From the NCBI GenBank assembly GCA_003212625.1, contig QCPI01000001.1:124001-188000 (forward strand): DNA of 64,000 nt, given 5' to 3'. Under the pieces are notes generated by a model. That model saw nothing but the letters and a program-made list of their open reading frames with translations, had not been told where the DNA came from and ran no database searches. Positions 1-64,000 of this stretch are shown one piece after another (the first letter of the stretch is position 1; the number at the start of each line of letters is the position of its first letter). The stretch comes from Prochlorococcus sp. AG-436-J02. Its GTDB lineage: Bacteria; Cyanobacteriota; Cyanobacteriia; PCC-6307; Cyanobiaceae. Made by a program: the position numbers and the translations under genes.

Positions 1-149
1 GTAGTTATTTATATAGGGTCAATAAAATTAGAAAGATTATTTTAAGTGATCAAGGGACTATTTTTGATTATTCCAAGCATTTTTAATTACTATGATTGAC
101 TTTTATTACGCTAGAAAAAATTGTCATTTAATAATTTTAACTATAATAA

Positions 150-338
150 ATGTATGTATATACATTTATTGTGAAATTGATTCAATGGCATAAATCATTT
201 ATTGAGCGTGCTCAAAAAGAAATGGGGATATCAAATTATGCTTTGTATTGGTTCGGTTTCCTCGAAGGCGCTTTAATAATGTGGCTAATTATGAAAGTCA
301 TTTCTGTATTGAAGATGAAATCGGAGTTTCCCTTTTAA
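150..338 (+). CDS. hypothetical small membrane protein (62 aa)
   Basis: ORF with a hydrophobic C-terminal stretch (FLEGALIMWLIMKVI); no family recognised. Confidence 0.5.
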   Translation: MYVYTFIVKLIQWHKSFIERAQKEMGISNYALYWFGFLEGALIMWLIMKVISVLKMKSEFPF

Positions 339-469
339 TGAAGCTGTTCTAGCAATCTTTGCTTAAGAATATATTTATGACCATATTTCATACTTTAATA
401 TCAAAAAACTGCTTGTTTTCCTTCTAAACAGATTTATTGTATTTATGGATAGAATATCTTTGGATTTAA

Positions 470-676
470 ATGGCTATTGATCCTGTAGTAATTTCACCCT
501 CTAGTGCAAAAGAGAGTAGAGCAGGTAGATTTTTTCCTAAATGGGCAATTTTCAGTGCAGCCATGCTTGGCGTGGTTGTCCTTGTTGGGTTAATTAAAAC
601 TCTTCTCCCTGCAATTGGAATGGCTTTTTTATTAGCGTTTATTTGGTCGAAATCAATTACAACTCGAAGATACTGA
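470..676 (+). CDS. hypothetical small membrane protein (68 aa)
   Basis: ORF with one or two predicted TM segments (WAIFSAAMLGVVVLVGLIKTLLPAIGMAFLLAFIW). Confidence 0.55.
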   Translation: MAIDPVVISPSSAKESRAGRFFPKWAIFSAAMLGVVVLVGLIKTLLPAIGMAFLLAFIWSKSITTRRY

Positions 677-726
677 GAAAGTTGTTCTCCAAGCCTTAAG
701 GCTCTCTTTAGAGATCTTTTTATTCA

Positions 727-879
727 TTACCTTCCGATAATGAAATGGTGAACGGAGGGGACTGTTCTATAAAGAATGTAAATAATAATGACCAATAAAT
801 TACCTCCAACAACTGCTGCACCTGCAGCGAAATTTCCTTCTTTAGTGGTGTAATCCCACTTTGGCTCGTTATCTGTCAT
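727..879 (-). CDS. hypothetical 50-aa single-TM protein MTDNEPKWDYTTKEGNFAAGAAVVGGNLLVIIIYILYRTVPSVHHFIIGR
   Basis: Hand-translated from the reverse strand; absent from the ORF track, apparently because of its size cut-off; soluble N-terminus followed by a clear TM segment. Confidence 0.5.
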   Translation of the reverse strand: MTDNEPKWDYTTKEGNFAAGAAVVGGNLLVIIIYILYRTVPSVHHFIIGR

Positions 880-1086
880 GGTTGGATTATTAGTAACTTT
901 ATTATTGCCATTTATCGACCGTGATCAACAAATATAACTAATATAAGAAAAAAACAAGATCTAAATTTCTGTGAAATCACAGATCTAACCTCTTTCTTCT
1001 AAAAGAGAAAAGAGGTCAATATCCATTGACTAAAAGTGTGAAATCCTTAAGTTCTATTGCTATAACTGGCTTTCTGATTTATAAAT

Positions 1087-1410
1087 TTAGGCTTCCTTCT
1101 TGGAAATGACTTCGGCATCCACAATATCTTGTGTATCAACATATTCATTGCTTTTTCGATCAATCCAATTAGTTATACCAAAGACAAGAGGCTTTGATCC
1201 TCGATATATAACAAATGCAGTGGGCAGAACACTTATTATCCCAACTGCAGGATTTTTGAAAATGAGTCGCCCTGCTTTTATATTAAAAAGAATAATTAAT
1301 AGAGAAGGAATTAAAATACTCAAAATAGTCTTGAGAGCTTCAGACCATCCGACACGATAAACCCACCAAATTGCAGCTATAACGGCAATATATAGAACAA
1401 AATATGTCAT
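1087..1410 (-). CDS. hypothetical membrane protein (107 aa)
   Basis: ORF with multiple hydrophobic segments; preferred over the overlapping + strand ORF 1100..1360. Confidence 0.6.
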   Translation of the reverse strand: MTYFVLYIAVIAAIWWVYRVGWSEALKTILSILIPSLLIILFNIKAGRLIFKNPAVGIISVLPTAFVIYRGSKPLVFGITNWIDRKSNEYVDTQDIVDAEVISKKEA

Positions 1411-2403
1411 AGCATATTACCTAGCTTGGATGTAATCGTTGTGGTCTAACTATCTTATGAACTTCTTTTCTTTTTGCGTGGCTTCCTTCAATTATCTAAA
1501 CGCTATCAATAAATTATTCAAAAGCGAAGCTGCTAATCACCTTAATTGACTTGGTTGGACTTATGCTAAATCACTTTATCACCAGGTTAATCAGATCAAG
1601 CACAGGCAAATACCACTATTGTTGATTGGATTGAAAACCATGTAAGTCTTTTAATTGCTTTTATATGAAAAGCTGATACTTTAAATTCCCAGATGCTGTA
1701 AATAACTATTTAGTTGTTTTTAAGTAATAGGTGTATTTTTTGTAATCCTTTAGAAATAATAATTACTCATAGCAAAGTCTTTAATTATTAGTCATCTTTA
1801 AATTGAATTCATTTCGAGGATGGAATGTCGAAAGTTTTGAATTGGGTTTTATTTCAGTTTGCTATAAGTTATTACGGAGATTCATTGAAAGAGTTTCAGG
1901 TTGAAAATGATTAGATATTTTTAAGCTTTGAAATATTTTATGAATCTTTAAAATTTTCATGAAATTATTAATTCATGATACCTAAGCAAAGTATGCTTAA
2001 CGACCTTGCTCGAGAGAAAAGGAATTCTAAAAAAGTTAAAATTAGTTAATTAATAAATTTCATGGATTTTTATAATGAGCCATATTCGTCTATTTAACAA
2101 TCTATTTGTGTTAATGCTACCCTTTTGTTGTTGAAATACTTTTAATGCCTGAGTGTAAAAAATTAATGCTTAGCTAATTACTAATGGTTTGTTTTTAGAC
2201 CTTCTTCAATTACTGGTGGATTAAAATTTTTATTTTTAGCTTTGATGATGGTTACGTGAGAATGGATTCATCTTAGGAGAATTATGATTTCTCAGTTGTT
2301 GAAGCTTAAAAAACTAGGCTTCTAAGAATAAGATATATTTTGGTCTTACAGAAATGCGTCACATTGGCTAATCAACTTTGCAGTTATAATTGAGACCTTA
2401 CTT

Positions 2404-3096
2404 TTAGCTAAGACTTTTTAAACTTGAAAAAGAAAAGACTTGTTTGTTTAATAATGAACCTTCTAAGGACTCTTGGTGTATGGATCTAGAGGCCAAAACC
2501 CAGGGCCCATTTTCGTATAAAGGTATAAAATTATCTCTATAATGATGTTTTTCTTGTAAATCTTTTTTTGAAATTGGATCAAGATACTGACTTGAATAAT
2601 GCTTACTTAAATATCCATTTCCAGTATGTATAACATCCTTAGTAAGGATAACTATTAGATTCCCATGAATATGTCTATAAACCATCGTAACAACATCATT
2701 TTTGACTCTATATTTATCACCTTCATTTTTTCCTCCAACTATAATCTCTGAACCAACTTCATTTGTATCTCCAAGGGTAAAGGTATTCTTGCCATGAGTT
2801 TGTTCAAATGATCTTCTAACTCGATGAATAGCGACTTCCCAAAGTTGTGAAGAAATAGCTTTATGTATTTGTTCATCATCTATTTCTTGAATAGTCGCTT
2901 TTAAGTCTTGTCCTAAACTAAAAGTTCCTTTTATTTCTCTTGTGCCATCTGTCCATGAACAGCTACCTTTATAGCCTTTAAAATTAGAGTCCCATGTGTA
3001 GCGATTTTCATATGCAGCTTTAAATAAATGAGTACAGTCTGCTCCTTTGACTACGTTGGTTAACATAAAAATCTTTTTAATAGTCATCTTAGTCAA
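2404..3096 (-). CDS. DUF3386-like cyanobacterial protein
   Basis: Family-like motifs AAYENRYTWDSNFKGYKG, HRVRRSFEQTHGKNTF, GDKYRVKNDVV, RHIHGNLIVI, GYLSKHYSSQYLDP. Confidence 0.7.
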   Translation of the reverse strand: MTKMTIKKIFMLTNVVKGADCTHLFKAAYENRYTWDSNFKGYKGSCSWTDGTREIKGTFSLGQDLKATIQEIDDEQIHKAISSQLWEVAIHRVRRSFEQTHGKNTFTLGDTNEVGSEIIVGGKNEGDKYRVKNDVVTMVYRHIHGNLIVILTKDVIHTGNGYLSKHYSSQYLDPISKKDLQEKHHYRDNFIPLYENGPWVLASRSIHQESLEGSLLNKQVFSFSSLKSLS

Positions 3097-3327
3097 TTAA
3101 ATTTTTTAATCACAGTTATTCAAGATCAATATTTGTGATAGCCAAGTTCATGCAAGAAATGGCTATCTTGCAAAAGCATCTCATTAGTAGAAAAAACCTT
3201 TGCAATATATTTTTAATATATTTATAAGAATTTTTCAGATTAATTGATACACATTAACGCAAATGATTTGACCTTGGTGAGGGTTAAATCATTTGCGTTA
3301 TAATTTCAGCTAAAGAACTTTTAATTT

Positions 3328-3561
3328 CTATTTTCTGAGATTAGTTATTGATTCATCTTCTTGATCATCCTTTTCATCCCAACCCCAGCTTCTTTTTATA
3401 TCTTTTAATGACCTGCCACTATCCTTTTGTAGAGGACTTAAAGGAATCCAACTCCAATCAAGTAAAAGAGTAGCGGCAACTCCAAAAAGTATATGGCCAA
3501 AAAGTACGCCTATTACATCTATTTTAGTAAGTGACTCTTGCCCAATAGAGGGATCGTACAA
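3328..3561 (-). CDS. hypothetical protein (77 aa)
   Basis: ORF with a hydrophobic N-terminal half and acidic C-terminus. Confidence 0.5.
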   Translation of the reverse strand: MYDPSIGQESLTKIDVIGVLFGHILFGVAATLLLDWSWIPLSPLQKDSGRSLKDIKRSWGWDEKDDQEDESITNLRK

Positions 3562-3713
3562 ATTTTCTGAACCATACTGAATTTAATTATAGGAAATCTT
3601 TTTGAGCTTTTAAGAAGAAATCAAGCTTTATTTTTATATATAGTTTTTTCTAATGTGAGTGATCATTTTTAATAGTATGTTCGGTTGACCACCATCAACA
3701 AGAACACAGCCCC

Positions 3714-3731
3714 GTTACATTACTTTACATA
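3714..3731 (+). promoter_or_regulatory. HLR1-like direct repeat, putative RpaB binding site
   Basis: GTTACATT-AC-TTTACATA matches the cyanobacterial HLR1 consensus (G/T)TTACA(T/A)(T/A)NN(G/T)TTACA(T/A)(T/A) at every defined position; lies 15 bp upstream of the first hli start codon. Confidence 0.65.
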
Positions 3732-3746
3732 AATTACTCTTTTAAA

Positions 3747-3854
3747 ATGACTCCTGAAGCAGAAAAGTTCAACGGTTGGGCGGCAATGCTTGGCTTTGTC
3801 GCAGCTTTCGGCGCATATGCATTAACTGGGCAAATTATTCCTGGAATTTTCTAA
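3747..3854 (+). CDS. hli: high-light-inducible protein (35 aa) MTPEAEKFNGWAAMLGFVAAFGAYALTGQIIPGIF
   Basis: Hand-translated; HLI signature NGWAAMLGF and C-terminal TGQIIPGIF; too short for the ORF track. Confidence 0.88.
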   Translation: MTPEAEKFNGWAAMLGFVAAFGAYALTGQIIPGIF

Positions 3855-3867
3855 ACATTTTTTCACC

Positions 3868-3987
3868 ATGAAACCATCTAACAAAACAATTCTTGAAAGG
3901 AGTATCGGAAGGCCAGCAATGATGACTTTCGTTCTTCTAACAGGTATCTACCTTATAACTGGTCAACTTATCCCTGGAGTTGTGTAA
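3868..3987 (+). CDS. hli: high-light-inducible protein (39 aa) MKPSNKTILERSIGRPAMMTFVLLTGIYLITGQLIPGVV
   Basis: Hand-translated; single-helix HLI with TGQLIPGVV C-terminus. Confidence 0.85.
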   Translation: MKPSNKTILERSIGRPAMMTFVLLTGIYLITGQLIPGVV

Positions 3988-4133
3988 TGACTATTCAAAA
4001 AAATGAAGAAAGAAACATTGATCCTGAAAAAGTAACTGCAGAAAGGCTTAACGGCTACGCAGCTCTATTTGGTTGTATCGCCTTAGTTGGCGCTTATGCA
4101 ACAACAGGTCAAATCATTCCAGGCTTTGTTTGA
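3987..4133 (+). CDS. hli: high-light-inducible protein (48 aa) ...VTAERLNGYAALFGCIALVGAYATTGQIIPGFV
   Basis: Hand-translated; HLI motif plus TGQIIPGFV; start overlaps previous stop (taATG). Confidence 0.88.
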   Translation: MTIQKNEERNIDPEKVTAERLNGYAALFGCIALVGAYATTGQIIPGFV

Positions 4134-4252
4134 TGGAAAATAAATTCTGGAAAACTGCTGAGCAGATAAATGGTCGTCTCGCGATGATTGGTTTATTTGC
4201 AGCAGTAGTTAATTATGGATTTACTGGTTGGATAGTTCCTGGAATTATCTAG
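4133..4252 (+). CDS. hli: high-light-inducible protein (39 aa) MENKFWKTAEQINGRLAMIGLFAAVVNYGFTGWIVPGII
   Basis: Hand-translated; canonical chlorophyll-binding motif EQINGRLAMIG; start overlaps previous stop (tgATG). Confidence 0.9.
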   Translation: MENKFWKTAEQINGRLAMIGLFAAVVNYGFTGWIVPGII

Positions 4253-4267
4253 ATTCATAAAATAATT

Positions 4268-4296
4268 AAAAGCTCTCAAATTTCGAGGGCTTTTTT
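4268..4296 (+). terminator. Rho-independent terminator of the hli operon
   Basis: Hairpin AAAAGCTCTC..GAGGGCT followed by TTTTTT directly after the last hli stop. Confidence 0.7.
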
Positions 4297-4336
4297 ATGT
4301 TTTTTAAAGATTTTTTGGATAGGTAGGTTATTAATT

Positions 4337-4531
4337 TTAGAGAAAAATCCCTTTTGATTGAACAAAGATATGAAAAGCTGGATTATGAAGATATTCAATA
4401 TATAAAGCGATTAAAAATGCACCACTTAAGCAGGTACTAGCAATTATTGATCCAAAAATAACAACTGGTTTTTTTCTCACGATTGACTGCGGATCTGCAA
4501 TTACAAATCTCTTTAATCTTGAGACAGTCAT
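4337..4531 (-). CDS. hypothetical membrane protein (64 aa)
   Basis: ORF with one TM segment (VVIFGSIIASTCLSGAFLIALYIEYL). Confidence 0.45.
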   Translation of the reverse strand: MTVSRLKRFVIADPQSIVRKKPVVIFGSIIASTCLSGAFLIALYIEYLHNPAFHIFVQSKGIFL

Positions 4532-4598
4532 GTTAATTTTTCATCTATTCAATACCTAGCCATTTCAAGTGCTCATTATTCCCTTCTTAAGGTTTTCT

Positions 4599-4970
4599 TT
4601 ACGATGCTCTTCTTTTCGATGACAGGGCTTGACAAGAAAATTCTTGAATTTCTCCATTAGGTAAAAGTTGAGCAAATCTAGGGTTATCCATTCTTAATCC
4701 ATTTTTCTCATCTTGATAACTCCATAACCACTTCTTGTCCGTGAAAGATATATCTCCAACCTTAAAAGATACTGGAAGCATGAGGTTTATATCTCGCCAA
4801 GTAAGAACTATAAATGCTCCTTTATCAATTTTTTTAAGATCATTAGTTAATGCGAAATCTCCATTTAAGTTATTTCTGATTACTGCAGTTAATCTATCTC
4901 CATCGCAATTGAAATCTGGAGAAGGATTTAAACTAATAAATAGACTAAGAAATAATGTAATAAAAATCAT
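4599..4970 (-). CDS. hypothetical exported protein (123 aa)
   Basis: N-terminal signal-like sequence (MIFITLFLSLFISLNPSPDF); preferred over overlapping + ORF 4735..5076. Confidence 0.6.
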   Translation of the reverse strand: MIFITLFLSLFISLNPSPDFNCDGDRLTAVIRNNLNGDFALTNDLKKIDKGAFIVLTWRDINLMLPVSFKVGDISFTDKKWLWSYQDEKNGLRMDNPRFAQLLPNGEIQEFSCQALSSKRRAS

Positions 4971-5339
4971 TTGGTTTTCTTATAGGAAAAAATATAATTT
5001 TTGCATTTTTGATAGTAATTTATTACCATGTTGGTTTATCTTTAATGAGAGTATGCTTTCACTCCCAATTGCTTAAAAATTTCTTTTAAAAGATACTATT
5101 CTCTAAGCGATTGAATAAATAAAAGTTGCACAAATTAAAACTCTTATAATCGAATTTCTTCTTTTTAGGAGTTGATTTTAATTATAAAACAATTAAAGGC
5201 TGTTTTCTTTGATATCGTAAGGCCTACCAGCAATAGAATAAGTATTATTATGTATAATGCATGTTTTTGGATTAATGTTTTTTCATCTTTTTGAAAAAAT
5301 ATTCTGCTATATTGTTATATGCTCTAATTGCTTTTAATA

Positions 5340-5471
5340 ATGGCGAGGAATTGGGAGTCCGGCCCATCCTTTTACAAAAAGGGCTCTTTTCATAATAAGT
5401 TAGGCATGATATCACTTTGGATCTTTATATCTTTTGCCTCAATCCAAATTCTCGTAATGATCTTTAGCTGA
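5340..5471 (+). CDS. possible 43-aa single-TM peptide MARNWESGPSFYKKGSFHNKLGMISLWIFISFASIQILVMIFS
   Basis: Hand-translated small ORF, hydrophilic N-terminus and C-terminal TM; no homology evidence. Confidence 0.3.
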   Translation: MARNWESGPSFYKKGSFHNKLGMISLWIFISFASIQILVMIFS

Positions 5472-5543
5472 ATTATATTTACATAATTCTTTAATATTAA
5501 TTTTCTTGCACTTTATATATAATATTTTATTTATATCAATAGA

Positions 5544-5831
5544 TTGAATCTGGTTTTCAATTTATCTACTTTGTATTTGATTATGATCCTTCTCAAGATT
5601 ACTAACGCCTCAGATGTTGTAGCTTCTAAAGCAGGTAAATTATTTGAGAAAATGACTCCGGAGATGATTGATCAGAAATTGGTAGAAAGCCAGGTTATTC
5701 AGCAGATGATTGATCAACTTCAACTAGAGGGACTAAAGGGACAGATTTCTAGTGTCAAGGGTTTAGATATTAGTGATAATACCTTGCTAACTAAAAGTAG
5801 TTTTAAGGTTAGGAGTACTAAAACTTTTTGA
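5544..5831 (+). CDS. hypothetical protein (up to 95 aa)
   Basis: ORF with hydrophobic N-terminus; the true start may be the internal ATG at 5583. Confidence 0.4.
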   Translation: MNLVFNLSTLYLIMILLKITNASDVVASKAGKLFEKMTPEMIDQKLVESQVIQQMIDQLQLEGLKGQISSVKGLDISDNTLLTKSSFKVRSTKTF

Positions 5832-6228
5832 TTTTAGAAATAGTATAAAGTATTTTTAATTTATTTTTATTAAACAATGAAATAATTAATTAAAACTATT
5901 TCTTATAAATTCCCTAGTGATAGTTTTAATTCTTAAAAGTTATTGGTTCAAGGTCCTTAAGACTATTGATATATATCTCCTATCTCAAATTGTCGACATT
6001 CGTTTTGTCCATGGAATTTGTGATTCATGCATAGAAGAGAACTTCCTTGATTTACTAGAGCTTTGGAATGAAGATAAACTTGATTTGCAAAATAAACAAA
6101 ACAGTCCAGAATGCTAAAAAGAGTAAATAGTTTTATAGAATAAAAAAGTTGTCCTAAATTAATTATTTCTAAGATTTTTGATGAGTGTATAAATACTTCT
6201 ATAAATCTTTTTTCAAATGTTTTGAAAT

Positions 6229-7095
6229 ATGATTGGTTTTTTTGCAGCAATTTCAGCAGTAATTTGTTGGACTTTTGCATGTTCTATTTGGCGTAAAGAA
6301 TCTGAAGAGTTATTACCCAGACAAATCAACATTTATAAAAATGTTCTCGCTTCAATCTTTTTTTTGCCAGTGGGATTTACGATTAGTTGGTTTTCTGATT
6401 TAAGCTCTATATTTGTTTTGATGATCAGTGGTATTGTTGGAATTGCTATAGGGGATACTTTATATATTAATTCATTAAAAATAATAGGAACGAGAAAAAC
6501 CCTTTCATTTGAAGCATTAACTCCAATAATTGCAACTACTATAGAATCATTGACTATCAATGAGATTTATCCTCAAAAAGTATGGATAGGATCATTAATT
6601 GTATCTTTTTCTTTATTTATGATTGTACGTCAAAATACATTTAAAAAAGACCTCTCTAGTAAAACACAGATTATTGGAATACTCTGCGCATTGGGATCTA
6701 TTCTTTGTGCTATTTTTGCAGCTTTGTTGTCTAGAATAATTTTAATTAGCTCTATATTAACTCCATTACAAACTACTGAAATCAGGCTTTTATCTGCATC
6801 AATATTTTTATTTTTATTTTTTAAAAATGATTTTTTTGATCTTCTTAGTAAAAAATCAATAACTAAAATAAATCATTCAGGTTTAGTTTTATCAACTTTC
6901 ATTGGCACTAATTGTGGAATATTTTTTCAACAGATGGTTTTTAAATTTTTACCTATTGGAATTGGATGGACTCTCTTAAGTCTTTCTCCAATCTTAGCAC
7001 TATTTATTTCAAAAAAAGAAGGAGATAATATCAATAAATTAACAGTTATTTATTCATTACTATCTTTTATTGGAATTGCTATTACTTTAAGTTAA
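6229..7095 (+). CDS. DMT-superfamily (EamA-like) permease
   Basis: 288 aa with about 10 hydrophobic segments in two repeats; GDTLYINSLKIIGTRKTLSFEALTPIIATTIE typical of EamA proteins. Confidence 0.75.
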   Translation: MIGFFAAISAVICWTFACSIWRKESEELLPRQINIYKNVLASIFFLPVGFTISWFSDLSSIFVLMISGIVGIAIGDTLYINSLKIIGTRKTLSFEALTPIIATTIESLTINEIYPQKVWIGSLIVSFSLFMIVRQNTFKKDLSSKTQIIGILCALGSILCAIFAALLSRIILISSILTPLQTTEIRLLSASIFLFLFFKNDFFDLLSKKSITKINHSGLVLSTFIGTNCGIFFQQMVFKFLPIGIGWTLLSLSPILALFISKKEGDNINKLTVIYSLLSFIGIAITLS

Positions 7096-7337
7096 ACTTC
7101 AAAGTAATCATTTTCTTTCCAATATTCATCTGGATCATCTTCGTAGTCGGGCGAATCTTCTAATTCACCAGGTTGTTCTCCTAGTAGTATGAGTAATCCT
7201 TCTAGGTATCTCATCTCTGAAGGGTTATCTGATTTATTTAAGCGATCTTTGATTTGTTTAGTGGCTTCAGGATCTCCTTCCTCAACAGCTTTGGTTAATA
7301 AATAGATAGGATCATTTTTGGGATCTACTTCTTTCAT
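7092..7337 (-). CDS. conserved-looking acidic hypothetical protein (81 aa)
   Basis: ORF of credible composition, convergent with and overlapping 6229..7095 by 4 bp. Confidence 0.55.
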   Translation of the reverse strand: MKEVDPKNDPIYLLTKAVEEGDPEATKQIKDRLNKSDNPSEMRYLEGLLILLGEQPGELEDSPDYEDDPDEYWKENDYFEV

Positions 7338-7380
7338 TTAATTTTCAATTATTTAGTGATGTAAGTTTGAACTTTGATAT

Positions 7381-7803
7381 TCATGAGAAATTTCTATCAG
7401 TTGTGCCTGGATAAAAAAGAGTATTCTGCTCAATATTAATTTCTGCAAATTTGATAGGTTCCCAAAATAAATCTCTTGTAATTAAAAATCGGATATCTTT
7501 TTCTTTCAAGAACTTATCATTGACAAGTTTTTGAAGAGTTTTTATAGGAATCTCCCCCCAATCGCAGGAATTTGTTAGCCAATTGTCCATTTCCCAAAAA
7601 GGTTCAGAATTTATTATTTGAAATCCAAAGGCAATTTCCCTGTCTTCTGAGATCTCTGAAAGGTACCAATCCCCTACTACGCCATATAGGTGACAATAAA
7701 TTAAATCATCGCTCGAACCTTTACTTTTGCCTGAGATAGACTTCATTAATGAAGCTGTTGACTCAGGGACGAGAATAAGTGGATTTTTGTTTTTTTCGGT
7801 CAA
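7381..7803 (-). CDS. hypothetical protein (140 aa)
   Basis: Long single ORF, soluble composition. Confidence 0.6.
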   Translation of the reverse strand: MTEKNKNPLILVPESTASLMKSISGKSKGSSDDLIYCHLYGVVGDWYLSEISEDREIAFGFQIINSEPFWEMDNWLTNSCDWGEIPIKTLQKLVNDKFLKEKDIRFLITRDLFWEPIKFAEINIEQNTLFYPGTTDRNFS

Positions 7804-7917
7804 AATAGGATTAATTGAATAATTCTTTTAAAAAGGTTTAATTCCTAATTATATTTTTAAAAAACTACATTTAGTTATTTTCATTTCTTATGTAATAAAT
7901 TTAACTTTATTTGATTT

Positions 7918-8262
7918 TCAATCATCAAGATCTGAAGCTTTAAGTGCTTGCAAAGCCATATTTATGTGTGCCCCCATAGCTCCCAAAGCCATGATAGATT
8001 TATGATTTTTATTTCTGACTAAAAATTGATCTTTCTTCTGTAACATTAGTAATATTTTTTTGCTTGTGTTCACCCAATCTGCAATTAGATTATTGAACTC
8101 TTGATTTTCGATTTCATCTTTTGTAGACGTTTCGATGGATAAAGTTTCTTTTTTTGCTTTATTCAAAAGGGTATTTAACTCTTTATGACTTATCGAATTT
8201 GGTGAAAAATGATTGTTATTCAATTTTTCTTTTAAATCTGTTCTAAAAATATCATAAATCAC
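7918..8262 (-). CDS. hypothetical protein (114 aa)
   Basis: Single ORF, Lys/Asn-rich soluble protein. Confidence 0.55.
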   Translation of the reverse strand: MIYDIFRTDLKEKLNNNHFSPNSISHKELNTLLNKAKKETLSIETSTKDEIENQEFNNLIADWVNTSKKILLMLQKKDQFLVRNKNHKSIMALGAMGAHINMALQALKASDLDD

Positions 8263-8316
8263 TATTAGGATAAGGGGAGATACCCGACCAATTCTGTTCC
8301 TCTATTAAGAAGTCAA

Positions 8317-9726
8317 TTATTTTGTAATCCCATACATTTTAACTATCTCCTTGAAGTGATTACCTCTTTCTTCATAGTTTTGATATTGATCAAAACTTGC
8401 ACATGCAGGTGACAATAGTATGCTATTTGAGTTTGTTTTTCTGGCAAGCTCTATAGATGCTTTTGTGGCATCTTCTAGTGTTTGTTTTACAATTACTTCT
8501 CCTACATAAGAAGATCTTAATATGGTTTTTTTCAAATCTATCGCATCAACACCAAACAAAATTACCCCATTAGTAGATTGCTTTATTTGATCTATCCAAG
8601 TTTGAGAATCTCCCTTCTTTCTTTTACCACCAGCAAGCAAAATTATAGGAGAAGATACAGATCGTAGACCAGTTATTGAAGAGTCAAAATTAGTTGCCTT
8701 ACTGTCATTATAAAACAATAATTTGTCTTTCTTTCCTAAAAACTCTAATCGATGAGGAATTGGTTCAAATGAATTTATAGATTTAGCTATTGACGAATGA
8801 TTAAGACCTATTTCTCTTGCTGCAGCTATAACTAGGAGGAGGTTTTGTAAGTTATGTTTGCCAGGGATTTTCAGTATAGAAGTGTGAAATAGTTTTCTTT
8901 GATCTTCAAAAATATAACCTTTGTGATTAATCCAAAATTTCGGATAATGAGAATAGGAGGATTGTTGATTAGTCCCAACCCATATTCCTTCTGGTAATTC
9001 TTCCCGTTTAGTTGATAAATATTTGTCATCAGAGTTGTAAATGCGAATGGATGATTTCTCTAATAAACTTCGTTTTATTTTGAAATAATTTTCTATATTG
9101 TGATGTCTTTCTAAATGATCAGGAGTAAATGTTGTCCATATACCTATGCTTGGTTTTAATTTTGGTGATCCCTCAATTTGATAACTACTTAATTCTAATA
9201 CTAACCATTCTAAATTTTTTGAACTTTTTTGTTTACTTTCTAATGCGATCTTAGATAACGCTTTCCCAATATTTCCTCCCATATCTGAATTTAAACTATT
9301 CAACTTAAGAACATGATTAAGCATATTTGTCACGGTTGTTTTGCCATTTGTTCCTGTAATTCCAATGGATGGAATATGATTTAGCCTTTCCCAAGCTAGT
9401 TCAACTTCTCCTTTTATATCGATGTTTTTAGTTCTTAATTCTTTTAGAGTTTTATGCTCCCAATCTATCCCTGGACTTACAATAATTGAAGCAATTTTTC
9501 CTAACCAAGGCTTGAAATTATTAATATGCAGTTGTTCATCTAATAACATTACATTGATACCTTCTGATTGCAACTTTTGAGATATATCTATTAGGTTTTT
9601 GTTGCTGTGGTTTTCCAATATTAAAACCTTCTTGCCCTCTGATTTCAGTAGTTTTGCTGCATTTATCCCTGAGCTACCTAGACCAAGTACAATATGTATG
9701 TGATTTGTGTTTGTTTGTTTGGACAA
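8317..9726 (-). CDS. murD: UDP-N-acetylmuramoylalanine--D-glutamate ligase
   Basis: Mur ligase signatures GITGTNGKTTVTNML, DHLERHHNIENYFKIK, HNLQNLL, NDSKATN. Confidence 0.95.
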   Translation of the reverse strand: MSKQTNTNHIHIVLGLGSSGINAAKLLKSEGKKVLILENHSNKNLIDISQKLQSEGINVMLLDEQLHINNFKPWLGKIASIIVSPGIDWEHKTLKELRTKNIDIKGEVELAWERLNHIPSIGITGTNGKTTVTNMLNHVLKLNSLNSDMGGNIGKALSKIALESKQKSSKNLEWLVLELSSYQIEGSPKLKPSIGIWTTFTPDHLERHHNIENYFKIKRSLLEKSSIRIYNSDDKYLSTKREELPEGIWVGTNQQSSYSHYPKFWINHKGYIFEDQRKLFHTSILKIPGKHNLQNLLLVIAAAREIGLNHSSIAKSINSFEPIPHRLEFLGKKDKLLFYNDSKATNFDSSITGLRSVSSPIILLAGGKRKKGDSQTWIDQIKQSTNGVILFGVDAIDLKKTILRSSYVGEVIVKQTLEDATKASIELARKTNSNSILLSPACASFDQYQNYEERGNHFKEIVKMYGITK

Positions 9727-9891
9727 ATTAATTTAGATTTGAATGTAGATAACTTTAATTTGTTTTGAGTATTATCTTGCGATGAGATGAATTTGGTTGA
9801 ATGAGATTTAATTAGCTTCAAATGTAAAATATTTTCATATTAGGATTGTCTTGACTTTTAAACATATTTATTTTAGTCAGTACTTGTTTGG

Positions 9892-10029
9892 ATGTATATA
9901 GCTGATTTAGATAAGCAACTTAAAGAAGCGAATTTGTTACTTGAATTTAATGAGATTAAAAAAATATTAATACTTCTGGCTTTGTATTTTAATAGTTGTT
10001 TTGATGCGTTGGTATTTGCTTCTGTTTAA
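9892..10029 (+). CDS. possible small protein (45 aa) MYIADLDKQLKEANLLLEFNEIKKILILLALYFNSCFDALVFASV
   Basis: Hand-translated; stop overlaps the start of the next small ORF (taATG). Confidence 0.3.
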   Translation: MYIADLDKQLKEANLLLEFNEIKKILILLALYFNSCFDALVFASV

Positions 10030-10175
10030 TGCCTGCAAACATTGAGGGTAGAGAAATGTTGAAACAACAAGAAATTCATGTAAAAACCAATGATGATTAT
10101 TCTTTTATTGGTTTAGCAGATCAGAGTGATAGTGAGATTAAATGGGTTAAACTCCATCAAATGTTTGATAGATAA
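10029..10175 (+). CDS. possible small protein (48 aa) MPANIEGREMLKQQEIHVKTNDDYSFIGLADQSDSEIKWVKLHQMFDR
   Basis: Hand-translated; credible soluble composition; overlaps the preceding ORF stop. Confidence 0.35.
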   Translation: MPANIEGREMLKQQEIHVKTNDDYSFIGLADQSDSEIKWVKLHQMFDR

Positions 10176-10240
10176 AGTTTTAAAAATTATCTATTACATT
10201 TTTTTACTCAAGGGTTTTAACGATTCTGTAGTTGATGAAT

Positions 10241-10311
10241 GGGCGATACTGGAATCGAACCAGTGACTCCTACCGTGTCAAGGTAGTGCTCTACCTCTGA
10301 GCTAATCGCCC
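10241..10311 (-). tRNA. tRNA-Val(GAC)
   Basis: Reverse complement GGGCGAT-TA-GCTC..GAGC-A-CTACC-TTGACAC-GGTAG..ACTGG-TTCGATT-CCAGT-ATCGCCC folds as a cloverleaf; anticodon GAC. Confidence 0.93.
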
Positions 10312-10379
10312 TTTTAATTCATTTTAGAACTTTATTGTGAAGTCTTTCAAGGAAGTTAGCAGGCAATTGGACCTAATAA

Positions 10380-11168
10380 TCATTGCCTTAGTAATTTGAT
10401 TCTCCACCGATCCTTTTTTGTTTTGTCAATATTTAAAATTTTAAGTGAACCTTTTTGCTCCAAATGAATAAGGTCTCCAATGTTTACCGGTTTGCTGGGT
10501 TGATGATTGAAATCCCAGTTAAGTCTTAAACATCCTTGCTTTATTTGAGTAGTTATTTTTGATCTTGATAACCCAAAACCTGCAGAGGCTATTGCGTCAA
10601 TCCTGGTTGATGCCTCAACTGTAGTAATTACTTTTTCTGGCCTTTTGAACGGGATCTCCATCTCGCTGATTGAGAGTACCTCTATTGTTATTTCAACTTC
10701 TCTTAATTTGCTAATTTTTTGATGTATGAAATCTGCACATTTTGGAGAGCAAATAGCTTGAGCTCCTCTATCTCTAATTACCCATATGTCTCCAATTTCA
10801 TCTTCTTGCACGTTAAGGGTGAGTAAGACATTTCTAAAATCATTTTGCTTGGCTCTATCAAAAAGAAAATTTCCTTTGAGATAAATACCTTTTAGAGGAA
10901 TATCTGAATAGGAGCAGTTCATTCTTTCTTCTGATCTTGCAAAACATATTCTTTTTCGTTCCGCGCTAGGGAAGCCTCCCTCATAACCACAATTGATATC
11001 ATCCAAGTTATTAAATTTATTTTTCACTTCCTCGATTATTTTTGCTGAAACGAAAGGAGACCATATAGGTTTCCTTTCGCTTAGTGCCTTTTCTGCATAT
11101 TCAAGTAAAGTTTCTAATTCTTTTCTAAAGGGGCTATTGAAAAGAATCTTTTCTTTTGGAAGATACAT
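10380..11168 (-). CDS. S4-domain RNA-binding protein (cyanobacterial 'photosystem II S4 domain protein', YlmH-like)
   Basis: C-terminal S4 motif TRIDAIASAGFGLSRSKITTQIKQGCLRLNW plus YlmH-like N-terminal region. Confidence 0.8.
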   Translation of the reverse strand: MYLPKEKILFNSPFRKELETLLEYAEKALSERKPIWSPFVSAKIIEEVKNKFNNLDDINCGYEGGFPSAERKRICFARSEERMNCSYSDIPLKGIYLKGNFLFDRAKQNDFRNVLLTLNVQEDEIGDIWVIRDRGAQAICSPKCADFIHQKISKLREVEITIEVLSISEMEIPFKRPEKVITTVEASTRIDAIASAGFGLSRSKITTQIKQGCLRLNWDFNHQPSKPVNIGDLIHLEQKGSLKILNIDKTKKDRWRIKLLRQ

Positions 11169-11317
11169 AGAAGTAGTTGCAGTATCTTTGCTAGGATTTA
11201 AAAAGTATAAACTTTTTTTGAATCTCTGCTTTAATAGAGAAAATAATATCCTATATTGAAAAAAATAATAAAAATATTTATATTGAATATTTTATGTAAG
11301 TATTATTTAAACTAGCA

Positions 11318-11884
11318 CTATTCTTTCTCTAATGTTATAATTTCTTGGCAATTTGTCTCTTTTAGAATTGCCCAAGGTAGTTCCACTTCTAATGGTAAAT
11401 CAAGAATTAGTAGCCAAAAACCTTCCTTACTTTTTTTTCGTAGCGCTCTTATATCTTCATCATTTTCTTGATTAATCCCCCCAGCTGAAAAAAAACTTCC
11501 TAACCATCCTGAAACCATTCCTACTAGTCCACCTAAAAGTTTTTCGAATTGAGGGGGGAAGCCCATCTCTGCAAATGTTTTCAAATCGGTCATTAGTGAA
11601 AAGCTTAGGCCTGCAATAAAACCAAAGGGTATTAACCATGTCGCTAAAGCTTTTTGTCGTTCCTTTTGAGCAAGATTTGGATTTAAAATCTTGATATTAT
11701 TAAAATTTAATTGATTAAAAAATAATTCCTCCGAGGTCTCTATATTTATATCCTCAGACTCTATTTTATTATTCAATGGCTCTATAAGATTACAGTCCAG
11801 AATTGGTGTTTGAGCCTCCCTTAATTTGAGTATTAACTCTTTCGCTAGTTGCTTTCCTTTAAAGACGATGACGCATTTTGACAC
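11318..11884 (-). CDS. conserved-looking hypothetical membrane-associated protein (188 aa)
   Basis: Long ORF with two hydrophobic segments; not assigned to a named family. Confidence 0.65.
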   Translation of the reverse strand: MSKCVIVFKGKQLAKELILKLREAQTPILDCNLIEPLNNKIESEDINIETSEELFFNQLNFNNIKILNPNLAQKERQKALATWLIPFGFIAGLSFSLMTDLKTFAEMGFPPQFEKLLGGLVGMVSGWLGSFFSAGGINQENDEDIRALRKKSKEGFWLLILDLPLEVELPWAILKETNCQEIITLEKE

Positions 11885-11988
11885 GAATTAGCTCCTTGAA
11901 ATGTTTGGATTTTCAATCCTGCTCAACATAAATCTGGTCAGCGGCGAATAGATCACTAAAGTTCAGATCGGCACGTATATCGCCCTTA

Positions 11989-13575
11989 ATGACGAAAGTT
12001 CTTGTTTCTGATCCAATTGATCAAGCAGGTATAGATATTCTTACTCAGGTTGCTCAGGTTGACCAAAAAGTAGGTCTTTCCATAGATCAGTTGAAGAATA
12101 TTATTAGTGATTATGACGGATTAATGATCCGTTCAGGAACGCAGGTTTCTGCAGATGTGATTGCTGAGGCTACTAAATTAAGAATCATTGGTAGGGCTGG
12201 AGTTGGAGTTGATAATGTTGATGTGCCAGCTGCTACGAGGAAGGGTGTATTAGTTGTTAATTCTCCAGGAGGAAACACTATAGCAGCAGCAGAGCATGCT
12301 CTAGCAATGATTCTTGCATTATCTAGAAATATCCCTCAAGCTCATACAAGTATGTTCTCCGGAGGTTGGGAGCGAAAAAAATATGTAGGAAATGAGCTCT
12401 ATAAGAAAACTTTAGGAGTTGTTGGACTTGGAAAGATTGGATCTCATGTTGCAAAGGTTGCAAATGCAATGGGTATGGAAGTTATTGGATTTGATCCTTT
12501 CGTCTCTATTGAGAGAGCCCAGCAAATGCAGGTTCGATTAAGTGATATGGATGAGTTGTTCAAAGAATCTGATTATGTTACTCTTCATCTCCCAAGGACG
12601 CCTGAAACCGAGAATTTAGTTGATATAAATCTTTTAAGAAAAATGAAACCAACTGCGAGATTAGTGAATTGTGCGAGGGGTGGAATTATTAATGAAAATG
12701 ATTTAGCTATTGCATTGGATGAAAATGTTATTAAAGGTGCCGCTATCGATGTATATGCAAAAGAACCTTTAATTGATAGCTCTCCTCTACTTTCAGTAAA
12801 GAAAGGATTGGTGCTTACACCTCATCTAGGTGCTTCAACTGCTGAGGCACAAGAAAACGTAGCTATTGATGTTGCAGAACAAATTAGAGATGTTCTTTTA
12901 GGGTTGCCTGCTCGAAGCGCAGTCAATATTCCAGGTCTGAGTGCAGAAATAATGGATAGTCTTAAACCACATTTAAAACTTGCAGAGACATTAGGATTAT
13001 TAGTTAGTCAAATCTCAGGGGGACAGATTCAAAAATTAGAAGTACGTTTGCAAGGGGAATTCGCGCAACATCCTTCTCAGCCTTTAGTAATTGCAACTTT
13101 GAAGGGATTGCTTACTAATGCATTGGGAGACAAAATTAATTATGTAAACGCATCTTTGGAAGCAAAAGGTCGTGGTATAGATGTTGTCGAAATTAAGGAT
13201 AACGTAAGTCCAGAGTTTGCAAGAGGTTCTTTGCAGTTGGACAGTTTTAGCGATAAAGGTGGACATAGTGTATCTGGCACTGTATTTGGAGATGGTGATC
13301 TTGGTATTACAAGTATTGATGAGTATCCAATAAATTTTGTACCAAGTCGTCATATGCTTTTTACCAGGCATAGAGATATGCCAGGAATAATTGGTCAGAT
13401 AGGATCACTACTAGGAAGATACAATGTGAATATTGCCTCAATGCAAGTAGGGAGAAGAATTGTTCGAGGTGAAGCCGTTATGGTCTTAAGTATCGATGAT
13501 CCTGTTCCACAAGAATTATTGGGCTCTATTCTTTCAATGCAAGGAATAAATGAAGCTCATTCTGTAACTTTATAA
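11989..13575 (+). CDS. serA: D-3-phosphoglycerate dehydrogenase
   Basis: GRAGVGVDNVDVPAATRKGVLVVNSPGGNTIAAAEH, NAD motif GVVGLGKIGSHVA, C-terminal ACT domain. Confidence 0.96.
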   Translation: MTKVLVSDPIDQAGIDILTQVAQVDQKVGLSIDQLKNIISDYDGLMIRSGTQVSADVIAEATKLRIIGRAGVGVDNVDVPAATRKGVLVVNSPGGNTIAAAEHALAMILALSRNIPQAHTSMFSGGWERKKYVGNELYKKTLGVVGLGKIGSHVAKVANAMGMEVIGFDPFVSIERAQQMQVRLSDMDELFKESDYVTLHLPRTPETENLVDINLLRKMKPTARLVNCARGGIINENDLAIALDENVIKGAAIDVYAKEPLIDSSPLLSVKKGLVLTPHLGASTAEAQENVAIDVAEQIRDVLLGLPARSAVNIPGLSAEIMDSLKPHLKLAETLGLLVSQISGGQIQKLEVRLQGEFAQHPSQPLVIATLKGLLTNALGDKINYVNASLEAKGRGIDVVEIKDNVSPEFARGSLQLDSFSDKGGHSVSGTVFGDGDLGITSIDEYPINFVPSRHMLFTRHRDMPGIIGQIGSLLGRYNVNIASMQVGRRIVRGEAVMVLSIDDPVPQELLGSILSMQGINEAHSVTL

Positions 13576-13582
13576 TTAGTTA

Positions 13583-14846
<1,264 letters not shown>

Positions 14847-14954
14847 TATTAAATTTTTCTCGAGATTTTTTCCTTTTGCTTGCAAAATAGCTTCTTTTTC
14901 GCCAATCTTTTGTGTGTGTTCTACTGGACGCAAATAAAATTACTTAAGGATTAA

Positions 14955-15359
14955 TTGATTTCAGAAGTTCTGCTAACCCAAGAACATCAAGATCTTATGG
15001 ATCATGGTTCTATTCACTCAAGTATTGGAGGCCAATTTAGTTTTCGCGTTATAGGCCCCTGTTGTCGTCTGTATGACCGTGAGCAGTTGCCCTGGCCTTG
15101 CTGCAGACTCTCATGGAGAAGTAAGGAGCCTAGCTGGAGAAGAATTGGTAAAAGATTAGTTGCTGATATTGCTGCACAAAAATGCCCGTCATATTCTGTT
15201 GAGATCATCCAGCCTGGAGAGAAACCAACGGAAACAATTATGACCTTATTTTCTCGACGTTTAAATTCACAGATGCAGGAATGGTGGTATAGCAAACATC
15301 CACGATCTAGAGATTGCTCAAACATTGCTCCTCAATTGGCATTAGTCCAAAAAAAATAG
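14955..15359 (+). CDS. conserved-looking hypothetical protein (134 aa)
   Basis: ORF preferred over antisense 15014..15325; Trp/Cys-containing composition. Confidence 0.6.
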   Translation: MISEVLLTQEHQDLMDHGSIHSSIGGQFSFRVIGPCCRLYDREQLPWPCCRLSWRSKEPSWRRIGKRLVADIAAQKCPSYSVEIIQPGEKPTETIMTLFSRRLNSQMQEWWYSKHPRSRDCSNIAPQLALVQKK

Positions 15360-15497
15360 AAATAATTTCTATTTTTTTATTTGGTTAGAATTTTTTTGGA
15401 TTTAAAGTGATGAAGATATGAAGCATTTCACACACATGTTTATTCCATTTTTAAGATTTCGAAGGATAATTATTAGTAAATAAATTTCAACACTGGG

Positions 15498-15689
15498 ATG
15501 AACTTCGACTATCACGCTGTTGCTTCAGCTGCTACTGCTGCTATTCCTCTTGCTGCTGGAGCTGCAGGAGTTGGCTATTTTATATTGCGCCAAAAAGGCT
15601 TTGGCTTTGGTACGTCACATTTGCTGGTTGGACTACCTATGTTTGCAGTTGGAGGTGCTGCAGCGGCGTTCTTTCTTATCACAAAGTGA
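15498..15689 (+). CDS. small two-helix membrane protein (63 aa)
   Basis: MNFDYHAVASAATAAIPLAAGAAGVGYFILRQKGFGFGTSHLLVGLPMFAVGGAAAAFFLITK; followed by a strong hairpin. Confidence 0.7.
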   Translation: MNFDYHAVASAATAAIPLAAGAAGVGYFILRQKGFGFGTSHLLVGLPMFAVGGAAAAFFLITK

Positions 15690-15699
15690 TGACAAGTTA

Positions 15700-15758
15700 A
15701 ATTAATTCACCAATAAAGAAGGGGGCCATTGGCCCCCTTCTTTATTGGTGAATTAATT
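15700..15758. terminator. bidirectional terminator, perfect 59-nt palindrome
   Basis: 29-bp perfect arms AATTAATTCACCAATAAAGAAGGGGGCCA / TGGCCCCCTTCTTTATTGGTGAATTAATT around a single central T, between convergent genes. Confidence 0.85.
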
Positions 15759-15772
15759 ATCTGATGAGTTAA

Positions 15773-16324
15773 TTAAGTACCAGGGTTGAAGGTGTTTTGC
15801 CCTTTTGATGCAGGAACATATCCAGCACTTGTAGTGCTGCAACCGAGACTCTCAGCTGTATTTCCAGTAGCTACTGTGCAAAGTTTTTTTTGTTGACTTC
15901 TATCTAGTACAGCATCAGTAAAGTCAGCACCTTCAATGGTTGCACCATCAAAAACACTCTTTAATAACTCTGCACCTGTGAGATTGACATTTGTGAGATT
16001 TGCATTGTCAAATCTTGTTGCATAAGCAATGACATTAGTCATGTTTGCACCTGTTAAATCAGAGTTCTTTAAGCTAGAAACACTGAAATACGAACCTGTA
16101 AAATCTGCCGCACCAAGATCTTTTCCTGATAGGTCATATTTTACATATTCTTGATTTTTTAAGTCCTGTCCATGCAAGCTTGTATCTAAGGCCTCTACTG
16201 AAGAAGGGTCGCTGGGATACAGGGCACTTACAGAAAGAGGACTAATACAGAGACTTACAAGCACAGGTAGCAAGACAAATAGTCTTGTAAGGGACCGTTT
16301 AAGAGAAGAAATAAGAGAGTCCAT
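15773..16324 (-). CDS. exported (thylakoid-lumen-like) pentapeptide repeat protein
   Basis: Signal peptide followed by A(D/N)LxG repeats (ADFTGSYF..NSDLTGANMTN..NANLTNVNLTGAELLKSVFDGATIEGADFTDAVLD). Confidence 0.85.
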   Translation of the reverse strand: MDSLISSLKRSLTRLFVLLPVLVSLCISPLSVSALYPSDPSSVEALDTSLHGQDLKNQEYVKYDLSGKDLGAADFTGSYFSVSSLKNSDLTGANMTNVIAYATRFDNANLTNVNLTGAELLKSVFDGATIEGADFTDAVLDRSQQKKLCTVATGNTAESLGCSTTSAGYVPASKGQNTFNPGT

Positions 16325-16399
16325 TAATAACGCCAGCGATTGACGGAAGCACCAAACTCGACCATTGTTTCATGTAGTGGCATTTCATAGGCAAAGGGA

Positions 16400-17356
16400 T
16401 CAAGAACTGTTGCAGCATTTTTTTAGGTCAATTTGCAGAAAGTCTTTCGCTAACTGGGTATTTGGAAAAATTGCTTTTGCTTCATTAAGCAAATCATTAG
16501 GACTTGTTTCATTCCCAGGGGTATATCTTGGACTTAAATGAGTCAAAATTAATTGATTTACTTTTGCTTTTGCAGCAATTTGAGCTGCCATTGTGGCAGT
16601 TGAATGACATCGTTGATAGGCCATCTCGGTTTCGCTATAAGCATATGTAGCTTCATGGATCAGTAAATCGGCTTCTTTAGAGATATCAATTGCTGATTCG
16701 GTGTATACGGTATCTGTGCAGTAAACCACGCTAATACCAGGTCTCGGAGGGCCGCAGAATTCATTTCCAGAAAAAATGCGACCATCCTCTAATTGCACTT
16801 TTTCGCCTCTTTGTAGAGCTGCATATACTGGGCCAGGAGGGATTTTTTGTGATTTAGCTTTCCCTATATCGAATCTACCTGGTCTGGATTTTTGATTAAC
16901 TCTATAAGCAAAAGAGGGGATTCGATGCTTAAGAGGAGCAGCTTTAACTTCTAAATCTGAATCTTCAAATAAAATTCTTTTTTGAAATGCATCATTTTCA
17001 ACCTCATGGAATTTTAAAGAATAAGCTAATCTGCATGAACTGTTGTACAAGCAAGCATCAATAAAATTTTTAAGAGGTGAGGGGCCATAAATTTCTATAC
17101 CAGTGCTGCTTCCGGCTAAACCAATACTTGCCAGGAGTCCTGGTAGACCATAGATATGATCACCATGCATATGAGTTATGAATATTTTTTTTATTTGAGA
17201 TAACTTAAGATTGCTTCTTATGAATTGATGTTGAGTACCTTCACCACAATCGAACAACCACAAATCTGATCTTTGTGGAGGCTTGAGTACCATTGCTGAT
17301 ACGTTTCTAGTCAGAGTTGGAACCCCTGAGCTTGTTCCGAGAAAAGTGACTTGCAA
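16400..17356 (-). CDS. rnz: ribonuclease Z
   Basis: [53 protein letters not shown] motifs. Confidence 0.95.
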
Positions 17357-17454
17357 GTTTTGCCCTTTTTAATACATGGTGCCATTCATAGCTTTGACCA
17401 CTGGTAGATCTTCTTTCTTATAGGCAGAATTAGTACCTAAATCCATTTTTTATT

Positions 17455-18672
17455 TTGAGCGCATCACCTAAAAGTAACTTTGGATGGTCCATTATTTGTG
17501 TAGGTATATTTTTGATCTCTCCATTAAAAGCAACTGCGGCCAAAGAGCCATTAATGCGTGTCTTAATAGGTCATGAGAATAAGGCCAGATTTAGAGCGGA
17601 TGGGCTCAAGTTTATTTGGGTTAAGGGGATATCTCCTAACAAAAAAAGAATTAAATCTATAGATATAGTTTATAGTAATAGTAAGGTAAAATATGCAATT
17701 AATAATAATCTAAATTCATGGAATGAATTACCCAAGAATTTTAATCTAATTATAAAAAATAATGATAAACGAGGAATTTGGTTTAAAAATAGAAGGTATG
17801 CTGGTGAATTAAGAGTTTCATTAAATGAACAGAAGTTGCAAACAATAAATTATTTAAAATTAGAGAAATATTTAACAAGTGTTGTAGGTAGTGAAATGCC
17901 TAAAGAATTTCCCCTTGCGGCACTTCAAGCTCAAGCAATCGCATCAAGGACTTATGCCTTAAAACTTTTAGGAAAAGATAAATTATTTGATATTCATTCA
18001 ACTCAAGCTAGTCAAGTTTATTTAGGACTTGAAGCTGAAACAGAAAAAATAAATAGGGCAGTTAGAAGTACAAGTTCACTTGCTTTATTCTATGAAAATA
18101 AGCTTATAGAGGCTGTTTTTCATAGTAGTTCTGGTGGCAGGACAGAAAATAGCGGTCAAGTCTGGAAGTATCAATTACCTTATTTAAGAAGTGTTGTTGA
18201 TTATGATCAAAATAGTGATAAATATCGATGGTCAAAAAAAATTACTTCTGCTGAATTAGATCAGATATTTAGTGGTTTGGGCGGATTAAATGGTATGCAA
18301 ATTATAAAAAAAAGCAAAAGTGATAGAGTTTTAGAAATTAGCCTTCATGGCCCTAATGGAAGTAAAACTATTTCTGGTAAAACTTTGAGAGAAAAATTAG
18401 GATTACTTAGTACTAAATTTGATTTTGATATGAAATTTAATAAATACAATCAAGCAAATCAATTGAATTTTGCTAATAAGATAGTTAATGATATGGCTAC
18501 TAAAACACTTCCATTAATGCCAACTAGCTATTTTTTATTAGTGAAGGGTTATGGTGCTGGACATGGAGTTGGTATGAGTCAATGGGGTGCTAAAACAATG
18601 GCAGAAAGAGGAGCAAGCTTTAGTAAAATTCTAAAACATTATTATACTGGAGTACAAATAAAAACTTATTAG
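17455..18672 (+). CDS. SpoIID/LytB-domain protein
   Basis: YLTSVVGSEMPKEFPLAALQAQAIASRTYAL, VFHSSSGGRTENSGQVW, GAGHGVGMSQWGAKTMAERG; TTG start. Confidence 0.88.
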   Translation: MSASPKSNFGWSIICVGIFLISPLKATAAKEPLMRVLIGHENKARFRADGLKFIWVKGISPNKKRIKSIDIVYSNSKVKYAINNNLNSWNELPKNFNLIIKNNDKRGIWFKNRRYAGELRVSLNEQKLQTINYLKLEKYLTSVVGSEMPKEFPLAALQAQAIASRTYALKLLGKDKLFDIHSTQASQVYLGLEAETEKINRAVRSTSSLALFYENKLIEAVFHSSSGGRTENSGQVWKYQLPYLRSVVDYDQNSDKYRWSKKITSAELDQIFSGLGGLNGMQIIKKSKSDRVLEISLHGPNGSKTISGKTLREKLGLLSTKFDFDMKFNKYNQANQLNFANKIVNDMATKTLPLMPTSYFLLVKGYGAGHGVGMSQWGAKTMAERGASFSKILKHYYTGVQIKTY

Positions 18673-18687
18673 AAGAATATTTAACTC

Positions 18688-18726
18688 GATCTAATTTAAT
18701 ATAAATTTTTTATATTAAATTAGATC
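18688..18726. terminator. hairpin between convergent SpoIID-like gene and truB
   Basis: 16-bp perfect inverted repeat GATCTAATTTAATATA / TATATTAAATTAGATC with 7-nt loop. Confidence 0.7.
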
Positions 18727-18728
18727 TA

Positions 18729-19664
18729 TTATCCGATTGCATTGAAAACAACCTTAGGCTTAATTGTGAAATCTTCTTCTAATTCTGCTATGCCTGCGAT
18801 TTTATTTCTTTGATCAAATACTAATATATATTTTTCATTATCTTCATCCTTGTTACCCCTGGTTAATTTTAAGCGTTTAGCATTGTCCTGGAAATTTACT
18901 TTTCTTCCTGAGCGCCAGCTAATCAACTCTGTCTCGGAAATTAATTTGAAAGAAGAAAGATGCTTTAAGAAATTTTTAGGATTGAGAATTTTAGGTTTCT
19001 TTCTTTCTATATATAACTCTGATTTATCAGGAAGTAATATAGAATCATTTTCATTAAAACTATAAGCTTTTGTACGGCGTAAATTTTTTAAATAAGCACC
19101 ACATCCCAATTTTTCTCCAATATCTCTTGCTAATGATCTAATATACGTTCCTTTTGAGCAATCAATGTCAATTACTAACTCACCTTTATTTTGAGACCAG
19201 CTTATTAAATTTAATCTTTTTATAGTAATTCTCTTAGGATTTAAATCAAATTTCTCTCCTCTCCTTGCTTTCTTATATGCTCTTTCTCCTTTGACATGAA
19301 CGCTAGAAAACATGGGGGGTGTTTGTAATATCTCACCCCTAAAATTCTCTAATAGTTTATTTAAATTATTTTCGCTGATTATGGGCCAACGTTTGGATTG
19401 TATAACTACTCCTTGCATATCATCAGTATTGGTAGAAGAGCCTAATTGAATTATTCCTTTATATGCTTTAGAGCCTTTTAAATAAGAGATTAATCTTGTC
19501 GCATCGCCTATAGCTATCGGAAGGACTCCCGTCACTGATGGATCAAGAGTCCCTCCATGCCCAATCTTTTTAATACCAAATACTTTTCGAAGCCTATTGA
19601 CGCAATCATGAGAGGTAAGCCCAGCAGGCTTATCAATGACAATAAATCCAAAAGGCTTTTCCAA
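18729..19664 (-). CDS. truB: tRNA pseudouridine(55) synthase
   Basis: GFIVIDKPAGLTSHDCVNRLR, KIGHGGTLDPSVTGVLPIAIG, GTYIRSLARDIG. Confidence 0.95.
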   Translation of the reverse strand: MEKPFGFIVIDKPAGLTSHDCVNRLRKVFGIKKIGHGGTLDPSVTGVLPIAIGDATRLISYLKGSKAYKGIIQLGSSTNTDDMQGVVIQSKRWPIISENNLNKLLENFRGEILQTPPMFSSVHVKGERAYKKARRGEKFDLNPKRITIKRLNLISWSQNKGELVIDIDCSKGTYIRSLARDIGEKLGCGAYLKNLRRTKAYSFNENDSILLPDKSELYIERKKPKILNPKNFLKHLSSFKLISETELISWRSGRKVNFQDNAKRLKLTRGNKDEDNEKYILVFDQRNKIAGIAELEEDFTIKPKVVFNAIG

Positions 19665-19760
19665 GATTAATTTTGTAGGTTTAAGCTCACATGAAAAGAT
19701 TGTTCAAGTAACCCTGAACATTTAAAGTTATAACTCATTGTTTTCAGTGAGAAAGATAAT

Positions 19761-20507
19761 ATGAGCAATTTAGATCTAAGTGTTTCTAGTTTCCTTGAAG
19801 ATGGCTTTAATTTAAAAAATCATCTTATTAAGTTCCTTCATATAAATAATGAACAGCTGGATCAAAGATTGATTAAGGGTGTGGATGATTTAGCAGCCTT
19901 GCACCCAGGCGCTTTTAATAAACACGATGCAGAAGATTTTTACGAAGAAAAAGTAGGAGATGCTCATTTGATAGATCTAGCATCATGGCATTTAAATAGT
20001 TCTTCTTACATAGCTGATACGCTTCGTCTTCAACAAAAATTTGCTTTCGGAAAAGTTTTGGATTTTGGAGGAGGTATTGGTACACATGCCCTTGCAGCTT
20101 CATTCTTGTCAGATGTAGAACATGTTTGGTTTGTGGATCTTAACCCTCAAAATAGAAGTTTCGTAGAGCAAAGGGCTAAGCAATTATGTATTGAAGATAA
20201 GATCTCAATACATAGAGACTTAGAAAGCATATCTGATGTGATGTTTGATTCTATTATTTGTCTTGATGTGTTAGAGCATCTTCCAGATCCATCAAGGCAA
20301 CTACATATATTTATGGAAAAACTTTCTCCAGAAGGAGTAGCTCTAATGAATTGGTATTTTTATAAAGGAAAAAACGAAGAATACCCTTTTCATTTTGACG
20401 ATCCAGATATGATTCGAAAATTCTTTGTTACCTTACAATTAAACTTCATAGAAGTTTTTCACCCATTTTTAATTACTACTCGAGCTTATAAACTATTAAG
20501 AAAATAA
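19761..20507 (+). CDS. SAM-dependent methyltransferase
   Basis: Class I motif VLDFGGGIGTHALAASFL and DSIICLDVLEHLPDP. Confidence 0.8.
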   Translation: MSNLDLSVSSFLEDGFNLKNHLIKFLHINNEQLDQRLIKGVDDLAALHPGAFNKHDAEDFYEEKVGDAHLIDLASWHLNSSSYIADTLRLQQKFAFGKVLDFGGGIGTHALAASFLSDVEHVWFVDLNPQNRSFVEQRAKQLCIEDKISIHRDLESISDVMFDSIICLDVLEHLPDPSRQLHIFMEKLSPEGVALMNWYFYKGKNEEYPFHFDDPDMIRKFFVTLQLNFIEVFHPFLITTRAYKLLRK

Positions 20508-20514
20508 ATTTAAA

Positions 20515-20787
20515 TTATTTTGATTTTGCTGTAGATATATTAATTCTTTTTCTATTTCTTAATCCTCTACGAATACTTTCAAAATGAACAGAGCCATCTG
20601 TTAATGCAAACAGAGTATCATCTTTGCCCTTGCCTACATTAATTCCTGGAAGAATAGATGTTCCTCTTTGGCGTATAAGAATAGATCCAGCTGTTACTGT
20701 TTCTCCCCCATAGGCTTTAACACCAAGTCTTTTTGAGTTTGAATCTCTTCCATTTCTAGTTGATCCAGTACCTTTCTTATGAGCCAT
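20515..20787 (-). CDS. rpmA: 50S ribosomal protein L27
   Basis: [43 protein letters not shown]. Confidence 0.97.
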
Positions 20788-20806
20788 GGCTTATGTAGTC
20801 TTTGAA

Positions 20807-21256
20807 TTAACTTAAATCTGATTCTACTTTATTAGTCGTGGTTTTGGGCTCTTTGGTTTCTTTGGCTTTTTTTGTCTTTGATCCAACAGTTATTGACTGA
20901 ACTAAAACCCTTGTAAGTTCTTGACGATGACCATTCTTACGTCTTGTTTTCTTTTTTGGTCGCATTTTATAAACAATAATTTTAGGTCCTCTTCGATGTT
21001 CTAAAACTTTGATTTCTACTTTCGCATCTTTTACATAAGGTTTTCCAAGCTTTAAACCTTTCTCATCTTTGATTAGAAGAACATTTTTAATAGTTAAAAC
21101 ATCATTAATTTCTGCATTACATCGATCTAAATCGTAATAGCGATTAGCTTGAAGCCAAAATTGTTTTCCTGAAGTTTCAACTATCGCATAAGTCTCTGTT
21201 TGTGTGGTTTCCTGTTTGGGAGATGGTTTCTTAGCAGCCATAATTATTTGTGACAC
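20807..21256 (-). CDS. rplU: 50S ribosomal protein L21 (N-terminally extended; likely start at MAAKKPS)
   Basis: YAIVETSGKQFWLQANRYYDLDR..KIIVYKMRPKKKTRRKNGHRQELTRV; next to rpmA. Confidence 0.95.
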   Translation of the reverse strand: MSQIIMAAKKPSPKQETTQTETYAIVETSGKQFWLQANRYYDLDRCNAEINDVLTIKNVLLIKDEKGLKLGKPYVKDAKVEIKVLEHRRGPKIIVYKMRPKKKTRRKNGHRQELTRVLVQSITVGSKTKKAKETKEPKTTTNKVESDLS

Positions 21257-21422
21257 GTTAAGGCTCGAAATAAATTAAATAAGGAGCTTAGTCCTGCTTA
21301 ATTTAAAAATCGATTAAGCCTTAACCGTAATCGAAAAACAAACTAACATTTTCGCTTTTTGGTGGTTACTTAGTCAAGATTTAATAAGGGTATATATTCT
21401 CTGGATTTTTTGGAGGTTTAAA

Positions 21423-21746
21423 ATGAATGCTAGGAAGACATACATTCTCAAGCTTTATGTGGCTGGGAATACCCCGAATTCAATGCGAGCTTTGAATACA
21501 TTGAGAGAAATCTTAGAAAGTGAATTTAAAGGTGTCTATGCTTTAAAAGTTATTGATGTTTTAAAAAGTCCTCAATTAGCAGAAGAAGATAAAATACTTG
21601 CTACCCCAACACTTGCAAAGATTTTACCTCCACCTGTTCGAAGAATAATTGGTGACCTATCAGATAGAGAAAAGGTTTTAATTGGCTTGGACCTTTTATA
21701 TGATGAGTTATCAGATCAAGAAATGTTTTATTCTTCCGATAAATAA
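21423..21746 (+). CDS. kaiB: circadian clock protein KaiB
   Basis: [69 protein letters not shown]. Confidence 0.97.
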
Positions 21747-21876
21747 TGCAATTTTAAAACAAGAAGTAAATGAATTCTTAAGTCCAACCTACAACTAAAC
21801 TGTTTTTGCTGTTTTTTTATTATGTTTTGTATATAAGAGCTATTAGCGTTCTTTAATTAAAAAGATTTTAGCAAAA

Positions 21877-23376
21877 ATGCAGGTTCAAAAACTTCCTACT
21901 GGAATTGAGGGCTTTGATGATATTTGTCATGGTGGTTTGCCAAATGCTCGAAGTACCCTTGTTAGTGGTACATCTGGTACAGGTAAAACAGTTTTTTCTC
22001 TGCAATACCTTCATCATGGAATTTGCAATTTTGATGAGCCAGGGGTCTTTGTTACTTTTGAAGAATCCCCATTAGATATCATTCGAAATGCGGCAAGTTT
22101 TGGTTGGGATTTACAAGAATTAATTGATCAAAATAAACTATTTATTTTAGATGCATCTCCAGATCCTGATGGACAAGATGTTGCTGGAAGTTTTGATTTA
22201 TCAGGATTAATTGAGAGGATTAGTTATGCAATTCGAAAGTTTAAAGCTAAAAGAGTTGCTATAGATTCAATGACAGCAGTTTTCCAACAGTATGATGCTA
22301 TATATGTTGTTAGAAGAGAGATCTTTAGATTAATAGCAAGACTTAAAGAAATAGGCGTCACAACTGTTATGACTACTGAAAGAATAGATGAATATGGTCC
22401 AATTGCTAGATATGGTGTTGAAGAATTTGTCTCTGATAACGTTGTTATTTTGAGGAATGTTTTAGAGGCAGAGAAAAGGAGAAGAACCGTAGAAATTTTG
22501 AAATTAAGAGGGACCACACATATGAAGGGTGAATTCCCATTTACCATGGGATCTCAGGGGATAGTTGCATTCCCTTTGGGCGCCATGAGATTAACTCAAA
22601 GATCCTCAAATATTCGAATAAGCTCTGGGGTCCCCGATTTGGATGAAATGTGTGGAGGTGGCTATTTTCAAGATTCAATCATTCTTGCAACTGGTGCTAC
22701 AGGTACTGGAAAAACAATGTTAGTTTCTAAGTTTGTTGAAGATGCTTACATAAATAAAGAAAGAACAATACTTTTTGCTTATGAAGAGTCAAGAGCACAA
22801 CTTCTTCGTAATGCGACTAGCTGGGGTATAGATTTTGAAAAGATGGAAGCAGATGGATTATTGAAGATTATTTGTGCTTATCCAGAATCAACTGGGTTGG
22901 AAGATCATTTGCAAATTATTAAATCCGAGATTAGCGAATATAAACCTTCAAGAATGGCAATTGATTCTCTTTCTGCATTAGCTAGAGGTGTAAGTTTGAA
23001 TGCTTTTAGGCAGTTTGTTATTGGAGTAACTGGTTATGCAAAACAGGAAGAAATAGCAGGATTCTTTACAAATACTGCAGAAGAATTCATGGGGAGCCAT
23101 TCCATTACTGATTCACACATATCAACAATAACTGATACTATTTTGCTTTTGCAATATGTAGAAATAAGAGGTGAAATGGCTAGAGCTATCAATGTTTTTA
23201 AGATGAGAGGATCATGGCATGACAAAAGGATACGCGAATATATCATTACAAACGAAGGACCTGAAATTAAAGATTCATTCTCTAATTTTGAGCAGATATT
23301 TAGTGGTGCTCCTCATCGCATTAATCCTGATGAGCAGGTCCCTGGGGTATTTAAAAGTATTCAATCAAATGAATAG
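21877..23376 (+). CDS. kaiC: circadian clock ATPase/kinase KaiC
   Basis: Two RecA-like domains with Walker A GTSGTGKT and GATGTGKT; SHISTITDT phosphosite region. Confidence 0.98.
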   Translation: MQVQKLPTGIEGFDDICHGGLPNARSTLVSGTSGTGKTVFSLQYLHHGICNFDEPGVFVTFEESPLDIIRNAASFGWDLQELIDQNKLFILDASPDPDGQDVAGSFDLSGLIERISYAIRKFKAKRVAIDSMTAVFQQYDAIYVVRREIFRLIARLKEIGVTTVMTTERIDEYGPIARYGVEEFVSDNVVILRNVLEAEKRRRTVEILKLRGTTHMKGEFPFTMGSQGIVAFPLGAMRLTQRSSNIRISSGVPDLDEMCGGGYFQDSIILATGATGTGKTMLVSKFVEDAYINKERTILFAYEESRAQLLRNATSWGIDFEKMEADGLLKIICAYPESTGLEDHLQIIKSEISEYKPSRMAIDSLSALARGVSLNAFRQFVIGVTGYAKQEEIAGFFTNTAEEFMGSHSITDSHISTITDTILLLQYVEIRGEMARAINVFKMRGSWHDKRIREYIITNEGPEIKDSFSNFEQIFSGAPHRINPDEQVPGVFKSIQSNE

Positions 23377-23397
23377 GAATTCTTTAAAAAATAAGTC

Positions 23398-25449
23398 CTA
23401 TTCATTTTCTATTTCCCAATTTTTCCTCGCAGACTTTAACCATAATTGATCAGCATCAGATTCTTCAAGAGGAAGTTCAAACCAAAATATAGTTCCAGTA
23501 TTTTGTTCACTAGCCATTCTTATTTCACTTCCATGTTTATCAACAATCCCTTTAACAATTGAAAGTCCTAATCCAGTTCCTACCTCGGTGTGTACAGAAT
23601 CTTCGACTCTATAAAAACGTTCAAAGATTCTTTGTTGATCAACTTCAGAAATTCCGCACCCAGTATCAGATACCTCTAACCTGATTTTAGGCATTGGAGA
23701 TAATATTTCACACTGGGGAGCTTTATTATTTAGATCAATAGGAGAAGCAACGCAGGAATCTGGCCATGTATAAGCTTGTAAATTTATTATTCCTCCTCGA
23801 TTACTGAATTTAAGTGCATTACCTACAAGATTATCTAAAACTTGAAGTAACATATCCCAGTTTCCTAAGACAAATGGTAAATTATCTTCTATATTTAATG
23901 TTAATTTTACATGCTTCTCTTCAGCGTTAAGTTTATAGTTTCTTAGTGTTTGTTCTATAGCTTCTTTTATACTTAGTGCTTCTAATTGTATCGTTCTTCC
24001 TGACTCTAACTTGGATAAGTCAAGAACATCATTGACTAAACGAGTAAGTCTATCTGTTTCTGAATTGGCAACACCTAGAAATTCTTTTTGCTCATCTTTG
24101 GTAAGTTGTTCTCCTAAGTCATATAATGTTTCAACATAGCTTTTTATATTAAATAAGGGTGTTCTTAATTCGTGAGAAACATTGCTTATAAATCGCTTTT
24201 GTGCTGCATTCAATTGGACTTCTCTAGTAAGATCTTGTACTGTCACAGCAATACCTTTTATGTTTTCTCCCGTTGTATCTGTAACTGATTTTAAAACAAT
24301 CCGGAGTGTTCTTGGAGGCTCTTCAAGATTGCAACGTAAATCATCGCTATCCCCAAAGTTGTTTAAAAGTGAGGTTATTGGTGTCTCTAGTTTTTTTATA
24401 AGTAAATCAGGAAGTTGATCTAATAGCTTTTGACCTTCAAGATTTCTACCTTCCCAGCGGAAAAGTCTTCTAGCAGTGGGATTAACCAAAACGATCTTTC
24501 CTAGTTCATCAAGAAGAAGAGCTCCATCTGCCATTGTGGCTATTAAAGATTGTTGTTTAACTTGCGCAGCCTTTAATTCTTCAATATTCGCTGCCTCATA
24601 GTCTTCTAATTTGGATGCCATTGCATTAAAACCATTTAATAATTCTCCAAGCTCCCCACTCATGGGGAGATCTACTCTGGATTTGAAATTGCCTTTGGCA
24701 ATTTCTCTTACTCCAATAACTAATTCTCTAATTGGCCTTGTGATTGTTAGTGCATTAAATACTGCTCCAATTATTACTAAAACCCAAATAGAAATAAATA
24801 CAGCCACAGTAATTTCTCTAGTTAGTGCTGCAGTCGCAAGTGCTTTCTTATTAGGTGTTACTCCAAGTGCCAATGTGCCTAAATATTCACCTTTCCAAAG
24901 CATTGGGACAAAAACGTCAGTTACTTGTCCTTGTGGAGTCGAGTGTTGTCTTACTAATGGAAATTGAGGTTGTTTCTTTAATTCATTAGGTAGTTTAAGT
25001 TTTCTAGTTAGTTGTAAAGCTCCTTCATCTTCTGAAGCTGAATTTGTTGCACTTACTGGGATACCAAGTTTTACAAAGCCATCTGGATCTGTAAAGAAAA
25101 TGTACCTTAAATTCCTGCTTGAGCGCCAGAACTTTTCAGCAACATTAAAAAGTTCTCTTGTTTGGTTCTTGGCTACTAGCTCTGTCACGTTTCCTGATAA
25201 TAATAATCCTAAATCTCTTGCATATCTGGTATCGTTCATTCCCGCATCTTTTTGTATAGTACTTAAAGAAAAGAATGTAATTAGTGTCATTATAAAACTA
25301 ACTACTAGGGTTCCAAAAGCTAGTAATTTTGATCTTAGATTGAACCTAGACCACCATAAAAAAATTTTCTCTAAGATACTTAAATTATCCTGTACATTAT
25401 CTTCCATTGGTGAAAAAATATTATTTTGATTTGGATCTGAGTTATTCAC
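23398..25449 (-). CDS. nblS: sensor histidine kinase NblS/DspA/Hik33-type (HAMP-PAS-HisKA-HATPase)
   Basis: HAMP linker, PAS region, H-box FISNVSHELRTPLFNIKSYVETL, N/G boxes; domain order matches NblS. Confidence 0.88.
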   Translation of the reverse strand: MNNSDPNQNNIFSPMEDNVQDNLSILEKIFLWWSRFNLRSKLLAFGTLVVSFIMTLITFFSLSTIQKDAGMNDTRYARDLGLLLSGNVTELVAKNQTRELFNVAEKFWRSSRNLRYIFFTDPDGFVKLGIPVSATNSASEDEGALQLTRKLKLPNELKKQPQFPLVRQHSTPQGQVTDVFVPMLWKGEYLGTLALGVTPNKKALATAALTREITVAVFISIWVLVIIGAVFNALTITRPIRELVIGVREIAKGNFKSRVDLPMSGELGELLNGFNAMASKLEDYEAANIEELKAAQVKQQSLIATMADGALLLDELGKIVLVNPTARRLFRWEGRNLEGQKLLDQLPDLLIKKLETPITSLLNNFGDSDDLRCNLEEPPRTLRIVLKSVTDTTGENIKGIAVTVQDLTREVQLNAAQKRFISNVSHELRTPLFNIKSYVETLYDLGEQLTKDEQKEFLGVANSETDRLTRLVNDVLDLSKLESGRTIQLEALSIKEAIEQTLRNYKLNAEEKHVKLTLNIEDNLPFVLGNWDMLLQVLDNLVGNALKFSNRGGIINLQAYTWPDSCVASPIDLNNKAPQCEILSPMPKIRLEVSDTGCGISEVDQQRIFERFYRVEDSVHTEVGTGLGLSIVKGIVDKHGSEIRMASEQNTGTIFWFELPLEESDADQLWLKSARKNWEIENE

Positions 25450-25458
25450 AATGATATT

Positions 25459-26772
25459 TTAAGTTGAAATATTTCTTACTTGATAGCCAATATCCTTGCG
25501 AAAATGCATGCCATCAAAATTTATTTGTTTTAGCGTATCGTAGCCTAGTTCGAAAGCTTTATCGAAGTTTTCTCCTTGAGCAACTACTGAAAGTACTCTT
25601 CCACCTGAAGTAATTATATTGTCAAATTGACTGATTGTGGTCCCAGCATGAAAAAGTTGGATTGAGGAATTTGATTCAGAAGTTATATGTATCTGGTCGC
25701 CTTTTTGGGGCTTCTCAGGGTATCCCTTGGCTGCTGCAACAATACAAGCACTGCATAAATCTTTAAATGTAAGCTTTGGGGCCTTTCCTAAATCTCCTTG
25801 AGCGCATGAAAAAAGTACAGATGCAAATTCTTCTCCCATTAATGGCATTAATGCTTGACATTCTGGGTCACCAAAGCGGCAATTAAATTCAATAACTTTT
25901 GGACCAGATGCTGTGAGCATTAAGCCTGCATAGATCACGCCTATATATTTGATTTTCTTTTTTTTTAAACCTTCTAATGTTGGGATAAGAATTAGCTCAG
26001 TTAATTCTTGAAGATCTTTTTGATTTACGAGAGGAGCAGGTGCATAGGCTCCCATCCCACCAGTATTGGGCCCTTCGTCTCCTTCAAGCAACCTTTTGTG
26101 ATCTTGTGCTGGTGGAAGAACAATTAATTTCTCTCCATCGCAGAGGGCAAAAATAGAAACCTCTGGCCCTTCAATTCTTTCTTCAAGGATGACCTTATTT
26201 CCTGCAGAGCCAAATTTTCCTGAAAAGACTTCTTGAATAGCATTCCTAGATTGTTCAATAGTTTCACAAACTGTTACTCCTTTGCCTGCTGCAAGACCAT
26301 CTGCTTTGATAACAAGAGGTTGTTTAAATCTATCAAGAATTCCTAGGGCTTCCTCTTTAGAGTGTGTAGTCCAGTACTTTGCTGTAGGAATATTGTTTTC
26401 TATCATTAGCGTTTTAGCCCAGTCTTTACTTGCTTCTAATTGAGCACCTTCTTTGCAAGGTCCGAAAACTGTTATTCCTGCCTCGCGCATTTTATTTGCT
26501 AACCCCTCTGCGAGAGGAATTTCAGGACCAATAATCACTAAATTAATTTTCAGTTTTTGACACTCAGAAATAATTGTTTCTTCATCTTTAGTTTTTAGGC
26601 AAATACATTTTTGAAAGTTAGAGGTCCCGCCATTCCCTGGGCAAACATAAATTTGTTCAATAGATTTGTTTTTTGATAAAGCCCAAGCAATAGCGTTTTC
26701 TCTTCCACCACTCCCAATTATTAAAATCCTTTTTAATTCGCTTAATCCTTGAACTTTTGAATTGTTTGTCAT
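25459..26772 (-). CDS. purD: phosphoribosylamine--glycine ligase
   Basis: LIIGSGGRENAIAWAL, PLVIKADGLAAGKGVTVC, FNCRFGDPECQ. Confidence 0.96.
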   Translation of the reverse strand: MTNNSKVQGLSELKRILIIGSGGRENAIAWALSKNKSIEQIYVCPGNGGTSNFQKCICLKTKDEETIISECQKLKINLVIIGPEIPLAEGLANKMREAGITVFGPCKEGAQLEASKDWAKTLMIENNIPTAKYWTTHSKEEALGILDRFKQPLVIKADGLAAGKGVTVCETIEQSRNAIQEVFSGKFGSAGNKVILEERIEGPEVSIFALCDGEKLIVLPPAQDHKRLLEGDEGPNTGGMGAYAPAPLVNQKDLQELTELILIPTLEGLKKKKIKYIGVIYAGLMLTASGPKVIEFNCRFGDPECQALMPLMGEEFASVLFSCAQGDLGKAPKLTFKDLCSACIVAAAKGYPEKPQKGDQIHITSESNSSIQLFHAGTTISQFDNIITSGGRVLSVVAQGENFDKAFELGYDTLKQINFDGMHFRKDIGYQVRNIST

Positions 26773-26953
26773 GGTTTTTCTCTTGCTTGATTGAAAAAGT
26801 AGTTTTAGTGGATTTATTGAATTATTTAGTTGATAAATTGTTGTTAGAAAAATTGTTGAGTTGTTTGAATTTTAGTATTTAAATAAATTTGTTTTGATTG
26901 AGGTGATTTTTTTAGCATTGTCTATTTATACTAATTTGATATGAGAAGCATTA

Positions 26954-27697
26954 ATGAATCATATCCAAGGATCGCTAATTTATGAAGGTAAGGCCAAAAG
27001 AGTTTTTGCCTGTGAAAATCCAGATAGGGTTTTAATAGAGTTCAAAAATGATGCTACCGCTTTTAACGCAAAAAAACGATCACTCATAGAAGGGAAAGGT
27101 CGTTTGAATTGCAAAATTTCTGCTGCCCTTTTTCAATTGCTTGAATTGAATGGAATTCCTACGCATTTTTTAGAACTTCATTCAGAAACATTGATGGTTG
27201 CTGATAAAATCAGTGTAATTCCTTTAGAAGTCGTTATTCGCAATATAGCTACTGGCTCATTGTGCAGAGAAACTCCAATTAATCAGGGGACAATATTGAA
27301 TCCTCCACTATTGGATTTATATTATAAAGATGATGAATTAGGAGACCCTATACTTACAGAAGGAAGATTGCAATTGCTTGATATAATAAGCGATATTCAG
27401 AGAGAAGAGATAGAGCAAATCACTAGAAGTGTAAATAAAATTTTGAAAGAATATTTTGATTCACTAGATCTATTGTTGGTGGATTTTAAATTGGAATTTG
27501 GTACTAATTCTTCAGGAAAACTTGTAGTAGCTGATGAAATAAGTCCAGACAACTGTAGGTTTTGGGATAAAAAAATTTCTGATTCTAAGGATAGAATCCT
27601 TGACAAAGATCGCTTTCGGCAAGATCTTGGAGGTGTAATAGATGCTTATCAGGAGATTTTGAAACGTATAGAAAATGACTCCTTTCATCCTGGATAA
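26954..27697 (+). CDS. purC: SAICAR synthetase
   Basis: [35 protein letters not shown]-like motif ([14 protein letters not shown]). Confidence 0.96.
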
Positions 27698-27751
27698 GTA
27701 AATTTTCCCTGGTAGGAATTCATTCGTTTAACTGAAATTGTTAGTCAATCT

Positions 27752-30031
27752 ATGTTTAAAAGACACGCCAACTCTAATATGAAATTAATAATGAGGAGTG
27801 TATATACGATTGCTTTAGCAATTCCTTTTATTAGTCTTTTTGGAGAGTCCAAAGCAGCTAGAAGATTATCTAGTGAAGATCAATTAATTTCTGAAAATAA
27901 ACTGACTGAGAATTTTCAATCTACTTATCAATTTAAAAATACTAAATTTAATCTGAAATTTGATGATATTTTAATTGCTGACAAAACAAATAAAAGAGAT
28001 GAAAAAAATATAAACATAGAAAGAAAAGTATTAATTTCAGAGATAATTATTAAGGGACTTGAAAATCATCCTGATAAGGAACGCTTGGAAGTTATTGCTT
28101 ATGATGCAATGCTTATTAGACCTGGTAGTAAAGTTACAAGTGAAGAAGTACAGAAGGATTTAAATAGAATTTATTCATCAGGTTGGTTCGCTGGCGCAAG
28201 GGTTGAATCTTTGCAGAGTCCTTTAGGTGTTCAACTTCTAATTAAAGTTGAACCAAATCCGATATTAAATAAGATAAAAATACTGCCAATTAAAAATAAA
28301 CTACCAAATACCAAATTAAAAGAAATTTTTAATGAAGATTATGGTAAGACGTTAAATTTAAGTACTTTACAGAAAAGGATAAAAGAAATTAAAGATTGGT
28401 ATAGTTCTAATGGCTATTCATTAGCAAGGATATCTGGTCCTAGTCGTATAACAAATGATGGAATCGTTGAACTTAAGATTCAAGAAGGATATATTGCAGG
28501 GATTGAGATTAGTTTTATTGATGAAGATGGAAACATTGAAGATGAAAAAGGTAGGCTGATAAAAGGAAAGACACAAAGTTGGGTAATTGAAAGAGAATTA
28601 ATTACTAAAGTTGGAGATGTTTTTAATAGATCTAAATTAGAATCAGACATTAAAAGACTATACTCAACTTCACTATTTAATGATGTAAAAGTTACTCTTA
28701 AACCAGTTAGTACTGAACCTGGAAAGATTATAATTTTATTAGGTATAACTGAGCAAAGGACTGGTTCTTTGACAGGTGGTCTAGGTTATAGTGGAGGCCA
28801 AGGTGTATTTGGCCAGATTGGATTACAAGAGTCCAATCTGGCGGGTAGAGCATGGTCATCAAATATGAATCTTACTTATGGGGAATATGGAGTACTTTTA
28901 AATCTTTCTTTATATGATCCCTGGGTTAAGAATGATAAGAATAAAACATCTTTTAGAACTTCTTTATATTTAAGTAGAGAAATTCCTCAAGAATTTAGAA
29001 GTCAAGATGGAGGAAGCATTAGAGGAGTTTCAGATAGATATGAAGCAGATAATAACTTATTAAGCTATAACATTAATACAAGTCATGCATCAATAAATTT
29101 AGGTCCATTCTCTTCAATTGATGAAGCTAAATCAAATGCATCTCAATATAGTTGGTTTGACTATGAGGGTGATTCTATAGTTTTAGAAAGAACAGGAGGA
29201 GGGTTTTCTATATCGAGGCCTTTAAATGGTGGACAGCCTCTCAAAAAAGTTCCTTGGAGTGTACTTGTAGGTGCAAATTTTCAGAGAGTTAGGCCCATAG
29301 ATTATTCAGGAGATGAGAGACCTTATGGTGTAGCAACAACAAATGTTGCAGATAATCAAGTGCCTGGGAATGAGGTTGTCTGTGTTGCTTTTAATTGTGC
29401 TGATGAAAATACTTTAGTTAGTTTTAAAAGTGCAGTTACTTATAACAATTTAAATAATCCAAGAAATCCAACTTCTGGAGATTATTTAAATTTTGGTTCA
29501 GAACAATTTATAAGTTTAGGAGAGAATTCTCCAGCTTTTAATAGATCCAGGTTAATTTATTCTCGTTTTTACCCTATTAATTTGTTGAAGTTTCATAAGG
29601 GATGTCGTCCTAAGCCTGGCGAAAAATTAGATTGCGCTCAATCGATAGGTGTCCAAGCAAAAATGGGAACAATCATTGGTGAGCTGCCTCCTTATGAAGC
29701 ATTTTGCTTGGGTGGATCTAGCTCTGTAAGAGGTTGGAGCTCCTGTGACTTAGGTGTATCAAGAAATTATGGAGAGGCAACAGCAGAATATAGATTCCCT
29801 ATATGGCGATTAATTTCTGGAGCGTTGTTTGTTGACGCAGGAACCGATTTTGGCTCTCAAGCAGATGTCCCAGGGAAACCAGGTGAAATTCTTGAAAAAC
29901 CAGGATCTGGTTTTTCTGTTGGACCCGGAGCAATTATTAATACACCTGTAGGCCCAATTCGTCTTGAAGCTGCGACTCAGGATTTTAGTGGTAATTGGCG
30001 ATATAACATTGGAGTTGGTTGGAAATTTTAG
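27752..30031 (+). CDS. Omp85/BamA-family outer membrane assembly protein
   Basis: POTRA repeats and C-terminal beta-barrel with GGSSSVRGW and IGVGWKF end. Confidence 0.92.
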   Translation: MFKRHANSNMKLIMRSVYTIALAIPFISLFGESKAARRLSSEDQLISENKLTENFQSTYQFKNTKFNLKFDDILIADKTNKRDEKNINIERKVLISEIIIKGLENHPDKERLEVIAYDAMLIRPGSKVTSEEVQKDLNRIYSSGWFAGARVESLQSPLGVQLLIKVEPNPILNKIKILPIKNKLPNTKLKEIFNEDYGKTLNLSTLQKRIKEIKDWYSSNGYSLARISGPSRITNDGIVELKIQEGYIAGIEISFIDEDGNIEDEKGRLIKGKTQSWVIERELITKVGDVFNRSKLESDIKRLYSTSLFNDVKVTLKPVSTEPGKIIILLGITEQRTGSLTGGLGYSGGQGVFGQIGLQESNLAGRAWSSNMNLTYGEYGVLLNLSLYDPWVKNDKNKTSFRTSLYLSREIPQEFRSQDGGSIRGVSDRYEADNNLLSYNINTSHASINLGPFSSIDEAKSNASQYSWFDYEGDSIVLERTGGGFSISRPLNGGQPLKKVPWSVLVGANFQRVRPIDYSGDERPYGVATTNVADNQVPGNEVVCVAFNCADENTLVSFKSAVTYNNLNNPRNPTSGDYLNFGSEQFISLGENSPAFNRSRLIYSRFYPINLLKFHKGCRPKPGEKLDCAQSIGVQAKMGTIIGELPPYEAFCLGGSSSVRGWSSCDLGVSRNYGEATAEYRFPIWRLISGALFVDAGTDFGSQADVPGKPGEILEKPGSGFSVGPGAIINTPVGPIRLEAATQDFSGNWRYNIGVGWKF

Positions 30032-30876
30032 TGTTTTCTTTCCCCGAAGATTATGAACAAGGTTGGACGCTAGGAAGTGAAATTAAAAAAGATGGCGTTG
30101 GATTGCATACAGGAATAAAATGTGAAGTCATAATCAAGCCAACAGAATTATCTGGTTTTCATTTCTCTTTTTCAGAAGACGTTAATAAAGTTTTTTCTAT
30201 TGATGTTTCGCAAGTAAGGAATACAACCTTATGCACGACACTTGATTTAAATGGTAAAAAAATATCTACCGTTGAACATTTGTTAGCGGCCTTAATTGGT
30301 GTAGGGGTAACTCATGCACATATTGAGATAGCTGGTAACGAGATACCTTTACTTGATGGCTCTGCTCTTGGTTGGATCGAGGAAATAAAAAAGGTTGGAA
30401 TGGTTCATTCCACAACCTCTCCTAAACCTAGACCAGACTTAACTTCTCCGGTTTTTGTGACTAAAGGAGAAAGTGTGATTTTTGCAAAGCCCTCAACGAA
30501 ATTGAAATTAATAGGTTTGATTGATTTTCCATATAAAGCAATTGGACAGCAAATGTTTTCTATTGAGCTGACTCCAAATAATTTTGTTAAAGAAATCGCA
30601 CCTGCACGTACTTTTGGTTTTCTTGATCAGCTAGAAGAATTAAAGCAAGCTGGACTAATTAAGGGAGGGGGGCTTGAAAATGCACTGGTTTGTAATGGAG
30701 ATGCTTGGGTGAATCCACCTTTGAGATTTCAAAACGAACCAGTGCGTCATAAATTACTTGACTTGATTGGTGATCTGGCTTTCGTTGGATTGCCAAGAGC
30801 TCAAGTTTTTGTTTATAAAGGTTCTCATTCTCTTCATACTGAATTTGCGGCTTCTCTTAAAAAGGTATTAACTTAA
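30031..30876 (+). CDS. lpxC: UDP-3-O-acyl-N-acetylglucosamine deacetylase (GTG start overlapping the upstream stop)
   Basis: GVGLHTG, STVEHLLAAL, LDGSALGW, ARTFGFL, RHKLLDLIGDLA; ORF track starts it at 30019. Confidence 0.93.
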   Translation: MFSFPEDYEQGWTLGSEIKKDGVGLHTGIKCEVIIKPTELSGFHFSFSEDVNKVFSIDVSQVRNTTLCTTLDLNGKKISTVEHLLAALIGVGVTHAHIEIAGNEIPLLDGSALGWIEEIKKVGMVHSTTSPKPRPDLTSPVFVTKGESVIFAKPSTKLKLIGLIDFPYKAIGQQMFSIELTPNNFVKEIAPARTFGFLDQLEELKQAGLIKGGGLENALVCNGDAWVNPPLRFQNEPVRHKLLDLIGDLAFVGLPRAQVFVYKGSHSLHTEFAASLKKVLT

Positions 30877-30888
30877 TTAAATCTGATT

Positions 30889-31347
30889 TTGACTGACATT
30901 ACTTCTTCTAAACATCTCGTTTTAAACAGCGAGCAAATAATGGGGCTTTTGCCTCATAGATATCCTTTTGCACTTGTTGACAGAGTGATAGAACATGAAG
31001 CAGGCAAAAAGGTGGTGGCAATAAAAAATGTCACTCTTAATGAGCCTCAGTTTCAAGGCCATTTCCCTGAAAGGCCTATAATGCCTGGTGTTTTAATAGT
31101 AGAGTCAATGGCTCAGGTAGGTGGTTTGATTGTTTCTCAAATGCCTGATATCCCAAAAGGACTGTTTGTTTTTACTGGGATTGATTCAGTTCGTTTTAGG
31201 CGACCTGTTGTGCCTGGAGATCAATTAGTACTTTCTTGTGAATTGATAAGTATTAAAAGGAAGCGATTTGGAAAAATTAGGGGTGAAGCAAAAGTGGATG
31301 ATCAATTGGTTTGTTCTGGTGATTTGATGTTCTCTCTTGTGGATTGA
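30889..31347 (+). CDS. fabZ: 3-hydroxyacyl-ACP dehydratase
   Basis: [36 protein letters not shown]. Confidence 0.95.
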
Positions 31348-31351
31348 AGTG

Positions 31352-32206
31352 ATGAGTGAACTTGAATCTTATGAAAACTTAATTGGCAATAAAAAGGTTG
31401 AAATTCATGATTTTGCAGATGTTTCTTCTAGAGCTGAACTTGCAGAAGGTGTGCATGTAGGTTCTGGTGCTGTGATTGGTCCGGATGTGAGTGTTGGTCC
31501 AAATACCTGGATAGGAGCAAATGTAATTATTGAGGGTAGAGTTAAAATAGGATCTAATAATAAGATTTTCCCAGGCGCGTGTATTGGTTTAGAACCTCAA
31601 GATTTAAAGTATATTGGAGATGCGACGGATGTATTAATTGGAGATAATAATACTTTTAGAGAATGCGTCACTATTAATAGGGCTACTTTTGAAGGTGAGA
31701 AAACTATAATTGGTAGTCAAAATTTATTAATGGCCTACTCACATTTAGGACATAATTGTGAGATAGGAAACAATGTAGTCATAGCTAATAGCGTTCAGAT
31801 AGCAGGTCATGTGGTTGTTGAAGATAGAGCAGTTATTGGTGGTTGCTTGGGTATACATCAATTTGTTCATATTGGATATTTAGCTATGGTGGGAGGCATG
31901 ACAAGAGTTGATCGAGATGTTCCTCCATATTGTTTAGCTGAAGGACACCCAGGAAGAATACGAGGGCTAAATAAAGTTGGAATTAAAAGGAAAAATATAG
32001 ATAAAGATAATAAAGAAGAATATATGCAATTGAAAAGAATTTGGAACTTATTATTTAAATCTGAATATGCACTTTCTGATGGTTTAAAAATGGCAAGGCA
32101 AGAGAATTTACTGCAATCTTCCGAAAGACTATGTACATTTATAGAACTTTCTATTGGGAGAGGGAGAAGAGGCTCAATGCCTTCTTTAATAATAAATAAT
32201 AAATAA
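31352..32206 (+). CDS. lpxA: UDP-N-acetylglucosamine acyltransferase
   Basis: Hexapeptide repeats; DLKYIGDATDVLIGDNNTFRECVTINRAT; likely start ATG at 31352 rather than 31337. Confidence 0.94.
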   Translation: MSELESYENLIGNKKVEIHDFADVSSRAELAEGVHVGSGAVIGPDVSVGPNTWIGANVIIEGRVKIGSNNKIFPGACIGLEPQDLKYIGDATDVLIGDNNTFRECVTINRATFEGEKTIIGSQNLLMAYSHLGHNCEIGNNVVIANSVQIAGHVVVEDRAVIGGCLGIHQFVHIGYLAMVGGMTRVDRDVPPYCLAEGHPGRIRGLNKVGIKRKNIDKDNKEEYMQLKRIWNLLFKSEYALSDGLKMARQENLLQSSERLCTFIELSIGRGRRGSMPSLIINNK

Positions 32207-32212
32207 TAAATA

Positions 32213-33388
32213 ATGAAATTATTAATAAGTACTGGTGAGGTGTCTGGGGACTTGCAGGGAAGTTTATTAATAAAAGCTTTAAAGGATAATGCCGAAAAAA
32301 GAAAAATTAAATTAGATATAATTGCTTTAGGTGGGGAAAGAATGAGAGAAGCTGGTGCTAGATTAGTTTCTAATACTTCTTCTATAGGTGCTATAGGTTT
32401 TTTAGAGGCTCTTCCTTATCTCTTCCCAACTTTAAATTCACAATCAAAACTTGATAAGTACTTAAGTTCGTCTCCACCTGATGCAGTAGTTTTGATTGAT
32501 TATATGGGTCCAAATATTCGATTAGGGTTGAAAGTAAAAAAAAAATTTCCTAATATTCCAATAATTTATTACATAGCACCTCAGGAATGGGCTTGGAGGT
32601 TAGGTGATGCGGGTACAACAAATTTGATTAGTTTTACTGATAAAATTTTAGCTATTTTTGAGGAAGAAGCTAAGTTCTATTCAAGTAAGGGAGGAAATGT
32701 CAATTTTGTGGGTCATCCAATGTTGGATTTCTATAGAAATATTCCTAGTAGGGAAGAATCATTACAAAAGATTGGATTAGCTGCCGATAAGAAACTATTA
32801 CTGATAATTCCTGCTTCTAGAAAACAAGAGCTTAAATACATTTTACCAACCTTGCTTAAAGCGGCTAAAATGCTTCAGATGAAAGATCCCTCTATTACTG
32901 TTTTTATACCATCTGGATTAACAGAATTTGATGGAATTTTAAACCAATCTTTAAATGATTATGGCGTTTCCGGACAAGTTATACCCTCAAATGAGGTAGA
33001 CAAATTAAAGCCATTCTTATTTTCAGCTGCTCATATGGCTTTATCTAAGTCTGGAACTATTAATATGGAATTGGCATTGAATTTAGTTCCACAAATCGTC
33101 GGATATAAAGTTAGTAAAATCACTGCTTTTTTTGCTAGATATTTATTGCATTTTAATGTTAAATATATTTCCCCTGTTAATCTTCTTTTAAATCAAATGT
33201 TAATACCAGAGTTTATACAAGATGATTTTAACGCTGAAAAAATTTTTAATTCTGCATTGAGAATCCTTGAAGATGTTTCGATAAAGCAAGATATAATTTA
33301 TGGTTATGAAAGATTGAAAGATAAATTAGGGAAACCAGGAGTTACAGATCGAGCATCGGAGGATATTCTGGATTTACTAGTGAAATGA
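32213..33388 (+). CDS. lpxB: lipid-A-disaccharide synthase
   Basis: STGEVSGDLQGSLLIKAL, YYIAPQEWAW, FVGHPMLD, ALSKSGTINMELAL. Confidence 0.94.
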   Translation: MKLLISTGEVSGDLQGSLLIKALKDNAEKRKIKLDIIALGGERMREAGARLVSNTSSIGAIGFLEALPYLFPTLNSQSKLDKYLSSSPPDAVVLIDYMGPNIRLGLKVKKKFPNIPIIYYIAPQEWAWRLGDAGTTNLISFTDKILAIFEEEAKFYSSKGGNVNFVGHPMLDFYRNIPSREESLQKIGLAADKKLLLIIPASRKQELKYILPTLLKAAKMLQMKDPSITVFIPSGLTEFDGILNQSLNDYGVSGQVIPSNEVDKLKPFLFSAAHMALSKSGTINMELALNLVPQIVGYKVSKITAFFARYLLHFNVKYISPVNLLLNQMLIPEFIQDDFNAEKIFNSALRILEDVSIKQDIIYGYERLKDKLGKPGVTDRASEDILDLLVK

Positions 33389-33996
33389 TTTTTATGACTC
33401 AATTCTTTAGGAAATTAATAGTAACTATTATGCTCTTGCAATTATTAATAATTTCTCCAGTGAAAGTATTGGCTGAATCACAGGAAGCTGTTTTTGCAGG
33501 AGGTTGTTTTTGGTGCCTAGAACATGATCTAGAGAAACTTGATGGAGTTATCTCTGTAGATAGTGGATACTCTGGAGGAGATTTGATCAATCCCACATAT
33601 GAAAATCATAGTGGGCATCAAGAGGTTGTTAAAGTCATTTTTAATTCTGATATAATTAGCTATAAAGATTTACTTAAAAAATATTGGGTTAATATAGATC
33701 CTTTTGACGATAGGGGGCAATTTTGTGATAGAGGTGATTCATATAGGCCTATTATTTTCACATCAAATGAAGAACAGGAACGTGAAGTTAAACAGAGTCG
33801 GGAATTAATCTCTCAAGTTTTGGATATACCTTTGGATCAATTAAAAGTTGATATTCTTGATTCTAAAACCTTTTGGATTGCAGAGAAATATCATCAAGAT
33901 TTTGCAGTAAAAAATCCAATTAAATATAATTTTTATAGAACCAGTTGTGGAAGAGATAATAGACTCAAAATGGTTTGGGGAAAATACAAAAACTAA
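33385..33996 (+). CDS. msrA: peptide methionine-S-sulfoxide reductase with signal-like N-terminus
   Basis: VFAGGCFWCLEHDLEKLDGVISVDSGYSGG, AEKYHQDF. Confidence 0.93.
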   Translation: MIFMTQFFRKLIVTIMLLQLLIISPVKVLAESQEAVFAGGCFWCLEHDLEKLDGVISVDSGYSGGDLINPTYENHSGHQEVVKVIFNSDIISYKDLLKKYWVNIDPFDDRGQFCDRGDSYRPIIFTSNEEQEREVKQSRELISQVLDIPLDQLKVDILDSKTFWIAEKYHQDFAVKNPIKYNFYRTSCGRDNRLKMVWGKYKN

Positions 33997-34063
33997 AAAT
34001 TATTTATATAAAGTTAAATTGAACAAGTATTTTTTGTTTTAAGTCTTTATTTCTGTGAATATA

Positions 34064-35551
34064 TTAATTGGATTTCAAACTCAATTCTTTTATCCAATTA
34101 ACTAATGTTCTAACTCCATATCCAGTTGCCCCCTTCGGATTTATATCTCTATCTTTTTCTGTCCAACACGTACCTGCTATATCTATATGTGCCCATGGAA
34201 TATCTGAATTTACAAATTCTTTTAGAAATAATGCAGCAGTAATTGATCCGCCTGGTCTAGGACCTGTGTTTTGCAAATCAGCAATAGATGATTTAATGCC
34301 AGATTTGTATGAATCTTGCATAGGCATTCTCCAAATACCCTCTCCAGCTTTATGAGCAGCGCTAGTTAATTGTTCAGAGAGCTGATCATTATCAGTCCAT
34401 AATCCAGCGATTTCATCTCCTAATGCAATTACGCATGCTCCAGTAAGAGTAGCGAGATCAACGATGGCGTTTGGTTCAAGTTGACATGCATAAACCAAAG
34501 CATCCGCTAAAGTTAATCTTCCTTCTGCATCAGTATTGTTTACTTCAATAGTTTTTCCATTAGAAGCTTTGACGATGTCACCAGGATGCAATGCAGAACC
34601 ATTAATCATATTTTCGCAAGCAGCAACTATAAAATGAACTTCGGTATTACTCGGTTTTAGTTCTGCTATTGCTCTTGCTGCTCCAAGAACAGAGGCACTT
34701 CCACCCATGTCGTATTTCATTTTTTCTATTTGAGAAGCGCCAACTTTTAAGTTGTATCCACCAGAGTCAAAAGTTAAACCCTTACCAATTAATACAACTT
34801 TATTTTTAGAGATTATTGGAGAATATTTTAAATGTATAAAATTTGGCTCTAGGTCTGATCCTTTTGCAACTGCTAAATAAGCTCCCATACCTAGATCTTC
34901 GCACTCTTTTTTATCGAGAATTTTTAAATCTAGATCATAATCAGTTGCTAATTTTTCAGCTTCCTTCGCTAATTGATATGGAGTTAGGAAATTAGGTGGA
35001 GCCGAAACAAGTTCTCTTGCGAATTTAACTCCTTCGCAAATTGGATTTATTTCGGCAATGGATAAATTGGCTGCTTTGACGTCCAAACCTATCAATTCAA
35101 CTTCCTTTTCTGGAGAAGATTCTTTTGGATCTGATTTGAATCTAAGATCTTTAATAGAGCTCAAGTAAATGGCTTCTCCAACGGCAAATGCAGCTGAGGA
35201 CGGATCAAATGCATCCCAAGGGAAAAATATTCCTAGCTTTCTTTCATAACTAAACACTTGACGAGTACCTATTGAAGCGGCTTTTCTTAGATCATTAATT
35301 AGAAGATTTTCTGCCTTGCCTAACCCTACAAATACTATTTTCTTTATGTTGCCTTCTAAAAGTTCAATTGATAATTTCTGACTTTTCTTGCCTTCGAACT
35401 TTGCATCCTTCACCCTTTGCCTTAAATAATTATCTTTTATTATTGTCTGAAATAAATTTATTTGACTTTCAATTGTTCCTTCCAAAACCCCAGCAATAAG
35501 TACTGATCCTGACCATTCGTTAATTTCTTTGGAGACTGCTGAAATTTGCAT
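34064..35551 (-). CDS. pepA: leucyl aminopeptidase
   Basis: LIGKGLTFDSGGYNLK, NTDAEGRLTLADAL, ATLTGA. Confidence 0.95.
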   Translation of the reverse strand: MQISAVSKEINEWSGSVLIAGVLEGTIESQINLFQTIIKDNYLRQRVKDAKFEGKKSQKLSIELLEGNIKKIVFVGLGKAENLLINDLRKAASIGTRQVFSYERKLGIFFPWDAFDPSSAAFAVGEAIYLSSIKDLRFKSDPKESSPEKEVELIGLDVKAANLSIAEINPICEGVKFARELVSAPPNFLTPYQLAKEAEKLATDYDLDLKILDKKECEDLGMGAYLAVAKGSDLEPNFIHLKYSPIISKNKVVLIGKGLTFDSGGYNLKVGASQIEKMKYDMGGSASVLGAARAIAELKPSNTEVHFIVAACENMINGSALHPGDIVKASNGKTIEVNNTDAEGRLTLADALVYACQLEPNAIVDLATLTGACVIALGDEIAGLWTDNDQLSEQLTSAAHKAGEGIWRMPMQDSYKSGIKSSIADLQNTGPRPGGSITAALFLKEFVNSDIPWAHIDIAGTCWTEKDRDINPKGATGYGVRTLVNWIKELSLKSN

Positions 35552-35588
35552 TTAATTTTTTTACTTATACGAATGATAACAATTTTTT

Positions 35589-36188
35589 TTAATTGATCTG
35601 AGATGTAAATGGTGTTGCCCATATTCCCCTTGTTTCTTTGTTGAAGGGTGGAAGCCAAGTTTGAATAAGATTTTGTTCTAATTCTCTTCTTTTTTTTGTG
35701 TTAACTGGTACATCAAGCCAAAAACGAATGTTTAACTTCGTGCTTATATGTTCTTTTTGTAGAGTCTCGGTATAACTTGAAAGGTAACTCTTGCAGTCAT
35801 GTTCGCCTTTCCACCTTTTCTCTGCCGAAATTGTTTCTCCAATATATAAAATAATATTTTCGTTGGTATTAATTATTTTATCCATTACAAAATAAACTGC
35901 TGGGCCTTCATGCATCATCTTTGGCCACCTCCAAAAACTTAAAGGTAGAGGTGTAAGCTCTATGGGGTTGAAGGTTTGGTTTGTTGTTTCTGCATTGGCT
36001 TCGAATAGTGAAGGTTGATTTATATTCTGACAGCCGTATTTAAAAATGTAAGATTGATGATCAATGATTCTTTTTTGCCATTCCTTGATAACTTTTTTAT
36101 CGATATTTATATCTTGAAAAGCATTTTTGTCTGAAAAATTGACTTCATTATTATTAAATAGGTTATATTGCCGTTCGAATTCTTTCAT
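35589..36188 (-). CDS. GIY-YIG-nuclease-like protein
   Basis: GPAVYFVMDKI..ILYIGETISAEKRWKGEH..ELEQNLIQTWLPPFNKET resembles the GIY-YIG core. Confidence 0.6.
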   Translation of the reverse strand: MKEFERQYNLFNNNEVNFSDKNAFQDINIDKKVIKEWQKRIIDHQSYIFKYGCQNINQPSLFEANAETTNQTFNPIELTPLPLSFWRWPKMMHEGPAVYFVMDKIINTNENIILYIGETISAEKRWKGEHDCKSYLSSYTETLQKEHISTKLNIRFWLDVPVNTKKRRELEQNLIQTWLPPFNKETRGIWATPFTSQIN

Positions 36189-36510
36189 TTTATAAATTTA
36201 TAAAGATTAAAATTAAAAGATAATCCTTAATAAATCTTTGAGATAAGCATAACATGGCTTTATATCTTTTTGATTTCGAACGGTTTAAATTTACCTTGTA
36301 AGAATCAAATAAAAAGGATTTTGCTTCTTTAGTATGTTTTTAACGAACTTAAGTAAGAATTAAAATTCTAGTGGTGTGGCTATTTACACTTCCTGATAAA
36401 TCTTTTTAGATAAAAATGGTCTAAACTGAAATCAAGAGATAAGTGATATAATCACTATTAGTCTTTGAATTCAAAATCAATCAACTTAGCTATCAACTGG
36501 AGATTAAGAT

Positions 36511-36828
36511 ATGAGTTTTTTTGAATCTGAAATTGTTCAGGAAGAGGCGAAAAAACTTTTCACAGATTATCAGAATCTGATGAAATTAGGTTCTGATTAT
36601 GGGAAATTTGATAGAGAAGGTAAGGTCATGTTTATTGATACTATGGAAAATTTAATGGAAAGGTATAAAGTTTTTATGAAAAGATTTGAGCTTTCGGAAG
36701 ATTTTCAGGCAAAGATGACAGTTGAACAGTTGAAGACTCAGTTGGGGCAATTTGGAATCACGCCTGATCAAATGTTTGAGCAAATGAATAGAACTTTGGA
36801 AAGAATGAAATCAGAATTGGATAAATGA
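36511..36828 (+). CDS. DUF1825 family cyanobacterial protein
   Basis: FESEIVQEEAKKLFTDYQNLMKLGSDYGKFDREGKVMFIDTMENLMERYKVFMKRFELSEDFQA. Confidence 0.85.
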   Translation: MSFFESEIVQEEAKKLFTDYQNLMKLGSDYGKFDREGKVMFIDTMENLMERYKVFMKRFELSEDFQAKMTVEQLKTQLGQFGITPDQMFEQMNRTLERMKSELDK

Positions 36829-36854
36829 TTTTTAACTTTTTAGATATTTAAATT

Positions 36855-38102
36855 ATGTTAGATAAATTTAAAGAATTACCTGATTGGATCTCTAGAGGTT
36901 TAGATGATCTTTTCCCTTACAATAATTCAGAAGATTTAGATCAAAGTTTTATAAAAAGATTAGAACTGTCATCCAAAGAAAAAAAACCTTTGCGTGTAAA
37001 ACTTGGTATTGATCCCACGGGAACTGATATTCATCTTGGACATAGTATTCTTTTTAGAAAACTACGTGCCTTCCAAGATGCTGGGCATACGGCAGTACTT
37101 ATAATTGGAGATTTTACTGCAAGGATTGGAGACCCAACTGGTAAGAGCAAAACTAGAGTTCAGATTGGAAAAGATGAAGTTGAATCAAATGCATTGAATT
37201 ATCTTGAGCAATTAGGACTTGGTAAAGATCCCAAAGAATCATTGCTCGATTTCTCAACTCCTGGTCGCTTAGAAATTAAAAAAAATAGTAAGTGGCTTGA
37301 AAAGCTTAATTTATCTAAAGTTATAGAACTTTTGTCTAATTCAACAGTTGGTCAAATGCTTGCAAAGGAAGATTTTAGTAATCGATATAAATCTGGAACT
37401 CCTATCTCTCTTCATGAGTTTCTTTATCCACTCCTTCAAGGATATGATTCAGTTGCAATTAATTCTGATTTAGAATTAGGTGGTACTGATCAGAAATTTA
37501 ATATCGCAATGGGAAGAGATTTACAGAGATTTTTTGGACAGAAGCCTCAATTTGGAATGTTATTGCCTATTTTAGTGGGGTTAGATGGAACTCAAAAAAT
37601 GAGTAAAAGTTTAGGTAATTTTGTAGGGATAAATGAAGATTCATTATCTATGTATTCAAAACTAGAGAAGGTTCCAGATGATTTAGTTTATAGTTATTTG
37701 GATTTACTAACTAATGAAAATTTACAGGAGTTAAATTCCAACCCAAGAGAGTTGCAGAAATTCATGGCTTTAACAATAACCTCTAATTTTAAAGGAGTTG
37801 AAGCAGCAAAAAAAGCTCAATCTAACTCTGAAAAATTAGTTTTAGGAACTCAAGATGCTCTGGATGAAATACCAGAAGCTTCAATCTCTAAAGTAAATTT
37901 TCCAGCTAAGGCCTTTTATGTATTTAGTAAGATGGAATTGTGTGCAAGTAGTAGTGAGGCTAGAAGACAAATTATTGGAGGTGGAGTAAGAATTGATGGA
38001 AAAAAAATTATAGATCCTAATTTAGAGTTTGAAAATCCAGATGATCTTATAGGGAAAATCTTGCAAGTAGGAAAGAAAAAATTTCTCCGTATTTCAAGTT
38101 GA
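36855..38102 (+). CDS. tyrS: tyrosyl-tRNA synthetase
   Basis: [33 protein letters not shown]. Confidence 0.97.
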
Positions 38103-38111
38103 TAGATATTA

Positions 38112-38837
38112 ATGAAGAATATACATAATCCATGTGAAAAAATAATTATCGCCTTAGATGGTATGGGGAAAAATGATGTCTTCAATTTACTTAATGAAAT
38201 ACCTGAAGTCATCTGGGTTAAGGTTGGATTAGAATTATTTGTTAGTGAGGGACCGGATATATTATCGATTTTAAGAGATAAGGGGAAGAAAATATTTTTA
38301 GATTTGAAATTTCATGATATTCCTACAACAGTTGCTAAAGCATGTTTTGCAGCATCACAAACTGGAGCTGAATTTATTTCCTTGCATAGTTGCGCAGGTA
38401 TGAAGGCTCTAAAGATGGCGAAGGAAGCTGCACATGAAGGATCGGCTAAAGTTAATTTAATGCCACCAAAACTATTAGGAATAACAATTTTAACTAGTTG
38501 GACGCAAGAAAGTTTTGTGGGTGATCTCTTGATTGATCAACCAATAGACCAGCGTGTTAAACACTTTGCTGAGATTGCTTCGAATTCTGGATTAGGAGGA
38601 TGTGTTTGTAGCCCTAGAGAAGTTAAATTTCTGCGTAAAATATACCCTGAGACTTTTGAGTTGGTAACTCCTGGAATTCGTTCATTAGGCTCAGATACTA
38701 ATGATCAATCTAGGGTTTCTGATGCATCAGAAGCGCTTAAGATGGGAGCATCAAAATTAGTTATTGGGAGAGCAATTACTCAATCAAATAATCCTGCATA
38801 TATGTTCAAAAGTTTTTGTAATAGAATTTTAATTTGA
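38112..38837 (+). CDS. pyrF: orotidine 5'-phosphate decarboxylase
   Basis: IFLDLKFHDIPTTVAKA, LVTPGIR, KLVIGRAITQ. Confidence 0.95.
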   Translation: MKNIHNPCEKIIIALDGMGKNDVFNLLNEIPEVIWVKVGLELFVSEGPDILSILRDKGKKIFLDLKFHDIPTTVAKACFAASQTGAEFISLHSCAGMKALKMAKEAAHEGSAKVNLMPPKLLGITILTSWTQESFVGDLLIDQPIDQRVKHFAEIASNSGLGGCVCSPREVKFLRKIYPETFELVTPGIRSLGSDTNDQSRVSDASEALKMGASKLVIGRAITQSNNPAYMFKSFCNRILI

Positions 38838-39437
38838 ATTTTTAGGTTGCCCGATTTTGGGTTCTTTACCTTTAATTAGTCTCACTATATTTTCTCTATG
38901 TCTCCAAACGACTAAAGTCATAGCTAATAATGAAATCACTAGAAATGGTAGAGAAAACTTTGAATTATTAAAGCTTATAAACATTATTAAGGGCAAAGAT
39001 AATGCTGCACTAACACTAGCCAGTGAAACTATTCTAAATAATGTAATCATTAATAGAAAGACACCTAAAGTGGAAAGTCCAACTTGCCATGAGAGACCAA
39101 GAAATATTCCTAAACCTGTCGCCACAGCTTTCCCCCCTTTCCAGTTCAACCAAACAGGCCAAATGTGACCAATCAGAGTTGACAGACCTATAGCGACTTG
39201 CCATGAATCATTGAGGAGAAAATGTTTTGCTAATAAAATAGATAGAACTCCTTTGAAAACATCTATTAGAAATACTGAGATTGCTGCCCGTTTACCAATA
39301 TGTCTTAATACATTTGTTGCTCCGGTAGAACCAGAACCTAATGATCGAATATCAATTCCTTTAGTAATTATCCCAGCTAAATAACCACTAGGAAAAGATC
39401 CAAATAAATATGCTAAAAATAGAATTAATAGATTCAA
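38829..39437 (-). CDS. plsY: glycerol-3-phosphate acyltransferase PlsY
   Basis: YLFGSFPSGYLAG, GSGSTGATNVLR, GHIWPVWLNWKGGKAVATGLG. Confidence 0.95.
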   Translation of the reverse strand: MNLLILFLAYLFGSFPSGYLAGIITKGIDIRSLGSGSTGATNVLRHIGKRAAISVFLIDVFKGVLSILLAKHFLLNDSWQVAIGLSTLIGHIWPVWLNWKGGKAVATGLGIFLGLSWQVGLSTLGVFLLMITLFRIVSLASVSAALSLPLIMFISFNNSKFSLPFLVISLLAMTLVVWRHRENIVRLIKGKEPKIGQPKNSN

Positions 39438-39457
39438 AATAATCTAAATAACGAATC

Positions 39458-40486
39458 TCATATTAATTCATTCTCTTCAAAAATCTCATTTGTACTTCCT
39501 GCAAAAGCTAGCCAAATAGGAAATTGAAGAATAGGAATTTCTACATTTATTTCAGCTGCATCAACAATTATGAAAGGCAAATCACCTCTTTCTTCTATTC
39601 GATCTGCGGTTTCAATAAGTCCATCGGGTCTCTCGAAAAGTACTATTCCGCTATTTGGTCCAAAATCTTCACGGTTAAGTCCTAATGCATCTTGTAAGCA
39701 TCTCCTCCATTCCCCAAGACGCTCTGGTTGACTAGCTAAAACCAAAGTTTGAAATTGTTCTCCATATAATTCACCTAAAATCGCAATAATCCCTGCTGCA
39801 ACTAAAGCATTCTTTGATCTATTCCCTCTGCTTGGAAGCGCACCTCGCCCTCCCATGCTGAAGAACCAATCTTCAAGCATTTTAATGTCATTATTTACCA
39901 AACTTCTTCTAAGTTTCCAAGGCTCTGCATAGAAATCGGGTTGTTCTAAGAATTGATTAAAACATTTTCTTATTAAATTCTCATCGGGTTTGAAAGTATC
40001 AGCGATAGCAGGAATAAGCTCTTTCTCTTGATAAGACTCTGGCCTTTTATTTTCATCAAGTGGAGATGGCTTAACTATGACTGGTGGTACAACAAGCTCT
40101 AGTTGCTCGGCAGATTGAGCTAAGTCTTGTAATGCACCGGTTAAATATTCCTGAAACCCTTTAACCTTTCTAGCAATTGCATCAGATTGACCTGAGAATG
40201 AGCTCTTAAGTTCATTCTCAATTTGAACTTTCTTTTTAGTAAGTTCTTCTAATTCTTTTTCTAATTTCTCCCGTGAAAGCTGAAGATCTTTAAGGGCTAG
40301 GTTAATTAAAGGCTCTGTCTGTGAGTTAGAAAGTTTTTCATAGCTTTCAGAAGTATTGATACTTGGTGATTTAGAATTTTTCTCGATAGGAGTTTTTTGC
40401 GGAACTTCCTCTGTGGAAGAGTTTTCTACAGAAATATTCTTTTCCGAACTTTGTTTTTTTAGAGATAGATTTTCTTCGGATTCCAT
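39458..40486 (-). CDS. DUF3086-like cyanobacterial protein
   Basis: Coiled-coil N-terminus and FYAEPWKLRRSLVNNDIKMLEDWFFSMGGRGALPSRGNRSKNALV. Confidence 0.75.
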   Translation of the reverse strand: MESEENLSLKKQSSEKNISVENSSTEEVPQKTPIEKNSKSPSINTSESYEKLSNSQTEPLINLALKDLQLSREKLEKELEELTKKKVQIENELKSSFSGQSDAIARKVKGFQEYLTGALQDLAQSAEQLELVVPPVIVKPSPLDENKRPESYQEKELIPAIADTFKPDENLIRKCFNQFLEQPDFYAEPWKLRRSLVNNDIKMLEDWFFSMGGRGALPSRGNRSKNALVAAGIIAILGELYGEQFQTLVLASQPERLGEWRRCLQDALGLNREDFGPNSGIVLFERPDGLIETADRIEERGDLPFIIVDAAEINVEIPILQFPIWLAFAGSTNEIFEENELI

Positions 40487-40523
40487 ATTTCAAAAACTTC
40501 AATTAAGGTTTCAATTTTGATGA

Positions 40524-40931
40524 TTATACTGCTTTTTCTATTTCTAAATCCTTAACTCTTAACCTTAACTGTTCTCTTAATGAGTTGACCTCAAAAAGTA
40601 TAGGCAATAGATGAGGGCTGGCTTCTTCTCTAAAGTAAAGTAAACCTGGTAATTGAGGTAAAATTATTCTCCATGCTATCCAGTTTTTAAAAGGAAATCT
40701 TCTTAACTCATTTCCTAATTGCATGACAATTAGATCGTCTTTAGTAAATTTCAATTTTAAGGTAAAAGATTGCAGTAGTAGAAAAAAACCAAAACTACTA
40801 ATTATAATTGTAGGCCAGGGATAAAAAGGTGTTATTAAAAATAATAAGCCTATTAATATGATAAAAAATGGTAAACGATAAGAAGGCGACAAGATCACAC
40901 TATCTTTATCAAGAGGATTTTCTGAAGTCAT
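40524..40931 (-). CDS. DUF3119-like membrane protein (start likely MTSENPL)
   Basis: Two hydrophobic segments then FRFPFKNWIAW-type region; the ORF-track extension to 41066 overlaps the upstream permease gene. Confidence 0.6.
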   Translation of the reverse strand: MTSENPLDKDSVILSPSYRLPFFIILIGLLFLITPFYPWPTIIISSFGFFLLLQSFTLKLKFTKDDLIVMQLGNELRRFPFKNWIAWRIILPQLPGLLYFREEASPHLLPILFEVNSLREQLRLRVKDLEIEKAV

Positions 40932-40936
40932 GGTTT

Positions 40937-41683
40937 TTATCCAAAAAGAATTTGGGTGAGTAAAACATCTACTAAAGAAACGGTTATTAGAGTCATTACT
41001 ACTGCTCCAGTAGTGCTCGATCCTACTTCTTTTGGACCTCCACGAGTGGTTAAACCCCATCCACAAGCAATAATTGCTATTAAGAAACCAAACACCAATG
41101 CTTTTACAAGCATAAATGGTAGATCAGATATTGTGAGCCATTCTCTTACGGAATGCCAAAAGATACTTGGTGGTATTTGATAGAGAAAAGTGCTACTAAT
41201 TTGACCGCTAAATAAAGCAACAGTAAAAAATAATAAGCATTGGATTGGAGCCATCAAAACCATTGCACAAATTCTTGGAACAACTAAATACTCAACTGGA
41301 TCTGTTTGCAGCATTGTAATTGCATCAATTTGTTCGGTAACTTTCATAGTGCCTATTTGAGCCGCATAAGCAGTTGCAACTTTTCCAGTGAGAAGAGTTG
41401 CAGTAAGTAAGGGAGCTATCTCTCTAGCCATCCCAATTGCTAAAAGGCCGCCAACTTCAGACCCTAAACCTTTTTCACTTAATTCTGCAGCAACTTGAAT
41501 ATTAAAAACTGTTCCAGCAGCAATGCCGGTTATTAAAACTATTAAAAAACTTCCTGGGCCTGCTTCCATTAATTGGTCGATCAAGTCTGAATTGTTGATA
41601 TGACCTTTAAAAGTTGAAGTGATAGCTTGCCCCCCTATTAATAGACTGGCACCAAATCTTTTTAGCCATCTAGGTGAATTCAT
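40937..41683 (-). CDS. MlaE/TGD1-family ABC transporter permease
   Basis: MAREIAPLLTATLLTGKVATAYAAQIGTMKVTEQIDAITMLQTDPVEYLVVPRI. Confidence 0.92.
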   Translation of the reverse strand: MNSPRWLKRFGASLLIGGQAITSTFKGHINNSDLIDQLMEAGPGSFLIVLITGIAAGTVFNIQVAAELSEKGLGSEVGGLLAIGMAREIAPLLTATLLTGKVATAYAAQIGTMKVTEQIDAITMLQTDPVEYLVVPRICAMVLMAPIQCLLFFTVALFSGQISSTFLYQIPPSIFWHSVREWLTISDLPFMLVKALVFGFLIAIIACGWGLTTRGGPKEVGSSTTGAVVMTLITVSLVDVLLTQILFG

Positions 41684-41686
41684 AAA

Positions 41687-43069
41687 TCAAACGTTTATTT
41701 GTTTAGCTTCATCTCTATCTTTCCAGTCTCTCATGGTTAATAGGCCCCAATATACAAGAACAGAAGGTATTAAACCCATGCAGATTCTTACGGTTAGCAA
41801 TGCAGAATCTGGCTGTGTAATATCAATAATTTCCTGACAAGCACCTTCTTTGAAACCAGCAAATGTAAGTAGGTAGCCAAATAATCCTACGCTTAAGGCA
41901 ATGCCTAATTTTTGGCATAAAACCATCCAAGCAGTATAAATTCCTGCTGCCTTTTCTGGATCATGATCTATAGCATCCGGCAATAAAGACCAGGGTATTA
42001 AATACGCTGTTGAGGCACCAAATCCAACAAATAAAATAGTTATAAATAATACTAACATTTTTATAGAGTCTATATTTAAATTATTAATTGTGAAATTATT
42101 TGATAATGGAGGTAATATCATTGCAATTAAGCAACCACTTATCCATATTATTCCTCCTCTTTTTAGTGCTTCAATACGTCCATATTTGTTAGAATAAAAG
42201 CTCCATACTTGCAATCCTAAAAGAGCACTGATTTGAAAAGGAATTATAATCCAAAACGATATACCTCTTGGTACATTCATAACTTGTTGTAGATAAATTA
42301 ATGAAACAGTTTGCATTAATTGAAGACCACACCATAGAAGTAAATAAAGATAAATAACTTTTATAAATACTTTATTACTTAAAATACGCTTAAATTGATT
42401 TTTGATTGGCTGTATTTTATGAGTTGGTTGTCTCGCAAGCTTTGCAAATGGAGCCAGTCCCCAAGTTGAAAGTAACGTAAATAGGGTAACAATAGTGCCT
42501 GAAATTCGCCCCATCGTTAAGTAACCTTCATTTCCTTTTGTTAAACATATTGCTCCTACAATTAATCCTGATAACGAAGCTAATATTGAGCCTGTAAATC
42601 TTGCAGCATTAAGTCTAGTTCTTATGTTTTCATCTTCACTAAGTTCTGTAGCCAATGCTCCATAGGGAAGATTAACAGATGTATAAGCTGTCATGAAAAG
42701 AATTGATGTGCAAATGTAGTAAGTAGTTTTTTCTTTAATGGTGTAATCGCTAGGAATCCACCACATTGCAGCTAAAAAAACACCCAAAGGCACTGATGCT
42801 CCAATCATCCAAGGTAACCTTGGCCCCCATCTTGATTGTGTATGATCACTCAACCAACCAATTAAGGGATCATTAATAGCATCCCAGAGTTTTATTATCA
42901 TCAAAATAGAACTTGCTATCCATGGTGGCAAGCCAGCGGCACATGTGAAGAAAGGGAAAAGATAAAAGCCAAATTGAGCAGAAGCAAGCCCTGTCCCTGA
43001 ATCCCCCAGGCCATAAGACCACATGAGCCTTATACGGTTTTTTTTGATTAGCCTATTGGAATTCGTCAA
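41687..43069 (-). CDS. MFS transporter of the GPH (sugar:cation symporter, MelB-like) family
   Basis: GLGDSGTGLASAQFGFYLFPFFT, LWDAINDPLIGWLSDHTQSRWGPRLPWM. Confidence 0.85.
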   Translation of the reverse strand: MTNSNRLIKKNRIRLMWSYGLGDSGTGLASAQFGFYLFPFFTCAAGLPPWIASSILMIIKLWDAINDPLIGWLSDHTQSRWGPRLPWMIGASVPLGVFLAAMWWIPSDYTIKEKTTYYICTSILFMTAYTSVNLPYGALATELSEDENIRTRLNAARFTGSILASLSGLIVGAICLTKGNEGYLTMGRISGTIVTLFTLLSTWGLAPFAKLARQPTHKIQPIKNQFKRILSNKVFIKVIYLYLLLWCGLQLMQTVSLIYLQQVMNVPRGISFWIIIPFQISALLGLQVWSFYSNKYGRIEALKRGGIIWISGCLIAMILPPLSNNFTINNLNIDSIKMLVLFITILFVGFGASTAYLIPWSLLPDAIDHDPEKAAGIYTAWMVLCQKLGIALSVGLFGYLLTFAGFKEGACQEIIDITQPDSALLTVRICMGLIPSVLVYWGLLTMRDWKDRDEAKQINV

Positions 43070-43157
43070 TCGTTTTGAGAAGAGGGGGGCGGAAGGTAAT
43101 AATGTATGTAGGCTAAAAGAGAAAAATCCATTTTTATGGATAAATTCTTTTATTAGT

Positions 43158-43228
<71 letters not shown>

Positions 43229-43240
43229 TGTTTTGAATTT

Positions 43241-45298
43241 TCATAGCTTGATTTTGTGTGAATAGTTGTTAGCAACCAAAAGTACAAGGCTGTTACTTGC
43301 AACAGGTATATTTGATTGATTGGCTAAAGTTTTTTTAGAGACATTTTTGTTTTTCAAAAAAGAGGTATCAATGTATTTTCTCCATGGAGATATTGGCTTT
43401 GGTAATTCAAAAAGCATTGTTTCTTTATAAGCATTTAAGCCAAGCCAGATTGCTGAGCCTTCATCTTTTTTATTAATGCTATATCCAAGGGTATGCGACC
43501 AGTCACCCCAGTCAGGTTTATTAACTTTAATCCCATGCCACTGAATCCAAAAATCTGAAGATTTGATCTTGTTACTATCTTTGTGAGTATCATAAATACA
43601 ATCAGGACTAAAAAACTCTGGTAATTGTTTCCGAAGAGATATGAGTTTTCTAACAAATTCTTTTAAGTCTTGATCACAATTTTTGTGATCCCAAGTCATC
43701 CAACCAAGTGAGTTGTCTTGACACCATGTGTTGTTATTACCTCCTTGGCTCCTGCCTACTTCGTCACCCATCAAAAGCATTGGTATCCCAGGCGATAAGA
43801 AAAGAGATGAAAGGAGATTTCTTTGTTGTCTTTGTCTTAAATTATTAATTTCTTTATTAGTAGTAGGTCCTTCAACTCCATAATTAAAACTATTATTATG
43901 GTTCTCTCCATCTCTATTATTTTCACCATTTGCAAGATTATGTTTTTTGTTAAAACTGACTAGATCTTTTAAGGTGAATCCATCATGAGAAGTTATGAAA
44001 TTAATACTGAATATATTAGCTAAATTATTATTATAAAGTAATTTATTACCTACTAATCTATCTTTAAGTGGCCATATTGTACTTTTCTCTCCTTTCCAAA
44101 ATCTTCTAATATCATCTCTAAAATGTCCATTCCATGTTCTGAATTTTTCTGCGGGGAAATTCCCTAGCTTATAGAGTCCTCCACAGTCCCAGGGCTCACT
44201 AATTAATTTCACATCACTAAGTTGAGGATCTGCTTCGATTTCTTCAAATAGTGGGGGGGCATCTAAAGGAATTAGATTTTCTCCTCTACTTAAAGCAATA
44301 CCTAAATCAAAACGAAATCCGTCAACTCCAAGCTCTATTGCCCAACAACGTAAAGATTCTAATATTAATGTTCTTACTAAAGGACGATTGGCAGCAATAC
44401 TATTTCCACAGCCACTTACGTCTTGATAATTTTCATCTTTGTCTTGATGATAGTAAGTTTTTGGGCCAAAACCTTTCCAACTGATAATTGGACCATCTTG
44501 ATTCCCTTCTGTGGTGTGGTTGTAAACAACATCGATTAACACCTCAAGTTCATTATCGTGGCAAGCTTCTACAAACTGTTTAAATTGTTTCCGTGCTTCT
44601 AATGGCGTATATCCATCTACAAAGCCTTGATGTGGTGTGAACCAATTAATAGGACTATAACCCCAATAGTTTTCAAGTCCATCTGGGGCATCAGAAGCAT
44701 CAAAAGCGAATACAGGGAGTAATTCAATACTTGTAATCCCAATACTTTTTAGATAAGGAATCTTTTCAATTAATCCGATAAATGTCCCTTTTTTAGAATC
44801 GCTAATTCTTGAATCTGAACTTTTCGTAAATCCACCAACATGTAATTCATAAATAATTGTTTGATTCCATGCATATCTAGGCCTTGGATGAGACTTGAAA
44901 TCAAAATGATCTCTATTAGTTACTACTCCCTTTAAAAAATGACTATAACCTTTACTAACGTTATCTTTTTGATTCCTTATATATTCCCCCCAGCCTGTAA
45001 TTGCTCTAGCACAGGGATCTAAAACAAGATGCTCCTCTTTCTCTTTGCTCTTGTGAATAGATATTTTATATCCGTATAAGGTTCCTTCAGTGAGTCCCTC
45101 CAGCTCTACGTGCCAATAATCTCCAGATCTGTTTTTTTTATCTAAAGAAATTGTTTCTATTGGATGCTTGTCATTTTCATGTTGGAATATTAGTAATTCT
45201 ACATTTGTCGCATGTGGAGCTGCTATTGAGAAATTAACCCCATTAGTAGTGACTGAGCTGCCTAGAGGCCATGCTGAACCAACTTTTACTTTTCGCAA
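43241..45298 (-). CDS. glgX: glycogen debranching enzyme / isoamylase (GlgX-type)
   Basis: WNQTIIYELHVGGFTKS, VLIDVVYNHTTEG, GVDGFRFDLGIAL, NFITSHDGFTLKDLVSFN. Confidence 0.93.
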   Translation of the reverse strand: MRKVKVGSAWPLGSSVTTNGVNFSIAAPHATNVELLIFQHENDKHPIETISLDKKNRSGDYWHVELEGLTEGTLYGYKISIHKSKEKEEHLVLDPCARAITGWGEYIRNQKDNVSKGYSHFLKGVVTNRDHFDFKSHPRPRYAWNQTIIYELHVGGFTKSSDSRISDSKKGTFIGLIEKIPYLKSIGITSIELLPVFAFDASDAPDGLENYWGYSPINWFTPHQGFVDGYTPLEARKQFKQFVEACHDNELEVLIDVVYNHTTEGNQDGPIISWKGFGPKTYYHQDKDENYQDVSGCGNSIAANRPLVRTLILESLRCWAIELGVDGFRFDLGIALSRGENLIPLDAPPLFEEIEADPQLSDVKLISEPWDCGGLYKLGNFPAEKFRTWNGHFRDDIRRFWKGEKSTIWPLKDRLVGNKLLYNNNLANIFSINFITSHDGFTLKDLVSFNKKHNLANGENNRDGENHNNSFNYGVEGPTTNKEINNLRQRQQRNLLSSLFLSPGIPMLLMGDEVGRSQGGNNNTWCQDNSLGWMTWDHKNCDQDLKEFVRKLISLRKQLPEFFSPDCIYDTHKDSNKIKSSDFWIQWHGIKVNKPDWGDWSHTLGYSINKKDEGSAIWLGLNAYKETMLFELPKPISPWRKYIDTSFLKNKNVSKKTLANQSNIPVASNSLVLLVANNYSHKIKL

Positions 45299-45565
45299 TT
45301 GTTTTTTCCCTTCAAATTAGTTATCGAGGAACTTTTACTACAACTTAGTTGCTTGGCTTGGTTTAACAAGTTTAAAAAAACGAAATTCAATTTAAAAGAA
45401 ACTTTTGGTAAGTATTTTGGGTATTGCTTTCAATGAATTCTAAATCCTTGTTTCTGGAGTACCTACTTGTCGTTTTGAATTTGTCTCATGGCAAAATTTG
45501 ATACAAGAGGAAAACAATCCATTCCAATTATTTTTTTAATGTTATCAAAGTAAAAATTTAGAGAT

Positions 45566-45835
45566 TTGAAAGGTAAAAAGCTTCAATATCAATTCTCTTA
45601 TGCTGAATATGATGAATTTGGAAGTGTTTTTCATCTTTTTAAATGCGATTTTTATTTTGTAACTCCAATAAATGTCCTGTTCTGCGGACCTTTGTTAATC
45701 CAGGTTAATTTTATTAAAGATCTTATTTTTATTAGAAAAAATCAATTTATTTCAAAAGTCAGAGTCCTGATGGTGAAAAATTATGGAACTCATCCTTCAA
45801 GAAGCCTTGCCCTGAAAAGCTTTTTTGGAAAATGA
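45566..45835 (+). CDS. dubious hypothetical ORF (89 aa, TTG start)
   Basis: Open frame only, no recognised motif. Confidence 0.25.
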   Translation: MKGKKLQYQFSYAEYDEFGSVFHLFKCDFYFVTPINVLFCGPLLIQVNFIKDLIFIRKNQFISKVRVLMVKNYGTHPSRSLALKSFFGK

Positions 45836-46054
45836 AAAACTTTGATTTTTTTTGATTAGAGCTATTAGAAAAGGTTGAAAGGTTGCGGAATCAAGAAAAA
45901 TTTCTAATAAATTTTTTAGAAAGCTAACTACCACAGGCCCTTTGGGTTGCAGGTAAGTGATTTGGTCCATACGATTAGCAAGATTGAGTTTTTTGGAAAC
46001 TAATACCTCTATTGGTTTTCTTCCTCTTACTCCCTGCTACATACAAACTTTCCA

Positions 46055-46330
46055 ATGAACAAAGCAGATCTAGTTAACCTAGTTGCGGCTCGTACAGAGC
46101 TAACTAAAACAGATGTCTCTCTGGTTGTTGATGCCGCCATAGATACAATTATTGATTCTGTAGTGGAGGGTAAGAAAGTCTCCATTCTTGGATTTGGTTC
46201 TTTTGAACCTCGTGATCGTTCTGCTCGTCAGGGATTAAATCCAAAAACTGGTGAAAAGATAGCGATACCTGCTAAGCGTGTTCCTGCATTTACTGCTGGA
46301 AAGTTGTTTAAAGACCGTGTTCAAGGATGA
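46055..46330 (+). CDS. hup: HU-family DNA-binding protein
   Basis: MNKADLVNLVAARTELTK..VSILGFGSFEPRDRSARQGLNPKTGEKIAIPAKRVPAFTAGKLFKDRV. Confidence 0.97.
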   Translation: MNKADLVNLVAARTELTKTDVSLVVDAAIDTIIDSVVEGKKVSILGFGSFEPRDRSARQGLNPKTGEKIAIPAKRVPAFTAGKLFKDRVQG

Positions 46331-46373
46331 TTTTTTGAAAAGCTATTTTTCTTATTAATCCTTTTTTGTTTAA

Positions 46374-46406
46374 AAGGGCTCTTTAAAAATTTGAGTCCTT
46401 TTTTTT
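46374..46406 (+). terminator. Rho-independent terminator downstream of hup
   Basis: AAGGGCTC..GAGTCCTT hairpin (one G-U) followed by TTTTTT. Confidence 0.7.
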
Positions 46407-46414
46407 AATTTTTA

Positions 46415-46456
46415 ATTTAGTTAAGAAAAAGAAAACCTTCTTTTTCTTAACTAAAT
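46415..46456. terminator. second hairpin downstream of hup
   Basis: 17-bp perfect inverted repeat ATTTAGTTAAGAAAAAG region / CTTTTTCTTAACTAAAT with 8-nt loop AAAACCTT, then GTTTTTTTT. Confidence 0.65.
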
Positions 46457-46507
46457 GTTTTTTTTAAGTATATAAAGTTATTAACTTTTAAAGCCTTTAA
46501 CTGTGTC

Positions 46508-46834
46508 GTGACTATTTATAAATTCAATAAAAATCAAATCTTAACTATTTTATTTATATACTTATTTATTCCTCTAACTCCTTTTATAGCATTTGAGTCC
46601 AGAGATTTTCTTGTTATTGATATGCTGGTAAAGCGTTGCTATAAAGATAATGAATCTTGTAAAGCAGCATTATTTAAAATCCATGACTATCAAAAAAATG
46701 CAGCTATAAATCAAAAGTTTGCTTGTCAGACTAGATTACTTGGTTTGGAAGCAATATTAATAATGGCTATGAATTCTAATTTTAAAAGAAAGGAGTCTAA
46801 AAGTATTATTGAAGCGGTAAAGAAATTTTGCTAG
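46508..46834 (+). CDS. hypothetical exported protein (108 aa)
   Basis: Signal-like N-terminus, several Cys residues; GTG start. Confidence 0.5.
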   Translation: MTIYKFNKNQILTILFIYLFIPLTPFIAFESRDFLVIDMLVKRCYKDNESCKAALFKIHDYQKNAAINQKFACQTRLLGLEAILIMAMNSNFKRKESKSIIEAVKKFC

Positions 46835-46977
46835 AGAACACCGATAAGTTGATCCAATGATTATTGATTTATGACTTGTAAAAAATAATGTGAAAAACGA
46901 GAACAAAATAGGTTTTATTTGATTTATATAAGTAAGCTTGTCATAACAAAAATAAAGAATTTTTTCACACTAAGAAA

Positions 46978-47253
46978 ATGAGCCCCAAAGCTTCTAATTC
47001 CAAAAAAACTAAGGAAAAGTCAATCAAGACAAATAAAGTGGAAGGAAATAAATTTAAGAAATCAAGCTCTCAAGATCAAGATGTATTAGTTAATCTTCCA
47101 GCTGGTTTAAAATATAAAGTTCCTGGTAAACGTCAGAGAGTAATTATAGGCTCAATAGTAATTGGTTTGAATGTTTTATTAGTTATCAGCGTACTTGTTT
47201 ATTTTTATAGTCCTTCTTTTCAAGATTTTATTTACAATTTTGGACGCAGCTAG
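46978..47253 (+). CDS. hypothetical membrane protein (91 aa), Lys-rich N-terminus plus one TM
   Basis: Clear single-TM C-terminal region RVIIGSIVIGLNVLLVISVLVYFY. Confidence 0.7.
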   Translation: MSPKASNSKKTKEKSIKTNKVEGNKFKKSSSQDQDVLVNLPAGLKYKVPGKRQRVIIGSIVIGLNVLLVISVLVYFYSPSFQDFIYNFGRS

Positions 47254-47422
47254 TTATTTTCTCACCTTTATATTTGAATTAAATCAATTAAATCGTTTTT
47301 CTTGGAATAGGAAAATATTACTATTAAGTAAAAGTAAAAGTAAAGTTTAGCTAAGAATATTTTTTTAGAGTTCTCCAATTGCACTGGAATATTTTACTCT
47401 TTGTTAGAGATAGGAAGTCGCA

Positions 47423-47608
47423 ATGGAACAAAAGAAAGGCTCAGAACAAAAAACAATAAAGATTCCACAACAACGAAAGACAACTCTTAAATGGGGAATT
47501 AATGGTGAGCTCTCATCTATAGATATGGTTCGTATATTAGACCGTTTAAATGATCAAGATTTAACTGAATGTGAAATACCCTTAGAAACAGAAAAAAATT
47601 ATAAGTAA
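47423..47608 (+). CDS. hypothetical protein (61 aa)
   Basis: Soluble ORF with GGAAG ribosome-binding-like site upstream. Confidence 0.55.
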   Translation: MEQKKGSEQKTIKIPQQRKTTLKWGINGELSSIDMVRILDRLNDQDLTECEIPLETEKNYK

Positions 47609-47625
47609 AAATATATTTTAATCTA

Positions 47626-47865
47626 ATGAAGTTAACTATTGCATTTATCTCTTTAATAGCAATACTTTTTTGGTGTTTATACTTTTTTACTGGCTATAAG
47701 TCAGCGTTTGAAGCTGATCAGCAATGTCATTATGAAATGAGATTAAAATCTATTGAAATAGAAGGCTTGGGTTGCGATCATGATCTTGAAACCCATCAAT
47801 GGCTCCTTTACCGGAAGGGGAATAATGACCAACCTTCTCAAGTGATTGAACGTTATCGCTATTAA
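47626..47865 (+). CDS. hypothetical membrane-anchored protein (79 aa)
   Basis: N-terminal TM then soluble domain with two Cys. Confidence 0.55.
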   Translation: MKLTIAFISLIAILFWCLYFFTGYKSAFEADQQCHYEMRLKSIEIEGLGCDHDLETHQWLLYRKGNNDQPSQVIERYRY

Positions 47866-48074
47866 CCTATAAACTTTTTATTTATTGCTGGAAATATATT
47901 TATAGCCACTATTGATGATATAATAGCTGTAATTATAAAAGTTGAATATTGCCCTAAGGAGCCAGGAAGATATGTATTTTGGAGAAAGTAAAAATCAATC
48001 AGTGAGCCTATTGTTCCCCAAATAATTATCCATACTGATACATATGAAATACCTACTATCTTTTTTTTATTCAT
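47862..48074 (-). CDS. hypothetical two-TM protein (70 aa)
   Basis: KIVGISYVSVWIIIWGTIGSLIDF..FIITAIISSIVAINIFPAINKK. Confidence 0.6.
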   Translation of the reverse strand: MNKKKIVGISYVSVWIIIWGTIGSLIDFYFLQNTYLPGSLGQYSTFIITAIISSIVAINIFPAINKKFIG

Positions 48075-48121
48075 GGTTTTGAAATGATTAGATAAGTTAA
48101 TATAATATAAAGATATCTATT

Positions 48122-48415
48122 TTAGTTGATTCCAAAAAGTTTCTGGGTTGCTGGTTCTCCAGCAAAAGCGAGTTCAGTGAGTATAAGCATTAAAAAACCG
48201 ATCATAGCTACTCTTGCATTAACCAGTTCAGCATTTTGATTGAAACCAAAAACTTGTTTTATTTCTTCTCCTCTATTGTTTATCCATTTAGGGGATGAAT
48301 TGATACTTGAACTTTGATTAATAAGTTTAGGATCATTTATAGGTGCGATATTTTTTATATCATCTAACTCTGAATTAGCATTGTTATTATTAGTCTGTGA
48401 ATCTTTATCAGACAT
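48122..48415 (-). CDS. hli: high-light-inducible-like (HLIP/LHC-like) protein (97 aa)
   Basis: Chlorophyll-binding helix NAELVNARVAMIGFLMLILTELAFAGEP (E..N.R.AM.G). Confidence 0.85.
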   Translation of the reverse strand: MSDKDSQTNNNNANSELDDIKNIAPINDPKLINQSSSINSSPKWINNRGEEIKQVFGFNQNAELVNARVAMIGFLMLILTELAFAGEPATQKLFGIN

Positions 48416-48791
48416 TTTAACTTCGAATAAATATATAATTAAAATTATACGCTATTACTTTAGGATTTTCTTATAATGTCTTTTTTTTAGAGATTTCACC
48501 ATTCGTTTCGATTTTTTTGACAAGGAGTAAATTTCGGCTTTATTTATAACAAAACCTGAAATTGAAATGAAAAGAATAAATAAAAATAAAAATCCTAAAG
48601 TGTTCATGCTTAAATGTCATCCTAAAAGTATATTAGCGATTTTCGAAGTTAATATATTAAAAAGGAAAATACTGTTTATATATTCTTAACTACATTATCA
48701 TGTTTCTTATTAAGTTTTGTTCGACTATTAATTGATAGCTTGTTTTAATTTGCTTTCCTTGCTAAAAAACTTATTACTATGATTTATCTTA

Positions 48792-48905
48792 ATGAATAGT
48801 CCTGTTTTAATTGTTTTTGCTTTGGTTTCTGTTGGACTTGTTGTTGTTGGACTCCGAGAGCTAGTAAAAGAACTTACTGTTGCATATAAAAGGAAGCTTG
48901 GTTGA
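48792..48905 (+). CDS. small single-TM protein (37 aa) MNSPVLIVFALVSVGLVVVGLRELVKELTVAYKRKLG
   Basis: Hand-translated; clean TM plus basic tail; overlaps the TTG start of the next gene. Confidence 0.55.
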   Translation: MNSPVLIVFALVSVGLVVVGLRELVKELTVAYKRKLG

Positions 48906-49363
48906 AAATTATGCTATTAAATTCTACTTGGTTGATTCCTGGTATTCCAATAATTGCATCTATTTTTATAACATTGCTTTTATTGAGTTTTAGTAAAACA
49001 ATGAATAGGCTGACTAAGCCAGTTTCATACTTTCTTATTATTAGTCTTATAATTTCGGAAATAATTAACTTTATTTTCTTTAAAAATAATATCTCTGGTC
49101 ATTATCTTCTTTTTGGAAGCAATTTTGAATTAGTTTTGGATAGACCAGCGATACTTTTTGCCGAATCAATGGGCTTTGTTGTCCTATTAATTATGCTTTT
49201 TTCCCTTGCCAAGTTACAAAGAAGAAATGGTTACGTTAGATACTTTATTATTCTAGGATTCTTAAGTGGTTTCCTTTACTTGTTCTCTTTTACTGGAAGT
49301 CTATTTCATGAATTTTATGATCCTTTTATATCATATTTAGATATAAAAGGTATATCTTTCTAG
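48902..49363 (+). CDS. membrane protein resembling the N-terminal domain of NADH/plastoquinone oxidoreductase chain 5 (NdhF/NuoL)
   Basis: WLIPGIPIIASIFITLLLL N-terminus; FELVLDRPAILFAESMGFVVLLIMLFSLAKLQRRNGYVRYFIILGF resembles the chain-5 N-terminal module; ends at 153 aa. Confidence 0.55.
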   Translation: MKIMLLNSTWLIPGIPIIASIFITLLLLSFSKTMNRLTKPVSYFLIISLIISEIINFIFFKNNISGHYLLFGSNFELVLDRPAILFAESMGFVVLLIMLFSLAKLQRRNGYVRYFIILGFLSGFLYLFSFTGSLFHEFYDPFISYLDIKGISF

Positions 49364-49498
49364 AGTGATTATTTGATAATAGAAAAAAACTAAAAGAAAA
49401 ATAATTTAAGTTTGAAGAATGGAAAATATAATTCTCTATTGTCATAACATCTGACTTGTAATAAAATAAAAATAATTTTTTGGATTTAAGGTTTTACT

Positions 49499-50716
49499 TT
49501 GAGTGTAAATAAATCTTTAGATCTCCCAAGTGATATTGCATTAGTACATGAATGGTTTACCTCAAGATCTACTGGTGGCGCTGAGAATGTTGTTCAGGTA
49601 ATTGATGATTTGTTGACTGAGATTAAATCACAGCCAGTACTTTTTTCTTTGGTAAATGAAGATAATATTCTAAAAAGTAGTTGGTTGTTTAATAGAAAAG
49701 TCAAAACCAGCTTTATTCAAAAATTACCTTTCGGAATCTCACATGTTCAACAATATTTACCTCTTTTGCCTTTTGCTATTGAACAACTTGATTTAGAAGG
49801 ATATCCATTGGTTATAAGCAGTAGCCACCTTGTTGCAAAGGGTGTTTTGACTTCTCCTGATCAACTTCATATTAGTTATGTACATACACCTGTCAGATAC
49901 GCGTGGGATCAGATGAATATATATTTGAAAAAATCTTTTTTAAGAAGAATAGGTTTAGGGCCATTAATTAGATGGGAGTTGCATTCTTTGAGAAAATGGG
50001 ATCAATTAAGTAGTACAAGAATAGATTACTTACTAGCAAATTCTAATTTTACTGCGAAGAGAATTTGGAAGTACTGGAAAAGGCGCTCAGAGGTTCTTCA
50101 CCCTCCTGTGAATGTAAATCGTTTTGAATGGAATAAGCCTAGAGAAGATTTTTATCTAAGTGTTTGCAGATTGGTTCCTAATAAAAGGGTTGACTTGCTT
50201 GTTAGAGCTTTTAATAGGCTTCAATTACCTCTAATTATCGTTGGAGATGGTGTAGAAAAATCATATTTAAAAGAGATTGCAGGTCCAACTGTTCAAATTC
50301 TTGGTTTTCAAAGTGGTGAGAAGATTGAAAATCTAATGAGCCAATGCCGAGCATTTGTATATGCTGGTATTGAGGACTTTGGAATCGCTCCCGTGGAGGC
50401 AATGGCTTCAGGGGCTCCTGTAATTGCTTTTGGTAAGGGAGGGATCTTAGATACTGTTAAATGCTTTAATTCTAGTTCAGATAAAGATGCAACTGGTCTT
50501 TTATTTTCTTCTCAGACAGTGAACTCTTTAGTTGAGGCAATCGAATTTTTTAAGGAAAAAGAACTTTGGAGAGATTTTAATTCTGAATTAATTAGAAAAT
50601 GGGCTAATTCTTTTTCTCAAGATTCATTTAAGCTCAGATTTGAGAAAACCATAAATAGAGTGTGGAGTGAGCATAAAAATTCTTGTGACATTACTACTAG
50701 TGACCTTGGGTATTGA
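49499..50716 (+). CDS. glycosyltransferase (GT4-like)
   Basis: ALVHEWFTSRSTGGAENVV, YVHTPVRYAWD, VCRLVPNKRVDLLVRAFNRL, EDFGIAPVEAMASGAPVIAFGKGG; TTG start. Confidence 0.9.
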   Translation: MSVNKSLDLPSDIALVHEWFTSRSTGGAENVVQVIDDLLTEIKSQPVLFSLVNEDNILKSSWLFNRKVKTSFIQKLPFGISHVQQYLPLLPFAIEQLDLEGYPLVISSSHLVAKGVLTSPDQLHISYVHTPVRYAWDQMNIYLKKSFLRRIGLGPLIRWELHSLRKWDQLSSTRIDYLLANSNFTAKRIWKYWKRRSEVLHPPVNVNRFEWNKPREDFYLSVCRLVPNKRVDLLVRAFNRLQLPLIIVGDGVEKSYLKEIAGPTVQILGFQSGEKIENLMSQCRAFVYAGIEDFGIAPVEAMASGAPVIAFGKGGILDTVKCFNSSSDKDATGLLFSSQTVNSLVEAIEFFKEKELWRDFNSELIRKWANSFSQDSFKLRFEKTINRVWSEHKNSCDITTSDLGY

Positions 50717-50782
50717 TTAAAAAAATCTGAATTAAGTATGTTGTTAAATGGTTGCAGTTTGATCTTCTTAACTCAATAATTT

Positions 50783-51535
50783 GTGCAAACTAATCCCAGA
50801 CATTCTTTATTACGGTGGTCTGAGTTCCGTAAAGGCTCTCCGAAAATTCCTGATGAAGTAATCTCAAGAAAACCTTCTTCTTTGCCGGCTGAAGAAATAA
50901 TAAGGAATCAGAGTCTATATGGACGCACTTTGAAAAGGATAGGAGATGTTATTTTTTCTTTATTAGTTTTAATTTTAGGTTTGCCAATATTTATTTTAAT
51001 TGGAGCATTAGTTAAATTAAGTTCTCCTGGACCTATTTTTTATATTCAAAAAAGGATAGGAAGAAACTATAGAGAATTTGGATGTATTAAGTTTCGTACT
51101 ATGTATAAAGATGCTGATGAATTGCTTCCAAATTTATTAGAGAAATCTCCTATTATGAGAAAAGAATTTGAAAAAGATTATAAATTACGTCATGATCCTA
51201 GAATAACAAAACTAGGTAGGTTTCTTAGAGTATCAAGTCTAGATGAATTGCCCCAATTCTTTAATGTTCTCAAAGGGGAAATGAGTGTTGTTGGACCTAG
51301 GCCGATAGTTAGTAATGAGATTAGTAAATATAGTCTTTTTATGGATGAAGTTATATCTGTGAGGCCAGGCTTAACTGGATTATGGCAGGTTAGTGGTAGA
51401 AATAATCTTAGTTATAAAAAAAGGGTTCAATTAGATTTTCTCTATGCTAGAAATAGAAACTTTATTCTTGATTTAGAAATTATTATTCTTACACTAGGCG
51501 TATTACTTTTCCCAATGGATAGAGGTGCTTTTTGA
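50783..51535 (+). CDS. exopolysaccharide-type sugar (undecaprenyl-phosphate) transferase
   Basis: KRIGDVIFSLLVLILGLPIF, KRIGRNYREFGCIKFRTMY, LDELPQFFNVLKGEMSVVGPRPIV, RPGLTGLWQVSGRNNLSY. Confidence 0.93.
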   Translation: MQTNPRHSLLRWSEFRKGSPKIPDEVISRKPSSLPAEEIIRNQSLYGRTLKRIGDVIFSLLVLILGLPIFILIGALVKLSSPGPIFYIQKRIGRNYREFGCIKFRTMYKDADELLPNLLEKSPIMRKEFEKDYKLRHDPRITKLGRFLRVSSLDELPQFFNVLKGEMSVVGPRPIVSNEISKYSLFMDEVISVRPGLTGLWQVSGRNNLSYKKRVQLDFLYARNRNFILDLEIIILTLGVLLFPMDRGAF

Positions 51536-51537
51536 AC

Positions 51538-52485
51538 TTATAAACGTAACAATTCCATTATTAATGTAAAAAATAGGATCCAAATGAATTCAAGTCTAAG
51601 ACTTAGATTAAGGATCCTTTTTATTGAATCTACAGTTGCTATTGGATAAGATTTTGCTATTAACGGTTTTAATTTTTTTGTGCCTTTGTAATAATTTACC
51701 CCACCCATCCTGACTTCGGCACAATAGGCAAATATTGCTTCGGAAATTCCTGAGTTTGGAGAAGAATCAATTATTCCATCCTTCCAAGCTAGACGGATAG
51801 TTTTTAAAATTGATTGTTTTGGTTTGCAGCAAAAAGGAAGCGTTATTAATACAAATCTTGATGGAATCCATGTCATGAAATCATCCAGTTTTGCTCCAGT
51901 GAATCCAAGCCATTTTAATTTCCCTTCTTTATATCCCAGCATGGAATCAATAGTGCTTGATGCTTTAAAGATCCATGCCATTGTTAATGGACCTGGCATG
52001 AATTGATTAAATTTCCAAAAAGCAGTTCCTATAAACATCCAGAATAATGGAGCAAAAATACCATCTACAGAATTTTCACTTGCTGTTTCTGCTGAGGCTC
52101 TAAGGATCTCATGTTTATTTAAATTCTCAACATCTCTGCCAACTATATAACTTAATTTATGTTTTATCTTATTCATTTCATCTCTAGTATTTTTATGACT
52201 AATTGAATTGATAATCTCATAGATGCTTTTATTTAGACTTCTTGAAGCAAGTGAACTACTTAAAACAAAGGCAAATAATAATTTAATAAGAATAGGATTT
52301 TTTGGTTCATAGAATAAAAACAATCTTTCTATAATCCATCCAGTTATTCCACTTGAGGATACGACTGTAAATGTAATTATTGCACCTGCAATATATAATT
52401 TAAATATATTTTTTTTTGCTACTCGTTCAGCTAACCCTTTCAAGAAATGAATCATGGCACCCATAAATTGAACTGGGTGTGGCAA
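51538..52485 (-). CDS. cbiB: adenosylcobinamide-phosphate synthase
   Basis: HPVQFMGAMIHFLK, ASAETASENSVDGIFAPLFW, DDFMTWIPSR. Confidence 0.9.
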   Translation of the reverse strand: MPHPVQFMGAMIHFLKGLAERVAKKNIFKLYIAGAIITFTVVSSSGITGWIIERLFLFYEPKNPILIKLLFAFVLSSSLASRSLNKSIYEIINSISHKNTRDEMNKIKHKLSYIVGRDVENLNKHEILRASAETASENSVDGIFAPLFWMFIGTAFWKFNQFMPGPLTMAWIFKASSTIDSMLGYKEGKLKWLGFTGAKLDDFMTWIPSRFVLITLPFCCKPKQSILKTIRLAWKDGIIDSSPNSGISEAIFAYCAEVRMGGVNYYKGTKKLKPLIAKSYPIATVDSIKRILNLSLRLEFIWILFFTLIMELLRL

Positions 52486-52550
52486 TCTTTTGGGATCACC
52501 TATTAAAAGATCAAGAATGGCAGCAACTAAGATTAAGTTAATGATATGTT

Positions 52551-53570
<1,020 letters not shown>

Positions 53571-53675
53571 TTAAGAATGAGCTTACGAAATAAAGTGCTA
53601 TTGAAACCACTTTCATTGATATATTTTTTTGACTATCAAGACAATTTAATTAATTAGAACAACAAAATTCTCAGA

Positions 53676-54278
53676 TTAACTTTCACTTGGATGAGTGATT
53701 ACTCGGTCGATTAGGCCATAATTTTTTGCTTCTTCCGCGCTTAAAAAATAATCACGATCAGTATCTTTTTCTATTTTTTCAAATGTTTGTCCTGTCATCT
53801 CTGCCATTGATTTATTGAGCATTTCTTTTATTCGCAGAATCTCACGCGCTTCAATCTCTATGTCGCTGGCTTGTCTTTGAGCAGTTCCACCAAGTGGCTG
53901 GTGAATCATGATTCTGCTATGAGGGAGTGCAAGCCGTTTGCCTTTTGTTCCTGCAGACAACAAAAAAGCACCCATTGAGGCCGCTAAACCAACACAAATG
54001 GTTACTAAGTCGCTTTTTACATATTTCATCGTGTCATAGATAGCTAAACCAGCTGTTACTGAGCCTCCTGGACTATTGATATATAAATAAATAGGTTTGC
54101 TGCTGTCTTCAGAATCAAGATAAAGCATTTGGGCTACAAGGCTATTTGCAATTCCGTCATTGACTTCTTGTCCGAGGAATAGAATTCTCTCTGCACCAAG
54201 TCTTGTATATATATCTACCCATCTTTCGAATTGACTTCCTGGAAGACGGTATGGAACGCTTGGAGTACCTATTGGCAT
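53676..54278 (-). CDS. clpP: ATP-dependent Clp protease proteolytic subunit (ClpP3-like)
   Basis: Catalytic [16 protein letters not shown] Ser retained; [10 protein letters not shown] His. Confidence 0.95.
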
Positions 54279-54344
54279 GATTAATTAATGTTGAATGATT
54301 AATGTGAAAGATTTAAAAATAATTTTTTAATAAATTCAGATTGA

Positions 54345-55019
54345 TTATTTGGGGAAAACTTTCTCACTTGGTAAGTCTTTTCTACTAGTAAGAACTCTAT
54401 CTATGACTCCATATTCTACGGCCTCTTGAGGGTTTAGATAGCTCATTCGATCGGAGTCTTTTGATAATTGATCTACTGATCTTCCAGTGTTTTGGCTAAG
54501 GATTTCTAACATTGCTTTTTTATTATGTATGACTTCCTTTGCTCTGATTTGAATGTCAGTTGCTTGACCTTGCGCCCCACTTCTGGGCTGATGAAGAACA
54601 ATTGAAGCATGTGGTAAGGCCGCTCTTTGTCCTTTGGTCCCAGCAGAGAGAATTACTGCTGCTGTTCCCATTGCTTGACCAATGCAAATTGTGTGAACAG
54701 GAGGCTTGACATATCTCAGAGTGTCGCAGATTGCGAATGCTTCTGTTTCAAATCCAATTGCATCACCTGTATACCAACTTGTTCCAGTTGAGTTTATATA
54801 GAAATAAATAGGTTTTTCAGAATTATCAAATTCCAGAAAAAGAAGTTGAGCAATAATTAGTTCAGTTACATCCATCCCCAGTTGCCTTTTGGCATCATCA
54901 TCGGAAAATAATGGCAAGCCTAAATAAACTATCCTTTCTTTCAAAAGAAGTGAGGGTAAATCAGGAGGTGGAGTTCTCATTACGGCTGAATCGCCATAAT
55001 AAGGTTGAGATGCAGTCAT
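54345..55019 (-). CDS. clpR: Clp protease proteolytic-core subunit without catalytic Ser (ClpR)
   Basis: CIGQAMGTAAVILSAG has Gly at the active Ser position; adjacent to clpP3-like gene. Confidence 0.88.
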   Translation of the reverse strand: MTASQPYYGDSAVMRTPPPDLPSLLLKERIVYLGLPLFSDDDAKRQLGMDVTELIIAQLLFLEFDNSEKPIYFYINSTGTSWYTGDAIGFETEAFAICDTLRYVKPPVHTICIGQAMGTAAVILSAGTKGQRAALPHASIVLHQPRSGAQGQATDIQIRAKEVIHNKKAMLEILSQNTGRSVDQLSKDSDRMSYLNPQEAVEYGVIDRVLTSRKDLPSEKVFPK

Positions 55020-55057
55020 ATGAAGTTAAGTCTTCTTGGATTTGAGCCTAGCTAGAT

Positions 55058-56167
55058 CTAGCCTTGAGATGCTTTTGTTGTTTCAAATTTGTTCGGGGGC
55101 TGATCATTGGAAGCTTTACTAAAAACCATTCTGCCTGTCGGTGTTTGTAATGCTCCCGTAACAACAACTTCGATCCTTTTACCTATCCATTGGAGACCCT
55201 CTTCGATAACTACCATTGTGCCATCTTCAAGATAAGCAATACCCTGAGAATTTTCCTTACCTTCTCGAACTACTTTTAAATTTAACTTTTCACCAGGTTG
55301 AACTTCAGGCCTGACAGCAAGAACTAGATCACTTAGGTTTAAAACTTTTATTTCTTGTACTTGAGCTACTTGAGATAGGTTGTAATCAACAGTGATTAAT
55401 ATTCCTGAAATGTCTGAGGTTAATTTTAAAAGAATTTCATCAGTTCCCTTCCCTGCGTATTTTGTACTATTTATAACCAATCTTCTTCCATAACTTTCTC
55501 TCAATTGGTTTAGTAATTTTAAACCTCTTCTACCTTTTGCTCTTTTTTCATTATTACTTGAGTCAGCTAGTTTTTGTAGTTCATCAATAACAGAATGGGC
55601 TACAATGATTTGTCCCTCGATTAAACCAAATTTCAGCAGAGCTTGAATTCGACCATCAATTATTACACTTGTATCTAAAACTTTTGCTGTTGCTGGAGTG
55701 AGTATTCCATCTGCAACTAATAAGGATTCAGTGCTATTTGGATTAAAAAGTCGTAAAACTGTTCTGCCGTGAACATCAGCAAGATTATATCCAAGTACTC
55801 CGAAAAAAATATTGCTAAGCAAAGCAAAAATAGGTTTTACAAAAAATAATTCAGTGGGTAATGGTAGAAGTAGTACAGGCACTAATAAAAGGGTCGCTAT
55901 TATCAGGCCAAGAACTATCCCAACAGCTCTGCTTACTAGCAGATCAGTGGGCATAGTTCGTATGCTTTTATTTAACTTATTTCTAAATTGTTGAAATAGA
56001 AAGGCTATTAAAAGACCTATTAGAGCTGTTAATCCTGATAAAGCAATTTTGAAATTTTTTAGATTAGTTATTTGATCTAAAGTTTCTTGAGGTAACCAAT
56101 TCACTCCAATCCAACCGGTGATGGCACCTGAAATAAGAAATAAAACCAGAGTAACTAAGTCTGCCAT
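55058..56167 (-). CDS. PIN/TRAM-domain membrane protein (YacL-like)
   Basis: Four N-terminal TMs, KVLDTSVIIDGRIQALLKFG PIN motif, C-terminal TRAM-like region. Confidence 0.88.
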   Translation of the reverse strand: MADLVTLVLFLISGAITGWIGVNWLPQETLDQITNLKNFKIALSGLTALIGLLIAFLFQQFRNKLNKSIRTMPTDLLVSRAVGIVLGLIIATLLLVPVLLLPLPTELFFVKPIFALLSNIFFGVLGYNLADVHGRTVLRLFNPNSTESLLVADGILTPATAKVLDTSVIIDGRIQALLKFGLIEGQIIVAHSVIDELQKLADSSNNEKRAKGRRGLKLLNQLRESYGRRLVINSTKYAGKGTDEILLKLTSDISGILITVDYNLSQVAQVQEIKVLNLSDLVLAVRPEVQPGEKLNLKVVREGKENSQGIAYLEDGTMVVIEEGLQWIGKRIEVVVTGALQTPTGRMVFSKASNDQPPNKFETTKASQG

Positions 56168-56275
56168 ATATTCAGGTTATGCTCGCTTCTCGTTTTTTTC
56201 TAAAGCTTTATCTATTTTCAAAGATTTAGATTGTAAAAATGACCATTTATTTGGATTTGTATATTTAGTGCTCAA

Positions 56276-57505
56276 ATGGTAATCCCCCCAAGAAGTGCAT
56301 ATGTGCATATACCTTTTTGCCATAAAAGATGTTTTTACTGTGATTTTTCTATTATCCCTCTAGGTAATAGCGCTGAAATTCCAGGCAGTCCAGGGATAAC
56401 TTCTATTAACGCATATTTGGATTTGCTTCATAGAGAGATCTCAATTGCTCCTATAGGTCCTGCTCTATCAACTGTCTATTTAGGGGGCGGAACGCCTTCG
56501 TTATTGAATAAAAAAGAGGTGGGGGATTTATTGAATAAACTTCAAAAAAAGTTTGGATTTCAGGATGGAGCAGAGATAACTATGGAGGTTGATCCAGCAA
56601 CATTTCTAGAAAATGATCTTAAAGGATATTTAGAAATTGGTATCAATAGATTGAGCTTGGGAGGTCAGTCTTTCGATGACAGTACTTTGGCTTCAATAGG
56701 GAGAAATCATAATCGAACACAATTAATAGAGGCTTGTAATTGGTTAAATAATTTTTTTAAAAATGGAATTTTAAGAAGCTGGAGTCTTGATTTGATTCAA
56801 AATCTTCCAGGGTTAACCGTTGATAAGTGGGTTGAAGAGTTAGACCAAGCAGTTAAGACTGAAGCTCCTCATTTATCAATTTATGACTTAACTATTGAAC
56901 CAGAGACTGTGTTTGGAAGAATGCACAAAAAGGGTAATTTGAATATTCCACTTGAATCTGTGGCTCAAAAAATAGATTTGGAAACTAACAGATATCTTAA
57001 AAATATGGGTTTTTCTCGATACGAGATCTCAAGTTATTCTTTGCCTGGTCATGCCTCTCGTCATAATCGTATGTATTGGAGTGGTTCTGGCTGGTGGGGT
57101 TTTGGGATGGGTGCAACAAGTGCTCCTTGGGGAAAGAGATTTTCTAGGCCTAGAACAATTGCTGGTTATAAAAAATGGGTTGAGCAACAAGAAAGTCATT
57201 TGTTAGAGAAAACTTTATTTATTGAGGAATCAATTCCAATGCCATTGGATGAACTATTGATGATTGGTCTTCGAAGACGTGAAGGTGTTCATTTAGAGGA
57301 GCTGGCCAAAAAATCTGGATGGACACAAAAAGAATGCAATGCAAATTTGCAATTATTGGATAATTATTGGTTTCCTTTTTTAAAGGAAGGATATCTATTG
57401 AGAAAAAATGGAAGATATTATTTGAGTGACCCTAAGGGGATGCAGATTAGCAATCAGATTTTGATTCAGATGTTTTTGTGGTGGGATTCTCTTGAATTAG
57501 ATTAG
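56276..57505 (+). CDS. hemW: radical SAM HemW/HemN-like protein
   Basis: [51 protein letters not shown]. Confidence 0.92.
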
Positions 57506-58265
57506 TCAATTGAATCCATTTTTTTAAAGCATCGATGCAAAGTTCTCTTCCTGCTAATAAAGGCTTTGCAAAAGGAGGCTGTTCAATTGAAAGGCCAAGA
57601 ATATCAGCTGTAACTCTTACTTGCCCATCGCAATCTGTCCCTGCACCAATTCCAATTACAGGAATGGTTAAATGTTTTCTTAATCTGCTAGCAATTTCTC
57701 CTGGAATATGTTCTAGAACTATTGCAAAACATCCTGATGCTTCAAGCATTTTGGAATCTTCAAGAATTTTATCTTGACTTTCTTTATCTCTTGCTTGAGA
57801 TTTATAACCAAGTTGATGAACTGATTGCGGAGTTAAGCCAAGGTGGCCCATTACAGGGATTCCCATCCTTACAAGTCTTTTAATTACTAATAAAGTCTCA
57901 GGTTCTGCTCCTTCAAGCTTCACAGCTGATGCACAGGAGTTTTTCAGGAGAGTTCCAGCAGCTTCAACAGCTTTCTCTTCTCCACATTGATAACTTAGGA
58001 AAGGTAGATCACAAACTACTAATGGTTGTTTTGATAGTGGTTTACTAAAACCTCTACATACAGCCTTTGTGTGGTGCAGCATTTGATCAAGTGTGACGGG
58101 AAGAGTGGTTGCATGCCCTAAAACAACCATTCCAAGTGAATCTCCAACTAGAACTACATCAGCACCTGAGGCTTCTACTATTGAGGATGAGATAGCATCC
58201 CAAGCAGTTAATACAGTTATCTGTTTGCCCAACTTCTTAAAACGAACCAATTCTGTGGTTTGCAT
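57447..58265 (-). CDS. panB: 3-methyl-2-oxobutanoate hydroxymethyltransferase
   Basis: [53 protein letters not shown]. Confidence 0.95.
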
Positions 58266-58307
58266 TTAATTCTTTATAACGTGGTTAGCTATTGCTAGAA
58301 TGTTTTT

Positions 58308-58401
58308 GACTCGGCCCCATGCGGCTGTGACGCCTAAACCTGGTCAGGACCGGAAGGTAGCAGCCACATTGGATGCTCAAAGCAGGCGTGGACTCCGGGT
58401 C
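58308..58401 (+). ncRNA. ffs: signal recognition particle RNA (4.5S-type)
   Basis: Conserved GGTCAGGACCGGAAGGTAGCAGCC apical domain; terminal stem GACTCGG/CCGGGTC. Confidence 0.93.
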
Positions 58402-58427
58402 ACCTTAATCAAGCACTTTAATAAATC

Positions 58428-59537
58428 TCAACGATTTTGTCTTAGACGTAAAAACTCTGGTATAGAGGCCCCTGCTTCCTTAGCTTCAGATTGTTCATAA
58501 AGAGATTGAGGCGAAAGTCTTGATCTATTTCTATCATTTGAATAAATTTGATTACTATCAAATCCAGTCGCAATCACGGTTACTTGAATTTCACCTTCAA
58601 GTTTTTCATCAACAACTGTACCTACAATGATATTTGCTTCTGGATCTACTACATCTGATATAACCTCAGAAGCAGAAGTCATATCTTCCAGAGTCATATC
58701 TTTCCCTCCAGTTATGTTTATTACACAGCCTTTTGCACCATCTATTCGAGCAGCTTCGAGCAGAGGACTATTAATTGCTGCTTGAGCAGCTTCTAGAGCT
58801 CTTGATCTCCCTGAACCTAAACCAATTCCTAAAAGTGCGGTACCAGCTTCCGTCATTACAGATCTAACATCAGCGAAATCTACATTGACTAATCCTGGAC
58901 ATGTAATGATATCGCTTATCCCCTGGACTCCTTTCATTAGAACATCGTCAGCGCTTCTAAAGGCTTCTTGCAAAGGTGCTCCTGAAATCACGTCCTTAAG
59001 TCTGTCGTTTGGTATGACAATTAAAGTGTCTACATTTTCTGCAAGCCTTGCTATGCCTTCATCAGCTTGCCTTAAACGACGTTTCCCTTCAAAACTAAAT
59101 GGCTTGGTAACTATCCCAACTGTAAGCGCACCACTCTCTTTAGCAACCTGTGCAACTACTGGTGCTGCTCCTGTTCCAGTTCCTCCTCCCATTCCAGCGG
59201 CAATAAATACTAGGTCTACACCTTCCAAGGCTTGTTGAAGATCAGTTCTTGATTCCTCTGCTGCCTTTTGTCCAATACTTGGATTGCCTCCTGCTCCAAG
59301 ACCTCTTGTTAAACTTTGACCTAGCTGAACTCTATGAGTTGCAGATGATTGGATCAGAGCTTGAGCATCAGTATTGAGAACTCGATAAGTAACACCATCA
59401 AGATCACTATTGATCATTCGGTTGACGGCATTACTTCCTCCACCCCCAACACCAATAACCTCTATACGTGCAGATTGACTGGGTAGGATTCCTTCATCCA
59501 TGTTGAAACTAGATTTGCTTCCAATTCCCATCACCAT
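58428..59537 (-). CDS. ftsZ: cell division protein FtsZ
   Basis: [35 protein letters not shown] tubulin signature. Confidence 0.98.
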
Positions 59538-59694
59538 ATTCAGGATTAGAACTCTTTTTGGGCATTATGAACATCATCCATGGTTTCTGTTGGTTTATTG
59601 GTATAAATTGATTAAGAAATTAATTTCTATAAATGTAAGAAAATCGCTCACAATTCCTTGAAAATTTATCAAAAATCATGTTATAGCAATGCTT

Positions 59695-60528
59695 TTACTC
59701 TTCTTCGAGCACTGTTTTTTCGATTTTTAATATTGGTTTGCTTGGATCTTTAAGGTCCACGATTTTTACTTTTGTGTTGATTAAAAGATTTGGTAATGAT
59801 TGTTGTAGCTGGTTGAGCTTATTAATTTGTTCGATTAATCGATCAGTATCAGAGCCTAAAAGAACTGAATTGAAGTATTCTGTTTTTATGATGATTTCTT
59901 GAAGAGGATTGATTTTGATTTGTTGAAGAGGGCTTTGAAGCAATAATCTATTTTTTATTATTAAAATGATGTCATTTCTTTTATTTTGATTCCAATTATC
60001 TATGAATAATTTTATTTTATTTTTTTTTGATTGATTTACAAATTGAAGTGGTATCCAAGATCCTTCAATATCAATCATCCCTTTCTCAATATTTTTAGAA
60101 AGTAATCGATTTGCAAAAGCAATTGGCTCTCTTTCAATAATATTTAAATGTATTTCAGGTGGAAAAAACTTACGACTGACTGAAATGTCTTTAATTGGAA
60201 GCTTGTTTATTAAATGATATTCAATTTCTTTTGGATTTAATTCCAACAAATTTTTAGGATAAAAAATACTAGTGTTTTTTTGAATATCATTTTTTGTTAA
60301 CCCAGAAAGACCTTTTATTTTAGTTTGCTCAAAACTTATTGGCCTCCAAGCTTGGTTTATAAACGTGAGAAAAAGCAAAATTGAAGAACTTGAAAAAAAA
60401 AGTAATTGCCAAAGTTCAATTAGAAAACTTTTGTTTTTAAAAATATTAGAGACTTTTCTTGTTGATAGTACTTTCTTTTTATTTCGTTTGAGGCGTTGTC
60501 TTCTGGTGTTTGATTTCAAAGGTCGCAT
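59695..60528 (-). CDS. ftsQ: FtsQ/POTRA-domain cell division protein
   Basis: Basic N-terminus, single TM, POTRA-like region; immediately upstream of ftsZ. Confidence 0.75.
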   Translation of the reverse strand: MRPLKSNTRRQRLKRNKKKVLSTRKVSNIFKNKSFLIELWQLLFFSSSSILLFLTFINQAWRPISFEQTKIKGLSGLTKNDIQKNTSIFYPKNLLELNPKEIEYHLINKLPIKDISVSRKFFPPEIHLNIIEREPIAFANRLLSKNIEKGMIDIEGSWIPLQFVNQSKKNKIKLFIDNWNQNKRNDIILIIKNRLLLQSPLQQIKINPLQEIIIKTEYFNSVLLGSDTDRLIEQINKLNQLQQSLPNLLINTKVKIVDLKDPSKPILKIEKTVLEEE

Positions 60529-60926
60529 CTTGCTTTAGACATAAGTTGATCCATCCATAGTCGAGCTCTTTCGGCATCAGAAAAAGGAACATCTATTTCA
60601 TTTCCAGAACCAACAAGTCTAAGTCGACAACGTCCTTGTGATTCTTTTGTTAAAGGTGCTTCTCCTGAGCTAAGAGCCATTAGCTCAACCATTTCTAATT
60701 TTTTAACTTCGAAAATTGCTTCTTCCTTGAACTTGCCAGCTTCAAAGCTACTCCAGCATAAAAATCCATCTTTTAACCGAGCAGCCCCTGTCCCATCAAG
60801 CTTGGCCAGCTCTGAACCTTTAGCCCAAATCAGATAGAGGCTTTGCCGTCTTCTCTCTAACCAGCCAAGAGCAGTTATAAGAATAAAGACCATTAATAAT
60901 GGCAACCAAAGGAGACCGTGAATCAT
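60516..60926 (-). CDS. hypothetical membrane-anchored protein (136 aa)
   Basis: N-terminal TM, conserved-looking soluble domain; between ddl and ftsQ. Confidence 0.65.
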   Translation of the reverse strand: MIHGLLWLPLLMVFILITALGWLERRRQSLYLIWAKGSELAKLDGTGAARLKDGFLCWSSFEAGKFKEEAIFEVKKLEMVELMALSSGEAPLTKESQGRCRLRLVGSGNEIDVPFSDAERARLWMDQLMSKARCDL

Positions 60927-60961
60927 TTTTTGAAAAAGAGATATAAAGATGCCATCTTTAA

Positions 60962-62023
60962 TTATTCTCTTGCTATTTCTATGAGACTAGCAACAAGTTT
61001 TTCTAGTTTTAATCCAGAAGCTTCCCATAACATTGGATACATACTTGTATTTGTAAAACCAGGCAGCGTATTAACTTCATTTATATACACTTTTTGTGCA
61101 CTTTCTTCATAGAAGAAATCTACTCTGGCTAGGCCATAAGCATTTATTACTTTACAAGCCTGAATAGCTAATTTTTTTATATGATTAGAAATTTCAGTAT
61201 TTAAATCAGCCGGGATAATTATTTTACTTTGACCTTGATTATATTTTGCTTCATAATTGTACCAATCACTTTGGAATTTAACTTCGCCAATTATGGATGT
61301 ATTCATAATAGATTTCCCTAATACTGCGCATTCAAGTTCTCTTCCATTTATATGCTTTTCTATAATTATTCTGTGATCAAAGGAGGCTGCGTTATTAATT
61401 CCATTTAGTAGTTCTTTTTCAGAGTATGCTTTTGTGATGCCAATAGACGAACCTAAATTAGCTGGCTTTATAAAACAAGGAAAATTAATTGTTTTGCCTA
61501 TATTCTTAATCAAAGATTGAATATACTTAGTATTTTGAATATTTTTCTTTTCTAAACTTATATAAGGAGCTTGTGGAAGATTAAAAGATTCAAATATAGA
61601 TTTCATTGCTATTTTATCCATTCCTAAAGATGAACCCAGTAATCCAGAACCTACAAAAGGTTTTCCAGTTAATTTAAATAATCCTTGAATGACACCATCT
61701 TCTCCATTTGGTCCATGTAATGTAGGGAACCAAATATCAATTTCCTCGTTTATTTTTGGCAAATTAATAAGCTTGTTTGATGGTTCCTTCCCTGAAACCT
61801 TATCAATTAGATCTTTTTCATTCTCAAGAATAATTGATTTTGATGATTTCAAATCCCACCAGAATCCAGACTTATCTATATAAATAGGCATTGTAATGTA
61901 ATATTTTTTATTACCTGAACTATTCAAAGCAGCAAAAATATTTCTTGCCGATTTTATTGATACTTCGTGCTCACTAGATTTACCCCCAAAAATAAGTCCT
62001 ATAACTAATTTATTAATTGCCAT
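60962..62023 (-). CDS. ddl: D-alanine--D-alanine ligase
   Basis: GLIFGGKSSEHEVSIKSARNI, LHGPNGEDGVIQGL, YINEVNTLPGFTNTSMYP. Confidence 0.96.
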   Translation of the reverse strand: MAINKLVIGLIFGGKSSEHEVSIKSARNIFAALNSSGNKKYYITMPIYIDKSGFWWDLKSSKSIILENEKDLIDKVSGKEPSNKLINLPKINEEIDIWFPTLHGPNGEDGVIQGLFKLTGKPFVGSGLLGSSLGMDKIAMKSIFESFNLPQAPYISLEKKNIQNTKYIQSLIKNIGKTINFPCFIKPANLGSSIGITKAYSEKELLNGINNAASFDHRIIIEKHINGRELECAVLGKSIMNTSIIGEVKFQSDWYNYEAKYNQGQSKIIIPADLNTEISNHIKKLAIQACKVINAYGLARVDFFYEESAQKVYINEVNTLPGFTNTSMYPMLWEASGLKLEKLVASLIEIARE

Positions 62024-62065
62024 ATTTTTAATAGAAAATCTATTTTTTTATTTGGATAAAGAAAT

Positions 62066-63457
62066 TTATACTAAAGTACCAGTTAAAGAAAATGCTCGAA
62101 TATCCTTGATTCTTGTTTTTATCAGTTCACCTGGTTTATGTGACTTACCATCTTTTGATGAGCTTGGAAAGAATGTAAGGCGATTTGTGCGAGTTCTTCC
62201 CATTAATTGGGAACTATCTTTGGGATTAATATTCTCTATAAGTATTTCTTGTAATGAGTCTTTGTATCTTAGGTTCTTTTCCTTTGCGATTCCCTCAACT
62301 AAAGAGTTAATTTCTTTAAGTCTTCGGATTTTTATTTCTTCTGGAATTTGATTAGGCCATTTTGCTGCTGGAGTATTTGGTCGAGGAGAGTATGCAGCAG
62401 TATTAACATGATCAAATTTAATATCATCAATTATTGATAAAGTCTCTTCAAATTCTAATTTTGTTTCTCCTGGGAATGCAACAATTGCATCAGCACTAAT
62501 GGAAGACTTAGGCATTTTTTCTTTTATATAGTTTGTAATTGCTTTATAGTCTTGAATTGTATAACCTCTAGCCATTTTCTTTAGTATTTGATTGCTTCCA
62601 CTTTGAAATGGGATATGAAAATGTTCACAAACTTTTGGCAGTTTAGCGCAAACATCTATTAATTTTTTAGTGAAATATCTAGGATGACTAGTTGCAAATC
62701 TAATACGTTCAATTCCATCTATATCATGTATGTATTCTAATAAATATGAGAGTGTTATTTGGTTTAAAATATTATGATCACCAGCTTTAAAATCTCTGCC
62801 ATAAGCATCTATATTTTGGCCTAAAAGAGTTATCTCTTTGTAGCCATTTCTTGCTAAATCTTCTATTTCATTTTTAATAGCATGTGGTGAACGTGATTGC
62901 TCCTTCCCCCTAACTGAAGGAACTACACAATAAGTACAACGTTCATTGCATCCATAAATGATATTAACCCAACCGCAAATAGTACTATCTCTTCTAGCAG
63001 TAGTTATGTCCTCTAATATGTGTAATTCTTCGGTTGCTAAAACTTGCTGTCCATTGTCAACTTGATTAAGCAGAGTTTCTAATCTATTTGCATGCTGTGG
63101 CCCCATTACGAGATCTATTTCTGGGACTCTTCTTAATAGTGCCTCTCCTTCTTGTTGAGCTAAGCAACCCGCAATTATGATCTTTAAATGTGGTAGTAAT
63201 TGTTTTCTGCGTGCTTGCTTTCCCAAATAGCTATAAACTTTTTGTTCGGCATTATCTCGTATCGTACATGTGTTATAGATAATTAGATCAGCTTTTAGTT
63301 CCTCTAGTGCAGGCTGATATCCCATTTTTTGTAATATTCCTGCCATCCTTTCTGAATCTGCTTTATTCATTTGGCAGCCAAAGGTTGTAATCCAATAACT
63401 ACCTCTCAGGTTCTCAATATAAGTGGGTGTTTTTGTTGGGAGTTGTACTGTTGTCAT
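62066..63457 (-). CDS. miaB: tRNA-2-methylthio-N6-dimethylallyladenosine synthase
   Basis: [55 protein letters not shown] region. Confidence 0.95.
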
Positions 63458-63535
63458 TAATAGCTTACTTTTTGTTTTTTCTTGAACTAAAAGAACCTTG
63501 TGAAATTTATGTTAAAAAGTAAATAGTTTCTAAAG

Positions 63536-63608
63536 GGCGAGCGAGGGGATTCGAACCCCCGAATAGCGGCGCCACAAGCCGCTGCCTTAACCACTTGGCG
63601 ACGCCCGC
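63536..63608 (-). tRNA. tRNA-His(GTG)
   Basis: Reverse complement GCGGGCG..GCGGCTTGTGGCGCCGC..GGGGGTTCGAATCCCC..CGCTCGC; anticodon GTG; extra G at -1 (63609). Confidence 0.93.
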
Positions 63609-63814
63609 CTTGTGTCTTTAATCTACCAATTGATTTGTCATTTTGAAATTCTTAAATGACTTTGGTAAACAAATTTTGTCTGTAATTATTGTAGGTAGGA
63701 AGGTTTAAAATATCACTTTTTATATCTTGATCACAACGCAATTGATAGGTATTGCAGTTAGTGTGGAATAAGTACCCGGCTTAATATGACCTCGGGATTG
63801 CAATTTATTCGAAA

Positions 63815-64000
63815 GTGAATTTCGCGAAAAATGTTGAATTGATTGTAAGTTCTCCAAAGTCTGGTTGTATAAACGTTCTTGTTCCAAGATGTTTAATTGG
63901 TAATGGACAAGATGTTTTAGGAGTGTCAACTGATAATGAGGGTTTATGTCCTCTTCAAGTTGAGTGGAGGGATGGAAAGATTTCCTCAATTAAAGGATTA
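63815..64000 (+). CDS. 5' part of a CDS running off the window end (possible amidohydrolase-family N-terminus)
   Basis: GTG start, 62 codons open to the window edge: VNFAKNVELIVSSPKSGCINVLVPRCLIGNGQDVLG..CPLQVEWRDGKISSIKGL; family call is tentative. Confidence 0.4.
   Translation, partial: MNFAKNVELIVSSPKSGCINVLVPRCLIGNGQDVLGVSTDNEGLCPLQVEWRDGKISSIKGL

Follow-up and report, generated by a model that had tools for sequence, protein, structure and literature searches.

The hli genes of Prochlorococcus strains such as MED4 and NATL2A encode short single-helix proteins ending in TGQxIPG, which occur in many copies, are clustered, and are also found in phages (PMC2663038, PMC6102989). In Synechocystis PCC 6803, the hli/scp genes are placed under the control of NblS-RpaB, and an HLR1 element embedded in their core promoters, at a distance of 3-13 bp upstream of the start site, is associated with repression in low light (PMC6331805). 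Clusters of hli genes are also harbored by the cyanophages P-SSM2, P-SSM4, P-SSM7, P-HM1, and P-RSM4. A further related case is the PhoB control of the cyanophage pstS and other genes, in which a phage metabolic gene is subject to a host two-component regulator of the OmpR family (cited in PMC10976474).

The locus analyzed in this work is located on the plus strand of a stretch of 64,000 nt (hereafter, the window) of Prochlorococcus sp. AG-436-J02, a member of the low-light LLI clade whose assembly comprises 1.05 Mb and is 54% complete. It resembles the multicopy clusters in all the respects listed above; nevertheless, it represents a clade-wide syntenic locus rather than an island copy, and it is preceded by an exact HLR1 and by a conserved upstream block. 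The HLR1 in the putative core promoter is shared with Synechocystis, where, however, single genes are found instead of a four-gene operon with a predicted operator. The phage clusters share with it the protein types, fragments of the gene order, the 1-nt overlaps, and, in most cases, an HLR1-like element at the promoter; they differ in having a strong TTGACA/TATATAAT promoter before the element and, usually, a longer hli of 65 aa as the first gene, and none of them matches all four host genes. As for the PhoB system, it responds to phosphate, whereas light/redox and RpaB are proposed here from the sequence. Clusters of this kind are already well known, and the operon adds one more copy to them. 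It comprises the following features:

3678-3699, plus strand: conserved upstream block TGTTCGGTTGACCACCATCAAC / TGTTCGGTTGNCCACCATCAAC, 22 nt, about 15 nt upstream of HLR1
3714-3731, plus strand: HLR1 element GTTACATTACTTTACATA, predicted RpaB operator, exact match to KTTACAWWNNKTTACAWW
3747-3854, plus strand: hli gene 1, type T1, 35 aa, motif EKFNGW, PHROG 178 E-value 7.5e-20
3868-3987, plus strand: hli gene 2, type T2, 39 aa, motif ERSIGR, PHROG 178 E-value 5.9e-9
3987-4133, plus strand: hli gene 3, type T3, 48 aa, motif ERLNGY, PHROG 178 E-value 1.6e-15
4133-4252, plus strand: hli gene 4, type T4, 39 aa, canonical motif EQINGR, PHROG 178 E-value 1.1e-15
4268-4294, plus strand: intrinsic-terminator-like hairpin with a T tail, 10-bp stem, z = -2.3

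The four consecutive tiny ORFs (positions 3747-4252) that the original prediction had assigned to hli genes are all present with the lengths and at the positions it gave, and the junctions, read directly, exhibit the overlaps it had described, that is TAATG between genes 2 and 3 and TGATG between genes 3 and 4 (1 nt each); a gap of 13 nt separates genes 1 and 2. The terminator hairpin claimed downstream of gene 4 was also recovered, and has a stem of 10 bp and a T-rich tail; its significance is only moderate, given that a hairpin scan alone also yields one site of this type in each shuffled region. Since there are two overlaps, one terminator, and one promoter region, we infer that the four genes would be transcribed as a single mRNA and translationally coupled. 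The genes are indeed missing from the ORF track, as had been noticed, and the explanation is the size threshold of the track, the genes being short. The surroundings had been described as AT-rich and gene-sparse. The first description fits the flanks alone (27-31% GC) and not the operon, whose GC content is 39.5% versus 33.6% in the window; the second is not clearly appropriate, both adjoining minus-strand ORFs (3328-3561 and 4337-4531) being conserved. The former is a small ORF, divergent to the hli operon and provided with its own TATAAT-like promoter.

The assignment to the HLIP/SCP family is based on sequence homology, since all four peptides match PHROG 178, “high light inducible protein”. 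The Pfam chlorophyll a/b profile PF00504, which the original prediction had indicated as a check, recognized gene 4 (23 bits against a cut-off of 22.3) and left genes 1-3 below the cut-off, and an NCBIfam profile search of the four peptides gave no match. The C-terminus TGQ(I/L)IPG is found in three of the four genes, as anticipated, gene 4 ending in TGWIVPGII; the attribution to the multicopy class also carried by cyanophages is in agreement with PHROG 178 and with the phage matches. The LHC motif ExxNxR is complete only in gene 4 (EQINGR), and the substitutions in the other genes (R to W in gene 1, N to I in gene 2, R to Y in gene 3) are kept in the orthologues, hinting that the four proteins might have divided their labor or might form heterodimers. 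The incomplete assembly embeds 14 hli-like matches. A second four-gene hli cluster, which starts with a 68-aa hli type, is located on a separate contig (C41, L004:1415-2032), and no clear HLR1 site was detected there.

The consensus recognized by the OmpR-type regulator RpaB is the HLR1 sequence KTTACAWW-N2-KTTACAWW (PMC13421787). When HLR1 lies between -38 and +23 of the start site, transcription is repressed in low light and set free in high light (PMC13421787, PMC6331805), and the hli/scp genes are standard RpaB targets in model cyanobacteria (PMC6331805, PMC13421787). The element at 3714-3731, which ends 15 nt before the first ATG, matches this consensus perfectly; it is the only HLR1 match in the window, even when one mismatch is allowed, and the only exact one in the 1.05-Mb assembly, where about 0.4 exact sites would be expected by chance (1e-5 for an upstream stretch of 60 nt). 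Among the 25 syntenic copies sharing the upstream sequence, the element is exact in 16, has one mismatch in six and two in one, and is unrecognizable in two; thus, it is preserved with at most one mismatch in 22/25 of them. In the orthologues it is placed 14-19 nt before the ATG, and the leader bases between the site and the ATG diverge. It must be underlined that nothing but the perfect match and its conservation is counted here, the scan of the host genome at one mismatch being uninformative (five sites versus four for a reversed-pattern control, that is, no enrichment genome-wide), and that HLR1 is degenerate or absent at some of the further hli copies which this genome contains. No clear -10/-35 boxes were found adjoining the host HLR1; a site placed 15 nt before the ATG would, in any case, fall within the repression zone for any short leader. 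The RpaB gene was not found in the 54%-complete assembly, and it is encoded by the LLI relative G002 (NF045944, 392 bits, cut-off 330). We regard the HLR1 site as a solid addition to what had first been read in this sequence, and as a predicted RpaB operator. The block at 3678-3699 is also conserved in the syntenic LLI copies, at a near-constant distance from HLR1, and has a single match in the assembly with up to two mismatches allowed; it may represent an activator site.

HLR1-like sites were also observed upstream of cyanophage hli clusters, just after the -10 box. The usual anatomy of these phage promoters consists of TTGACA, about 17 nt, TATATAAT, 1-4 nt, GTTACAGTTCTTTACAAA or a similar sequence, 3-15 nt, and the ATG. 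In 12 phage records, 12 sites have no more than one mismatch, and eight of these immediately precede hli (three are in one phage, and some of the phages are near-duplicates); the same is true for 5/11 sites in 14 further records. The upstream windows of 80 IMG/VR hli loci (11.9 kb in all) contain 19 sites with no more than one mismatch versus 15 in the remaining 755 kb, and reversed or shuffled motifs gave 0-3 sites in the same windows. At no more than two mismatches within 45 nt, the element precedes hli in 24 out of 60 distinct IMG/VR upstream sequences, compared with six of the 1686 ORFs of the phages P-HM1, P-SSM7, S-PM2, and P-SSM4 (Fisher p about 2e-32, a value inflated by relatedness), and five of these six lie at the hli promoters themselves. 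As the phage hli promoters carry an RpaB-operator-like element in the repression position, we propose a control of phage hli by RpaB. Indeed, the presence of the same type of operator suggests that phage hli may be under the host RpaB, and the chances are, in our opinion, slightly better than even that cyanophages keep an HLR1 operator across the transcription start of their core hli genes, by which the photosynthetic state of the infected cell would, through the host's light/redox regulator RpaB, hold down or release phage hli expression.

A different explanation, which we consider less probable but which deserves serious attention, is that the phage sites represent a promoter or leader feature which was inherited together with hli and which looks like HLR1 through descent or because of an AT-rich composition. 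Several of the sites are in fact degenerate, above all in the Synechococcus phages, which often possess weaker versions of the element (GTAAAGATTCATTACGAA), and related phages are not independent of each other. Moreover, some matches at one mismatch (TTGACAAAACTTTACAAT) overlap the -35 box; these are not counted as firm, and the argument concerns the element after the -10 box. Against this explanation, in the whole-genome scans of the four phages mentioned above, one promoter-like site out of 138-182 in each genome carries it, always that of hli, with 1-2 mismatches after the -10 box versus at least four at every other promoter-like site. In addition, none of 3000 column-shuffled motifs fits as well as HLR1 on 32 sequences below 75% identity, and the position of the element corresponds to the known repression zone.

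NtcA and Pho sites are known in cyanophages, which were searched for both by Sullivan et al. in 2010 (PMC3037559), so that the dyad might be attributed to NtcA or PhoB rather than to RpaB; this appears quite improbable, given that GTA and TAC, where present in the phage sites, are 9 nt apart and not 8, that the first half is mostly GTTAC, and that a CTTA-N7-CTTA repeat is not seen by eye. The NtcA reading (GTA-N8-TAC) was itself compared by eye and discarded on its spacing.

Coming back to the control of phage hli by RpaB, the published data do not contradict it. The metabolic genes of P-HM2, including hli, belong to the middle transcription class and are expressed at a higher level in the light than in the dark (PMC5082946); this does not represent a test of the model, because all phage transcription is higher in the light. 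The hli2 gene of S-PM2d lacks a Pho box and nevertheless increases when phosphate is limiting (PMC10976474). No report joining HLR1 or RpaB to cyanophage promoters was found in the open-access papers searched.

The similarity with phages raises the question of the origin of the operon itself, which the original prediction had imagined as possibly mobilised by phage. A stretch related to it was found in 41/41 LLI genomes searched, and in 17/20 sister-genome regions (up to 17 kb each) the gene order is the same on both sides, a count that includes one region whose contig stops shortly downstream of the operon; the remaining three regions represent other copies. Because relatives keep the four proteins (79-97% aa identity) with a dN/dS of about 0.03-0.2, that is, under purifying selection, the genes can be considered real. 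Gene 1 shows 97% aa identity and a dN/dS of about 0.02-0.04 in the orthologues tested, and gene 2 is conserved in the LLI clade with a dN/dS of about 0.1; the overlap between genes 2 and 3 is retained in all the copies that were read completely, and gene 4, intact here, is decayed or lost in many syntenic LLI copies. The comparison with cyanophage hli genes that had been indicated placed LLI hosts, and not phages, as the nearest relatives of gene 1, even though this is a weak check, the tree having been built on 105 nt with little resolution. A non-syntenic position, a patchy distribution, and a near-identical phage copy, which would be the marks of a phage-mobilised cassette, were not observed.

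Hence the idea of a recent phage-delivered cassette can hardly be maintained: the class is common in phages, and P-SSM2 (L106:1404-1767) and P-SSM7 (L113:1432-1795) carry ORFs similar to genes 1, 2, and 3 in the same order and with 1-nt overlaps, but the operon occupies a single syntenic locus, a coverage of 80% of the four-gene block is not reached by any phage record, the best phage matches of gene 2 reach only about 50-62% identity, and the closest kin of gene 1 are hosts. Since P-SSM2 and P-SSM7 share the gene order and the overlaps, an older exchange between host and phage is likely to have occurred. From the comparison of these genomes, we conclude that the operon is to be read as vertically inherited at a conserved locus of LLI Prochlorococcus, and not as a phage-mobilised insert.

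The reading that we favor, to which we assign a probability of roughly 0.8, is thus that of a vertically inherited four-gene hli operon devoted to light stress, repressed in low light through RpaB and HLR1, and derepressed in high light. Its observed basis consists of the genes with their homology, the conserved locus, the purifying selection acting on them, an HLR1 that is both exact and conserved, and the RpaB gene of a sister genome. According to this model, the operon would encode four different single-helix chlorophyll-binding stress proteins, a function that we infer from homology. In the simplest mechanism, phosphorylated RpaB would sit in low light on the HLR1 at 3714-3731, within the predicted core promoter, and block transcription. 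An over-reduced acceptor side of the photosystem, or high light, would make RpaB leave, and the operon would be switched on. The hli proteins might then protect the photosystems and free chlorophyll.

The host operon is itself of a well-understood kind, and it is the HLR1-like element of the phages that deserves a test at the bench. The operator and the matching phage elements bear on why hli is a core gene of T4-like cyanophages and on when it is used, as phage hli may be read out via the host's own high-light sensor. If this were true, RpaB would be the second host two-component system, after PhoB, to be exploited by marine viruses, and, in the photosynthetic cells that are the most abundant of all, the expression of phage genes would be linked to light.
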